Below, piece after piece: positions 1 through 64,000 of a stretch of DNA of 64,000 nucleotides. The stretch is taken from positions 159,483,290 to 159,547,289 of the forward strand of contig NC_134834.1 of NCBI RefSeq assembly GCF_004210375.1, in the 5' to 3' direction. This DNA comes from Tachypleus tridentatus (taxonomy: Eukaryota > Arthropoda > Merostomata > Xiphosura > Limulidae). The notes below the pieces were generated by a model, which had not been told where the DNA came from, made no database searches, and worked only from the letters and a program-made list of their open reading frames with translations. The first letter of the stretch is position 1. The number at the start of each line of letters is the position of its first letter. Made by a program: the position numbers and the translations under genes.

Positions 1-235
1 TCGACTATTCCAGATATGTAGCTGGTTCCTAGAAACACATTTTCTATACTTTTGGGTCTTCGATGCACTAAAAGATCAAAGCTTAAGTTCTACTATTCTA
101 TCAGACAAGAATAACTAATTTCAGTCGGCAGTGTGCTCTGTTTATCAGTTACCTTCTTTCTAGCCTCTCAATTCAAAATTAGGAAAGGTCATGGGCAGAT
201 ATTCATTTGCAGTGTGGCCTATCTGCTTTCCTGTA

Positions 236-347
236 GTTTAAGCACAAAGCTATTCAATGGGCTATCTGTGCTCTGCCCATTAACGGTATCGAAACCTGGT
301 TTCTTTCATTGTAAATCTACAGACATACCGCTATGCCACTGAGACGT
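236..347 (-). repeat. tRNA-derived SINE, family 2
   Basis: Read on the minus strand: a tRNA-like head (cagtggcatagcggtatgtc type), a B-box-like segment around GGTTTCGATACC, then the tail GAGCACAGATAGCCC...TAGCTTTGTGCTTAA. The family is about 120 bp. Confidence 0.7.
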
Positions 348-480
348 GTTTGGAAGATAAGATTACGAGATGTTAAAGTAATAATGCGGCAATTTAATAT
401 TAGAATAAAAGTACCTGTGGGTCATTACTGAGTTTAAGTTTAAATTTTTCTTTTACAGACTTCAGTGTTTTTTTTTTTTT

Positions 481-590
481 TCATATAGTAAAGCCACATT
501 GGGCTATCTGCTGAGTCCACCGAGGGGAATCGAATCCCTGATTTTAACATTGCAAATCCGCGGACTTACCGCTCTACTAGCGGGGGACAC
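481..590 (-). repeat. tRNA-derived SINE, family 3
   Basis: On the minus strand: head CCCCCGCTAGTAGAGCGGTA, B box GGGATTCGATTCCC, then CAGCAGATAGCCCAATGTGG. It differs from family 2 in its head but shares the 3' tail. Other copies are at 2304 and 48398. Confidence 0.7.
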
Positions 591-725
591 AAACTTGAGA
601 TAGGTCGTTGTTAGAGTGTGATAATTTGTTCACGGCATAGTTTATTCCTAGGTAAAGAGCATGGGTCTGTTTCTATATAAAATATCATTCATACATCAAT
701 ATAACTCGTACAGGTTAAGATATTT

Positions 726-774
726 TTTTGAATTTCGTGCAAAGCTGCTTAAGGGCAATCTGAACACAAACAAA
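726..774 (-). repeat. SINE family 1, tail fragment only
   Basis: Only the last 45 nt or so of the family 1 SINE (GCAAAGCTGCTTAAGGGC...) are present, ending in AAACAAAC-type sequence. Confidence 0.5.
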
Positions 775-775
775 C

Positions 776-1773
776 TATTAACCATCTGTCCAATCACTAT
801 CCCTAACAAATTTTCATGATAGGGTGTTTTGTCCTCGGAATTTCTTTGTTTATATTTAAGATGAATAAGTACATTATATTCAAGGCGTTTTTAAATCTAT
901 AACTTAGTATTGTTGTTACGTATTATAATTCATCCCAAATGAGTCTCCGATATATTATGTTACGTATATTATGTATAAAGATTTCAAGTAGACAGAAATT
1001 TTAACTTTAATTTAGTAGTTGGTTAAATTTCGATATGTATCAAATTTATGTTACTTGTCAACAAAATTGACACACAAAATTTTATTTCTTAACATAAATA
1101 TATTTTAATATACAACCAATAACGGCTACTACAGTTAGTTAATATAAACGATAGTTTATATACAAGAGTTTTACAAGTTTACAAACAATACTGAATTTTA
1201 TATCTTGTCTGAAACTGAATCTTTTATCGACATTCACCGAGAGCAAATTAATTCTTTGTTGATACACATGTACACTTCTTTTGACGGCTAACTAGCATGA
1301 AAAATTCGTAAGTCTTCACCGACGACAATATATAATGTTCTAGTAGAAATACTAACATCCGAAGTTAATTCACTGAAGTTAAACGGTTTATAATGTTCGA
1401 AACCTATAAAAGTTCCTGGTCAAATTCTGTAGCTTCCGATTAATAATCGTTAATTACAGTTATAGCTTCCAAGGCTTATAGTATACTGACTGTAGTTGAC
1501 CATTAATAATAAGTTTCTTGACGCGTTGGGTTACATAGTTTAAGGTGAGACTCAACAATGTTCGAAAACACGTGAACGACATATTGTTGATTTTTACTCT
1601 CAAGAATGTTTTACAAATTTAGGGAACAGGAAGAACTTGCGCAATACACATCCAACAATGTAATTCACATGCATAAAAAATAACTATACTGAAACAGATG
1701 TAGGTATTAAAATAAATGCACAACGGTAAATTCTTTACACCTCCATCCTTCGAGAATTAAAAATTGGCATAAG
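776..1773. other. AT-rich intergenic sequence, nothing recognised
   Basis: No open frame, repeat or motif that I can support. Confidence 0.5.
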
Positions 1774-1870
1774 TTTGTTATAACTAAAAACAAGCCGAAG
1801 CAATTAGTACAGCGTCTTTTGTTTCTATTTTCAATTTATATTTGTTTCGGCTTGTTTTTGTTATAATAAA
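1774..1870. repeat. Short inverted-repeat element (hairpin or MITE)
   Basis: TTGTTATAACTAAAAACAAG and its near-perfect complement near the other end (CTTGTTTTTGTTATAA) flank a 45-nt unique loop. It would fold into a stem of about 24 bp. No target duplication was identified. Confidence 0.5.
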
Positions 1871-2303
1871 CTAATGTAATTAATCAGAGGTTTGGATTTG
1901 CTGTTTCTAACGCAGTCCTTCCTTTTGATTTTCCTTACTTAACTCTATCAGTATTAATATTATCTAATATATATATATTAATTCTTTATCGATTTTTATT
2001 GTGTAAATATCAATAAAAAATTCAAACTTTTTCCCTCTTTCACGTGCATTTCAACTCAACCTTTTAGTAATTTTATCAGTAAATGAACGAGGTATTTGAC
2101 TTCGCATTATGGACAGATCACAATGTTCACACCTCTTTCACACGGGCTACAATAAAAAACAAACAAACAAACGACTCTCCAGTGATTTTTGATTTGACGA
2201 ATATAAGTAAAGGAAGAATAAATATGACAAGTAAAAGAAAAATATCTAAGACAAGACGCACTATTATAAAACAAATACAGAGAATGAGAATCACAAAATT
2301 AAG

Positions 2304-2416
2304 TCATCCGCTAGTACAGCGTTAAATCTACGCCTTTACAATGCTAAAATGAAGGGTTCGATTCTCCTGTGGATGCAGCTGATAACTCAAAGTCTTTGCT
2401 ATAAGAAAAACACACA
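2304..2416 (+). repeat. tRNA-derived SINE, family 3
   Basis: Head CATCCGCTAGTACAGCGTTA, B box GGGTTCGATTCTC, then a diverged tail ending AAAAACACACAC. More decayed than the copy at 48.4 kb. Confidence 0.6.
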
Positions 2417-3399
2417 CTTCACTAGGAAAATTCAAAGAAAATAATTTCTTTATCACGATATATATAGTAAATACTACAATCTAGGAATATAAAATTGATT
2501 CAAACCCAATTTTTAAATTCGTCGTTTTATAAAAGCTATAATAACCTACCTTCATTATTGAAAAATTGGTTGCATCACTTAATATTTATGTTGTCATAAT
2601 TCCAATCTTTATATTGACTTTTAGCATTATAAATTTTCAGAAGTGCAAGCATGATAGAGGGCGCCCTTGATAAACTGAAACTTTCTCGCTTGCCGTTGGT
2701 GTATGATAGACAAGAAGGAGAAATAGTTTGAACTTGTCTATAAGTTTGTCAAGGTAAAATCTTTCCCTTTCTGAGAACGGTTTTAACCCATATATTATAA
2801 AGTATGACTCATATAGTGATGCGTCATAACACTGTGCTAGTTCACTTTTCAACTGGTTTATACGTAAGGATACGATTTTTTACTCTGTTCACATCGATCA
2901 AAGAGAATTTCATAAGACTCGAAACGTACTTTGTCACCTATTCAAAAAGAAAGTCGTGTAATATTTATTATTCTTACAGTGAGACAAAGTGTTCAGAAAA
3001 ATTATCGTTTCTGTTGTTTTTTTAATCACATCTCTGTACCTATAAAAGTCAAACGAAAACAGAACGTTAGTTTTTCTTATTAAACGCAAAACATTTTACA
3101 AAACTTTAAGAAAGTTATCTCTGCAATAATGAGATGTTATACCTGGAATTGTTTAGTAGCGTAGAAAACGAATGTAATTTTACCCGTTCGTATTCAATAT
3201 TTTTTTTCTTCTAGATTTCAGGATAAGTTGTCTGTGTGCACTACATGTTATTAGCAACATGGTTTACTACAGTGGGTAATGGCATAACTAGAATTATTAG
3301 GGTTTTTAGTGTTAGGTTAATATGTAAACTCTCAACTAAATTAATTTGGGGGAAAAATTTGTAATAGAGATTAGAGGCAACCCAACTTCAATGTAGTTT
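2417..3399. other. Intergenic, nothing recognised
   Basis: AT-rich sequence with short open frames that look like chance. Confidence 0.4.
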
Positions 3400-4426
3400 A
3401 AGGGTAAGTGCGGCGGAATTTGTAGAGTGCGATAAATGCCAGTATGGAGCTATGGATGAAAATTGTAAGTTTAATTTTGGCTTTCAGGAGGGTCAAATAG
3501 ACACAGTACGCTACACTAGTAGACTACTTATTTGAAAATAGGTTGGGATAAGTTTAGTGCTGCTAAAGTGTGAACATTGTAGGTTGAGGGCAGAAATTAG
3601 AGAAGCAAGACAAAAACTGGATAAAATTATGATAAAGGTTGTTATAAGGGAAGAGATAATATGATTGCTGGGTACACAGTATTCACAATGCTAATGCTAC
3701 ATAAAAACAGGTCCAATTAGAATTTAGGTACCAGTATAATGCAGTTAAATCATTGGTTATGTGCTAGAGGTTTACGTAGTGGGAGATATCATTCATTAAG
3801 TAAACGAATAACGTTATTTCTAGTGGGAAGAATAATAAACTAAAGTAGAATTTGCTCGCCGTGTGATAAAGTACAGGATATGATACTAGAGTGTCGACTG
3901 GTACTAAGGAATATTCTGTGTTTCATGTAAGAGTAAATGACGTTGGAAGCTGTAAATCAAAACATCTACTTGATAAGCAGACAAAGAACTCCAGAAGATT
4001 AGCATTTACAGCAGTGCTTCCTCGGACTAGTTGCGGGAACACATTATTTAGCAAGATTCAAATCTTAATTATGAAACATTTTTAGGGATATGCTATTGTT
4101 TGGACCCGTGGAATAGTTTTCAGGATAAGGATGATTTATGTGCTAAAAATAGACTTCATTCAAGCACGTGAGGTATTAGGGTGCTTGGCAGCTTGAGGAA
4201 GCTGTAAATATATTCATTAAAATTGTTTAAACTAAACTTGCGCAACAGTGAGCGACCCCGGGAAATTAGAGGTAGACAAGCTGAAAGAATAGCTAAAGCA
4301 ACGAGGAATTTCAAAAAAGATTTAGATAATAACAAGTTAAGTAATTCAACACAGACTTTAGGGAAATATGGGAAAGTTCTGAGAGAAGTAAAGAACTGTG
4401 TTAACTTCAGAAAAATAAAAAATTAA
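3400..4426 (+). pseudogene. Decayed transposon-type ORF with zinc-knuckle, coiled coil and SGNH-hydrolase-like domain
   Basis: Broken into several frames. In order: CDKC (3427-3438) and, in the same frame past two stops, CEHCRLRAEIREARQKLDKI (about 3570-3629), a Cys-pair plus coiled-coil N-terminus. Then CDKVQDMI (about 3860-3885), FHVRVNDVGSCKS at 3920-3960 (the HVGTNDVG block of SGNH esterases), RRLAFTAVLPRTSCGN near 3994-4041, and in another frame DPWNSFQDKDDLCAKNRLHS near 4103-4165 (the D..RLH block bearing the catalytic Asp/His of such folds) with RVLGSL after it. The tail may include a SAP-like segment (KLEVDKLKE). Esterase domains of this kind occur in ORF1 of CR1/L2-type LINEs. The element family here is an inference. 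It is dead: many stops and frameshifts. Confidence 0.6.
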
Positions 4427-4619
4427 AAATTATTTCCCACTCGTGGAAGGTTTTATTATGTATAATCACGTAATTAATAAATATGCCCATCCAATGATTC
4501 GACCTAGTTACATCTGTCATCATCAAGCATAAGAAAATAACGAAAGTTAGGCTCAGTAGAAAATACAAAATCTAAAGGATTTTATTATTGCGTAAAGCAG
4601 TAACAATGATAAATGTTTT

Positions 4620-4738
4620 TTGTTTGAACTTAAGAACAAAGCTACACAATGAGCTATTTTTGCTCTGACCGCTAAGGGTAATAAAACCCGGTTAGTGGCG
4701 TTGTAAGGTCGCGTACATACTGCTATGGCGCTGGAGAG
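4620..4738 (-). repeat. tRNA-derived SINE, family 2
   Basis: Minus-strand copy with tail AGCAAAAATAGCTCATTGTG and a decayed head near 4738. Confidence 0.6.
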
Positions 4739-4739
4739 C

Positions 4740-5611
4740 AACTGTAATAAAATTAACATATTATTACTTTGAAGAGTCATACAATTGGAATGTGAGTACT
4801 ATTAGAATAAAATAAAAACAGAATAGAATAAAAATTCAAAAGAGGGAGTTTTTGCTACATTCGTATAAAACTAGCCTTGGACCAACTTTAGGAGTTATTA
4901 TCAGGCTCAACTGACATTCATATAACGTTTGTAAAAGCTGAATCTTTTCAACAATATCATATTGAATCGTGACGACATGTCACATGTTAAGGGTTTAAAG
5001 TATTGTAGATTATTATTGGAGAGTATAGGAGTATACATTGCAAACAAATAAACTTCAGGCATGTTCCATATATTTGCTTTGCTCTTCCAAGCATTACTGA
5101 TAAACGATGAATTCAACGTAACTAGTCCTAGTCTGCTGCAGCGGAAGTAGTGAATCCAATTATTTTACAGCGCGAAGTTGAAGTCCAGATTTTAGAATTG
5201 TAAGTCCATAAATTTAACTCTGATCCAACTGGGGACGTCGGGAAAAGAAAAACCTATATAGTTTTGTTTTTATTTCAGATTCTGTGTTATTTCACTGCAA
5301 ATTAAAATAAGAAAATCTCGCAAAAATATTTCGGGTCAAGTAAACAGTGTTTGTTAACAGTCCACTCACGCACGAACTATTTTCTTTCGTTGAAAAAATA
5401 AAATTATAATTTTTACCGTCATCTAAATGTCTTGTATCTGGAATTTAACAATACTGTAAAAATAAAATAAAGCTAACATTATTAATCGCGCTAATCACTT
5501 CTGCGAATATATTTTGTATTTTTACTGTTACCGTGCTATCGCATTCTGAGTAATATATACATATATAAACACTATTATAGTGTGTATGAGAGCTCATAAC
5601 TCTAAAAATCG
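4740..5611. other. Intergenic, nothing recognised
   Basis: No supported gene or repeat. Short open frames here lack any family resemblance. Confidence 0.4.
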
Positions 5612-5894
5612 GATTTTGTTTGTTTGTTTTTTAATTGCGCGCAAAGCTACTCAAGGACTATCTGCGCTAGCCGTCCCTAATTTAGCAGTGTAAGACTAGA
5701 GAGAAAGTAGCTAGTCATCACCACCCACCGCCAACTCTTGGGCTCCTCTTAGATCAAATAGTAGTGGGATTGATCGTCACATTATAACGCTCCCAATGCT
5801 GAAAGGGCGAGCATATTTGGTGCGACGGGGATTCGAACCCGCGACCCTCAGATTACGAGTCGAACGCTTTAACCTACTTGGCCATGCCGGGCCT
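5612..5894 (-). repeat. tRNA-derived SINE, family 1 (about 280 bp), near full length
   Basis: On the minus strand it starts GGCCCGGCATGGCCAAG (A-box-like), carries B box GGGTTCGAATCCCC, a central domain with AGTTGGCGGTGGGTGGTGAT, and a tail CTAGCGCAGATAG...GCTTTGCGCG followed by (CAAA)n. Pol III type internal promoter elements are visible. Confidence 0.85.
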
Positions 5895-6004
5895 GGTAAG
5901 AAAACAAATTTGATATAGTCCTTAACATACGCTTGCGTTTATAAGCATTACATACAAAGCAACGTATATACGGAGTATGTATAGAGTTTTAAAGACTGAA
6001 TATT

Positions 6005-6126
6005 TGCCCCCAGTGACACAGCGGTATGTTTGCGGAATCAAAGCGCTAGAAACTGAGTTTCGATACCCGTAGTGGGCAGAGCAGTGATAACCTCTTGCGT
6101 AGCTTTGTGCTTACTTCCAAACAAGC
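6005..6126 (+). repeat. tRNA-derived SINE, family 2
   Basis: Full-length copy: CCCCCAGTGACACAGCGGTA head, B-box-like GTTTCGATACCC, then GTGGGCAGAGCAGTGATAAC and the shared tail GTAGCTTTGTGCTTA. Confidence 0.75.
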
Positions 6127-6264
6127 AGCCGATCAGTGATGTTCAATATTGAATATTCGAACTCGGAAAATAATGTGATAAATTGAGTCCATAACTGGCT
6201 GTAATAAGCAACTGAAATTATTTTGCTGCGTAATATTTATTAATTCTGTTTGACTGTAATCTAA

Positions 6265-6543
6265 GGCCCGGCATGACCAAGCGCGTAAGGCGTGCAACTC
6301 GTAATCCGAGGGTCGCGGGTTCGCGCCCGCGTCGCGCTAAACATGCTCGCTCTCCCAGCCGTGGGGGCGTTATAATGTGACGGTCAATCCCACTATTCGT
6401 TGGTAAAAGAGTAGCCCTAGAGTTGGCGGTGGGTGGTGATGACTAGCTGCCTTCCCTGTAGTCTTACACTGCTAAATTAGGGACGGCTAGCACAGATAGC
6501 TTTCGAGTAGCTTTGTGCGAAATTCCAAAAACAAACAAACAAA
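6265..6543 (+). repeat. tRNA-derived SINE, family 1, full length
   Basis: GGCCCGGCATGACCAAGCGC head, B box GGGTTCGCGCCC, intact central domain, tail ending in AAACAAACAAACAAAC. One of the better preserved copies. Confidence 0.87.
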
Positions 6544-7169
6544 CAGACTGTAATCTGTGAAACTTAGTTCTCATTCGCTTTTGTCGTAATAATATATTGA
6601 CCGCATTCTTCAAGGATATCTTGCCAGTTAAACCTTTTTCATGCATTAAAACCATGGTATGGTAAAATATGAGTATTAGGCCTTTTGTATACGTGGTGTA
6701 CACACCACAAACGTTGTTCTATCAAATGACTTATATGAATAGTGTTCCGACTACTGCTTTGTTTGTTGTATCCCAGCCAGCCTGAAAAGCTCTGGATTGA
6801 GAGAAATTCCTTATTGGCAATGGATATGACAGATATAGTGTGGTTGGAATATTGTTATTATACACTCTTTTAATTCTTGAAGGGACTGCATTAAGAATGT
6901 ATTGTTTAAAAATGTAACAGGCTTCAAACTAAAGTCTTATGACAAGTACAAGTATAATCACTAGCGAATCTAACCTTTCAAAAGTGGTAGTGTTTTAACT
7001 GTTTTCACTTTACTGATACGATGCTTCTCTTTGTATATGTATACTTGATGAAGCAGTAAGAACCAGTAATCTATAGCAGCACCCGGGAACAACCATAAGC
7101 AGATTGCCTCAGCGGTCCATCGAAAACAGTGTTGCACAGTATGACTACGTTAACCGTGAATGAGCGATA

Positions 7170-7273
7170 CTTACCGCTTTACTGTTTAAAAACTAACAGA
7201 GCTATACAATGGACTATCTGCACTTTGTTCGCTGTAGAGAAGCGATCGTGGGATCTTAACGTTGCAAGTCCAA
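7170..7273 (-). repeat. SINE family 2, decayed fragment
   Basis: Matches the family 2 tail and part of the head (AGCTATACAATGGACTATCT ... GATCTTAACGTTGCAAGTCC). Confidence 0.45.
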
Positions 7274-7317
7274 TTTTGTGATCATATAGATTTGTACTTT
7301 ACTAAGATGAGCTTGTT

Positions 7318-7446
7318 TTATTTGTTTGTTTGGAATTAAGCACCAAGCTGCACAATGGGCTATCTGTGCTCTGCCCACCACAGGTATTGAAACCTGGTTT
7401 CTCGCGGGGTGAGTTCGCTGACATACCGCTGTGCCACTGGAGGGCA
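7318..7446 (-). repeat. tRNA-derived SINE, family 2, full length
   Basis: Minus-strand copy with a clear TTTGTTTGTTTGGAATTAAG tail and a head ending in CATACCGCTGTGCCACTGG. Confidence 0.75.
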
Positions 7447-8126
7447 CTAAGATGGGTAAAAATGAAATAAGTATTTGATTATATATGTATCTATATATAA
7501 ACATATTTTACAATATATTTTGTTTTATATGTGAACTGTGTGAATACTATCATTTATTACAAGTTGCAGCTTTTAAGAAAATAAGGTTTTTGTTTTTTTT
7601 AATAGAACGGGTAAGATTTTTCGAGCACTGGTGCAATCGTTCTCAAGTATACAAGTTTCAATAATAAAAAAACGCTTTATTATTTAAACTAACACTCAAC
7701 AGTCTTACAATGTATTTAAATTCTAGAACTGATAGTGGTTACTTACGCATGTGCGTATCAGTCCGCTTGCATTAACAGTTTATTTATTTATTTATTGACC
7801 AGAAAAACAAAACAAAAGAGAATAGGAATGGAAATGTGAAATATATGATGCAAAATAATTACGTGAGACTAGAAGTATGTGAGGAAATAACGGTCAAAGA
7901 CATATAGAGATGTGCCTTAGTATTTGTTAATTGTGAGATTGTTCGATGCTATTAATAAAGCTTCTCTGAATTTTCTTCTATTAATGTCAGGTTCATGTCT
8001 TAGTATTGCGAAGATATGTTTAGAAGAAAAAATTGTTTTATTTTGGATTTATGAAATGTTTTTTTTTAATGTTCTTTTAACCTGCTCTTCGAGTTACGTG
8101 CTGTTTCACCTATTTAAAAGGCTAGG
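7447..8126. other. Intergenic with a short TTTA microsatellite
   Basis: A run of (TTTA)n lies near 7781-7797. Nothing else is recognised. Confidence 0.4.
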
Positions 8127-8404
8127 TTGTTTGTTTGTTTTGGAAATTTGCGCAAAGCTACACGAGGACTATCTGCACTAGCTGTCCCTAATTTAGCAGT
8201 GTAAGACTAGAGGGAAGGCAGCTAGTCATCACCACCCACCGCCAACTCTTGGGCTACTCTTTTACCAACGAATAGTGAGATTGATCGTCACATTATAACG
8301 CCTCCATGGCTGAAAGGGGAGCATGTTTGGTGTAATGGGGATTCGAACTCATAACCCTCCAATTACGAGTCGAGCGTCTTAACCACCTGGCCATTCCAGG
8401 CCTT
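8127..8404 (-). repeat. tRNA-derived SINE, family 1
   Basis: Near full length: (GTTT)n tail, CACCACCCACCGCCAACTCT central domain, and head ending GGCCATTCCAGGCC. Confidence 0.85.
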
Positions 8405-9220
8405 GTAAATGTTTCCTTAACAGAAGAACATACAGGCTAGTCGTATAGAGTATGACTTTAAATCCAGTTACAAACGTATTTATATTAAATCAAGTTATTC
8501 AGTCACGAGTGGAGTTCCTCTAACTCGAGGAAGTATACAGTTAGAGTAAAACAATCGATTCGGAGACTGAGGTTCAAATTACAAAACTTTAATAGAATAT
8601 ATCAAGATATTCTCTTGCATCGAAATTACCGAACGTCTTAGAAGATGTTGCTATCAATACTGTTAAATTCATCAATTTGAGCGTGTGACTGTAAACTTTC
8701 TATAACACCCATTAAACTAACTAACACTACCAGTAAGTTATCAATAAATGCATTGATTGAAATCTGCTGAGACCTAACATTATGAATTCACCACATATCC
8801 AAGTTCCAACTACGTTATTCGATTGTAAGAGATAGATAGAAGTGGAGTTATAGAGTTACATGGAGCCATAGCAGTGAACGTTGGCGACTTTCATCAGCTA
8901 TAATTTTCAACTAACAGCAAAGTAGTCTGCTTTTTTATTTCCAGCCATGAGACTGACTTTTACAACAACCAAATTGTTGTTATGTATTTTAATTTTAAAT
9001 GTTTATGGCCTAAAGAGGGCTGAAAGACAATTAAGGACGCTCAGAAATTATTATTTCTCTTCGCCATGCATCAAGGTTCATTGTGTAAGTGTAACTGATA
9101 AATGTTAGATTAATGATTGTGACACTAAGTGACATTATTAGATGGGGATGGATGATGTTAGCACGTGATTGTTGAGTGAATGACTATATAGTTATGTATA
9201 GACGGCTTGACTAATGCAGT
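8405..9220. other. Intergenic, nothing recognised
   Basis: No supported feature. Confidence 0.4.
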
Positions 9221-9464
9221 TTGTTTTTTTTTTAATGTCGCGCAAAGCTATTCGAGGGCTATCTGCGCTAGCCGTCCCTAATTTAGCAGTGTAAGACTAG
9301 AGGAAAGGCAGCTCGTCATCACCACCCATTGCTGCCAACTCTTGGGCTACTCTTTTACTAACGAATAGTGAGACTGACTGTAACATTATAACGCTCCAAC
9401 GGCTGAAAGGATGAGCATGTTTGGTGTGACAGGGAATCGAGCCCGACCTGGCCATGCCAGGCCG
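9221..9464 (-). repeat. SINE family 1 with deletion of the B-box region
   Basis: Central domain and tail are intact, but the segment from the B box to the anticodon-like arm is missing (GAATCGAGCCC joins GACCTGGCCATGCCAGGCC). Confidence 0.8.
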
Positions 9465-10448
9465 TGTTTCAACGAAATGCTAGAGATAAAAATAATTTAC
9501 CAAGTAAGTGATGAAGGTTATTTGTGAAGTTAGGCCTATCGGTGGTTGAATTTATGGTAGAACTTAATTAATAATAAATAAAACTTGTCATTAAGTGAAC
9601 TGGTCTTTGTATTTTTATATATTGAATGATACGCAAGAAAACCACCAGTAATAGAAACCGTTCCAACAATATTAAAATAAAATACAATTACAACATTTTC
9701 ATTATGAGATTTGTACTTTCGTATCAAATTGTCAATTGATAATGCGACTTTTACTTACTAGTAAAAATATTCAATTCTAAAAGATTCTTTCACGCATTGC
9801 GAATCTATTTAAAAGAAAAATATTACATGTAGATTTTACCTAAAACCGGCTTAATATCTATAGTATCCAATATAAAAATGTTCCAATTAGCAATGTATCA
9901 CACAATAGTAAAACTACCAATGAAAATTTAACAAAAATACCAACTATGCAACAAATTTTTAACATTTTCTTCCGATTTACCATTTACATGCTTTTTTCAT
10001 GCAACAACTTTTGAGAGCTTCACGAAAACACCATAATCCAATCTGCCTTTGATTGTCTAAGTTGAATATCTATAGTATATAAATGTAGATATTTATTTTG
10101 AGAAGTCTTCGACTGGTTCATGCGCAATTTTATGTGACATTGTCGATTTAGTCTTGAAAGGTCCCAAACCCTTTGATTTGGCTCCCATGTAGAAAATAAA
10201 GTTCAATTATCAAAATCAATTTAAAAAAATCAGTTTTATCAATCTTGGAAGCCCCTACTCAATCCCAATTCTGTATCTCTTAATTGTAAAATTCCTCATT
10301 CCTTTCACAGCTTTTTTCCGTTATTTATATTATTTGATACTCAAGAACCTAAATCCAAAACGTAACTTTTTTTTTTTTTTTCAAATATTGTGGTAACAGT
10401 TCATAAATCAAGTAAAGCTACATACATATAACTTTCTCCTCAGTAGCG
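9465..10448. other. AT-rich intergenic sequence, nothing recognised
   Basis: No supported feature apart from a poly-T run near 10369. Confidence 0.4.
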
Positions 10449-10728
10449 TGGCCCGGCATGGCCAAGCGTTTTAAGGCGTGCGACTCGTAATCTGAGGGTT
10501 GCGGGTTCGCATCCCGGTCGCGCCAAACATGCTCGCCCTTTCAGCCGTGGGGGCGTTATAATGTTACGGTCAATCCCACTATTCGTTGGTAAAAGAGTAT
10601 CCTAAGAGTTGGCGGTGGGTGGTGATGACTAGCTGCCTTCCCTCTAGTCTTACACTGCTAAATTAGGGTCGGCTAGCACAGATAGCTCTCGTGTAGCTTT
10701 GCGCGAAATTCAAAACAAACAAACTATT
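10449..10728 (+). repeat. tRNA-derived SINE, family 1, full length
   Basis: GGCCCGGCATGGCCAAGCG head, GGGTTCGCATCCC B box, complete central domain and AAACAAAC tail. Confidence 0.87.
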
Positions 10729-10732
10729 GATT

Positions 10733-12682
10733 TCCAGTGCTTTGTCAGCTTTCAGTGTTAAAACCGTACTTACAAAAATATTTATAGGTTATTGTTTTGC
10801 TGTTTCTTACAATATTAATATATCAGACTTGGGGTTTACAAAATGTTTTGATGTGATTTTAAAGTCAAATTAAGGAGTGTATTAAATTGCTAATAATTTA
10901 ATACTGTTAAGATTTACACCACGAGGGGGCAACTAACATATCAAAGTTGTTACTTGAAATCATGTAAGGAATATTTAAAATTTCTATGATTTGGATTTCT
11001 TTCTTCAATTTCATTTAAACTCAGTTTTCGTGTTACATGGTCTGTGCAGATTTATTATTTCGTGTTGTTTTTTCGTTTAATGAACATGGGTCATTGATTT
11101 GATAGTTTCGCAAATTGCAGCTTCTGTGACTATTCCGGGAATCATCGTATATAATAAATTAGTATATAATATTTAACAGTAATGGGGTATTAGTAACATT
11201 GTAGAAACGAGTAGTTAGGTAGTTAACAAGTAATAGTATCGATAGAGTGGTTGATAAGTGTCTAGCAGAAATAGTTTAATAGTAGTATCTGAAGGGTGTG
11301 CTCGAGCCTTCTTTTTTTGGTTAAGTTGACTTTTTATTCTTCTTCTCGTAGTTATATATAAAACCTCAACGACTGAAAGATGACAACAATAATTAATTAA
11401 AGTATTCAAGAAAAGAGTGAAACTCATTTTAACACTAAAATTTAAATTTAAAAGTAAAGATCTCTTTAACAGTTTAAGATTTGTGGCATGAAAATAAACT
11501 TGGACATGTACTTCTTACATTCGATCCACTGTGCAGTAAATAAAGGAAGCATTTTATTACTATTTGAACTTTTGCACTGAAGTAAGGTTAGTTAAATTTA
11601 ATTCTACATTTTATATAAAGAGAATGTGTGATGGCAAATTATGTATATTTTTACTTTCAGAAGAGTATGTGGTAAAGTGAATAATTGTGCAGAAATAAAA
11701 ATGTCTACACTCACACAAAGTCTTCAATTGTATTTCTGAGTAGATGATGTAATTACAATGTTTTTCAGTGTACTTGGTACCAAAAATAATTAGAAAAATC
11801 TATCATGAAAATATTAACTTAAAAGTACATTTAAGTTGAATTTTCTGTTTGATAATATGTGTTGTATATAAGGGAGGAAATTAAATTTTTAAGACCCAAA
11901 AGCTTCTAAATAGATAACCAATTGGATAATATTGGGTTATATTGAGATTTTCAAAGATTTTGCCCATGTTGAAATGATCAGTGAGTTAGAATATGTGTAG
12001 AATCATTTTAACTTACAAGTCAATATAAAAGTGAGGAAAATTGTCAATAATTGTTATAGAATTATTTATATGTAGTTTAAATAATTCTGATGTCATAAAA
12101 CATATTTTGTTGATATTACTTGGGTCTGCTTATTTATATATTAACCCTTAATATTTTTCAAGTTGAACTAATTTGTAATTTTTTTATTATATTTAATGCT
12201 GTTTCATGTAATAACAATTTTCTTAGTCTGTTTTTTGTTATGGATGTGGTCACCCTGGTGTGATTATCTCATTTTTAATTTAAAATGGCACTTTTATTAC
12301 TTTGAATATATTCCAAATAAGGGTGTAATAATATATTTTTTGTATATCTTTGTGTTTAAAGTAGTGATTGTTATAATATTTTTTAAAATTGAAAGCATTT
12401 ATAACTGATATTAACTTCACTTTGTTTTTGTGTGTTACATTACATGTAATATTACTTCTCATAATGAACTTTGAACATGCAGCAATCTATTAACAAATAC
12501 ATGAAGTAATATTTAATTTTAGTGAATCTATAATTGCTAAAATGTTGTATTTCCAAGAATTATCAGAACATATTTTTCCATTTATTCCTCCAGCTGTCTT
12601 TTTAATACATCTGTGATATTATCTTTTATAGGAAAGAAAAAGGAAATTGAAATTTTTACTTCAATACATTTAGTTAAGAGAA
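10733..12682. other. Upstream region of SUPT7L, promoter and 5' UTR not resolved
   Basis: AT-rich sequence with no coding signal. It should hold the promoter and any noncoding first exon, but I see no CpG-rich island or clear TATA/Inr arrangement. A usable splice acceptor ends at 12631. Confidence 0.4.
10919..10932 (+). promoter_or_regulatory. CTCF-like motif upstream of SUPT7L
   Basis: CCACGAGGGGGCAA fits the core CTCF consensus (CCANNAGGGGGC). It is a GC-rich island of sequence in AT-rich DNA, about 1.75 kb before the start codon. This is a motif match only. Confidence 0.3.
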
Positions 12683-12843
12683 ATGTTTCAACCAAGATGG
12701 GGAGATCTTCCTATGATATTAGACACTGACTCTGGTATTGCTGCTATTGAAAGAGAACAAATCACTAAACGTAGACCAGTAGAAGTGGAAGGAGCTACAT
12801 TGTATCAGCCACCACCATCAGGAGGAGGAGCATTTGCTAAACT
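12683..12843 (+). CDS. SUPT7L: SUPT7L coding exon 1
   Basis: Encodes residues 1-53 plus two bases of codon 54. It starts MFQPRWGDLP, like the YWGEIP start of the vertebrate protein. The donor is CT|GTAATA. A possible 5' UTR acceptor (TTTTATAG) ends at 12631, so at least one noncoding exon may lie upstream. Confidence 0.9.
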
Positions 12844-15800
12844 GTAATAATTTTTTAGTTTTGAAATAATGTTTGAGATGTTATATTCAATATTCTAAGG
12901 CTTAATTTTGGAAAGTTCTTTACAGGTCATATTTGTATGTCATGACTAACATGAAAAAATTAGATTGTTCAGATTTTAAAAAATCATGAAACTTAATATG
13001 AATGTGGGTGTATAATTGATCTGTGTATTAATAGATAACCAGTTAATTGTTAAAAATGAAAGGTTAACTGTTTTAATGTCTTATTCTGAAAATATTTTGT
13101 CCTTCAGTAGTTTGGCAATTAGCTTGAAGGTTTATTGTGCTAGAAGTTGAAATTCAATCATTGCACTGTACACAATACAGATAGTGCATTGTTCATCTCT
13201 GTTCTAAAATAAATAAAATCAAAATATTACATGTGTAGTGCATTGAAACATCAAACCTATATAAGTTGCATATAACAGTTAAGTAATAATATGTTTAATA
13301 CTGGATTGAGTATGTTATCTTAAAATGAACTTGAATATACAAACCAGTAAGTCCCATGAGAACCACAACCAATTTAAAGTTGTAGTTGAATGGAATATTT
13401 AAAAACTATGTTTTAACACCATTTGATAATTCATACATAGTGTTATAACATCAGAAATTGGTGTTCAACTTGCATTTATTGGAAAACAAAAGAAATATGG
13501 GTATATTCAACATCTAAGCCACAAGCAAGAAGCCCAACAGAATCTACATTCCGACACTCATTACACAACCCCTTTCTCAACGTGTGGTCAGCTTCCGGTA
13601 AGTTACCTCTCTTTGTAAACCTCACGATGACCAAAGAAGGTCGAAACGTTGTTCTCTCCTCTACGTAAAAAATTTTCTCAACCAAAACGAGCCATTTTTA
13701 CATATATATTTCTCTACAGGTGGGTTTTCTTGACATCACTGATTATTATTTCATCCTGCACATACTGTAGATGTTATGTGCAAAGCCTCCAGGGAGGAGT
13801 GTTGTGCTTTGAGAATGTTAATCTTATAATGGAGCCTTTTTCAGTTGAAATTACACTGCAAAATTATTATCAAGATACATGATCATAGATGGAACTTTAC
13901 AGGACATGGAATTGTTTATTTTGAGTTTCGCACAAAGCTACTTGAGGGCTACCTGCACTAGCCGTCCCAAATTTAGCAGTGTGAGATGAGAGAGAAGGCA
14001 GCTAGTCATCACCACCCAACGCCAACCCTTGGACTACTCTTTTACCAATGAATAGTGGGATTGACTGTCATATTATAACGCTCCCATGGCTGAAAGGGCG
14101 AGCATGTTTGGTGCAACTGGGATTCAAACCCGCAACCCTTGGATTATGAGTTGAATACCTTAACACACTTGGCCATGCCGTGCCCTGGACATGGAAACAT
14201 GGATTGTAATGATATGGTGGTACACCAGAATTTGTTTAATATAATGTTTTCAGATCTAGCCAAAATGAACAGTTTTAAATATGTTACAAGTTTGAAAAGC
14301 TATAACCTAGTCAATTATCATTTATTTATTTTTTCTGAAATGTTAAAAATATTTTTAAATAATTCATTAATATTTTTAAGATCCTGATACTTAGAATTCA
14401 CATGTATTTATAGTATTTGAAATACTTTTATATATTGAAAGTATTATGCCAGAATGTGATTCTGTTCAGGTATTGTTACAACTCATCTTAACCTGTTTTG
14501 GATAGCTTCTATATTCTTAAGTAAGATATAAAATGTATAAACTTGAAGCAAGAACAATTCATGATGATTTGCTAAAATAAAATAATTTCAGTAATGCCAT
14601 GTTGAAGAAATAATTGTTTGGGTATTTTTTGTTGTCATTTGTAATGTATATTGTTTATTCAAAATATGTTTTTACTTAGAGATGGCACATTAAAACCAGT
14701 GTACTGTATTTTATTAAATAAACTTAGATTTGTTATATACCTTTCCTTTAATTGAGAAAGCTTAAGTTGTTTGATTTGTTCTTATGCTTATTTGTGTAAG
14801 CATGTCCTTTAATAAAAGTATATGATCATAGTGTAAGTAAAGTTTATATTTGTAGTTTTTCTCTTGAAGCATATTATTACATTAGTTTTGTTGAGTTTAT
14901 TAATGAATTATTTTTAGTATTGATTCCAACTTGTTTTTAACTTTATTTCTTGGACTTGTTAGAAGCTAAGTTTCTTATTGTTACATTTTTATGACTGTTT
15001 GTGGATTTATTTGATCTGATGAATATTTTTTATACAAAGTGAAACAAATTAAATTTTAAAAAATCTGTTAGGGTACCAGTGGAACATTGCTCCATTGACA
15101 GCCTAACCCTGCACACTATCAAGTTATTACAGTATGTGAAGAAACTTCGATCACTGTTGCATACATTACAACAACAGCAAGATTCTTCAGTGAGTTTTAA
15201 TTTTATTCAGTGTATTTTATAATATATACTTTACATTTTCTATTGATGAATTAGTGGTTTCAGTTTTTATTTGTTTTGTGAGCTAGTTAATTGCTTTACG
15301 GAGATAAGACAAATATGTTAAGATTTAAATAAAAGTGTAAAACTTATCTCACATCAAAAATTAAAGATTTACTTAAATAAAGTCCAAGTCAAAAGAAATA
15401 TACACCTTGTCTGCATCATTATTTAAAACTGTTACTTTTTCATAAGCAAGAAAATATATGTGAAAGAGACATGTTACAACCTTTTTGATTGTTGTTTATA
15501 ATTAACAGGAATACACAGTGTGAAAATGCTTACAATTTTAGCCTTGCTTAAGAATGCACTGATACATTATTGGTGAAAATTCATTACAGTAATAAATACA
15601 TAACAAAGTTTTGTTTTTAGTATAACACTTTTTTTTCTTTTACTAGTTTAAATTATGTATTTCATGTCTACTCTGATACAACTGCATTAAAATAATATAC
15701 TTTATGTTTGTTTGTTTGTTTCGAGATATGATATTTTCATCTTCATTTAGAATCTTCCTTAGATTAGGATAGGAATGAAAGCTCTCTTTTTCTTGAATGT

Positions 15801-18800
15801 TTAAGCACTGTTAAATATATTTTCCCTTAACCTAAGTTCAAGGTGAATGAGAATTTAAAAGGTTTTGGTGGAAAATTCATCCTTCCGAAGAGTATAACTG
15901 AGAGTAATGTACGAAATACTATTTGTCTATGCATAAAAAGACTGAAGTTTTCAATAAACTTGCAAGAGTATATATTGTATCCTTTTAAAATAATTTCTTG
16001 CTCATTGTCTTCTACAGGTGTTTGGAAAGTTACTGTACACTTATATATTTATTAACAGACATGTTTCAATATAGAATACAGGATGCAAATATGAATGACA
16101 ATTATAAACAATGTTGAAAGTGACTCCTGTTGGCATCAATACAGGCTTGGATCCTTCTTATTTTGTTTCTAAACACAGCTATCAGTTGCTGGCTTGAAAT
16201 AGACTATATAAAATATGATTAAAAAATTGCACAGTGACTTTCCAAACACCCTGTATATCTTTGTTGATTTTATGATAAGATCTGTTTTCTTGTCTTGAAA
16301 CAGTTTGGTTTAACTAATCATGTTGTTATTTTAGTACTTTGTCAATTTAAGTTATAATATGAACATTTAAAGTGTTTTTTTTTAACTTAGTTGTAGGTGT
16401 AGACATACTCATTTAAAATTTTTTAACATCTGGTCATGCTCACTAAACTGTTTGTGAATACTCCAGGTAAGGTGTTAGCAGTATTAAAAAAACACCTTGT
16501 ATTTATTAGAGAAAGTAAGCTCACTTTTTCTGCTATATCCAATACTGATTAGGCTTTTTTGCCCAGCATCAAGCTCTTTAAGCTGGCTGAACATACAATT
16601 ACTGTAATGATTGAAATGCTTCTTATATTAGCAAACTGCTTGAAAACAAATTTTGATAGCACAGACTTGTTAAATTATAATTTTCATAAACTTTATGTCA
16701 ACATACATCAGAATAAGGACAAGGTTATTTTACACTATATTATTTAATTATTTATTTTAACACCACATATTTTCTTGAATTAACCTCCTTAATATTTGAA
16801 AGGATTGGCAAACAAGGAATGTCTTTTGAATGTACAGGTTTAACCTACAATGATACTATTCTTATAGCTTACCCTCAGTGCTGTTATTTTTTGTCATAAT
16901 TCAATAAAGGAGAATTAGTTTTGAATTCAGTTATCTTGTACCTAACTTCTGTTAAGCTTCTGTACAGAAAAGTAAAGAATAAAACGTATTGGGCAATACA
17001 TCGATATTTTAAGAAACATTGTGCTCGTTTCTGAGTCTTCAGGCTTGAATTGCATTCAGTATTTGTGTTTAAAACTGGGTGAAAAACTCACTTATACCCA
17101 ACTAAAGATAGTGAGGAAATTGAACATTTTTTTGGTTTTATTCCTTACACTTCACATATGTAAACAAATATATATTGCTTTCAAAAATACTTTAAATCCA
17201 TAAGTGTTTTTTATGTATTGCAATGCTCCTCTACTTCAAGTACTCCTCTTCAAAAAATAAAAAAGACAAATAAAAAATCTCTGTATGTGTATTTTTTAAA
17301 ACAATAGGAATTCAGTAACTAGGATCAAACTAGACTTTCATTAGGCCATATCTCACTCTGGCTCCAGTTAAGAATTTAAACTGTTATCACCACCTTAAAA
17401 TTTATGTTATCTGATTAAACTCTCAGTTGTTATTTTTCATTGAATTTCAAACTTTGTAAGGTAAAGCTATAATAACAGAAACATGATTTTAACTTTGGTT
17501 AAGTGGATACTTGTTAGTAATTAATCCAAAATGCTGTACTATTATAAATGGAAGTCTTATTCTTTTATGTGAAAAATACCAAAATTTTTGTTAGTGTTCC
17601 ACAGCTAATTTTTAAAAATTAATACATCAAACCATTATTGTAAAAGAAAACATTACAACATCCAGCACTGAGAAGTTAAATGGTGATGTAAACACAATAA
17701 TACTATATTGTCTGGACAGTCCTACTAACTTTACTATATTGTCTGGACAGTCCTACTAACTTTATTCTTACTCATGTTCTATTGGTTTTTAAACCTTGTA
17801 AAATAAAGTTTTGATGATTAACTTTTCTTTTTACAAAATAATTTGACATTAATTTTTGTACTGCTTGACTTTTTTGAAACTGAGTGGCTGTATATGTATG
17901 GTACACCTCTGGCAATTAAGTATAAGTGTGTTGCCTACAGTGTATGGCTGGTGCACTTAATATTTAGAGCAGTTGCAATCAATGGGTTAAATAATATTGA
18001 AAGTAGTAGATTTTTTTACTTTGACTGAGTATACATTTGATTAATATACCAAGTATGAGTTATACATTTCTTTTGGTTGGTTACAAAGCATTGAGTAACT
18101 GTGTAATTATAGATGCAACGCTTAAGGCTAACAGAGTTGTAGACATGCTTATGAACGTGCAGAACAATACTGAATTTTCTAGAATAACATCTGGAAAGGT
18201 GTACACATTGTTATAAATGAGTAAATCTTTCATTGTTGTAAAAAATATTCAATTGTGTACAAACTTTACATGTAGCTTTAGAGATATCCAATATTCCTGA
18301 TACCATGCACTGCATGTGTATAGTGTTCAAGTATTGGTTAGTAGGCACTGTTGATGCCAAATTACTATTTACTTGATGGCTTAGTTAATCTGAAATAATG
18401 TTACATTGAAAATTTACAGGTTTGATATAATATGTAAATGTAAGCATTATGGTTATTTAAAACTAAATTTTTTAAGGGTTAGCACAACGTTCAATATCAC
18501 CAGTGTATGAAAAAGATATAAACAAATAGTACAAAATACTAAATGATATTTTCACATACAGAATGTAGGTTGTAGAAATGAATCAGCATAGTATACACAG
18601 CATACCAATATTTTAATATATTCTTGATGTTTGGTAGTTCATGAATATCACATCACTCTTGTTAGGTATACACTATGGATATCTATCACATTTCTTAACA
18701 CCATTATGACATTGTTATATTGTTGTTCTTAAGCTATACTTAATTTGCCTTAGAGAAATTGGATTGAAAGGTTGTATTATCAAAAAAATATATGACCTAA

Positions 18801-21800
18801 TTAACCTTAAAAAAGAACTTGTATTTTACCTTCATATTAAATGTTTTTTGTGGGGGTATTGGATTGGCTATTTTGCTTACAGAGTTAAATATTATACACA
18901 AATTTATTATGCCAACTATTTGATCTTTAAAAGTGGTTGATGAATATTTTATTGAGAATATATTTTTATTAAAAACAAGGCTATTATATTTAAATCTATA
19001 TAATTAGAAAACAACGGACACTGATAATGCTCAGACCCATCCTCCAGCACCACCAATACCCGAGCTTCCAGAAAGCATGAACCGACAACCTGGGGACATT
19101 AGAAACAAGAATCCAGATAGGTTGAACAATAAATATTCCTTTTTAAAGTTATTTGTAAGGGATAACTAAGGTATAGCATTTTTGCATTAGTAGTTTTAGA
19201 TAACTCTTCACAAACATCTTTTTTGTGCATGTCATGAGGTTTCAGTGAGTTACATTCAAAATTTAATTAAACTAGTTTCATTTCATGATATTCCAACAAT
19301 TATTGCATAGAAACATGTTTAATAATCCATATTTTAATAGTATTTCAGTTTGAAGTTCTTTTTATTAGGCAATATTTAAAAATATATCTAGAATTTTCCA
19401 CAGTGTGGTAATTGTGACATTTACTTTCTAGTATCTCTTCTTCTTTAATTTATTTAACACCCCTTCAAGAAGTATGAACTTTAATGTAAATTAATTGTTA
19501 TGATATCATCTCTCAGCCAAAGCATAAATTTCATAGCCTTCCATTTTATTTGATAACAGAACCATGAATTAGACAACTACACCATTTTTGTTACACCCAC
19601 CTGTCTCTTCATTTCCAGAAATTACCAATAGTTCTCTCTGTTATTTATAAGCAACAGAAAAAGCCAAGGTTTTCATCAATCAAGTGATGTATTATATTGA
19701 TTTTTGTAAAGAGAATTGTCATTTTCATTTTCAATTCAAGCTTGATTCCTTTGAAAAATTCATTGACAAGCATTGACAAATTTTTAATAGCTGTTACTGC
19801 ATAATTGGAAAGTCAAAACAATTGTGATAGTTAAGAGACATTGTTTAACTTTTGTACATTACTACTCTATGTTCTTTGATGTATTATGTACTTAAATAAA
19901 AATTTAGTGCAGAACTACCATTAGTATGAAAAAGGTATGGATAAGTGCCATCAACAGTATATATATATAAATATAAAAAAAAGACCCAGGTAAGTACCTT
20001 TTTCATGTTTTTCCCTGTGTATTCTTTATCTGTTATTATACAAGTAACTAAAGTGTAAAAATATGAAACTTGTGTCAGTTATAGTTAGATTAGGTGAAAT
20101 AAGTATGAAAAACTTTTTTATAAGGTATGTTTGTGAGTAGTTTTTGTGAAATGTAATTTAGTAGTGTAAGATGAGACAAACATTTGTCAAGTGATTTTAT
20201 GAGATATAGCAGTCCAAATAGTAATTAGTCAGGGTTCAAAGGGCAGTAAAACAATAAATAGATGTACACTGTTATGAGTTTAAGCTATTTATGATAAACA
20301 ACTGTAGTTTCATATGACAGTATGAAGTCATTCTAGAAACTGAATATGGTAATTTAGATTTATTTTTATTGTTTTTGGTGATAATGAGGTCAGTCAAATT
20401 GACCAATCTTGTATTAAGTTAGGATAGAGAAAATAACAGATAAAACATCAAGTTTTACAAAAAAAAAAGTTTGAAATAGGAGGTTTTAAATATTATGTTA
20501 ATAAAATGAAATTTTTGAAATGAAGTAAAGTATTTTTAATCTTAATATGAAAATCACTTGGCACTTGGACTAGTATGTAGAAATGCTATATATATTCACG
20601 AAAAATCTTTAAAAAATATTTCATCAAAGAATCTGGTTTTTTGTGTACAGAAGACTTGTAATGCTTACTAAAAGTTTCTCAAATTTTGTAAAGATACACA
20701 TATTAAAAACACAAAAACTATAACAATTGCAAAACAGCTATAAAGCTGGTCCTTGAATTTGAGCTTGTAGTGAGAGAGTTACTGTGGCTAACATACAATT
20801 GAATATAAGCACAACAATAATATTTAAATTTGATATTTTCAAATGAAAAAAGCAACATTTTTTTAACTTCATATTTTAAACAAGCACATATCATAAACCT
20901 TGGAGGTTTTTAGCTTTAATCTGTTTATATGCTATTGTCACATGTTTGTCTTTTGTTGTCACCTTTTTACCTGTTTCTAGGAGGTGCAGATGCTACAACT
21001 TTTCATACTCCATCTTCTTACACTACAGATAATTATATGTTATGAATTGTAAATATGTCTGTACTCTAGTTACCTTTAAGAAAATGTCATTGTTTTTCAT
21101 AAACTATTTTTATTTATATATACTCTCAAAAAAAGAAACGCAAAAGGCAGAATTTGAGACATATAGTTAACAAGTTTATTCCAGGTAGTTCTGTATGACA
21201 TGTGTGAAACTTTGCACATTCACTGCTGAACATCCAAAGTCTGCAAAGGCGAAGTTCATGCTCACTAGGTGAAGTTTAATGTCACTCAACGTCAATAACA
21301 AGTATGTCCCCCGTGAGCATCAATAACTGCTTGGCATCTCCTGCCCATGGAAGCGATGAGATGACGAATCACATCCTGTGGAATGGCTGTCCACTCAGCC
21401 TGCAAAGCTGCTGCAAGCTGAGGTAGTGTGTGCGGTTGAGGTTGTCGCCGTCGCAGACTTCGGTCCAACTCGTCCCAAAGATGTTTTATGGGGTTTAAAT
21501 CTGGTGATCTGGAAGGCCAGGGAAGAATGTTGATGTTGTGGTGTCTCAAGAAGACAGTGGTGAGTCGGGCGTTGTCATGCTGAAAAACGTCGTTGATGTA
21601 CACCATGATGGGTTGCACATGGGGCCTAAGAATCTCATAGACGGTTGTGTACAGTCTAATCGGAAATCCTACGCAGCTCTGGTATGGTTGAGGCAGTAGA
21701 CGTCGCAGTGGTGATCCTATCCCGAAGGTGACGTAATTGGATGTTGCAACCTTGTGCGGGCATGGTCACACGAGGTCTGCCAGATCGTGGACAGTCATGA

Positions 21801-24800
21801 GTTGACCCATGTTGTTGGTGACAATTCCATAGCTTTGTGATGGTGCTTGGGTGGACATTCACAGCTCTGGCAACATCTGATCGAGATTCGTCTGCTTCCA
21901 AGCGACCAATGGCGTTGTTGCGTTGTGCTTCAGTCAGTCTTGGCGTAACTGTATTGCGTGTCGGTGGCTTAACACTGAGCTAAGGAAACCGAGAACCCAT
22001 CACTTTTATAGGGACTTTGCACATGTTGCACTTGCAGAACATGCAGATCTCTCAAACAAATTTATTGGACACGCATGCGTTTTGGCGAAAAATCCGATGT
22101 TTTCCTCCGTTTTCAAAGTGCACAACTTTTATTGTCATTTTGGTCTGACAATCAGTGCCTGAACACGTGCAACATCACATACTCTGAGCTTGTAACGTTA
22201 TTACATATATTTCTCTTTAAAATAACAAAAATATCCCTTTTGCATTTCTTGTTTTGAAGAGTATATTTTAAAGTAAACAGAATAGTGGTATAAAGTCTAA
22301 ATATGAGTGACTTTTTATCACAAAGTAAATGCAGTTGCAGTTGGTCTGTTGTTGCAATCCATATTAGTTTTGAGAAAGTTTTGACTTCAAAATAGAGGTA
22401 GCTGAAATAGAAAAATCTAGAAAACAATATCTATAGAGACAGAATAATAAGCAAAAGGATTTAGAAATCTAGCCTGTAATAATTTTTTAGGAGTGAAAAT
22501 TATTTTTACACATTTATTTTACTGTTGTATCTGTTTTTATGATTGGAAGTAGGTGGAGATAAACATAAAACCAAAATTAACCCAAACTGAATTTATTTTT
22601 GTTTTCAGTATTTTTTATAAAATACAAGGCTGCTGAACTATGCCAATAACTTGATATTAAAGTGAATGAAGCAAAATTATTTATATATGTTTGCGAGCCT
22701 GTAAACATAGTGATTATTTATGAGATAAAAACTCTATGAGACTTACAAATTTAGTCATAAATTTTGCTTATAAGCTTCATGTCAAGGAAGTATACCAATT
22801 CTAGTATATTCCAAGCTCCTAGTAAGATTTAACATCTATATATTTGCAGGGTTGGTAATGTTATTTAACGGATCAGTCTGAAATGCATTTACCTCATTGA
22901 GAAAAGCATTTGTTTTATTTAAATGCTAAGTGGTGTAACATAAAATATATGTTAATGTATTAATAGAAGAAAATGTCACCATTGAGAAATATGTATTAGT
23001 ATCTAAGCTGTGTTAATCTGAAAGTCCCCTAGTGGCACAGTGTTTGTGTTGCTAAAATCTAGGTTTTGATAACCATGGTGGACAGAGCACAGATAGCCCA
23101 TATTGTAGCTTTGTGCTTAATTACAAACAGTCAATCAAAAAAACCAGTCTACTGAGTTATTAAGTAGCACAGAACTATTCATTTACTCCTTTTTAGACTG
23201 TAGGTGTCACTGATATTACCTGTTGTTTTCTTTTCATAGTGGAAGTACTTGACCACATTCCATAAAACATAGTGCAAACTTACTAAATAATATGTAGTTC
23301 CAATGAAAAAAAGTGTGATTTTATTTACTAATTTTATTATTTTTGTAGTTCTAAGATTTCCAAAAGTGATTTATAAGATGCTGTTTCAGACAAAAATTCC
23401 TTAAATGTACTTCATTTCTCCTAGAATTTCAATTTTTATAATGTTGGCCAGAAAGCTCCATTTTACAGTTAGTTTCAATGTACTTAATAATCTTTAACAT
23501 TTCTCTTGATATTTTGCTAATTGCACAGTTACCACTTCTAGCTCTAAATCATAAACAGAAAAACTAACACAGATGTATTGGTGGCCTAGGACTTCACCTC
23601 TCACCATTACCTCTGATAGGCTAGATATTGTGATTTGTGTAAACAATATTCTTGATCGAGTCAAAGTCTATTTATATCTTAATTAATAATATAGTTTGTT
23701 TTAAAAAGAGATGTTATTTTATTTGTATATATTGTTTTAGTATGATAATCATTGTAGTGGTATTCAATGAGTAAGGGTTTGAGTGAGAGTATTCTGTCTT
23801 TGCTGGCATTAAATCTGATGTGTTTTAGTAAATCAAAAATATTCTATAAATTTCAAACAGATGTAATTTAATACAGAAAAATTTTCAGGAATGAATAAAA
23901 TCTCTAAAGAAACTATAAAAAGTTTCAGATTTGTGGTTTCTAAAGATTATAAATTGCACATCAGAATTCTTTGTATACCTGTACCTGATCTTTGGATAGT
24001 AAGTATCTCAAGAAGTCAAAAATTATCTTTAAAACAACTTTATTTGCTCCATTTATATAGGAATATTTGAAAATCTTCTACCACATCATTTTTATCCATT
24101 AGCTCTAGCTATTTTCAAAACTGAGCTTCATTAGTAATTGTTCAGACCATATCATAAAATGGTGGTGTCAGATGATTGTAATAAGAAAACCATTAACAGA
24201 GAAAGAAAACTGTGTAAAAACAAGACATGAATAATTATGTTATGGGATAAATAGTTTCTTAGTAATTACAAACCTATGCTACAACATTGGCAGAAAATTT
24301 CTAAAAATTTGATAAATGTGTTGTTTCCGGGTAAGACTTCTTGGAGCTGCAAAGAAATGAGAGTTAAAATTTTTAAAATAATTTTTATTTGTGAGTTAAA
24401 CTGAATAAGTATTATGTGACTTAATAATAAAGTATCAGTTTTAAAATACTTCTTTTTGTAAAAAATTTGTCAAAATGGAGATAAATTATTGTTTTCAGTT
24501 AAGTTTTGAAACTTCATATGTGAGATTGTAAGAAAAGCTCTGTGGTAGGATTAAGGACACTTGAAAGCAATCTGTTTTTTATGTTGAAATAATGAGTGTT
24601 TAGGTAATTTTTTTCTGATAAAGGTAAGAAAAATGTAAACTTTGCAGGACATGTTTTGTCACTACTTTATTATTTGAAAAAGTATGATCATTATTCAAGA
24701 AAACCTTTCTCTGTTACAATTTTTCCTCTATTGTCTGATTAACTAATAAATTTGTGCTAAGAAGTAAAAAAATGCCTAAATTGCATAAAAGATGGAACCA

Positions 24801-27800
24801 ATAACAAAAATGTCAATATTCTATTTTGAATAGTGTGTGAGAAAATTGTGGCTAAAGTGGAATATATTTAACATTACTAGAATGGATACTTCTGATATTC
24901 TCAGATACATTCACCTAACTTATTAGTTATGGCTCTATTTGTACATTTACAGAAACATTCAGATAAGTAGGTGGTAGAAAACTAACATCAATGTTTTTAA
25001 TTCTCTGAAGTATGTCAAGGTGCATGTTTTATAAGTTCATAACATCAGTACCATAGGTTCTTTCAGTTTGAACTCTACAAGCTCATTTTGAGTACATATA
25101 AGATTATGGCACATTAAATTGATTAAGTTTTCTTTTTTATAATAAAATGTTCAAACATGCTTTCTGATCATAAACTGTTTATTTGAATATAATGAGACTC
25201 AAATTCATCTGTTCTGTACAAAATAAGTTTACCAATGCAATGGCGCATATATACACAAAAAGTTAAGTACACCTATTAATCTTTGTTCTTATTATTTTCC
25301 TAAACCTTCTGTTATGTTACAGGTCAGTAGCATCATAGAAAAGCATATTTTTAACATCATTATTATATGAATATGTAAATTCATTTCTAGTGATTTTGTA
25401 AGAGGGAGAGGGAAGCCACCTCCAGAACTCAGTTTTCACGTCATAAGACAGATTCTCAGAAAAGCTGTGGCAGCTCTGTTTGCACATGTTGGGTTTGACA
25501 GTAAGTTTTATTTTGCTTTTCTCTTAGTATTTCTATAGAATTAGTAAAAATCTGCATTATTCTGAAGTTATACTGATTGGTGCTAGGTACATACACCTTT
25601 ATTCTGAAGTTATACTGATTGGTGCTAGGTACATATGTCTTTATTCTGAAGTCATGCTGATTGGTGCTTGATACATACGTCTTTATTTTGAAGTTATGCT
25701 GATTGGTGCTAGATACATATATCTTTATTCTGAAGTTATGCTGATTGGTGCTAGATACATACTTTTTTTTTGTGTAGTCAGCAATTAGTTTTATAACAAT
25801 TCAGAGGAAAATGAGCAAAAAAAAGATATATGGGCTAAAAAGTCTATTTTCCAGTTTGCTGTTTTAATGCATAGATTTATTATTTTAGACTGTAGGTTTT
25901 AAAACCCAAAATTGACAAACAAATTCTATGTATGTAATTAGATAAACTTCAGTGCAATTGTGCTTTGTACTATTGCCTTTATTATACAAAAATGTTGTGC
26001 TAACAGAAAATTGGAATAGAGAAAATGGATAGACATACATTTTTGTAGTAAGAAATGAAGTTAACACTAATTTGTATCATTACTAGATTCAGGTAGATAT
26101 TTAAAAATTTAACATTTATAAATGAGTTATAAATACCTAAAATTATTATATTGTGATAGATGATTATGTATCAACAACCATGATAGTGGTTCATAATAAG
26201 GATCACAAAGCCCTGATAGAACGTTCAGGCAAAAAACACCTTAAACAGTAAAGATTCATTTCAACCAACACTTTAGAACCTTTATGATTGACTGCTAAGT
26301 AAAGCACATTTGTTAAACTTACAAGGAAAAGAAAGTCTGCTCATAGTGGCCTGTTTGTAATTTTATCATCATTCTGTAGTCAGCCTATGACAAAAACAGT
26401 TTGGTATGTTGCACCAAAACATTTTGTAAAATACTAAATAAGGCACTGTGAAGGTCATAGAGGTATGAAAAGTCAATGTGTTTTTTATATATTTTATGTA
26501 ACCTAAAAACATTGTAATTTTAGTGTAAATAATGTTATCCCCCTGTAGTTACATTTCGTACAGATATATGATGTTTGTTTAAAAAGATTAAGTACAGGAT
26601 GAAACAGGAATTAATAGCCAATAGTAGCTGGACATTAGATGACACTGACATGTAGATACTCAATACTTTTACACTATACAATCATTGTCTTTATGAAGCC
26701 AACTTGTACATTATGTATAAAGTGAAAGAGTTAAAAAAACAAAAAAACAGAACACGTGATATTAAATATTATTACACACATTTGTAGAGAAATTACTTTA
26801 AGAGACATGAAGGTGTATTTAAAATAAAGTTTAAGGATATATGTGCCTTATTTGAAAAGAGTGCATTTCTACTGGCAATTTTATTTGCATCTAGTGGGAG
26901 TTGTGTCTTCATCTAGGCACATGTTTCTTCATTGCTATGCATTATATATATAGAATTTAGTTACGCAGACACTATAAATGCTCATTATATTTTCAAACAA
27001 ATCTCCAGCTGCAGCTTAATATTTTACAGCTAAAACTTAATGTGGTCAAATAGTCAATAGCTACAGTAAATCATGATAAAAAGCATCAGTTGGGTACTAG
27101 TTCAGCATGAAGAAATGATAGTAAATGAGATAAATAATGCATTGGAAATTCAAAAAACCTGCAAATAGTAATTGTAAATAAAAGTAACCAAGCAAGGCTG
27201 GAGATACTGTAGACATTCTCCACTCAAACTACAAATTTCTATTCCTATTCTCACTTTACCAACAGTAATTATCGGTAACAGCATGGAAATGGAATAAGGG
27301 TTAGTAGTTTAAACAAATAATGTATATATTCCTTGTTGATGAGAAATCTACCTGAAATGAAAATGTATCTCAGAATGGCTGGTATGGGTATTAACATTTT
27401 TACTAATAAAGCAGAGGACATACTCTCTAGCCTTGTTTACTTACCTTTTATATGGCCCCTATCTACAGGTTTTTAAATTCACAATTTTTTTATTTATCTT
27501 GTTAATTAAATAATTATTTCATATTAGTAGTTGAGTAGTTTGTTAGGTTACTTTGGAACAAATTTCAGGAGTCATCTTGTTTTTTCAAAGAAAATAAATC
27601 AAAGCAAACAGTATTAAAACTGTGTTGCTTAGGGTGGAAATAATTTTAGTTATGACAAAAAAAAGATAGTTATTAAAACACAGTAGTTTTAATTTTTTTC
27701 ACAATTTTTAAGAAATCATAAGGACATAAGTGTTAAGTAGAGTTTTTCTTTAATTTATCATTTGTCTAAAGAAAATGATTTGAGAAATGATGGTTGTAAC

Positions 27801-30800
27801 TTTAAATTGCGATATGCATTTATACATTTATATTATATAATAATATTACTATTTAATGATGTGCTATTTATTATTTTTCTAATGATTTTTTTACCCTTTT
27901 TAAAAACAATTTCTTAACAGCCACCAGTGAATTAGTCTTAGAAACTTTAGTGGATGTTGTTCATGACCACTATCTCCGTGTTTGTCGTCTAATGAGGGTT
28001 GCAAGGGATAGAGAAGCACTGACCGGAAATACTGCATTTGTGGTCAGTAATTGTTTATTAAAAAGAAATAAGTTCTTAAGATCTTAGATTATGTTTTATG
28101 TTAACTTGCTTTTTAAACTAGTTTTGTAATACATTGACAGCAAAAGATAAGCAAAATACACTAGGATAGGTAAATATTTTGACACATGACTGACTGCATA
28201 CCAAAACTTCCTAGCCTCTGTATGCTTTGTGAAATGTAAAGGTGAACAGCAGGATTTCTTACAGTTTATCTTTTCAGAATTAAATAGGTGGGGTGGCTCA
28301 AAATCATTATTGGATAAAAAAAAAAAAGAGAGCCTAGAAAAATATGTGAAAGTACATGTACTGTATTTATCTCTCTTAATATTATTTTCCATCTGATTTC
28401 TGATTATGGTTGTTACCATCTATTAATGGAAAATTTCTTTCCTACATGTATACTCTTTAAAAAAAGAAATGCAAAAGGCAAAATATGAGACAAATTGTTA
28501 ACAAGTTTATTCCAGGTAGTTCTGTATGACATGTGTGAAACTTTGCACATTCACTGCTGAACATCCAAAGTCTGCAAAGGCAAAGTCCACGCTCACTAGA
28601 TGAAGTTTAACGTCACTCAACTTCAATAATGAGTATGCCCCCCGTGAGCATCAATAACTGCTTGGCAACTCCTGCCCATGGAAACGATGAGATGACGAAT
28701 CACATCCTGTGGAATGGCTGTCCACTCAGCCTGCAAAGCTGCTGCAAGCTAAGGTAGAGTCTGAGGTTGAGGTTGTCGCTGTCGCAGACGTCGGTCCAAC
28801 TCGTCCCAAAGATGTTTTATGGGGTTTAAATCTGGTGATCTGGAGGGCCAGGGAAAAACGTTGATGTTGTGGTGTCTCAAGAAGACAGTGGTGAGTCGGG
28901 CTGTGTGAGGATGGGCATTGTCATGTTGAAAAACGTCGTTGACGTACACCATGATGGGTTGCACATGGGGCCTAAGAATCTCGTAGACAGTTGTGTGTGG
29001 TCTGATTGGAAATCCTACGCAGCCCTGGTATGGTTGAGGCAGTAGGCATCTCAGTGGTGGTCCTATCCCGAAGGTGATGTAACCGGATGTTGCGATCTTG
29101 TGCGGGCGTGGTCACACGAGGTCTACCAGATCGTGAACAGTCACGAGTTGATCCATGTTGTTGGTGATGATTCCATAGCCTTATGATGGTGCTTGGGTGG
29201 ACATTCACAGCTCTGGCAACATCTGATCGAGATTCGCCTGCTTCCAAGCGACCAATGGCGTTATTGCGTTGTGCTTCAGTCAGTCTTGGCGTAACTGTAT
29301 TGCGTGTCGGTGACTTAAAACCAAGAACCCGTCACTTTTATAAGAATTTTGCACATGTTGCACTTGCAGAACATGCAGATCTCTCAAACAAATTTATTGG
29401 ACATGCATGCGTTTTGGCGAAAAATCCGATGTTTTCCTCCGTTTTCAAAATGCACAACTTTTATTGTCATTTTGGTCTAACAATCAGTGCCTTAACACGT
29501 GTAACATCACATACTCTGAGCTTGTAATGTTATTACATATATTTCTCTTTAAAATAACAAAAATACCCCTTTTGCGTTTCTTGTTTTGAAGAGTATATAT
29601 ATCTTTTATTGTAATACATTAAGCACAAGAGTAAAACTATTAGTCCCAGCATAATGATTAAATTGTTGGAAAAAGTTATTTTACATTTCTGTGGAAAGTG
29701 GTAATTTACTAGAAGATGGATTCTAAGACCCATTTGTTTATTTAACTACAGATTATTCCTAATCTTATTGACAAAGTAACCATTGATGTAGTGTATTTGG
29801 TCGTATATGTGAAGATGTGGTAATAGCTTAGTATGGGTCATAACAAGTACTAATTATAAAATGTTTTTTTTCTCAGGAATATTGGACATTTAGGCATGTT
29901 GTTGCACATTTTTAAACTTGGTTATTTTCAATACCATTTACTATATTTAAAAAACAAAATGAAACATTACCACCCAGCAATATCTTTTGTGTTTTGGAAA
30001 ATAGGAATAGTCAGGATTATTTTTAATCATTGTAACTTGACTTATTGGTCATAAAACTGATTGTTAAGTATCAGCCTGTTATTAATAAAACTTATTTATG
30101 AACTTTGAACCCTTCTGTGTCTTGTGTTTAATAAAAGAACTGCCAAATGGATATTATTTTTATGTGATCTTAGTGCCTGATTATATTTTAATGTTTAAAT
30201 CTCCCACAATTTAAAAAATAATTTCAAAAATGTGTTTATTGTTGCTTATGATTGTATTCTTAAAATGTTAAAGTAAAAGTTTGGATTGATGCCTTCCCAT
30301 TTTTGTTCAAGTTGTATATTCAGTAGACTAACTGATACACATTATGAAGTAATATACAGACTAGAGATCTTAAAATGTCTAATCTATTGATGCTTCTGTC
30401 ATACTTGGCCATGAGATTATAAGATGTGTAGGGCATTATAATGTTGTGGTCAATCCCACTATTTGTTGGTAAAAGAGCAGCCCAAGAGTTGGCAGTTTAC
30501 AGTGCTAAGTTAGGGATGGATAGCACAGATAGCCCTCATGTTGCTTTGCATGACATTCAAAAATAAACATGACAACCTATGTCAAACAAGTTTCATTTTT
30601 TTAAGGATTTGTGTCAAACAGGTTTTATCCTTATTCAGGATCTGTGTTTTTGTTATAAAACCTGAAGCGTGAGAGTTTATCAAGGTTACATGTATTTGAA
30701 AATACATAAGAGTCATAAAATGGTATGTGTAGACGTGTGATATTAAGAGTAATCTCTAGCACTTCTCACAAAAAAATGAGTAAAACAAATAAACAAGATA

Positions 30801-33800
30801 AATTTCAAATGGTTGTGAAAAGATAATGTGTGTGACTACAAAGGCATAATTTCCATTCAAGGAAACTTATATGATATTGCTGAATGTTAATACTGTTGTT
30901 TCCTTTTGTAATTAATAGAGGTTTATGTTAGAGTACTTGAAAGTATTGTTGTTTTTCCCCTTATACCGTAAAAGATCTTTTTAAGAGTAATTATTTTTCA
31001 ATCAAATACATAATCCTGATTATTATTAATGACTATGTACCATCTTTCACTCAAGCTTTCATTTCCACTCTGATAGAAGGAGCTTCCTTTGAGACAAAGG
31101 CTGCCCTTGATCTTATTCATTGTGAGTGGCATATCTGCATGGGACTCTGAAGGTGCTTTTGTCCATGATCCAGGACAATCTGGAAGGAATTTGGATTCTC
31201 TTTTTCTAGTGCCTATGTTCACTAAGTCAGCTTCACACAAGGCCAGTTTGGATTAGCAACCTCTTGCTCCATTTATTCAGCTACTCAATTGAGTTTTGAG
31301 GTGTGATGGTTTTCTCTTGTTACCTCTGTATCTACTTCTTGCTTGATGGCTGAAAGGTCTAAGAGTGACTACGTAGTTTTTCCTCCTTCATCTAATACTG
31401 CTGTTCATCCTGGGAGATTTACCACTCTTTTACATGGCAGGGTGAATATACCCTGTCCCTCTCATTTGTCTGAATGGCATGCTTTGACTTATCACCACCA
31501 GTTGGATGTATGTTTTGGTTCTGCAGACTAGATCCTCTTTTGGACATGTGGGGTTTCAGACTGGACTCTGTGATCACTTTAAACATATCACAATTTCTTG
31601 GATTTATCTGACCCTCACTCTTGCACTGAAATATTTTTCTACCCCATTCCCTCCCCAAGCCAACTTTTTTTAGAAGTCTATCAGTGAACTCCACATCAAT
31701 TTGAAAACGAATTTGTTTTTTTTGCTGACTTCTAATTTGGTAATATTATCAGCTTTTGCTCTTTCTTTGGTTTCCTGGCTTGTATATTGTTGGGATTTAT
31801 TTGGTAGAGATGCCATGTTGGAGGGAGTTTGGTCTCCCTGGTGTAAACCCTCTGTAAGTTACATAAGGCTTATTTTCTGTGTTAATTAATATTTGTATGT
31901 GTCCCAGAAGCATTAGAATCATGAATTGATGTCCCCTATTTGCTTTTTTTTTTCTTTGTTATTGTTAGCCTCTAGACTTTCTTTTGCTTTTGCTGAAAGT
32001 CATGGTGTGACTGTTTGTCATGTGTCCCAACCCCCAGCTTCTGTTCATTGCTCTTTTGATACTGAAAATAGATCTGTCCTTAGTTTTAAGGCTCTTATGC
32101 TCAGGCATAATTATCCTCAAGCATCAGTGACAACCCTAGATGGGTGGGGTCTGTGGGAATAATGTTACAACAGTTGAAGGACACCTTAAATTTCTTCATC
32201 ACATATCCATGGGTATTTCAGGTGTTCTGGTGTCAGAGGTGGTTATATCAGTAACTTCTCCAAAACCATTACCCTCCCAACCTGTGGTATTTTCACTCTT
32301 AACATTTCAATGATTACGCATAGATCTTTGTTCCAAGTCTAATAGATAGCTATTAAGCAAGGGGTTGAGTAGTGAGTCAATCCCATTCTTCCAGAAATTT
32401 ATTTCTATTTATTTGTTGTGCTCAAGAAGGTGTCCAATTGTCAAACTTTCTCCTCTCAACTATTTCTTAGATCCTCTTAGGTTCACAATGGAATCCTTTC
32501 TCAATTTATTTTGGCATTATTCTCCAAGTCTATAGATGACCAATGTTACTGATGTATTTGTCCACATTCTCATAGTGAAGTCATCTTGCCATTATCTACA
32601 TTTCCTGCAGAGGGTTCAGATTCTGCAGTCCAGGAATCTACTTTTTGACCTAGCATCTGCACCATGTGTCTTCTGCAGAGGGGTACAAATTTTTCTTTAT
32701 ACTTTGGTCTTGCACATACCTTATCTGGATGACTAGTTACTTCTGATACCATCTTGTCAGTTGATGGAAAAACATGCCCAAGGTCTCCTTTCAGAAGCCA
32801 CCAAGGTTGCCTTTCTTATAATAACCAAGAAATTCATCTGGGTGTCTTTTTTCAATTTGTTTTAAGCCAAGTTCAGCCAACTCCCATCCAGCTCTAGGCT
32901 ATTTAATGGGCAGTCAAGCTCTTACTTACATGGGTGGTTTTATCTTCTTTGAGGATGTGGGCATTCCCTGAATAACTGATTCCTTTGGTTATAGCACACA
33001 TGCAGTCCCTTCAGTGTCACTGTGTAATTGATGGATCAGGAATTCTCATCCATTGACTTATCCTGTCTCCTTCAAGAATAACATCTTAATTCTTCAGTGG
33101 TTGTTGGATCAAACCAATATTGTCATCAGAGTTCCTGTACTGTTGCAGTTATACTAAACTGGTTCAATTGCTTTAGCAACCAATGTGGAATAAAGAGACC
33201 AAGAACCCTTAATTCCAACTCTGAGTTGTAGAACCTTGGCTATCTTATTGAGACTAGTATATAATGATGATTAGTTATGTACTATTCCTTCCTCAGTACA
33301 AGAACTAAGATCTGGGTGAAGAGCATACTGTTCTGGATTTAGTACAGTTCTCCCACTCGAGTACCATTCCCTGATCTGTGCAAATGCTCTTCCACCTTCT
33401 CAGTGTGGGATTCTTGCTATAAGTGTGTTTTGGAAGTTAATAATTTCCTAAATTGAAAATGTTTCACCAAAACACTTATCTCCTCTGATACTCTCCTGTC
33501 CTTCCTACACACTCAGAGCTAGTGTTAGAAGCTGGGATGGTGTCTGTCTTGAAAAAGTGATAATATTATATGAATAAGGTGTTTGTACAGATTCTCTGGA
33601 TAGAGGGTACATCAATGTAAGTGGAGAGTATGTTGTCAAGGGCAGGTAAGTGGGGTATAAAAGACTGGAGCAAGCAAGAAAAATCAGACCAGTACATAAG
33701 TGTCAGAGTAGGTAAGTATTATTGGAAATACACTTTTATTTTAGGAAAATTTTAACTTGTAGACAACTTATCTCAGTTGATGACTGAGAATGTCATCTAA

Positions 33801-36800
33801 TTGAATTGTTGTTTTTTACTAAGGAAATATTTAATTTTATATCTCATTTTCTATATTTCATAATGGTTCTGTAATAGAAGAAAATAACCAAAGAATGTTT
33901 TTATTTTTTTGAGTTTTCAACATAATATAAAGAATTAGGTAAGAGTATTTTTTACTTAAAAATGGGTAGAAAAGTTCCTGGAATACTTTAATCAGTGGGT
34001 AATGAACATGGAGGGGCTGACCCTCCAATAATTTTTCATGTGAGCTAACAGATCTTTTGTTTCTTCTCCTTATATTTAGAGACAAAAGTGTCTCAGAAAG
34101 AAAGAAAAAAAAAAGAACAAATATCCAATCATATGGAGTTATATAAAACTATAAGTTCTGTGATATGGAAGAAGCTGTGCTACTTCTTGGATATCATTCT
34201 GCACAGATATGTTGTGTCAATAGGTCAGATACCTGATGGGTCTCCTGGTTTTAAACATATTCATGCTCCACTGTGCCTGTTTGCCTTTTATAGATCTTAA
34301 TAATATATTAATAATTATTTCTATTTTTTTATTTCAGGATGTTATTGAACAGGTATTTCATGAGATTGGGCTTGGAAGTATGACGGAGCTTCACAATTTT
34401 TATCAACACCGGGTTGTAGCTTACCATAGAGGGATGATGAGGATTTGTCAGCAGTTGATGCATGACTATGAGAAACTGAGAAGACCAGAAGTTAAACCTA
34501 CAGAGGATAGTAAATTGACAAAGTGAGTCATGTATTAGTGACCATATAGTTCAGCATGTCTTAAAAACCAACATATGGCTCTGTGTATTCAGTTTTATTA
34601 CTTAGCTAAGATATTTAAAGAAGAAAATTCAATAATTGAAACAGTTGTAGTGCTATAGGATTATTTTGATTACATGCTTTCTTAAAATTGAAAATTGCAG
34701 ATGCAAACTTTTTTTCAAAGGCAATTTATGCTGTATGATACTCTTGGATGTAATTTTATATGAAATGAATTTATACATCCACATTAAGTTCTACTGACTT
34801 TTCTTAATACCTCAATATCTCTGAAAAATTAACCAGTAAGATTTTTTTCAGTAAAATTGAAACTAAAGATATTTTTAAATTTGTGTTGTAATCAGTTTGA
34901 TTTGCTTTTATAAACATACATTGAAAAATAGCAAACTCTTAATTTTTTTATAATTCTGAATTCTTTTATGGCTGTGATTTTTGATACACTAGACAGAATT
35001 TCTCATTCCATAGTTGTTCATATCTGAATATGTTGTGCAAAGTTTCACAAAGGAAGTAATTGTTTATAGCTATATCAGATTTTGAACTGATAGACTAGAG
35101 AGGAGATAGCTAGTCAAGAGCACCCACTAGAAATTTGTGTTTGATGGGATATTGAAGTTTGACTGTCACTCATATCAGGCACCCATGGCCACAAAGCACG
35201 AGGATGCATTAGCCCAATCGAAGAGCTTAATTTGGAATTTGTTAAGATTTGTTTATCATCTACTATCATGTTTTTTATATTTTGAGTTTCTAGTCTGTAT
35301 TGTGTGATAATGCAAGTTTTCTACAAGATTTCGAACAAGATTCATCTAATACAAGAACTAAAAAAGATAAGGAAAAACCTACAGTTTTAGCTAAGATACC
35401 ATCAAGTACCTCAGTTTTGTAAAAAAACGGATACCCTTTATAGTCCATATGAGTTATTACATTTGTTTCTATTAATGTGAATTAAATAATATCTATCTTC
35501 AGAATGTGTCTTTATGATCTGAATACTTTGATAATGCAGCTTCATAAGAAACTACTGATAATCTACAAATTTGTTAATTCAGTGAATTAATAGAAATGTC
35601 TAGTAATACTCTTCAATTTATGTAAAAAAAAACAAAGTTAAGAGTAGTCTACACTTGTTTGTTTACTTTATATTATTGGTAGGAAAACAGTACCTTCTGT
35701 ATACTGTGTTTTAGCTAGTATCACCATCAAAAGCACATTCATATAAAATATGTACATAATTAAGGATAAGTGGGAAATGCTCTTTAAATTTATTTCAATA
35801 ATATTGAGTTTAACAAACCAAAGTTGTTATGACAATAACAAAGTGTACTCATAACCAACAGCATGTATTGTTACAGAATACACATTGGTTGTACAGCCCA
35901 ATAACAGCAATAACTTTAAAAGATTGATTATTACATTTATTAACAAATTAGTGTAATGTAACTGCCATGAAAAAAACACTAGGTGACATGTGGTTTGATT
36001 AAAAAAGACAATCTGTAGAGAAGTTATTAAATTGTTTTTATATAAAAGTTATTTATAGGTAAGTGACTGTAAGATCATTCTAGTTCATGCTTCATTGAAC
36101 AGAATCAAAGAAGAGCCAGTGTCAGAGATAGAGTTCCCTGTCATGGAGGAGGTTGAAGAAACAACTAGTACTGAAACAGCTGAACCTCCACTACAGTTGG
36201 AAGAATTACAAACGATGGAGCCAGATCCTAGTTCATGTCTGAAAGGTGAAGACAACATTAAATGGCCTCCTGGCCAGTCTGGAAAGAAAGAGTCTGTTGA
36301 AATGTAAGTATGTAGTGATTTAATCCATAATATTAACATTTTAGTGCACAGTAATAGCTCTACTCTAGAAGCTAAAGATATTATTAAAACTAGCAAATAA
36401 TCAGGTTGAAAGTTAATCTAATTTTTTAAAAATAAAAGTTGTTGAATCAGTTTCACTCAGCAATTTATTTTATTAATATGTGTAATAAAGGTACTTTTGA
36501 TCCAGTGAAATTTTTTGAATCCATTATTTGTTAGTATAGATTCTTATCTTAAAATGACTAACTGCCATTAGATAAATACTTTATATGTGAATTTCTTTAT
36601 TATTTTTTAATTATTTTGCTTATTTTCAAGAAATAAGATATATTGAACTTTAAGATTGTGCAAAATTTATTATTTTTTCATCTTCAAAACAAGCCAAATT
36701 GTGTTATTTTACATTCTACTAAATCTTCTGTTTTGTAAAGGAAATAAATTAATTATTGAGCTGAATAATTCTGAATTTTAAAAGAACATCTTACAATGAC

Positions 36801-39061
36801 AGATGATTTTTGATATCTTCATGTTCTGTGTAACACTATGCAGATATGTCTCAGATTTGTAGACTCTGGTATATTACTAAGAATGTTATATTTAAAATCC
36901 AAATTAAAATAAATTTAAGGGTTACATGATTATCAGTATTATACAAGTGGCATTTAGTTTGGGGTGCAATGAATTTTTATTTGTTCTTTATTATATTCTC
37001 TTCTTTCTTTCTATTTTAATGTTGACACCTACCAACATGAATATCCATGGACAAAAAAAGAGATAATTCCCTAAAAATACAATTGGGAAAAAAAATATAA
37101 TTCAGTCATATTTATAAACAAGAGCTTAAAAGTTAAGTTTACATGACTCTGTGGTATTATTATTTAGGTTTGTTATTTTTCCAACAAAGGTAATTTGAGC
37201 AGTAGCTCTGTTGTTCAGAGTGACACTGGAGAAGTAAATCTTAGAGGACTAATTTACAAAAGTAGCTCAAGATCTTTTCCTATCAGCTTACTAATTAGAG
37301 ACCTTGTGTTTTAATTCGTAAGTCTAATATCCCTTACTTAACTTGCACTACATACATGACTGGTTATTTTCATACAACACAGGAGAAAGCTTTAACCTCT
37401 AGATATCATCTGCTTTACCAGTGAAGAAAGCTATTGTCATATACATCTTTCACAGAGTACAGTATTATATCAATATCTTGTGTGGGTGGAACAGGTTTTA
37501 TCTCTAGAAAACAACAAATTTAAAAAGGCAGTTGGAGAAAAGCCTACAGTTTTTCATAACCATGTGTTATGCAATAGCTCCATAGATAAATGAACAAATT
37601 TGATTCCAAACTAAAATAAAGCAGAAAATGCAGGATATATTTAAATCATAGTGGTAAAAAATTTCCAAAAATGTATAGCATTTTGTATAGCTTGTTAGAA
37701 TTTATCATTTGCTAATGTTGATCCACAATACATAAGCTGGTTCAAATTGAGTTGCATCGAAGCAGGTTGCTAATCAATTTTAATTTTCATGTTTCAGATA
37801 AATGTACAAGAGTGCATGAATTATGTGAGTGTTACATACGAACTTACATTGGTACACTGAGTTTTGGTACTACAGATAAAATGTTATATATATATAAATA
37901 GCAATTGCAAGACAAATTTGGGCTAGGTGATTAGGGAGCTGGACTCACTATCTTCAGGTCATGGGTTTGAATCTCTGTCTCACTAGATATGTTCTTCATT
38001 TTTGCTGTGGAGTCATTATAATGTGAAGGTCAATTTCACTGTTTGTTGATAATAGAGTAGCTCAAGAGTTGGCAATGGGTGTGGAAGATTTAGCTGTCTT
38101 CCCTCTAGCCTTTCACTGCTAATTTAGGGATGGCTAGCACACGTAGACCTCGTGTTGCTGTACAATAGCTTACAAAAAATTTGAGACTATCCTGTATGAT
38201 GGATTTTTCTCAAAACAAAGCAAAACAGGAGATACTTAAAATAAATTCATTAAGAATAAATGATATATATTTTATTGACACAGGTCATCTGTTACTCTGG
38301 ATCAAGAGGATGAAGTTATTAATGTCAGTGATTCTCCAGCTGCTTCTGCAGGAGAACCTGATGTGTCACAAAGCATACCTTCAGTTTCAGACAGTATGTC
38401 ACCTACTATGGACAATATCCGTGTTGGAAAGCCACCACCAAAGAAAAAAGTGAGTGTTTTTGAAATCTGAATTTTAATACTTTTATAGGACTTTAGGTGT
38501 CATTGTGTGCTCCTTTTATTAACCACTCATATTTATTTAAATAAATACTGGTTATAAGACTTGTCAAGGAAATGTTGATTGTTTTGTAAAGTGCTGTAAT
38601 ACAATTTAAGACTTATTAAGGAAGTGTTGGTTCTAGATAGATTACTTCCATGTTGAAAAAAACTTATTATAATAAATGAAACATTAGTTGTGTTGACTTC
38701 ACATTTCCATTTTAATGATCCAGTGTGTTAAAATATACCTTAATATACAGAACTTTAATAAACTGGTAGTCAGTTAGGTTAAAAAAAGAATTGTACTTAT
38801 AGTGATTATATGAAAATGTGCATGACAAAAACATTATTTATGTGGACCTGTAGGCCAGTCCAAATTTTTAGTAACTATGCTGTTTGATCTATAAATTATG
38901 TAAAGTAACTGACTCTTAAAGTAGTATATTTTTTGTTTAATAATTTATTTACAAACATATTGTTTTTGTTGTGATAAAAATTTGTATAATATCTTAGTTG
39001 CCTGCTGTTTTTGTTGTTGTTTTTTTTTCAGAAAAAAATAAAACAATTGCCGGAATGCTGA
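12683..39061 (+). CDS. SUPT7L: SUPT7L / STAF65-gamma, SAGA complex histone-fold subunit (9 coding exons)
   Basis: Joined exons: 12683-12843, 15072-15189, 19008-19120, 25391-25500, 27921-28042, 34338-34522, 36103-36303, 38284-38449, 39032-39061 (1206 nt, 401 residues plus stop; the human protein is about 414). Every intron is GT-AG and the phases join without a break. An in-frame TAG at 12671-12673 leaves this ATG as the only start. Landmarks that match the vertebrate protein in order: an RWGDLP N-terminus, a conserved LTLHTIKLLQ helix (about 65-74), a PDSDF linker (about 129-133), a histone fold (about 143-200), a DVIEQVFHEIGLGS segment (209-222), an IKEEPVSEIEFP motif (about 271-282) and a lysine-rich C-terminus. 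Family knowledge: this nuclear SAGA subunit pairs through its histone fold with TAF10 and supports acetyltransferase-dependent transcription. Introns of 0.6-6.3 kb are full of mobile elements, but no exon is damaged. Only 5' UTR exons and promoter are unresolved. Confidence 0.95.
13490..13741 (+). repeat. Penelope-like element terminal fragment in SUPT7L intron 1, with mutated hammerhead core
   Basis: This is the same sequence as the minus strand of 58659-58890, ending at the same GACATCACTG terminus. It lacks the endonuclease ORF. It keeps 24 nt near 13515-13540 that the 58.7-kb copy has lost. The ribozyme segment is at 13615-13656 but the core reads CTCACGA instead of CTGANGA. Confidence 0.75.
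13615..13656 (+). ncRNA. Hammerhead ribozyme relic, core mutated
   Basis: GTAAAC, CTCACGA (the essential G of CUGA is C), TGACC-AAAGAA-GGTC hairpin, GAAACGTT, GTTCTC. The mutated core and mismatched stem I argue that it cannot cleave. Confidence 0.65.
13918..14185 (-). repeat. SINE family 1 in SUPT7L intron 1
   Basis: Near full length but diverged, including a decayed anticodon-like arm. Head ends near CTTGGCCATGCCGTGCCC. Confidence 0.8.
15072..15189 (+). CDS. SUPT7L: SUPT7L coding exon 2
   Basis: Encodes residues 54-93, including the conserved SLTLHTIKLLQYVKKLRSLL helix and a Q-rich end. Acceptor GTTAG and donor GTGAGT. It completes codon 54 and ends in phase 0. Confidence 0.93.
16015..16253 (-). 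mobile_element. Mariner-superfamily MITE in SUPT7L intron 2, keeps transposase C-terminus
   Basis: 239 bp with terminal inverted repeats of about 25 nt (CAGGTGTTTGGAAAGTTACT and its complement) flanked by TA on both sides. The minus strand from about 16195 to 16104 encodes a tail reading QQLIAVFRNKIRRIQACIDA and ending SHFQHCL then stop, typical of transposases whose stop lies close to the TIR. It is an internal deletion derivative that cannot move itself. Confidence 0.8.
17702..17765. repeat. Tandem duplication, 2 x 35 bp, SUPT7L intron 2
   Basis: ACTATATTGTCTGGACAGTC plus CTACTAACTTT occurs twice, back to back, without a mismatch. It is probably recent. Confidence 0.85.
19008..19120 (+). 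CDS. SUPT7L: SUPT7L coding exon 3
   Basis: Encodes residues 94-130 plus two bases. A proline-rich linker (PPAPPIPELPE) is followed by the start of the conserved NPDSDF segment that spans the next junction. Acceptor AATTAG, donor GTTGAA (a weak donor, but the join restores the conserved segment). Confidence 0.88.
21121..22263 (-). mobile_element. Tc1-like element copy A (internally deleted), SUPT7L intron 3
   Basis: 1143 bp bounded by TA and by imperfect inverted repeats (TACTCTCAAAAAAAGAAACG; the other end reads the same with small changes). The minus strand encodes an N-terminal helix-turn-helix (RSDVARAVNVHPSTI) from about 21970 and the C-terminal DDE part (FQHDNARLTT, WPSRSPDLNPIKHLW) to 21292. 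The middle of the transposase, including the first catalytic Asp, is deleted: the N-part ends about 21656 and joins the C-part out of frame. The third catalytic acid is Lys (PIKHLW for PIEHLW). It also lacks the five residues after HDNA that copy B retains. Non-autonomous. Confidence 0.9.
23026..23133 (+). repeat. SINE family 2 in SUPT7L intron 3
   Basis: CCCCTAGTGGCACAGTGTTT head through GTAGCTTTGTGCTTAATTAC tail. Confidence 0.7.
25391..25500 (+). CDS. SUPT7L: SUPT7L coding exon 4 (histone fold, first part)
   Basis: Encodes residues 131-167 plus one base. After DFVRGRGKPPPEL comes the first histone-fold helix and the AHVGFD turn that matches human AHAGFD. Acceptor TTTCTAG, donor GTAAGT. A 42-bp minisatellite starts about 55 nt past the donor. 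Confidence 0.95.
25556..25768. repeat. Minisatellite, 5 x 42 bp, SUPT7L intron 4
   Basis: Five tandem units of about 42 bp (TTATTCTGAAGTTATACTGA, TTGGTGCTAGGTACATA plus a variable end). The first two are nearly identical and the later ones carry a few shared substitutions. The array starts about 55 nt after the exon 4 donor. Confidence 0.9.
27921..28042 (+). CDS. SUPT7L: SUPT7L coding exon 5 (histone fold, second part)
   Basis: Encodes residues 168-208. The SELVLETLVDVVHDHYLRVC helix and the RVARDREAL end complete the histone fold (human: SVLETLTDVAHEYCLKF). Acceptor TTAACAG. Of two possible GT donors, GTCAGT after GTG is preferred because it yields the conserved join before DVIEQVF. Confidence 0.94.
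28451..29595 (-). mobile_element. Tc1-like element copy B (same internal deletion), SUPT7L intron 5
   Basis: 1145 bp, TA-flanked, about 90% like copy A by eye. It has the same deletion junction (…AGGCCCCATGTG next to the N-part) and the same Glu-to-Lys change (PIKHLW). It keeps the HDNAHPHTARLTT motif complete. A stop (TAA for CAA) truncates the C-part at 28749. Confidence 0.9.
30399..30567 (+). repeat. SINE family 1, decayed, SUPT7L intron 5
   Basis: Retains GGTCAATCCCACTATTTGTT, AAGAGTTGGCAG and the tail ATAGCACAGATAGCCCTCAT. The head and part of the central domain are deleted. Confidence 0.65.
31040..33420 (+). mobile_element. Decayed DIRS-like retroelement in SUPT7L intron 5
   Basis: The clearest part is a reverse-transcriptase core at 32536-32760: DVFVHILIVKSSCHYLHF (motif A region), LLFDLASAPCVF (the LPFGLASAPRVF block) and PYLDD (active site, motif C), followed by a stop where Trp is expected. 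Further on, in shifting frames, come HMQSLQCH (near 32998) and ILQWLLDQTNIVIRVPVLLQ (near 33090-33150), which resemble the HMRPFQW and LQWWL..N blocks after RT/RNase H in DIRS-type elements. The upstream part (31.0-32.5 kb) is probably its 5' portion but I recognise no domain in it. No terminal repeats or tyrosine recombinase seen. Outer limits are approximate. Confidence 0.6.
34338..34522 (+). CDS. SUPT7L: SUPT7L coding exon 6
   Basis: Encodes residues 209-269 plus two bases. It begins DVIEQVFHEIGLGS, the best conserved stretch after the histone fold, then a QHRVVAYHRGMMRICQQL helix. Acceptor TTTCAG, donor GTGAGT. An upstream in-frame ATG at 34236 lies in the intron and is not used. Confidence 0.95.
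35034..35215 (-). repeat. Decayed SINE-like sequence, SUPT7L intron 6
   Basis: Fragments in the family 1 order (TGTGCAAAGTTTCAC, GACTAGAGAGGAGATAGCTA, CACCCATGGCCACAAAGC) suggest an old minus-strand copy. Confidence 0.4.
36103..36303 (+). CDS. SUPT7L: SUPT7L coding exon 7
   Basis: Encodes residues 270-336 plus two bases. The join restores KIKEEPVSEIEFP, matching vertebrate KIKEEPVSDITFP. IKEE fits the SUMO acceptor consensus (hydrophobic-K-x-E). The rest is acidic and low in complexity. Acceptor TGAACAG, donor GTAAGT. Confidence 0.94.
37913..38170 (+). repeat. SINE family 1-related copy with a different head, SUPT7L intron 7
   Basis: The head GGGCTAGGTGATTAGGGAGC and B box GGGTTTGAATCTC differ from family 1, while the central domain (GAGTCATTATAATGTGAAGG, AGAGTTGGCAATGGGTG) and the tail are related. 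The copy ends about 110 nt before exon 8. Confidence 0.65.
38284..38449 (+). CDS. SUPT7L: SUPT7L coding exon 8
   Basis: Encodes residues 337-392, a serine- and acid-rich tail that ends KPPPKKK. Acceptor TTGACACAG, donor GTGAGT, leaving phase 0. The vertebrate tail is similarly Ser/Asp-rich before a basic C-terminus. Confidence 0.9.
39032..39061 (+). CDS. SUPT7L: SUPT7L coding exon 9 (terminal)
   Basis: Encodes the last nine residues (KKIKQLPEC) and the stop TGA at 39059-39061. It is preceded by a strong polypyrimidine tract and TTTTCAG. The basic end resembles the KKRMRKI end of the human protein. Confidence 0.85.
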   Translation, partial: KKIKQLPEC

Positions 39062-39268
39062 ACTTCGATTTTCCTTTTGTGCTAGTAATATAGTTTGTTG
39101 ATTGGAGTTCAATTCAGATGTTTCAGATCCTTCACAACATTAGAGGCATATGAAACTGTACAAATAATCATTGGAACAACTGTACATATTTATGCCTTTT
39201 TTATCTGTATTTCATACTTACATATTTACCGTGTGTTATTAAATGTAAAAGTGCTTTTCTATACTCTA

Positions 39269-39274
39269 AATAAA
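39269..39274 (+). terminator. SUPT7L polyadenylation signal (AATAAA)
   Basis: This is the first AATAAA after the stop codon, giving a 3' UTR of roughly 230 nt. A second AATAAA near 39478 could be an alternative. Confidence 0.6.
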
Positions 39275-39482
39275 GAATCAAACATTACTTTCCTGTGAGA
39301 AGACTGATTTAAAAATACTGTATATGCCATACATTAAAATTCAGCCCATGCTAAAAGTTTTTGCCAGTAGTTTTGTTTTACAAAAAATTAGAGGAAAAGA
39401 AGACAAAAGAGTGAAGTGTCATTAACAGAGAACATATTTCATTGATAAAATGTTATAAATGACTCTTAAGTTATGTAATAAA

Positions 39483-39545
39483 ATATAGTAAACTAAGCTA
39501 TCCAAAGCTCTATCATAGTAAACTAAGCTATCCAAAGCTCTATCT
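39483..39545. repeat. Tandem duplication, 2 x 30 bp, after the SUPT7L 3' end
   Basis: ATAGTAAACTAAGCTATCCA plus AAGCTCTATC is repeated twice without change. Confidence 0.85.
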
Positions 39546-39607
39546 CTAATGCAGTAGGATTGGAGAGTAAATTTTCTTTTCATTAGGATAGTATTTTTCA
39601 AAATAAT

Positions 39608-40965
39608 CAGGGCTCATGCTGTCGCTCGCCATATTTGCCAATGGCTATTATTTGTTTTTTGGTGAAGAAAAATTGTAATTGGCAAATATACAGGCAAAAC
39701 ACTGTTTGTTTACAAAATGCTAGACTGGTTCACTTCATCAACGTTTTTTCAATGCAAGTATGCAGTAAGCAGATAAAATCAATGACCCGTCTGCATTCAT
39801 GCAAGGTCAGGATCGACAAACGTGTGAAAAATTGTTCAATCAACAGCGACCTAACGGCTTGACACGAATAACTCATTTATATGTGGTTGATTAGCAGCGC
39901 TATAATTAAAGGACGACCACGAAGATTGTGATGGCTTTCACATGTGTAATTACATCATCTAATGGCGCATGGCTTGGCTGGTAAGTTTAATTAAAAGCGG
40001 TTACTGGATTAGTACCATAATAAACAAGTACTTGTAAAAAACTAAATGTTAATTAGTAGAAAGATTATCTATAAATTGAGCCAATATGCAGCAAATTCAT
40101 CAGATCTCAGAATGGCTTCTTCGCAGGCCAAACACCCCTTAGGCAGTGAAAGTTGTCTAATGCCTCCATCAAAAAAATCCAAAACTGAAACTGACAGTTC
40201 ACGATCATTCCAAGAAAAATGATTGAATGAATTTAACTGGCTCAAATATGAAGCCTCTACAAAGCAAATGTTTTGCACATTGTGCATTAAAGTACAAAAC
40301 TCAAACACTTTCAAAACTGGTTGTGCAGTGATGAAAAAAGACAACCTAACCAAGCATCAAAAAACAATAGGTATTTATTGACTGAGTAAATGTTGAGACT
40401 TATTTGGATATTTGAGTGATGATATATATTTTATTAAGCAGGGCTCTCACTAGAGAAAATTGGGAGAAGTGGTCTCCTAAAACAGACCAAACCTCACCCT
40501 TCGTAAACTTAAGGAAAAGTCATCTTATACAGATTATATTATAGAAGAAAATAATGCTATTGACTGTAAACTTTTCCATAATTATATAAATTAGAGCAAA
40601 CCTTCTCCCTGTTTTGCAAGTCTAGAGAGACCCCTGTTTAGCAGCATATAATAACAGTTACTTTTAATTTAGTGACTCGTCTTCCCATGTCATTATTGTA
40701 ATGATTTGTGTGTGAAAAACATTGAACTTTGTAACTGTGAAACTGTTGTTTTATAATAAATTTGATTAATAAATTCATTGAAATAAAATGTATGATAAGA
40801 ACTTAGTTGTCATTTATTCTTTGACTGTCTTATCGTATGTGACTGGCTGGAGGGTTGGATACGGATCAAACCTTTCTGGCTAAAACACTGGCTAAAATTG
40901 GCTACCAAAAAAATCATTTGGCTAATAGCCTGGCTACAGAAAAATTTAGTCCAGGGTAAGCCCTG
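39608..40965 (+). mobile_element. hAT-like element, internally deleted, with a zinc-finger N-terminal remnant
   Basis: Ends CAGGGCTCATG and, at the far end, its complement (TAAGCCCTG), in the CAGGGC style of hAT elements. No clean 8-bp duplication (only ATAAT is shared). At 40112-40380 a frame starts MASSQAKHPL, has basic PPSKKSK, a stop, then FNWLKYEASTKQMFCTLCI and KKDNLTKHQ: a C-x2-C then H zinc-finger pattern like the N-terminus of ZNF862/ZBED-type hAT transposases. The catalytic RNase-H-like part is absent. Confidence 0.6.
40439..40637. mobile_element. Small inverted-repeat element inside the hAT relic
   Basis: CAGGGCTCTCACTAGA at one end and TCTAGAGAGACCCCTG at the other are imperfect complements, giving a 199-bp MITE-like unit. 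No clear target duplication. Confidence 0.45.
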
Positions 40966-42154
40966 ATAATTTTAGGTCACTGGTTTATTGTAACCTTCTC
41001 TTGATGCCATAATATTTCATGCTGAATAGAAATACAGAAGCTAAACATCAAACTTTATTCAAACAATTTTGAATAGTGCTGGTATTTAACATCAGGAAAT
41101 GGTATTGATTGTGATAAATAGAATTATTTTTGAAACAGTTTTGTTGATGTGAACATAGCCTGTTTGTTATGTGTGCCACAAGAGTGCATGTTAAGTAATT
41201 ACATAGGTGTAGATTGTGAAGTAAATTCATGATCAATCTAAAGAGGTTTTGTAGTTCTAAAATGGTTTTACACCATTAAGTATCTTTAGGCATTCATGTA
41301 TTTTTTTATAACATGCCACACATAGATTTACATTGTTAAATGAATTCAGGTATCCAAGTATTGTTGTTTTTACCCTGTAATTATAAGAGATTACTCAGTT
41401 CTAAAATGTATACAATACAGTGAAATGTTTTAGAAACTTAAGAATTCCACAGATCTGTAAGGACTCTCCTATGAGAAGAAGGGATTTAAAATGCTATGTC
41501 TGTTACCACATGCACTTGCAAAGTATATAATGTAAAGTATTTGATGTGCACTTGAAAGTAAATTCCACATAGTATTAGCTTTCCAAGCTAAAATAAAACC
41601 AACAAAACATAACTTTTACCAGTCTATAAGAATCGTAGATGGAGTACCTGTCTCTGTATGCTTTCCACTGAATTTTACATACACTAAAGTGCTCCGACAC
41701 TTACAAAGATTAAATTTTCTCTTTTTATGGTATACTTTGAGTGTTTGAGTCTGTTTAAAAAGTTGGATTAGCAAAATTACTGAAGAACAGTAAAGACAGA
41801 AATGTGTGGACATAAACTTTCATAATTTTGTAGGATAAAATAAACTCATGGAAAACTTTCTGGTTGATGCAAAAGCAAGAAGAATTGACAGTTACCATGA
41901 TTTGGTTACATAGGGAAAAAAATGTTTACATGATCACTTTACATTTTAAATGTTATTAGAAATTAAAAATGTTGCAGTGCTAAATCATCATAAAGGAATA
42001 ATGTGATAGTAGTAAGATAGTAAACGTATCATCTTAAAACTTCAGGAATATTTAGGGCAAAATAAACAGTAGTATTTGACACAGTGCCATTAAAAAACAT
42101 CAATTCAATACCAGTCAAATACTAATTAAATACCTTCATCTTCCACAGTAAAGT
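40966..42154. other. Intergenic, nothing recognised
   Basis: No gene or repeat I can support. Confidence 0.4.
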
Positions 42155-42257
42155 TTAACTCTTTCGGCATGGTTGGCGACCGCAGTCAACTTGTAGGCTC
42201 AGCGCGTCAGACGACCTTCCTTTATTCCTGTTATTTCTATGTATTGAATTTAACATA

Positions 42258-43368
42258 CAGTGGAGCGCCATTAAGCCGCGGACCACTAAACCGCAAAATC
42301 GCTTAAGCCGCTGTAGCAAGTCTTGTGAGCGAGGATTATCGCGGCTCACCGCTAATTTAAGAACGTGTAAAAACGCGGCTTACAAATTTAATCCTGGCTT
42401 TATAACTTCAAGGGGATATTTAAAAAGGATTTCTTTAATTTGGGAAATAAATAAAATATATTACAATAGAAATCGACCGTTAATCTATCTTATCCGCTCT
42501 CTATGTCAGCTTTATGGAGGCCGCCATTGTTACCGAATCACACCTCTCCATACATTAAAGTTAATCCGCGGTAAATCCGTGAAAAAAGTGATCAATAATT
42601 AAAGTATTATTTTTAATTCGATAATCCGATATTTTTATGGAATTGTATAAATATTGGCCACAAACCCAATAGAAATCACTTCAGTTTCTGAATTAATAGT
42701 GAGCATATCATATTGACAAATTTCTACCCCATGAGTACCAAACGTAAACATGCATCGTATGACGTTCAGCAAAAGCTGAATGTCATAGAAAGAATACGAA
42801 ACGGCGAAACTCGCGCTAAAGTTAGTAGAGAGTTAGGCATACCTGAGTCTACATTGCGTGGGTAGATTAAAGATGAGAATAAATTAAGAGGATTTCTTGA
42901 TGAGGGTGGTTTGAAACACAAGAGATCTAGAACAGCACAAGATCCTGAGTTAGACAAGGCAACGTTCAATGCGTTTTGTGAAGCCAGAAACAATGGAATT
43001 CCCATATCTGGACCAGTTATTCAAGCACAAGCAGAGAAACTACACAAGGAACTTCATGGCCCTAATGCAGATCCAGAGTTTACTGTTTCAAGTGGTTGGT
43101 TAAGAAGGTGTAAGCAGCGACATGGCATATTGCAAAAGCGAACGATCGCAATGCATTAGTCGTTTGTGTTAAAACGGCACTTGTCAATTGTATCTGAATA
43201 GTCAATACATTAATATTATAATGATCACGCAATGGCCCGGATGAGGCTCCTCGGCGGAGCTGTTGGCGACTTCGGCTTTTCACTCGCAAAGGTTTAAGCC
43301 GCGGACCACTTAAGTTGCGGTTAAGCAGGTTGACCTCCCAAATACCGCGGCTTAACGGCGCTCCACTG
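42258..43368 (+). mobile_element. pogo/Tigger-like DNA transposon, truncated
   Basis: 1111 bp with inverted ends CAGTGGAGCGCCATTAAGCC and its near-perfect complement (GGCTTAACGGCGCTCCACTG); a second inner GCGGACCACTTAAG motif repeats near both ends. TA precedes the 5' end; the 3' side reads TT, so the duplication is decayed. It lies wholly inside the TTAA-flanked MITE. Confidence 0.85.
42731..43159 (+). pseudogene. Tigger/CENP-B-type transposase N-terminal fragment
   Basis: 142 codons from MSTKRKHASYDVQQKLNVIE, with one in-frame stop at 42863 (where Trp is expected after STLRG). The first part is the CENP-B/pogo N-terminal helix-turn-helix (LNVIERIRNGETRAKVSREL, GIPESTLRG). The second, from about 42911, is the Tc5/CENP-B-type HTH (LDKATFNAFCEARNNGIPIS, KELHG, SSGWLRRCKQRHGI). 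It ends right after this domain and the DDE catalytic domain is missing. It could bind TIRs at most. Confidence 0.8.
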
Positions 43369-43534
43369 TTTATAGTATTGGGTACAATCACTGAATATTT
43401 CAAGGACTTTTGTTGAGTTATTGCCAATATATCATGCATTTAGTACTGATACCATAATTAGTTGAAGTATCAAACATATATATTCAGTGCCATGCCAAAC
43501 ATTAAAAGTTGTTATTCAGCGCCGAAAGGGTTAA

Positions 43535-44563
43535 ATAGAAATTTTCAATTACAATTGTGATCATCTCAAAATACTTTCTATAGAAAGCAAGTGGATACAC
43601 AGCAATAATAAAGGCTCCATGTCAGGAATACATACTTTTGTTCATCTTGGAGGTAGAAATATGAGGGTATTCTGTTGTTATTTGTGGAAATACCACAAAA
43701 GTTTGGTAAAACTACGATGGTGTGCCACAGCAATAGTGTAGTGATTTAGAATTGTAGTGCTCATTTTACCACTGTTAAGTTTTAATTTTGTCATGCACAT
43801 AAATTGTTTTGTAACTGTGGTAATCTTGTAAAATTGCTCAGCATCTTAGTTTCATGATAAATATTAGTAATTATATTTACATTTGGCATAAACACACAAC
43901 AACAACAAAACTGAAACTATTGTTTGAAATGTTTGAAATGCTGTATTCAGTTATACATATTTTCCACAAATCTTATCAACAAGTTGTTATTTTCATTTTG
44001 TTTTTGATTTTATTATCTGAAGGTGAATATTAACAGAGAATCATTAAATTCATTACTAGGTACATGAGGTACTATAATATATTTTTAAAGTCACTTATTA
44101 CGAGGAGCTTAATTTGTATACTGTATATAATAAATAGATGAAGCCAGTTGATTAGTTAACTACACTCCGAGAGCAGTTGGCTAGTTAAAATTATATATAT
44201 ATATATTACATCATTTCATGTTACATAGTTACTTATACCACAAATGACTTATCATTTGGGGATCCTACATATTTTCTAGAATTAAATTTCAGCTTGAGAA
44301 TAAGGTATCAGTAAAGTAGGAAATCTCAGTATATAGTTTTTCAGTTTGATTCAAATACTTTTGTTTTCAGAGAGATTGGTATTACAGATAAAAAGTTCCT
44401 TATTTGTGGTTTTACAATATGGAAAAAAGCGCATCCATACAAAAATTCAATCATCAATACTAAGATATTGTTGTAGTAAGCCATGACATTCTGTCTTGGC
44501 AATCCTGAAGTTTATTAGTCTTTCTTTATCAACACTGTGGTGTACCAGTATAAAACTATAGTA
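43535..44563. other. Intergenic, nothing recognised
   Basis: AT-rich, with a short (TA)n run near 44194. Confidence 0.4.
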
Positions 44564-45564
44564 TACCCTTGTGTAAATTAATTGAAACAAATGGTCATTT
44601 TACAATATTTTCAGCATGGCGGCCGGTGTAGGCTCGCTGGATCCGCTTATTTCCTTTAATCGTCATTTTTTTCACACAGACGGCGTCATTAGCTGTTTTC
44701 TGCAGTATGGTCGATCTATTTTTGGGATATATGACGAAATTTTGAGGAATATTACGTCATTCGAAACTGCGTTAGAAGGGCAAGGAGACCAGTAAAAAAA
44801 AAAAAACAACTTCTTATCAACCCAATGAAGAAAAAACGGTATCAATGGGGTCTGAAATACAATAATTGGACGCAAGAACAATGGAGGAAGGTGTTATTCA
44901 GTGACGAGACTCATTTCTTCGTACAGGGTCAAAGAAGTCTGCATGTTCACAATCTCCAGGTGAGAAACTTCGAGAATCTCACATCAATCAGTTCGTAAAA
45001 CATCCCTTGAAGAAGACGTTTTGGGGCTTTTTCAGCTACTATGGCGTCGGAGGCTTTCATATCGTAGAAGGTATGATGCGAGGACCACAGTACATCGAAG
45101 TTTTGCAGAGAAGAGTTGTTCAGAAATTGAAAAAAAGAGATTTCCAGATGGATCTGGCATTTTTCAGCAAGATCTGGCTCCGTGCCACACATTGAAACTT
45201 GTGAAGAATTTTATGACTACAACACGAATAAAGGTGCTGGACTGGCCTGGAAACTCTCCGGACTTAAATCCTACTCAAAATCTTTGGACGATTTATAAAG
45301 AAAAACTTTGGGGAAAAGATTGTGCTACGAAAGATAAGCTAATTGAGGCCATAATTGAGGTGTGGTACCGCAATCCAAAAATTAGTAAAAATTGCAGTCA
45401 AATCGTGGACTCAACGCCAAAGCAGATTAATGATCTTCTGAAAAATAAAGTCGGTCATATCATGTATTAATTTGCGAGTAATTTTTAGATTCTCAGAAAT
45501 AAAACGCAAAAAATTGAAAAAATCGTAATTTTCTGTCTTGTTTCTATTAATTTGCACAAGGGTG
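44564..45564 (+). mobile_element. Tc1-like element, second family, 5'-deleted
   Basis: 1001 bp with inverted ends (TACCCTTGTGTAAATTAATT and the complement of AATTTGCACAAGGGTG) and TA on both sides. The full-length family should be about 1.6 kb, so the N-terminal DNA-binding part is missing. Confidence 0.88.
44850..45470 (+). pseudogene. Tc1-like transposase catalytic-domain pseudogene
   Basis: VLFSDETHFFVQGQ (first catalytic Asp, about 44894-44935), then stops, then HPLKKTFWGFFSYYGVGGFH (45001 on) and PQYIEVLQRRVV, then a frameshift near 45145 into FPDGSGIFQQDLAPCHT (second Asp) and WPGNSPDLNPTQNLW, ending GHIMY and stop at 45468-45470. The third catalytic residue is Gln (PTQNLW where PIENLW is usual). 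At least two stops and one frameshift: inactive. Confidence 0.85.
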
Positions 45565-45713
45565 TATGTACACCTCTTATTACAATGGCAAAATTATAGT
45601 AAAGCCTGGTATCTTATTTGATTACCAAGGCAATAATGGGGTAAAACATTGTTCATAGTGAAGCTTTATATAACCTGAAGCTAACTATTCATTGGAAGCA
45701 ATGCTAATCATAA

Positions 45714-45950
45714 AGGCCTCGTTGTTTAGGTGCTCGATTCGCAACCTGTGGGTCATAGGATCGAATCTCAGTGCCATATGTATTCGTCCTTTCAACTGTG
45801 GGCTGTGTTATAAGTAATAGTTAATCCCACTATTCGTTGGTAACGTCTAGCTCATGAATTAGCAATGAGTGTTTTCCCTGTGATCAGCATATCTAATTTA
45901 GGGACAACAGGATAGGTAGCCTTAATAGCTTTATTGTAAATAAACTAACT
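45714..45950 (+). repeat. SINE family 1-related, diverged
   Basis: Head GGCCTCGTTGTTTAGGTGCT, B box GGATCGAATCTCAG, then CCCACTATTCGTTGGTAAC and a decayed tail. The head differs from standard family 1. Confidence 0.65.
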
Positions 45951-46299
45951 AACCCTAATGTAATCATATAATTACGAAAATATGGTAACACATAACTTGC
46001 CACTGTGTGAAGTGGCAAAGTCAAAGTAAGCATTATATTTTTCTATAGTATAGTTCAACATGTTTTTAAAACAGTGTACAGTATTATTATTTTTTTTATA
46101 AATACGGATAGCAAGAGTAAGTGACTAATGAAATTCTAAGTTGTATTGTTGTTTTCTTTTATTTATACCTATACTGTGAGAAGTGTATTTATAAAGAATA
46201 TATGGTAAGCAATTTTTCAGATTCCAATCCTTGTATGAATAAATACTAGTTTGATATAATTTGGGTTGATGTTATCAAAGACCGATGTAGTTTTGGTTT

Positions 46300-46571
46300 G
46301 GTTTGTTTGGGAATTTCGCACAAAGCTACTCGAGGGCTATCTGTGCTAGCCGTCCCTAATTTAGCAGTGTAAGACTAGAGGGAAGGCAGCTAGTCATCAC
46401 CACCCACCGCCAACTCTTGGGCTACTCTTTTACCAACGAATAGTGGGATTGACCGTCACATTATACACCCCCACGGCTGGGAGGGCGAGCATGTTTAGCG
46501 CGACGCGGGCGTGAACCCGCGACCCTCGGATTACGAGTCGCACGCCTTACGCGCTAGGCCATGCCGGGCCA
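46300..46571 (-). repeat. tRNA-derived SINE, family 1, full length
   Basis: Well preserved: tail GAATTTCGCACAAAGCTACT, central CACCACCCACCGCCAACTCT, head GGCCATGCCGGGCC. Confidence 0.88.
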
Positions 46572-46624
46572 CAACCGATGTAGTAAACAATGGTAAAATC
46601 AAAGGCCATTTTTATCTTCATAAC

Positions 46625-46769
46625 CAGTGGTTCCCAACCAGGGGTGCGAGATAACATTTGTTTTGGCCACCTTCATCTTTATTCTTAAATAAATAATTAC
46701 TGTGAGGGGTGCGAGAACACATTAAAATTTTTTAGGGGTGCGGGGCCTAAAAAAGGTTGGGAACCATTG
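46625..46769. mobile_element. hAT-type MITE (Charlie-like ends), 145 bp
   Basis: Ends CAGTGGTTCCCAACC and GGTTGGGAACCATTG are complementary. Flanking 8-mers TTCATAAC and CTCTTAAC match at six of eight positions, as expected for an aged hAT target duplication. The interior repeats GGGGTGCGAG. Confidence 0.85.
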
Positions 46770-46777
46770 CTCTTAAC

Positions 46778-48397
46778 ACTAGAATATTTGTTCGGGCAAA
46801 ATAATGTAAGTTCTTATTATACTGTGTTTTAATACAACAAAACTTGTAAAACCCAGTGATTTATAAAATAATATGATAAAACATTAGATAAACGTTTACA
46901 TATAAGTTGGAAAATGTTTCATCAGTTTTTAATACCGTAAGTTGTACTTTCACACTTAATTAAAACTTGTAATAAATAATATAACACCGTCACAGATAAA
47001 ACAATAATAAAATATTGCTTTAAGTTCCTACCAATAACTGTAGATAGTTGTATTTGTAACTCTTTCGATTCACTCTAATGCTGGTTGTACAAAAACGGAT
47101 AACTATCTTGTTGTTGATATGAAGGGAAACATAAAAACATTTCATTCATCTTAAATAAGCAGTAAGTGTACAGAAGCGTACCAAGGTTTACATGTACTTC
47201 TTGAACCAAATCACATGATGCCCTCCATATTAGCATTCTCGTGATTTTTATAGCACACGTCTTTGAAATTTTATTCAAAACATTGTTCTAGTTATGAAAT
47301 CTCGCCTTCTGTGCTCTTCGCTTTAAATAATATTTTATCAAAATATTCTTGTATTGAAATTGAACAAGGTTAAGTAACTAGTACATTTTATGTAAATTGT
47401 TTACAAATTTTTATTTGAGTACGCAAGAAGGGGTTGTTCTGATGCAACAAGCTGCTCGGCTGCTGTGTATGTATTTGTAATAGGAGTTGCTTTTGTTTTT
47501 GTTACTTCACATTTTCACATATGTGTAAGGCCTAATGCATAAAAACAAAACAAAAGCCAAATGGGAATGAGAATGTTCAACATAAAATAATCTGGACAGT
47601 TTTGGCTTTAGAATATCAAATTTATTTTACTTATTCTTTTATGAGCTCATAATTTTTCTAAAATTTTAGCAAGTCTAATAGAGATGACAGTCACGCAGTG
47701 TGCCATAGATATATTTCAAAGTAGTAATTTAAAGTGACGAAAAGCAAAATATTGTACCTGTGTAGGAATGTTAAGTGTGGTTTTCCGGACTGTTTATCAA
47801 TTTATGAGAACAACTCGTCCTTGAATTAGTCTGTATATGTGATGGTTATGGCTTAATCGGAAATACCTTGATTATCTTTCCAGTTTATAACTTATTTATA
47901 GTTAGTACTTAGAAGCGGCGACCTTTATATATGTATATATATCTATAATATTACGATAATTTTTGTTTGTTTGGTAGGCCTATTTATGAGTATTTCTGCA
48001 TATTAGAAAACTTTCCATTAAAACAAAGTTGTGTAATAAATTATAACAAATACGAATCTTGTTTTGTGTGGAAAGATCTAATACATTTTCATTCATATTT
48101 CGCTTGATTTAGAATTTTAGATGAATAGTTTAATAAAGTATAAGTTACTCACAGCGAAGCCTGAAGAGCGGGTTTTACACGAAATTAGGCGTTAAAGGTT
48201 TTATTTTGACCACTGTTGTTATAATTTACTTGTTTAATATAAGTTAAAAATTACAATACACTGTCAAGATTTAAGTAACATTTACTCACCTATGCAATAA
48301 AACTAGCTTCAGCGAATTAAAAATTTGCAAGATGAAGAATAGACAAGCTGTTAAATTTCTGGTTCGTGTAGGAATATTACTTACTAAATGTTTATGG
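46778..48397. other. Intergenic, nothing recognised
   Basis: AT-rich with a short (TA)n patch near 47930. Confidence 0.4.
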
Positions 48398-48518
48398 CCC
48401 CCGCTCGTACAGCAGTAAATCTTCGGATTTACAACGCTAAAATCAGGGGTTCGATTTCCCTCGGTGGACTCAGCAGATAGCCCAATGTAGCTTTGCAGTA
48501 AGAAAATACACACACTAA
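48398..48518 (+). repeat. tRNA-derived SINE, family 3, best copy
   Basis: CCCCCGCTCGTACAGCAGTA head, GGGGTTCGATTTCCC B box, CAGCAGATAGCCCAATGTAG tail, then AAAATACACACAC. Confidence 0.8.
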
Positions 48519-49800
48519 ATTTTTACCAAAATCTATGAGAAGTTTAAAAACTTTTATAATAGTAAAGTAAATGTTTACTTAATATTTTGAGGCATTTATT
48601 AGCACATAGGATATCAGGTTTACATTTGCAAATCCCACAATGGGTCAGCAGAAGTTTCTGGACTTACAACGGTTCAATTCTGGTTCTATTTCCCACGATG
48701 AACAGAAAAAAATGAACAAAAACGCAACTAATATGCATGTTGACGCGGGAAAATCTCATGGGATTAGTTGGTTGTCAAATTGAAAGTTTGTGGAATTATT
48801 GAGGATTATGACAGTAGGTTACAATTTGCCTGTGAAAACTTGTAATTACTTATCAATTTTGGTGGCCATGTTAGTTTTAAGTTAGCAGTAGGCTTACTAA
48901 TATAGTTAATAAATGAAATGAAATGGCCAAATTAGGCCGTGATTTAACATCATGAAAAATAATCTGTATAATAATAGGCTTGTTTGTGTGTTTGTTACAG
49001 AAGTCGTGTTCCAGTATGCATATTTAGATATCAGACAGCCAGGTGCGTTCACGTAACCATATTATTTAAAGTTACATGTAGCATTTTGGGTTATTTGAAT
49101 GTGTGTACAGAGGCTTCATAATTTGAACTGTATAGAAGCGTCATTCCACAGTAATTCAAACCTGAGAAAAGTTTCATGACTAAATCATCCTAGTTTACTG
49201 TGGAGTTTTTGTGAATGATTCATTCGAATGTATTTAGAAGCTTCATTGCTGGATCGTCTTAACCTGTGTAAGAGCTATATCATTGGTTCAATCTTGAAAC
49301 TTTCTTGACTCGATCAGCCTGACTTGTGTAGGAGATTCGTAAGTTGTAAAGGGATTTTAATTGCTTAAATATCTGCCTTGCTAATTTTTATCTTCCTCTT
49401 TTAATTGCAGTGACGTAATGGGATGAGTACTTCTGGTATGAAGCTTGTAAGAATGGTAAACGTTTCACAAACTACTTCCTGAATAGAACGGGAAATAAAC
49501 AGTTGTGAACAAGCACGAAAAATTGTTCACAAAGAAAATGCAAGGTGATTATATTGCAAGAAGTCATTAGAATATTGACTTAATTGGCCAATGGACCACT
49601 TGTATAATAAAATTGACGTTCAAACACAACTTATATTAAAAAAAACAACAACTACATTCGACTTACTGAACTTTAAATTTATTAATGATATTAATTGTTA
49701 CTACAAGTGAAATATTTGTCAATGCTCAAAAGAGAATTCAAAGGTCAGCTAAAATTAAAAGGGAATTTCAGATGTTCTACTTGCCCATTATTACACACTC
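48519..49800. other. Intergenic, mostly unrecognised
   Basis: A faint SINE-like trace near 48640-48710 (GGACTTACAACGGTTCAATT). Several related phrases near 49100-49330 (CTTCAT..., GTGTAGGAG) do not form a clear repeat. Confidence 0.35.
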
Positions 49801-49940
49801 CGCACCTCCAATGGCTTAGCAGTAAGTCTGCAAGTTTACGAATTTAAAAACCAGATTTCGATACTTGTGGTGGACAGAGCACAGGCAGCCCGTAGCTCAC
49901 CATGAAGTTTTTTTGTTTTGTTTTTTTTGCTTAACTGCAA
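49801..49940 (+). repeat. SINE family 2, diverged
   Basis: CACCTCCAATGGCTTAGCAG head, GATTTCGATACTTGTGGTGG B-box region and CAGAGCACAGGCAGCCCGTA. Confidence 0.6.
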
Positions 49941-51240
49941 GCAAACAACCAACTCACGTAAGTGCTCGTACGCTTGAATGATTAAAACGAAATTTAGATA
50001 TGCGTTTTAAAATACTTGGGACATTTCAGTGTTTTGCTTCGGTATTTGTTTAAGAGAAGAAATGACCAGTGAAACACCATTCTCGATCTCCAAACCAGGG
50101 CTCGATTTTTTTTAAATGTATCGATTGCGGATAGTCCATTATGTAGCTTTGCGCTAAAACAAATATATTCGCGAACCTCGCTTTAGGAAACAGTTCAGGA
50201 TTAATTTGTCGGCATCATGACAGAATGGACAAGATGGCCGGCAGAAAAGAAGTGGTCATGTAAGTTAAGAAACTACTCAGAAAGACGAACAACTCAAACA
50301 CTGAATTTTTTATTACACATTATCAGAACGTAACAAAACGTACAAGAAACCAATGTTAAATCAGCTTAGGACTAATTTATGTGTATGTAAGATAGAACAG
50401 ACGTTATAATTCACAAATACGTATATTTCAAGAATATGTGAACCTTTTCTTGACATTCTTTTTATTATTATTGATGTGTAATCAAGAAGTATTAGCCTAC
50501 ACAAATAATGTGTAGAATAAGTTTGTAAGCTTTGTAGAGGTGTACCATAAATTATGATATTATCAACACTCAGTGCGAAGTTTAATATAAGTCGGTTTTT
50601 AAAATAAATGTTTTACATTATAGAGGCAGTCTGTATGGGTTATATAATTATTTTTAAATTACATATCGAATATATATACGAGTAATTAGAAAGTTGTGAT
50701 CATATTTCGTGACTTGAGAACAACAATGATAGTATGATACTTCTGATTCAAATCAGGTTGGCTGCCAAGTTAAATCCACAATTTTCTTAAATTTGTCTGT
50801 TGTGGTTTAAAAATCAAGGCTTCTCGGTGGCTGAACAGTAATTCTGAAGACTTATAGCGCTAAAAATCGGGATTCTTTTTCGGTAATTGTTTCTTTCTTG
50901 CCAGTTGCCCACACAGGCTAGCTTCGTGTAGGGACCAGGATGTTGTTGACGTATTGTTACGATATCGTATTTTTGTAAATTATTTTTTGTTATTCGCTGT
51001 AGATGTATCGCCTAATTACTGACGTAACTAATGGTTTTTCGCACGCGCACTATGTATTGTCCTTTTGATATTCAAAATAAAATGTCTCAGTTTCTAAAGA
51101 TTCTAATCTTTTTTATCTTCCGTAAGCCTTGTGCTTTTAGTAAACCGTTTTATGAAATATCGACAGGTTTTGGTGCAGTTAACATTGGAACAGTGAACGT
51201 TTTCGTTAACTGTACATCCAGCGTGAATTTCGACATTCTA
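49941..51240. other. Intergenic, with a faint SINE trace
   Basis: Near 50815-50935 (TCTCGGTGGCTGAACAGTAA, GCGCTAAAAATCGGG) there is a decayed family 2/3-like head. Nothing else is recognised. Confidence 0.35.
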
Positions 51241-51479
51241 CAGGGTGGCCCGTAAGTCCCTACCCATCCATATGTTATTATGTTATATTCAGTAATACTA
51301 ATGATGAGTTGAAGGCAGCTGTTACCGCGGCATTTGGAACAATAACCCCTGCTATGTTGAGGAAAATGTCTCACAGAACATGGCATCGCATAATATTAAG
51401 CAGCGAGAATGAGGGACAGCACACAGATACACTGGATACATAAGATATATGGATGGGTAGGGACTTACGGGCCACTCTG
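51241..51479 (+). mobile_element. Mariner-superfamily MITE, 239 bp, keeps transposase C-terminus
   Basis: Near-perfect inverted ends of about 34 nt (CAGGGTGGCCCGTAAGTCCC and complement) with TA on both sides. On the + strand 51309-51443 encodes KAAVTAAFGTITPAMLRKMS, then HRTWHRIIL and a stop just inside the 3' TIR. It is an internal deletion derivative. Confidence 0.82.
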
Positions 51480-51481
51480 TA

Positions 51482-52651
51482 CGTTTAAATTAATTGCAAC
51501 AAAGAAAGAGAGTTCCTACGTGGATCTACCAAGAGAGAATGATTTTTGTGTATTGCGCACATTTGTAAATTATTGTATATATGTTACTATTTGCTGTTTG
51601 TATTTTTTATGTTATACATCTATAAAACTACGAAACTGCAGACTTGTTGATTTTATTTTGTTACGTATTATACAGAGTGGTAATATAGGATCTTAACAGT
51701 ATGAACACTGACATCCATCTCAGACATGGAACTTTGCTGAAAATCTCTCAGACTCATTGTCGGCTTCACAGTGAAGCCTAACCAGGCTTCTGCTTGTCCA
51801 GCTACTTTGTTTCAAAATGTGGACTGATCTGAGTAGTAGTGTGAAGTACATTCCACTTCTTAATGATCTACTTCATTTTACTCAAAAGGATAATCAGCGA
51901 CTTTGAAGTTTATTGTAACTTTTCCCTACAGTTTTATCCTTTACTTGTTTGGAAAAGTTCTCGGTCTTCGTGGCTGGTTTGTAGTATCACTTTTTTGATA
52001 TTGCTTGAACAAATGCATTTACTCTGAATCCGAGTTCAACCACTTTGATTACACAGGTACAGAGACAATTGCACTAATCTTGTAATCTCTTGTACCTGAA
52101 CAGATGTAGGTTTGTCGTTGTAATGGGATTAAATACTTATACAGTAGAAAATATTCTAATTTTTTTTGAAAATGTAACTTACTTAACGCTAGTATTTTGT
52201 AAGTAGTTTTCTTAGTTTGTGTCGATTCTAAACATAAAGTTCCATTTGAAAGTTTCATGATTGCAAACTCAGACGGCAACAAAATTTGGAAACTTTTCAG
52301 TGGGGGTGAATACTTCAAGGCACTGTTTGCAGTAAACATATCTTTAATGAGCGAGTTAAGATAGAATCTGATAATGTAATTTTGTTAAACTGGGCAAAAG
52401 TATTCGTATCAAATTAAATAAATTCGATGGAAAATTAGGTAATTGAAATTTGTATGTACATTATTTCAAGTTATTGAATGATATTTATTTATCGTATACT
52501 GGGCGTCTCAAAATGTTGTAACTGTAGGCACTTTAGTGAATTTTACAGAATATGTTGCACGTGTTGACCTGGTAATGTGAAACAAATTTGGATTAACTCA
52601 ACATGCTTCGACAGTGACGTAATAAGTCATATATATGAAATTGAGAAAGCT
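51482..52651. other. Intergenic, nothing recognised
   Basis: No supported feature. Confidence 0.4.
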
Positions 52652-52924
52652 TGCTTGTTTTTGAATATCGCGCAAAACTACTGGCGGGCTATCTGCGCTA
52701 GCCGACCCTAATTTAGCAGTGTAAGACAAGAGGAAAGGCAACTAGTCATCACCTCCCACCTCCAACTCATGGGCTACTCTTTTACCAACGAATAGTAGGA
52801 TTGGCCGTCACATTATAACGCCTCCAAGGGTGAAAGGACGAGCATGTTTGGTGCGAGGGGGATTCGAACCCGCGACTCTCAGATTACGAGCCTAACGCCT
52901 TAATCCACCTGGCCATGCCGGGCC
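52652..52924 (-). repeat. tRNA-derived SINE, family 1
   Basis: Near full length, with B box GGGATTCGAACCCGC on the + strand and head GGCCATGCCGGGCC. Confidence 0.86.
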
Positions 52925-53243
52925 ATTGAGAAAGCTGCAAGTCACAGATGTTTCAGGCATCATGTATATAGTTAAAGTGATTGTGGACAGAAGCACTGTT
53001 TGATGGTCATACCTAAATATTACACCTGCGTCAGGTGTTCGGATTCTGTGCATTTGTAATAGATTTGATTTTCATCACAAGAAACATTACCCCAGTCAAC
53101 ATGTCTACAAAACCAATAAACGGCGTTGAGTCATAAACATCTCCAAGAGAAATTCAGGTTTTAGTCTCGCTGTTTATTGAAGAGGTTTATTTGGTATAAA
53201 TCTTCTGTGCGTTGTTTAGATTTTAATTAGTATTGTTCCATCA

Positions 53244-53306
53244 CCTCTATCCCTAAAAAAAAAAATTACTGAACATAGTATCCCTAAAAAAAATATTACT
53301 GAACAT
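53244..53306. repeat. Tandem duplication of about 30 bp
   Basis: TATCCCTAAAAAAAA then ATTACTGAACATAG occurs twice in tandem, differing only in the A-run length. Confidence 0.75.
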
Positions 53307-53566
53307 AGTTACTGGTGAGAACTGGAATTTTCAACTTAGCCAATAGCTTATATGCGCAAGAGACTTATGACTCACCTATTGAGCTAACGACCAGAAAAAA
53401 TAAGCCAGCATGCAGCACTGCCCCTTCAAGAGTTCTACCCATCTTTATGAATCGAGAAATGGAGTTGCCACTTTAATAAAGTGCTCACTGTTCAGCGCCA
53501 TCGTCTTTCGAACACTGAATCTTCAAACTAACCAGCATACCAGCGTAGATAGTAAGAGGGATCTTT

Positions 53567-53729
53567 AGATATTCCTTGGTAGATCGTTTAGGCAGAGTAT
53601 TCATGATGAAACTTTGTAGAATGGACGGCAACTGACCTGAAGACGAAAGGCGGAAGACTTTCGAAACGTCGTCCTCTACACTTGTGTCTCCACAACAGCC
53701 AGTTGCCGTCCATTATAAAAAGTTTCATC
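53567..53729 (+). mobile_element. 163-bp insertion with hammerhead-like core (Penelope or retrozyme type)
   Basis: Flanked by a perfect 13-bp duplication AAGAGGGATCTTT (53554-53566 and 53730-53742). It contains long complementary arms (53605-53634 and 53700-53729, with GGACGGCAACTG pairing CAGTTGCCGTCC) around a core at 53637-53673. No ORF. Family placement is inferred from the ribozyme-like core and similarity of layout to the 58.7-kb element. Confidence 0.65.
53605..53729 (+). ncRNA. Hammerhead-ribozyme-like fold with long stem I
   Basis: CTGAAGA (53637-53643) fits CUGANGA. GAAAG/CTTTC then forms stem II, GAAAC follows at 53663, and GTC at 53668-53670 is a canonical cleavage triplet. The stretch between GAAA and the triplet is too short for a normal stem III; ACGT is self-complementary. 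The outer arms extend stem I across an internal loop. A cytosine between core and stem II and weak pairing beside the core are irregular, so activity is uncertain. Confidence 0.5.
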
Positions 53730-53742
53730 AAGAGGGATCTTT

Positions 53743-54421
53743 CATTGAAAAGGTAAACTTATGTGTATTCATATATATTAAGAAAACTTCGCAAGCATAA
53801 TGTTTCATATCTTGAAATGTACAGATCTAATAAATCTGCTTAAACATATTATTAACGCAACAAATCCCACCTTAACAAATATAGTTCATTTTTATGAAAG
53901 CTTAAATATTTACAAGTTTTGCCGCCTGAAAAGGAAATTTGATATAAACAGTCGAGTAAGCCCTGAGAACGTAAACGCTTTTTCTGTTTTATTTTTTCCT
54001 AATACGTGTACGTCTCTGTGCATATATGTATATAACTGGGAAAATAAAATAAAATTTCGTAGTTTTATAACCTTCTTGTTTTTCTCCCAACATCTGCATG
54101 AAACATTTTACTATTCGTATGCTAAATTCGAAACCACACGAGTGGTTTAATGTTTGTTTACACTTACTCACAGATAAATATATATTTCAAAGTGTGCATG
54201 CATAATTGGTTTATATTTTCCGCATTTTGCACTTGGCATGTTTCTGTGACCTCAGTGCGTTGTCACGTGATTGTATGCTCAATAGTCATTTACAATTTCT
54301 AATTACATCAACAGTAACTTACATTCGATCCTTTAGCATTGTGCCATTGAGTTACATGTTCACGAGAAAATAGTGCAAAATATTGGGACTGTTATTAATG
54401 TCGCATATTATTTCTGTATGT
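53743..54421. other. Intergenic, nothing recognised
   Basis: The longest open frame (53800-54150, + strand) has no family resemblance and a composition like the flanking noncoding DNA. Confidence 0.4.
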
Positions 54422-54696
54422 GGCTCGGCATGGCCAGGTGGGTTAAGGCGTTCGACTCGTAATCTGAGAGTCGCGGGTTCGCATCCCCGTCGCGCAAAAC
54501 ATGCTCGCCCTTTCAGCCGTGGGGTGTTATAATGTGACGGTCAATTCCACTATTCGTTGGTAAAAGAGTAGCCCAAGAGTTGGCGGTGGGTGGTGATGAC
54601 TAGCTGCCTTCCCTCTAGTCTTACATTGCTAAATTAGGGACAGCTAGCGCAGATAGCCCTCGAGTATCTTTGGCGAAATTAAAAAAAACAAAACAA
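54422..54696 (+). repeat. tRNA-derived SINE, family 1 (first copy of duplicated unit)
   Basis: GGCTCGGCATGGCCAGGTGG head, full central domain, tail CGAGTATCTTTGGCGAAATT with an unusual GTATCTTTGG shared only with the 56.3-kb copy. Confidence 0.87.
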
Positions 54697-54977
54697 TTTC
54701 TGTATGTACAGAGTTCCTGCTCTTTCAAACACGACCATGCTGACAGAATCAGAATTTTTGTTATTGTTGTTTTTTACCACTGCATGATCGATTTCACAAA
54801 AGTCTGAAACATTATATAAGTGTCTAGATTGTCTCTTACAACAGAAATATCTAAACCGTACTTTAAAAGGCAGCACCAAATCCAATTTTAGGTTTCGGAT
54901 TTACAATCACGGTAATGGCTAGGGTAAGTGTCAAATATGGGCTTACCTTGGTGTGGATACCTGTACGTGGTGAGGGG
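54697..54977. repeat. 280-bp sequence repeated at 56553-56835
   Basis: Both copies follow a SINE with the same rare tail, run from CTGTATGTACAGAGTTCC to GTACGTGGTGAGGGG, and differ at only a few sites. Copy one then runs into the pseudogene at 55.0 kb. Confidence 0.9.
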
Positions 54978-54989
54978 GCCTCCCATGAG

Positions 54990-55930
54990 AAGGTTCTGCA
55001 CTGAACATGCTCCTCTGACTATGCTCCCATGTTCTCCTTAAATTTATCAAGATGAACGTCAAGGATATGGATTTTCAGGGATATCCTGCAGCCCAATTTG
55101 CCGTAGTTCTTCACCAGAGCCTCAACTAGTTCCACATAATTTTCGGCATTGTGATTGCCCAAGAAGACCCGAACCACTGCGACAAAGCTGCCCCAAACGT
55201 TTTTCCTACTGAGCTTCTTGGGGAATTCTGTGCATTCCATGATCTTCTTTATTTGTGGTCCAACGAAGACAGCTTAGGGAAGAAGTCTCGAAGGTACTTG
55301 AATACTGCAGACTCCTTATCAAGAGCTGTGACAAACAGTTTCATAAAACTCAATTTTATGTGCAATGGTGGGAACAACACCTTCTGGAGGTCCATTAGTG
55401 CCTCACATTTGATATTGTACCTCCCCACAGAAAACTCGGTCCGTTGTGACCAGTGCTTCCTGTTGTAGTACATTGCGATGTCCCTGCTATCCCAAAGGCA
55501 AAGATAACAGGGAAACTTGGTAAAACCTCCTTGGAGACCCATCAGGAATGCCACCATTTTGATGTCTCCGATAACCTCCCAGCCATACTCATCATACTTC
55601 AAGGCTTCTAGCTAGGTCTTGACGCTGTTACGTTCCTCTTTGATGTGCACAGAATGAGCCAGGGGAAGAGACGAATACTTATACCCGTTATGGAGCAGCA
55701 CAGCTTTGAAGTTTCTGGATAAGCTATCAATGAAGAGGCACCACTTGTTGGGGTTATAAACAATCCTAATTGCCTCGCATAGACCGGATACATTTTTTTG
55801 CTCTTGCGTCTGAAGAATGCTTGCAGCTTCTTGATATCATCTCTGATAAAATCAGATAGGTCTATGTCTTTCCTTAGGCAACTAGAACTAAACTGAAGTG
55901 ATGAGTGGAGAGCCCCTGTAATGCTATGGA
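54990..55930 (-). pseudogene. Uncharacterised transposon-type protein family, pseudogene
   Basis: A minus-strand frame from about 55930 reads CLRKDIDLSDFIRDDIKKLQ, then VYNPNKWCLFIDSLSRNFKA, HNGYKYSSLPLAHSVHIKEE, a stop (TAG near 55613), then KYDEYGWEVIGDIKMVAFLM, GGFTKFPCYLCLWDSRD (a C-x2-C pair), PPLHIKLSFMKLFVTALDKE, FPKKLSR and ENYVELVEALVKNYGKLGCR, and another stop after NMGA near 55019. I recall this as a multi-copy protein seen in arthropod and other invertebrate genomes, with no assigned function that I know. The repeat copies and stops point to a mobile-element origin. Residues between DHK (55249) and MECTEFPKK (55240) are slightly disrupted. Confidence 0.6.
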
Positions 55931-56276
55931 AAGTTCTAGAAATTCTAAAAGGTTCTTGAAAATTCTTTAAGCTCTACAACATTCTAAAAAGTTCTTGAAA
56001 ATTCTTGTAAGTTCGAAAAAACATTCTCTATCAGCTACTCAGCACTGAATCTACCTGGAATATTCTGAAAAATGAGTAAATTTGAAAATTGCATTACCCA
56101 GGTCACAAAAGCAAAGTTTGAAGAGAAAAATAGGTCTTTTCCATTTACTTTAGTCATAAGCAATTGGGAAATAACGCTTTCTGCCCAGAAACAAGAAAAA
56201 GTAAAAATGTTGTTACATAGTGTAGTAGGGATTATTTCGAGATTCCAGGTTGTAAGTTATGTTGTGCTGTTTAAAA

Positions 56277-56552
56277 AGGCCCGGCAAGGCCAAGCGTGTT
56301 AAGGCGTGCGGCTCGTAATCTGAGAGTCGCGGGTTCGCATCCCCGTCGCGCCAAACATGCTCGCCCTTTCAGCCGTGGGGGCGTTATAATGTGACGGTCA
56401 ATCCCACCATTCGTTGGTAAAAGAGTAGCCCAAGAGTTGGCGGTGGGTGGTGAAGACTAGCTACCTTCCCTCTAGTCTTACACTGCTAAATTAGGGACGG
56501 CTAGCACAGATAGCCCTCGAGTATCTTTGGCGAAATTAAAAAAACAACAACA
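56277..56552 (+). repeat. tRNA-derived SINE, family 1 (second copy of duplicated unit)
   Basis: GGCCCGGCAAGGCCAAGCGT head, full central domain, and the same CGAGTATCTTTGGCG tail as at 54.66 kb. Confidence 0.88.
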
Positions 56553-56835
56553 ATTTCTGTATGTACAGAGTTCCTGCTCTTTCAAACACGACCATGTTGA
56601 CACATTCAGAATTTTTGTTATTGTTGTTTTTTACCACTGCATGATCGATTTCACAAAAGTCTGAAACATTATATAAGTGTCTAGATTGTCTCTTACAACA
56701 GAAATATCTAAACCGTACTTTAAAAGGCAGCACCAAATCCAATTTTAGGTTTCGGATTTACAATCACGGTAATGGCTAGGGTAAGTGTCAAAAAATGGGC
56801 TCACCTTGGTGTGGATACCTGTACGTGGTGAGGGG
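56553..56835. repeat. 280-bp sequence, second copy
   Basis: Matches 54697-54977 and stops at GTGAGGGG, where the two copies part. Confidence 0.9.
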
Positions 56836-58072
56836 AATTTTGCAGCTATATATTTTATTTAGAATATGTTTAGTTTCAGATATAGCATGCAGAAACGACA
56901 GCTCACAAGAGTGTAAAGTCGTCGCAGTGTAAATTGGTCGTAGCTATGTCACGACCCGAATTCCATCAGAAATTGAGGGGGAGTATAGTAATTTAATCAA
57001 GTCATAATTGTTAATTAACACATTTTTGACCTTGCAGAGTGTGTAGAATGTCATTCTAAAAGGAAATCTAGTCAGCTGCAATAAAAGTATGACTACGAGC
57101 AATGGAGAAGCTGAAAAAGAGGGAAATATAGCAATTATAAGAAATATTAAAAATGCTTATTTGTATATATGTGCTATTATATTATGACACATTGTTTTAT
57201 ATTGGCATTGAATTTATATGCATGCATGTACACAACTTGAAAAATCCGTATGATTATCTGTATATACAGCTTTACCATTAAAAACCTGTAAAGCCTGCAT
57301 ATTTATATAGATATAAATTATATCCAACAAACATTGCACGTGCACGCACATATGAAATACATGCGGTAACAGAATCCATGTACCATTCCAGTATAGCTCA
57401 GTTATCACTCCAATCCAGTGTTTATAGACTTTCCATATAGCTATATATATTTTACAAATATATACATAACTTGGTATGTTAATAACCTTGCATCAAAGTG
57501 ACTGTAAATGCAGTACCATTACAAATGATAACATTGTGGTACTGATACCTGAAGCAATAGCTATCCCATTTACATGTAGCCAATCTACAGGTTACCATTG
57601 TTTCTACGAGTTAGCCAACGACAAGACAGCATATAAATTGGAATGTAATTCTCTGGATAATTATTTAATAAAACAGTAACCACTTCTTGACCACATTTCC
57701 TCCATATTTAATCCATATGTAAAGATAGCAACTTAGAATTAGAAATTAGAAAACCCCCTTTCAAATTTTCTGCATTCGAACCTGAATACCGCACTGTTGC
57801 ATGTCTTATATTTCACAACTAATGTTTTCAACACATTTTAAAACTCATGTTCCCCGTAACTGTTAAATTCTTACAAAAATCTGTTACCAAAGTCCATACT
57901 AAATACTCATACAAACAATACTCATTTAACAAATAGTATTACAGATGTTGTTCTAATGAAAAAAACAAAACAAAATTTATATATTTAAAGAATTCAGCAC
58001 AAAAATAGAACATATCTACTTTCATGTTAGAGATAGAACTTAATAAACCAATTTTGGAGGAGAATATTTAAG
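56836..58072. other. Intergenic, nothing recognised
   Basis: A purine-rich TTGAGGGGGAG at about 56974 is reminiscent of a polypurine tract, but no LTR is evident. Confidence 0.35.
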
Positions 58073-58147
58073 ATGATAGAAACCGGATTTCGATACCTGT
58101 GGTGGGCAAAGCACTGATATCCCATTGTGTAGCTTTGCGCTTAAACC
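58073..58147 (+). repeat. SINE family 2, 5'-truncated
   Basis: Starts at the B-box region (GAAACCGGATTTCGATACCT) and keeps the tail GTAGCTTTGCGCTTAAAC. Confidence 0.65.
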
Positions 58148-58321
58148 TTTCCATAAAAACTACATTACCTATAAATATTATAATGAAGGAACACTTTTCG
58201 TTCTGTAATGACAAATTTGTTTTTATAATTTTGTATAAAATATCAGCTGGTGTCACAAAGTTTTAACATAAAAAGAACTATATTTTGTACTTCTTATTAC
58301 TTCCAAAGGTAAATTAGTTTT

Positions 58322-58395
58322 GCTATGTCTGTTGTGGGGAATCGAACCCCGAATTTTAGTGTTGGAAGTCCATAAAATTACTGTTGTCCCACAAA
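58322..58395 (-). repeat. SINE family 3, fragment
   Basis: GGGGAATCGAACCCCGAATT (B box on the minus strand) with a decayed head. Confidence 0.55.
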
Positions 58396-58743
58396 AGGAT
58401 TCTATCACATGGAATGAATTCCTTTTAAATAGTAGTTGGAGTAAAATGTATTACTCCAATAGTTAATTCCCTGTAGCACTTGTAACAACCGCCTAAAAAA
58501 TGAGAAGAAATTAATGGACCAGATTTTTTTATTGTTGCGTTATTGTTTACTTTATTTTTTTTGTATATTTTTGGGTTGTCTTTGCTGAGGCTTATTTCGA
58601 TTTGTCGTATTAACTGTATTTGATCCTGATGAACAACATTAAACAAAGTATTCTTTCTCAGTGATGTCGAGAAAACCCACTAGTAGAGAAATATATATGC
58701 AAAAACGGTTCGTTTGGGTTGAGAAAATATTTTACGTGGAAGA

Positions 58744-58785
58744 GCGAACAACGTTTCGACCTTCTTCGGTCATCGTCAGGTTCAC
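58744..58785 (-). ncRNA. Hammerhead ribozyme, minimal stem III (dimer type), intact core
   Basis: On the minus strand: GTGAAC, CTGACGA, TGACC-GAAGAA-GGTC hairpin, GAAAC, GTT, GTTCGC. GTGAAC pairs with GTTCGC over 6 bp (one G-U) as stem I, GACC/GGTC forms stem II, and CUGANGA plus GAAA are both exact. Cleavage would follow GTT. Stem III is only the self-complementary ACGT, as in the Penelope-associated hammerheads reported to cleave as dimers. Confidence 0.75.
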
Positions 58786-58879
58786 AAAGAAAGAAAAAGG
58801 TAACTGACCGGAAGCTGACCACATGTTTGGAAAGGGTTGTGTAACTGAGTGTCGAAATGTAGAGGGCGGTGTTAGATGT

Positions 58880-59220
58880 TTGAATATATAATTTATATTA
58901 TTTATTTTATTATATTTAATATAGATATAAAGGCGTTCCTTTATATTGGTTTGTTTTGGGTTTAAGTTGTTGTATAAGTAAATCTTCTTTAATTTTGCGT
59001 TTGTTTATGTTTGTTTTTTATTTAGTATTTGAGTGTTTTCTATGGTTATGTTGTGTTAATTTGACTTGCAGTGTTCGAAAACGTGTGAAGGTGACTTTTA
59101 TGTTATTTGAATCTGGTTTCCATTTTTCTACTTCTATCTCGAATATAGAAGTCGTGGCAGTTATCACATTGTATTTTATAAATAATGTTGGTGTGTTGTT
59201 TGTCAGTGTTCTTTGTGAAT
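58880..59220 (-). pseudogene. GIY-YIG endonuclease C-terminal domain of a Penelope-like element
   Basis: Minus strand from 59220: TNIIYKIQCDNCHDFYIRD (the GIY...YIG block with its CxxC insert, last Gly changed to Arg), SRKMETRF (with the helix Arg), a stop where Glu-His is expected, HTFSNTASQIN, a frameshift near 59050, then NINKRKIKEDLLIQQLKPKT, NQYKGTPLYLY and the natural stop near 58920. Order and spacing fit the C-terminal EN of Penelope-like elements. It cuts target DNA in intact relatives. This copy is dead. Confidence 0.85.
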
Positions 59221-59256
59221 CTGACGATGACCGAAGAAGGTCGAAACGTTGTTCGC
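59215..59256 (+). ncRNA. Hammerhead ribozyme, second inverted copy
   Basis: Same layout on the + strand: GTGAAT, CTGACGA, GACC/GGTC hairpin, GAAACGTT, GTTCGC. The only difference in the core region is a U-G pair beside the core instead of C-G. Confidence 0.72.
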
Positions 59257-59425
59257 TCTTCTACGTAAAATATTTTCTCAACCCAAACGAGCCGTTTTTG
59301 CATAAATAAAGTATTCTTTCTGTAGTTTTAACAGGCTAAATCCTCCAGACTCGCTGAGACAGAACAATATTTCGACCTTGTCAATGGGGTCTTGCGGTAA
59401 TTCAATGTAAGTTTTAGGATTTGCA

Positions 59426-59612
59426 GTCACACCAAACATGCTTGCCCTTACAGTCGTGGAGCGTTATAACGTAACGGTCAATCCCACTTTTCGTTGGTAA
59501 AAGAAGTTGTCCAAGAGTTGGCGGTGGGTGGTGATGACTAGCTGCTTTCCTCAGCTAGCGCAGATATCCCTTCTGTTGCTTTGCGCGAAATTCATAAGAA
59601 ACAAACAAATAA
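59426..59612 (+). repeat. SINE family 1, 5'-truncated
   Basis: Starts at CACCAAACATGCTTGCCC; a 30-nt internal deletion removes the CTAGTCTTACACTGC part before CAGCTAGCGCAGATA. Confidence 0.8.
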
Positions 59613-59894
59613 ATATTCAGGACGATTTTTGTAACTTCAATTAGCAGCTTGTGTGGACCTCACTGCTTTCCTTGGATGTGGTTTCTAGATTAGGAAAGTT
59701 TAAAGATTATAAAATAGAAATCTTACAACCTCACAAACTCTGAACAATAAAAATATTACCTTCCATATGTGTGCTCTTCCTAATTACTAATATTGTCTTA
59801 AAAGTTAACGATGCTTACCACAGTAATTCCAGTGAATCTAATCGACATATTCTCTGTTGATGACATACCAAATCGTATAGATCTCTATATTATT

Positions 59895-60118
59895 AGGGCA
59901 CAGGTTGGCCCTGTGGTAGAGTGTTGAAGCTAGCAAGCTGGGTTTGAACCCATACAATGCCATAAAATAATTCCCCGCTATCAGTGAATCATAAGAGCGA
60001 CAGTTAATCTCTGTACGAGATTGGTAGAGTGCTACTGACTGACTGCCTTACCTCTGGCCATTAGTTAAATGTTAGGGACCGCAATAGATAGAGTTTGAAA
60101 CTTTGTCATAAATACAAA
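59895..60118 (+). repeat. SINE-like repeat with divergent head
   Basis: GGTTGGCCCTGTGGTAGAGT head, GGGTTTGAACCCA B box, central domain and ATAGATAGAGTTTGAAACTT tail show the family 1 plan, but with a different tRNA-like head. Confidence 0.55.
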
Positions 60119-60317
60119 ACACAGATGTTGTATTCTTATTTTTTTAAAGATGACTGAATATTCAAAGCCATGCTTAGTTAATGAAGTGCACCCTGCTTTG
60201 TTCAACTGACAGATCTAAACCACTTAAAAGAAACTGCAGCGAGTGTTAAACCACATTCTCGGAGCTCGTTTTTGAGTGTATACCCAGGTTCTATAAAAGT
60301 TATACAAATCAGATATC

Positions 60318-60524
60318 GACTCGCAATTTGAGGATCATGGTTTCAAGCCCCGTTACTAAATATGCTCGCCCTTTCATCCGTGGGGGCGTTATAATGCTGA
60401 GGTAGAATTCACTATTCGTTGCTAAAATAGTAGCCAAAAGTTGGCGGTGGATAGGGCTGACTAGCTAACTTCTCTCTAGTCTATCACGTTAAAATTGGGG
60501 ATGGCTCTGTGCATATTAAAAACA
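60318..60524 (+). repeat. SINE family 1, decayed
   Basis: Begins in the anticodon-like arm (CGACTCGCAATTTGAGGATC) and runs through the central domain to AAAAACAAAC. Confidence 0.72.
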
Positions 60525-60828
60525 AACATTTCGGTTAATCTTATACATAAAGAAGGTAAATAGATGTAAATCCGTTGAAAGCAACTTTTTTATTTTCCTG
60601 TATATTTTTATATGTTGCAACCATGACAACGTTTTATTGAGTGAAACGCACAAACGAATTTAATCCATGTTTATTGCGATTAATGTTTTGTTTTGAATGC
60701 GGTTAAAAATGTGCTTTTATAAGCGCTTGAAGTATTCTGCTTCAAGAAGAAAACGAAGCTTGCATGTTCTATCTTTATAGCTTTATTTTGGAAAACTGTT
60801 TTAATTCATTGAATGAAACTCTCTCTCT

Positions 60829-60829
60829 T

Positions 60830-60860
<31 letters not shown>

Positions 60861-60862
60861 TA
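60829..60862. repeat. TA/TATG microsatellite
   Basis: (TA)n followed by (TATG)n. Confidence 0.85.
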
Positions 60863-61290
60863 TGAACGGAAATGTTTTGAGACATGAGTCATCTTTATCA
60901 TTCGGTATTTTCACCCGATATACGCAATTTCCTGCTGTAACGTGTCTCGTACATATTCGTGAGCTTTACTATTTGTTTCTCGATTCAGGTAGCGTTCCAA
61001 GCAACAGTTGATGACAAGGAATGATAATAGTTAACGTCGTTCACCTGCAACAGTGCGCGCGCGCAGATGAATACAATGTTGAGTGAGTCATGAGTGGAAT
61101 CCTTTCCATATAAGGGCAAGAAAATGATCTTATAAAACGATGTGCTTTTCATGTGTCAAGTGTGAATTTCAAGTTACTCTCAAAGGAATTGTCAAAGTTC
61201 CTCTGAATAAAAATAACGAAAAAAAAATGTTAATTTTTGATTACCTTCACAACTGTTATAGCTAACTACAGAAGAAGGCATTTTAGAGTA
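60863..61290. other. Intergenic, nothing recognised
   Basis: A short CGCGCGCG run at about 61056 stands out in AT-rich DNA. Confidence 0.35.
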
Positions 61291-61485
61291 ATTTGTTTGT
61301 TTGTTTTTGAATTTCGCGCAAGGGTACTCGAGGGCTATCTGCGCTAGCCGTCCCTAATTTAGTCATCACCAACCACCGCCAACTCTTGGGCTAGTCCCTT
61401 ACCAACGAATAATGGGATTGATAGTCACATTATAACGCCCCCATGGCTGAAAGGACGAGCATGGTTGGGCGACGGAGATTCGAAA
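61291..61485 (-). repeat. SINE family 1 with internal deletion
   Basis: (TTTG)n tail then GAATTTCGCGCAAGGGTACT; about 33 nt are missing between CTAATTTAG and TCATCACC, and the head is lost. Confidence 0.78.
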
Positions 61486-62526
61486 CCCAGTCAGTCAGTA
61501 GACACTTAATTTACATGACACTTAACAGACGATTAACGTTGCAGTATGTGCCGTCAGTAGAACGTGCGTATGCTATGAAATTCAAAAGCAAAAAATAAAA
61601 AAAAAAATATTTGTTACTCTTAATTTTGGTTTTATCTACTTGTGACGGTGAATACTTTCTGGGACCGTCAGAAATGCATCTAGCAACGATAAACTATTTT
61701 GACCACCAGATGGCTTGCGAATATATGAATGAAAAAAACGTTCTAATACTAAGGTGTCTTATGATAATGATAATCAGTTTATTGTTGAAATATAATGAAT
61801 TAATAGACTTAACAGAAACGCTTCTTTTAGATAAAAATAAATATGAGAAATTTATATAAGAATCAGTTACACAAACGTGTTTATGCACATTGTGAAAGAA
61901 AACAAAGAAACTTGTTACAACGTCTTCTAACTGTCCTTGAATATAAACTTGAAATATTTTTATAGGTATATTACCTCAGGTAGATCAAGAAAGACGAAAA
62001 TATATATTCTCGAAAACCTTGACCAAAGAACCGGTCGGAATATGTTTATTATCAGTAAGTCTGTTTAACATCAGGACAAAATTTTGCACAGTGTTTACAA
62101 AGTCAGTTTTACAATGAAGGTTTCTGTAGCACAGATGTGAGAGTAATTAAAAGTGAAGAAGACGAGGCTTATTTGGCCAAGGGAAGTGAAGCAATATTGA
62201 GACCCGTTACGGCTGGGGTTCAGAGGTCAGTTTAGGGCTCTGAAGCTCTTGGCTTTTGGATTAAAGTCCACGCATTTTTCTTCTTTTAATGAGTAATTTT
62301 TCCTCATTTTGATGCATTATTGGTGGGAGAGATTGGAACGTGAGTGAGGCCTAGCCCATCCAATTTGCTCCGTACCTACAAATAGCAACATAATTTGTTT
62401 TCTAAATAATTTTGTTTTACTTCTATACTTTTACCAAATCATTTATCCTGAATAATATCGTTGTAATTACAACTTGGTTCCCACTTTTTGTTTCTAGCTT
62501 ATTTCATTGGACAGTGTGTTTATTTG
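61486..62526. other. Intergenic, nothing recognised
   Basis: No supported feature. Confidence 0.4.
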
Positions 62527-62632
62527 GTATTAGGCACAAAGCTACACAATGGGGTTATTTGCGCTCTGCAGGTATCGAAATCCTGTTCTTAGCGTTATGT
62601 CCTTAGATTTACCGCTGAACCACTTGAGAGCT
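62527..62632 (-). repeat. SINE family 2
   Basis: TTAGGCACAAAGCTACACAA tail, GGTATCGAAATCC B-box region, head ending TACCGCTGAACCACTTG. Confidence 0.7.
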
Positions 62633-63967
62633 AACTGGAGAGAGATAACGGTTGTATGTGTCACTAATGATGCTAAGGTCGGCGGCTGGCGTTTTTTCAT
62701 TCGTTTTCTGCGAAGAGAAATTTGAAAAGTAATAAGAGTAAATTATTTTCTGTTTTTGTGAAACGGTTAATATACACTACAAATTGTTCTAGATTTCATC
62801 AACAACAAGACGAAAAACAATAGAGACATTTCTTCAAATTCACTTATTGCGATATAAATTACTTGGTTATGACCAAAAGTAAAGTAATGCTTACAAATGT
62901 ATATTTTTGATAGTTTATTTTTATAACGGTACTCCACACAAATATCTGTATCAGAAATTTAATTTGTTTTGCCTGGAGGATATCTTAAAAATTAGTTCTT
63001 ATCTCTGGTTGCATGGCTTCAGTCTTATCCAATTGACGCTTTACTTTACAAGTTACCCAAGGCGCTTGGCACACCAGTCAAGTGATGCTGTTGGTTTTTC
63101 AAAAAAACAAAACAAAAAACTTCAAAATCAACACACAGTTTAAATTACTTGACGAAAAATGTATGTCATCTGGAAATAAAATAACATAAAATGGAACTAA
63201 CACATTAGAAATAAGGTGTTGAAATTTTTTTTTATTCGAAAAATGAATTTGGAAGCCGCAGGACCCAAAGTATAAGAATTACAATCCTAATGGTTCTGTA
63301 CAAGCTTCAACCACTGTGTTTCTGTAAACACTTTAAGGGGAGGTTAAAATCATGAACATTAATCAAGTCTTGAAACTTTAGTGAAGGTAAGAGCATTACT
63401 ATCACTGTTAAAACTAAATTATTAAGTTCCTTTCTAAATGCAAAGACACAAAGAAAAATATGATTTAAAGACAAACCTCTAGGTTTGTGTTTAAACATTT
63501 TAAAGTTCAAAGACAAAAAAGTGCAGGGTTTGTATTATAATTTGTATTGTAGTACGTCAAGTTTAGGAATCAAACCATCAATCAAAACCCACAGGAATCT
63601 GTGAAGATCAAATGAAATAATCGCAACTGTGAGACCTGTTTTGTAACTCTAGGAATCTGAGTAGATCAAGCGTAAGAGAAAAATAACACCAACTATCAAA
63701 CTCATGTTTAAATTATAAGAATCAAAACTTCTAGGCTCGACCTGAAACCCTAGGAAGCACAGCAGATCAAATACAAGTACCAAAACTACCAGACTCAAGC
63801 AACCAGAATATATCAAGTAAAAAATCAAAGGTACTAGATTTTTATCTATATTACGTTTCACCATCATTAAATTAAACTAAATATTCATTGTTAGTTAAAT
63901 GAAGAAGCGAAAACAGCTGTACAGTGTTGCTAGAAGTGTGATCGATCAACTAACGTTTCATGAGTAG
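62633..63967. other. Intergenic, nothing recognised
   Basis: Loose phrases such as AGGAATC...GATCAA recur near 63590-63800 but do not form a measurable repeat. Confidence 0.35.
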
Positions 63968-64000
63968 AGCCCCCAGTGGCTCAGCGGTATGTCTGCGGAC
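63968..64000 (+). repeat. SINE family 2, cut by the window end
   Basis: AGCCCCCAGTGGCTCAGCGG head, the start of a full copy. Confidence 0.7.

Follow-up and report, generated by a model that had tools for sequence, protein, structure and literature searches.

The 64-kb stretch of DNA analyzed here (hereafter the window) contains a 649-bp insertion (parts compiled in Table 1), which is a short, dead copy of a retroelement common among animals. Read along the minus strand, it runs from an inverted pLTR (59307-59209) through an endonuclease remnant, the end of the element ORF (stop at 58916) and the 3' UTR into a direct pLTR and a terminal tail. The two arms (58692-58791 and 59209-59308) are complementary at 96% over 100 nt, and the final base of the second arm (59308) overlaps the target duplication. 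The perfect 14-bp duplication reported around 58659-59307 by the initial annotation was confirmed, and a 14-bp identity at the same spacing was encountered in 5 of 200,000 random placements within the window. Because the duplication extends to 19 bp with one mismatch (58640-58658 and 59303-59321), the tailless boundary can be placed only to within a few bases.

Table 1. Features of the insertion and its borders, in window positions.
Feature	Position	Strand	Remarks
Target-site duplication, left	58645..58658	.	AAAGTATTCTTTCT; exact match
PLE insertion (sequence-based class), entire, 649 bp	58659..59307	-	element sense strand is the minus strand
Tail, 33 bp	58659..58691	-	at this outer end only; ends ...GACATCACTG; 115 nt from the hammerhead-internal ATG (its A)
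pLTR, tailed (direct) arm	58692..58791	-	match to inverted arm
Hammerhead-like motif, element-sense	58744..58785	-	descriptor match; stem I GUGAAC/GUUCGC, stem II GACC/GGUC, stem III AC/GU without a loop; cut predicted after GUU
3' untranslated stretch, AT-rich, tailed arm	58792..58915	-	
Element ORF, C-terminal end	58916..59017	-	..KIKEDLLIQQLKPKTNQYKGTPLYLY stop; by-eye match to relatives L045 and L022
Presumed GIY-YIG endonuclease remnant	59106..59210	-	..IIYKIQCDNCHDFYIRDRSRKMETRFK then stop; R in place of the G of YIG; by-eye match to L022 and L045
Head-to-head inner junction of the two arms	59208..59209	.	1 nt overlap
Inverted arm, tailless, pLTR alone	59209..59307	+	outer end 81 nt from its own ATG
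Hammerhead-like motif, antisense to element ORF	59215..59256	+	descriptor match; core as in the element-sense motif; stem I GUGAAU/GUUCGC
Target-site duplication, right	59308..59321	.	AAAGTATTCTTTCT; exact match

The window tail is a rare variant (CTAGTGGG..), its 20-mer having 28 exact matches in the genome versus 4,566 for that of the common tail. Just beyond the right target duplication, AGACAGAACAATATTTCGACCTT at 59357-59379 is an 83% copy of the hammerhead region of the pLTR and perhaps represents an older, decayed PLE remnant. Elsewhere in the window lie decayed Tc1/mariner-like transposase pieces at 21292-21765 and 28972-29331 (both minus strand) and 44964-45470 (plus strand), the first and last with DDE_3 matches and the second with helix-turn-helix matches.

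Penelope-like elements (PLEs) form the third class of eukaryotic retroelements. The assignment of the insertion to this class by the initial annotation was borne out by its pLTR/tail anatomy and target duplication, and by the RVT_1 domain (Pfam) of the reverse transcriptase (RT) matched in the relatives L022 and L046 at 6.2e-07 and 1e-11, respectively; the window copy has lost its RT through truncation. Downstream of the RT in longer relatives, a motif YIGETSRKMETRFKEH, which we take to be of the GIY-YIG type, was recognized by eye (L022 and L045), and its window equivalent, YIRDRSRKMETRFK-stop, is a broken version of it. Pfam returned no match in the 35-aa window remnant and no GIY-YIG profile match in the relatives; on the by-eye alignment with L022 and L045, we regard the endonuclease remnant named by the initial annotation as probably real. 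Judged by its sequence features, namely pLTRs with an optional tail and a 14-bp target-site duplication, the element would be filed as a PLE of the Penelope/Poseidon type.

Exactly two matches to a hammerhead descriptor (CTGANGA, GAAA, stems I-III) were obtained in the 64-kb window, one in each arm. As read by the initial annotation, both motifs are 42 nt long and inverted to each other, with intact cores. In each, stem I has 6 bp, stem II has 4 bp and stem III has 2 bp without a loop; the predicted cut would fall 24 nt past the ATG in the window copy. Since matches in 60 Markov surrogates reach a maximum of 2 (mean 0.17), the descriptor alone is modest evidence, and the convincing part is the placement of the motifs in homologous arms. 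An Rfam hammerhead match, set beforehand as a test, was absent from the whole window at gathering score, and between 58500 and 59500 at E values up to 10 no hammerhead was returned, the single match being to an unrelated sRNA model (E 3.5), so that the test formally failed. The likely reason is the stem III without loop, a variant for which Rfam is uninformative. The descriptor covers the features that define a minimal type I hammerhead (core CUGANGA/GAAA, stems I and II), and PLE hammerheads of this type, with a conserved core and without helix III, are on record in the papers cited, where they are described as cleaving as dimers (PMC6155905, PMC7761336). The two window motifs are accordingly best called hammerhead-like rather than proven members of the family.

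The usual cis dimer needs two motifs of the same sense, whereas the window insertion offers one sense and one antisense motif; the opposite orientations support the earlier expectation that read-through yields one ribozyme of each kind per transcript. In the predicted minimum free energy fold of the entire element, 41 of the 42 hammerhead nucleotides (sense) and 42 of 42 (antisense) pair with the other arm, which makes plausible, in silico, the masking of both ribozymes by fold-back that had also been proposed. With one sense motif per transcript, no stem III loop for folding alone and an antisense arm that pairs, the window hammerheads are probably silent. Among the 62 fetched loci described below, 69 of 92 pLTR hammerheads have intact cores, and both hammerheads are intact in 18 of the 29 loci having both orientations; intact cores are not special to the window copy. 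Core letters are kept no better than other letters (conservation 0.979 vs 0.977 in 91 arm copies), and dispersed copies therefore show no ribozyme selection.

The PLE-type hammerhead pattern was also sought in other contigs. Viral contigs gave 0 matches with the narrow form and 7 with the wide form, the latter having an uninterrupted stem I of 0-2 bp and being dismissed as chance. Two places in prokaryote contigs, both on LJHE01000041.1 (labelled Epulopiscium single cell), carry the same 31-nt hammerhead-like motif with GAAACGTT and a 4-bp stem I at a repeat period of 5.4 kb, and perhaps represent host DNA.

Relatives of the insertion number thousands in the host genome (2.17 Gb, 205 contigs), where a pLTR 20-mer has 12,888 exact matches and a tail 20-mer has 4,566 (reversed controls, 0), and where a whole-element search gave 5,065 first-look candidates, 40 of which were scored. 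We assembled a set of 62 copies, oriented by sense, from the window copy, 39 relatives obtained with the whole-element query and 22 of 33 new ones obtained with a tailed-pLTR query. A tailless arm faces a tailed arm in 33 of these 62 copies, 32 recognized by chained matches and one (L066, arms 1.7 kb apart) assigned by hand. Each of the 33 has one tail, in a set picked by similarity to a tailed arm and, for the two-armed sample, for at least one tail; the direct arm carries it in 32 copies, the inverted arm in L018.

In the two-armed copies, one outer end coincides with the tail end and the opposite one lies 21-54 nt inside it (27-37 nt for 27 of the 32 inverted tailless ends). Some of these distances are shifted by chance matches that run into the target duplication, and the left end of L034 was placed by hand at the inner inverted arm, with another inverted pLTR piece further out. 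The inner ends range over d49-1,357 in inverted arms and d134-2,620 in direct arms (32 measured insertions) and are correlated between paired arms (Spearman 0.46, p 0.008, n=32). Of the 24 insertions with abutting arms, 11 have an overlap of 1-9 nt, 12 have a gap of 1-14 nt and 1 has an exact join. Both outer ends are flanked by an exact target duplication of at least 8 bp in 31 of the 33 two-armed copies vs 4 of the 29 others (p = 5e-11), one of those four (L060) being doubtful as its flank is a tandem repeat; mispaired controls gave such duplications at 0.6% (of 2,013) and 0.7%.

The remaining 29 copies are mostly one-armed and without duplication, plus a minority (L048, L050, L060, L069, L073 and L075) with an inverted upstream segment resembling the product of LINE-1 twin priming. 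In L065, tailed pieces of opposite orientation lie 1.3 kb from each other and are read as two insertions because the direct piece has its own 13-bp duplication. An excess of A (44 of 50) or ATT (17 of 50) following the tail was considered as a target preference and dropped, since the uninterrupted element L055, whose positions 1803-1960 run from pLTR to ORF without a break, reads ATTATT there. The ATT following the tail is thus element sequence, and the outer start of reverse transcription therefore varies by a few bases.

We also analyzed a sample not chosen on the tail, consisting of the first 100 places listed for the pLTR 20-mer on one contig. Close neighbours (<5 kb) formed 29 pairs among these 100 places, compared with a chance expectation of 5.6 in any orientation, and among the matches listed 27 of the 29 pairs are head-to-head (3' ends outward), 1 is tandem and 1 convergent. 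A second word, with a list overlapping the first, gave 20 head-to-head pairs and 1 tandem pair among the matches listed. All 17 head-to-head pairs shorter than 300 bp among those listed were examined as a short class; they represent 15 distinct insertions, because two pairs share their flanks as judged by eye. On contig C1, the same short insertions with their flanks occur twice in opposite orientation (L085/L087 at 7.11/7.40 Mb and L088/L089 at 7.44/7.63 Mb), representing inverted segmental duplications or an assembly effect.

One side is tailed and the other tailless in 15 of the 15 distinct short insertions (by script in 13; by eye in L084 and L088, whose tails are mutated), an outcome with a probability of about 3e-5, by our arithmetic, under independent, equal-odds use of the tail at each end. 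A script detected duplications of at least 8 bp in 12 of the 15, and inspection by eye added those of L084 and L088; in L080 none was found, its tailed side continuing into ORF sequence with the true end unseen. The asymmetry of the tail, which the initial annotation had overlooked, points to a start of reverse transcription at each outer end. The inverted flanks recur in other genomic copies, as the initial annotation had asked to be checked, and the head-to-head arrangement is the commonest seen in the host genome (27 of the 29 listed close pairs; 33 of 62 copies), the usual product of the family and no rare accident. This anatomy is also published (PMC3846280, PMC8969392), and the earlier reading of the copy as a special case of inverted-flank acquisition is not supported: the locus itself is ordinary, and its useful part is the rule at the level of the family.

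The source of the two arms was analyzed with an allele test at 15 subfamily-diagnostic sites (CpG sites excluded) in 18 insertions with inverted arms of at least 200 nt. Minor alleles are common to both arms of one insertion in 68 of 91 comparisons vs 189 of 721 between insertions, and overall agreement is 168 of 191 within an insertion vs 2,101 of 3,192 between insertions. The 23 of 91 comparisons in which a minor allele is unshared within an insertion could reflect mutation after insertion or an origin of the arms from separate RNAs. Plain distances give a less clear picture, the family being star-like: the own partner arm is nearest in 7 of 18 insertions and ranks 29th to 40th of 49 in three.

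Taken together, the fixed outer starts, the free inner ends, the single enclosing duplication and the shared source support two-ended target-primed reverse transcription, as that process predicts. We therefore consider it probable that the window copy belongs to an abundant Penelope/Poseidon-type PLE and is a dead, 5'-truncated member inserted by two-ended target-primed reverse transcription, with RNA of one source as the template. The RT/endonuclease of the element would make a staggered double cut at the target, and both target 3' ends would prime reverse transcription of RNA from one source element, either a single molecule or, conceivably, two. In the window copy, the first cDNA, starting 115 nt from the ATG at the tail end, would extend for ~541 nt through the pLTR, the 3' UTR and the endonuclease, and the second, with its start at 81 nt from the ATG, ~34 nt further in, would cover the pLTR alone. 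The 3' ends of the two cDNAs would then meet and join, leaving the head-to-head insertion, the target duplication and one tail; this anatomy is what the copies display, and the order of events is the part we infer. The two hammerheads would be carried along with the pLTR. Two-ended priming appears common and not universal, because 29 of 62 copies are without the tailless second arm, 25 of them also without a duplication of at least 8 bp.

Several of these features have counterparts in known systems. Rotifer PLEs are described as having inverted pLTRs and target duplications, one of the pLTRs optionally bearing a tail (PMC3846280), and inverted pLTRs with target duplications have been named as peculiarities of PLE copies (PMC8969392). 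The Adineta vaga Penelope PLEs Pen2, Pen2a and Pen3a share inverted pLTRs, 5' truncation and target duplications (8-10 bp in the cases described) with the copies reported here, and their 31-bp tail, optional at one inverted pLTR, resembles the window tail (PMC3846280). They are present in few copies, self-priming was proposed for them, and that report mentions hammerheads nowhere (0 occurrences; PMC3846280); the host genome differs in its thousands of copies, in the one tail of each examined two-armed copy and in the hammerheads of the arms.

A closer match is found in PAc, the Poseidon element of Anolis carolinensis, whose hammerhead at the start of the ORF is cut 26 bp past the start codon (24 here) and whose reverse transcription starts 111-118 bp into the ORF and at a second, adjacent site (PMC11167929), in agreement with the window ends at 115 and 81 nt. 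The same paper identifies the sequence between the two start sites with the "tail", described in D. virilis as an extension of 30-40 bp, and its purified protein cuts and extends both strands in vitro (PMC11167929). In the portions of that study considered here, this in vitro system is not connected to insertions with inverted pLTRs, and the one-tail rule is left unexplained by the assay, because top and bottom strands exhibit no difference in start site in vitro (PMC11167929). An asymmetric RNP may lie behind the different start sites at the two ends. We did not find the inverted pLTRs linked to priming at both target ends in the open-licence literature; an earlier statement elsewhere is possible.

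Alternative routes to the head-to-head structure were weighed against two-ended priming. The one that survives best, although we consider it unlikely, is self-priming, in which a folded-back cDNA serves as its own template, or an antisense template acts as its own primer, to give a head-to-head palindrome, as suggested for rotifer PLEs in the account cited (PMC3846280). Short inverted pieces that nearly touch, by coordinates, the inner end of the direct arm (L048, L050 and L022) would suit it, as would the correlation between the inner ends of paired arms, which is unexpected from two fully independent cDNAs and counts against the two-ended model. Self-priming predicts equal inner ends, whereas in all 32 insertions measured the two are more than 20 nt apart; and the second arm ends, tailless, at its own RT start and not at that of the first arm. 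Several short-class pairs do differ by no more than 20 nt (e.g. L095, 124/125), where the possible range is small. For the long class, self-priming is already contradicted.

In LINE-1 twin priming, both target ends prime on the element RNA, and the inverted part derives from upstream RNA. An origin of this style, in which the second target end primes within the same RNA beyond the first cDNA, suits L060, L069 and L073 and probably L075, L048 and L050, and is quite improbable for the common class. There, and in the window copy, the inverted arm copies again the 3' region of the direct arm, so that the coordinates overlap instead of abutting, and the inverted arm of the window copy begins at the tailless pLTR end and not at an internal coordinate. 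Unlike in LINE-1, both window arms start in the 3' start region of the RNA.

The terminal inverted repeats and target duplication recall a MITE-like short DNA transposon, a reading that is hardly credible, as are two nested insertions or a later inversion. Neither the fixed terminal inverted repeats nor the fixed unit of a DNA transposon or MITE was found: arm length and inner junction vary between copies, no two of the 32 long-class insertions have both inner ends alike, and a shared inner junction occurs among the 17 short loci only in the two pairs with shared flanks. L091 and L094 have two identical coordinates (83, 106) and carry their tails on opposite arms. The ends are unlike, with a single tail, both arms lie inside one duplication, and longer relatives contain an RT ORF.

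A template of self-cleaved RNA, whose ends would be set by the hammerheads, is just as hard to credit: tailless arms end within 2 nt of the cut in 3 of 15 short insertions (L084, L086 and L088), yet none of the 41 chained inverted segments has an outer end near the cut (d90-91; two inverted pieces out of chain, L065 at d0 and L062 at d82, are excluded from the count), 76 of 77 contig C1 places with the 20-mer starting at the cut continue one base upstream (among the matches listed), and, in the Anolis results cited, hammerhead mutants leave insertion in vitro unchanged (PMC11167929). Place-by-place comparison was preferred because, in genome-wide 20-mer counts (7,329 starting at the cut, 8,743 one base earlier), variation at the opposite end of the word acts as a confounder. 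The hint from the 3 short insertions was not upheld by the larger list, and the cut was rejected as the definer of ends.

Returning to two-ended priming, we are inclined, with somewhat less assurance than for the window copy itself, to extend it to a general model in which PLE integration would normally be two-ended and inherently asymmetric: one RNP would use both 3' ends of the staggered cut as primers on RNA of the same source, with two start sites ~34 nt apart, and the 3' ends of the cDNAs would be joined. A single event would then account for inverted pLTRs, "optional" tail and target duplication alike, and hammerhead cleavage would have no part in forming the ends.

The in vitro study cited leaves the later steps of PLE insertion for validation (PMC11167929). 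The regularities counted here, namely outer ends at two start sites, one tail, a duplication tied to the second arm, a shared source and no pile-up of ends at the hammerhead cut, give a specific model that is testable in the existing purified system. Moreover, the data argue that the hammerheads do not shape the inserted DNA, which narrows the range of roles that hammerheads may have in these elements.
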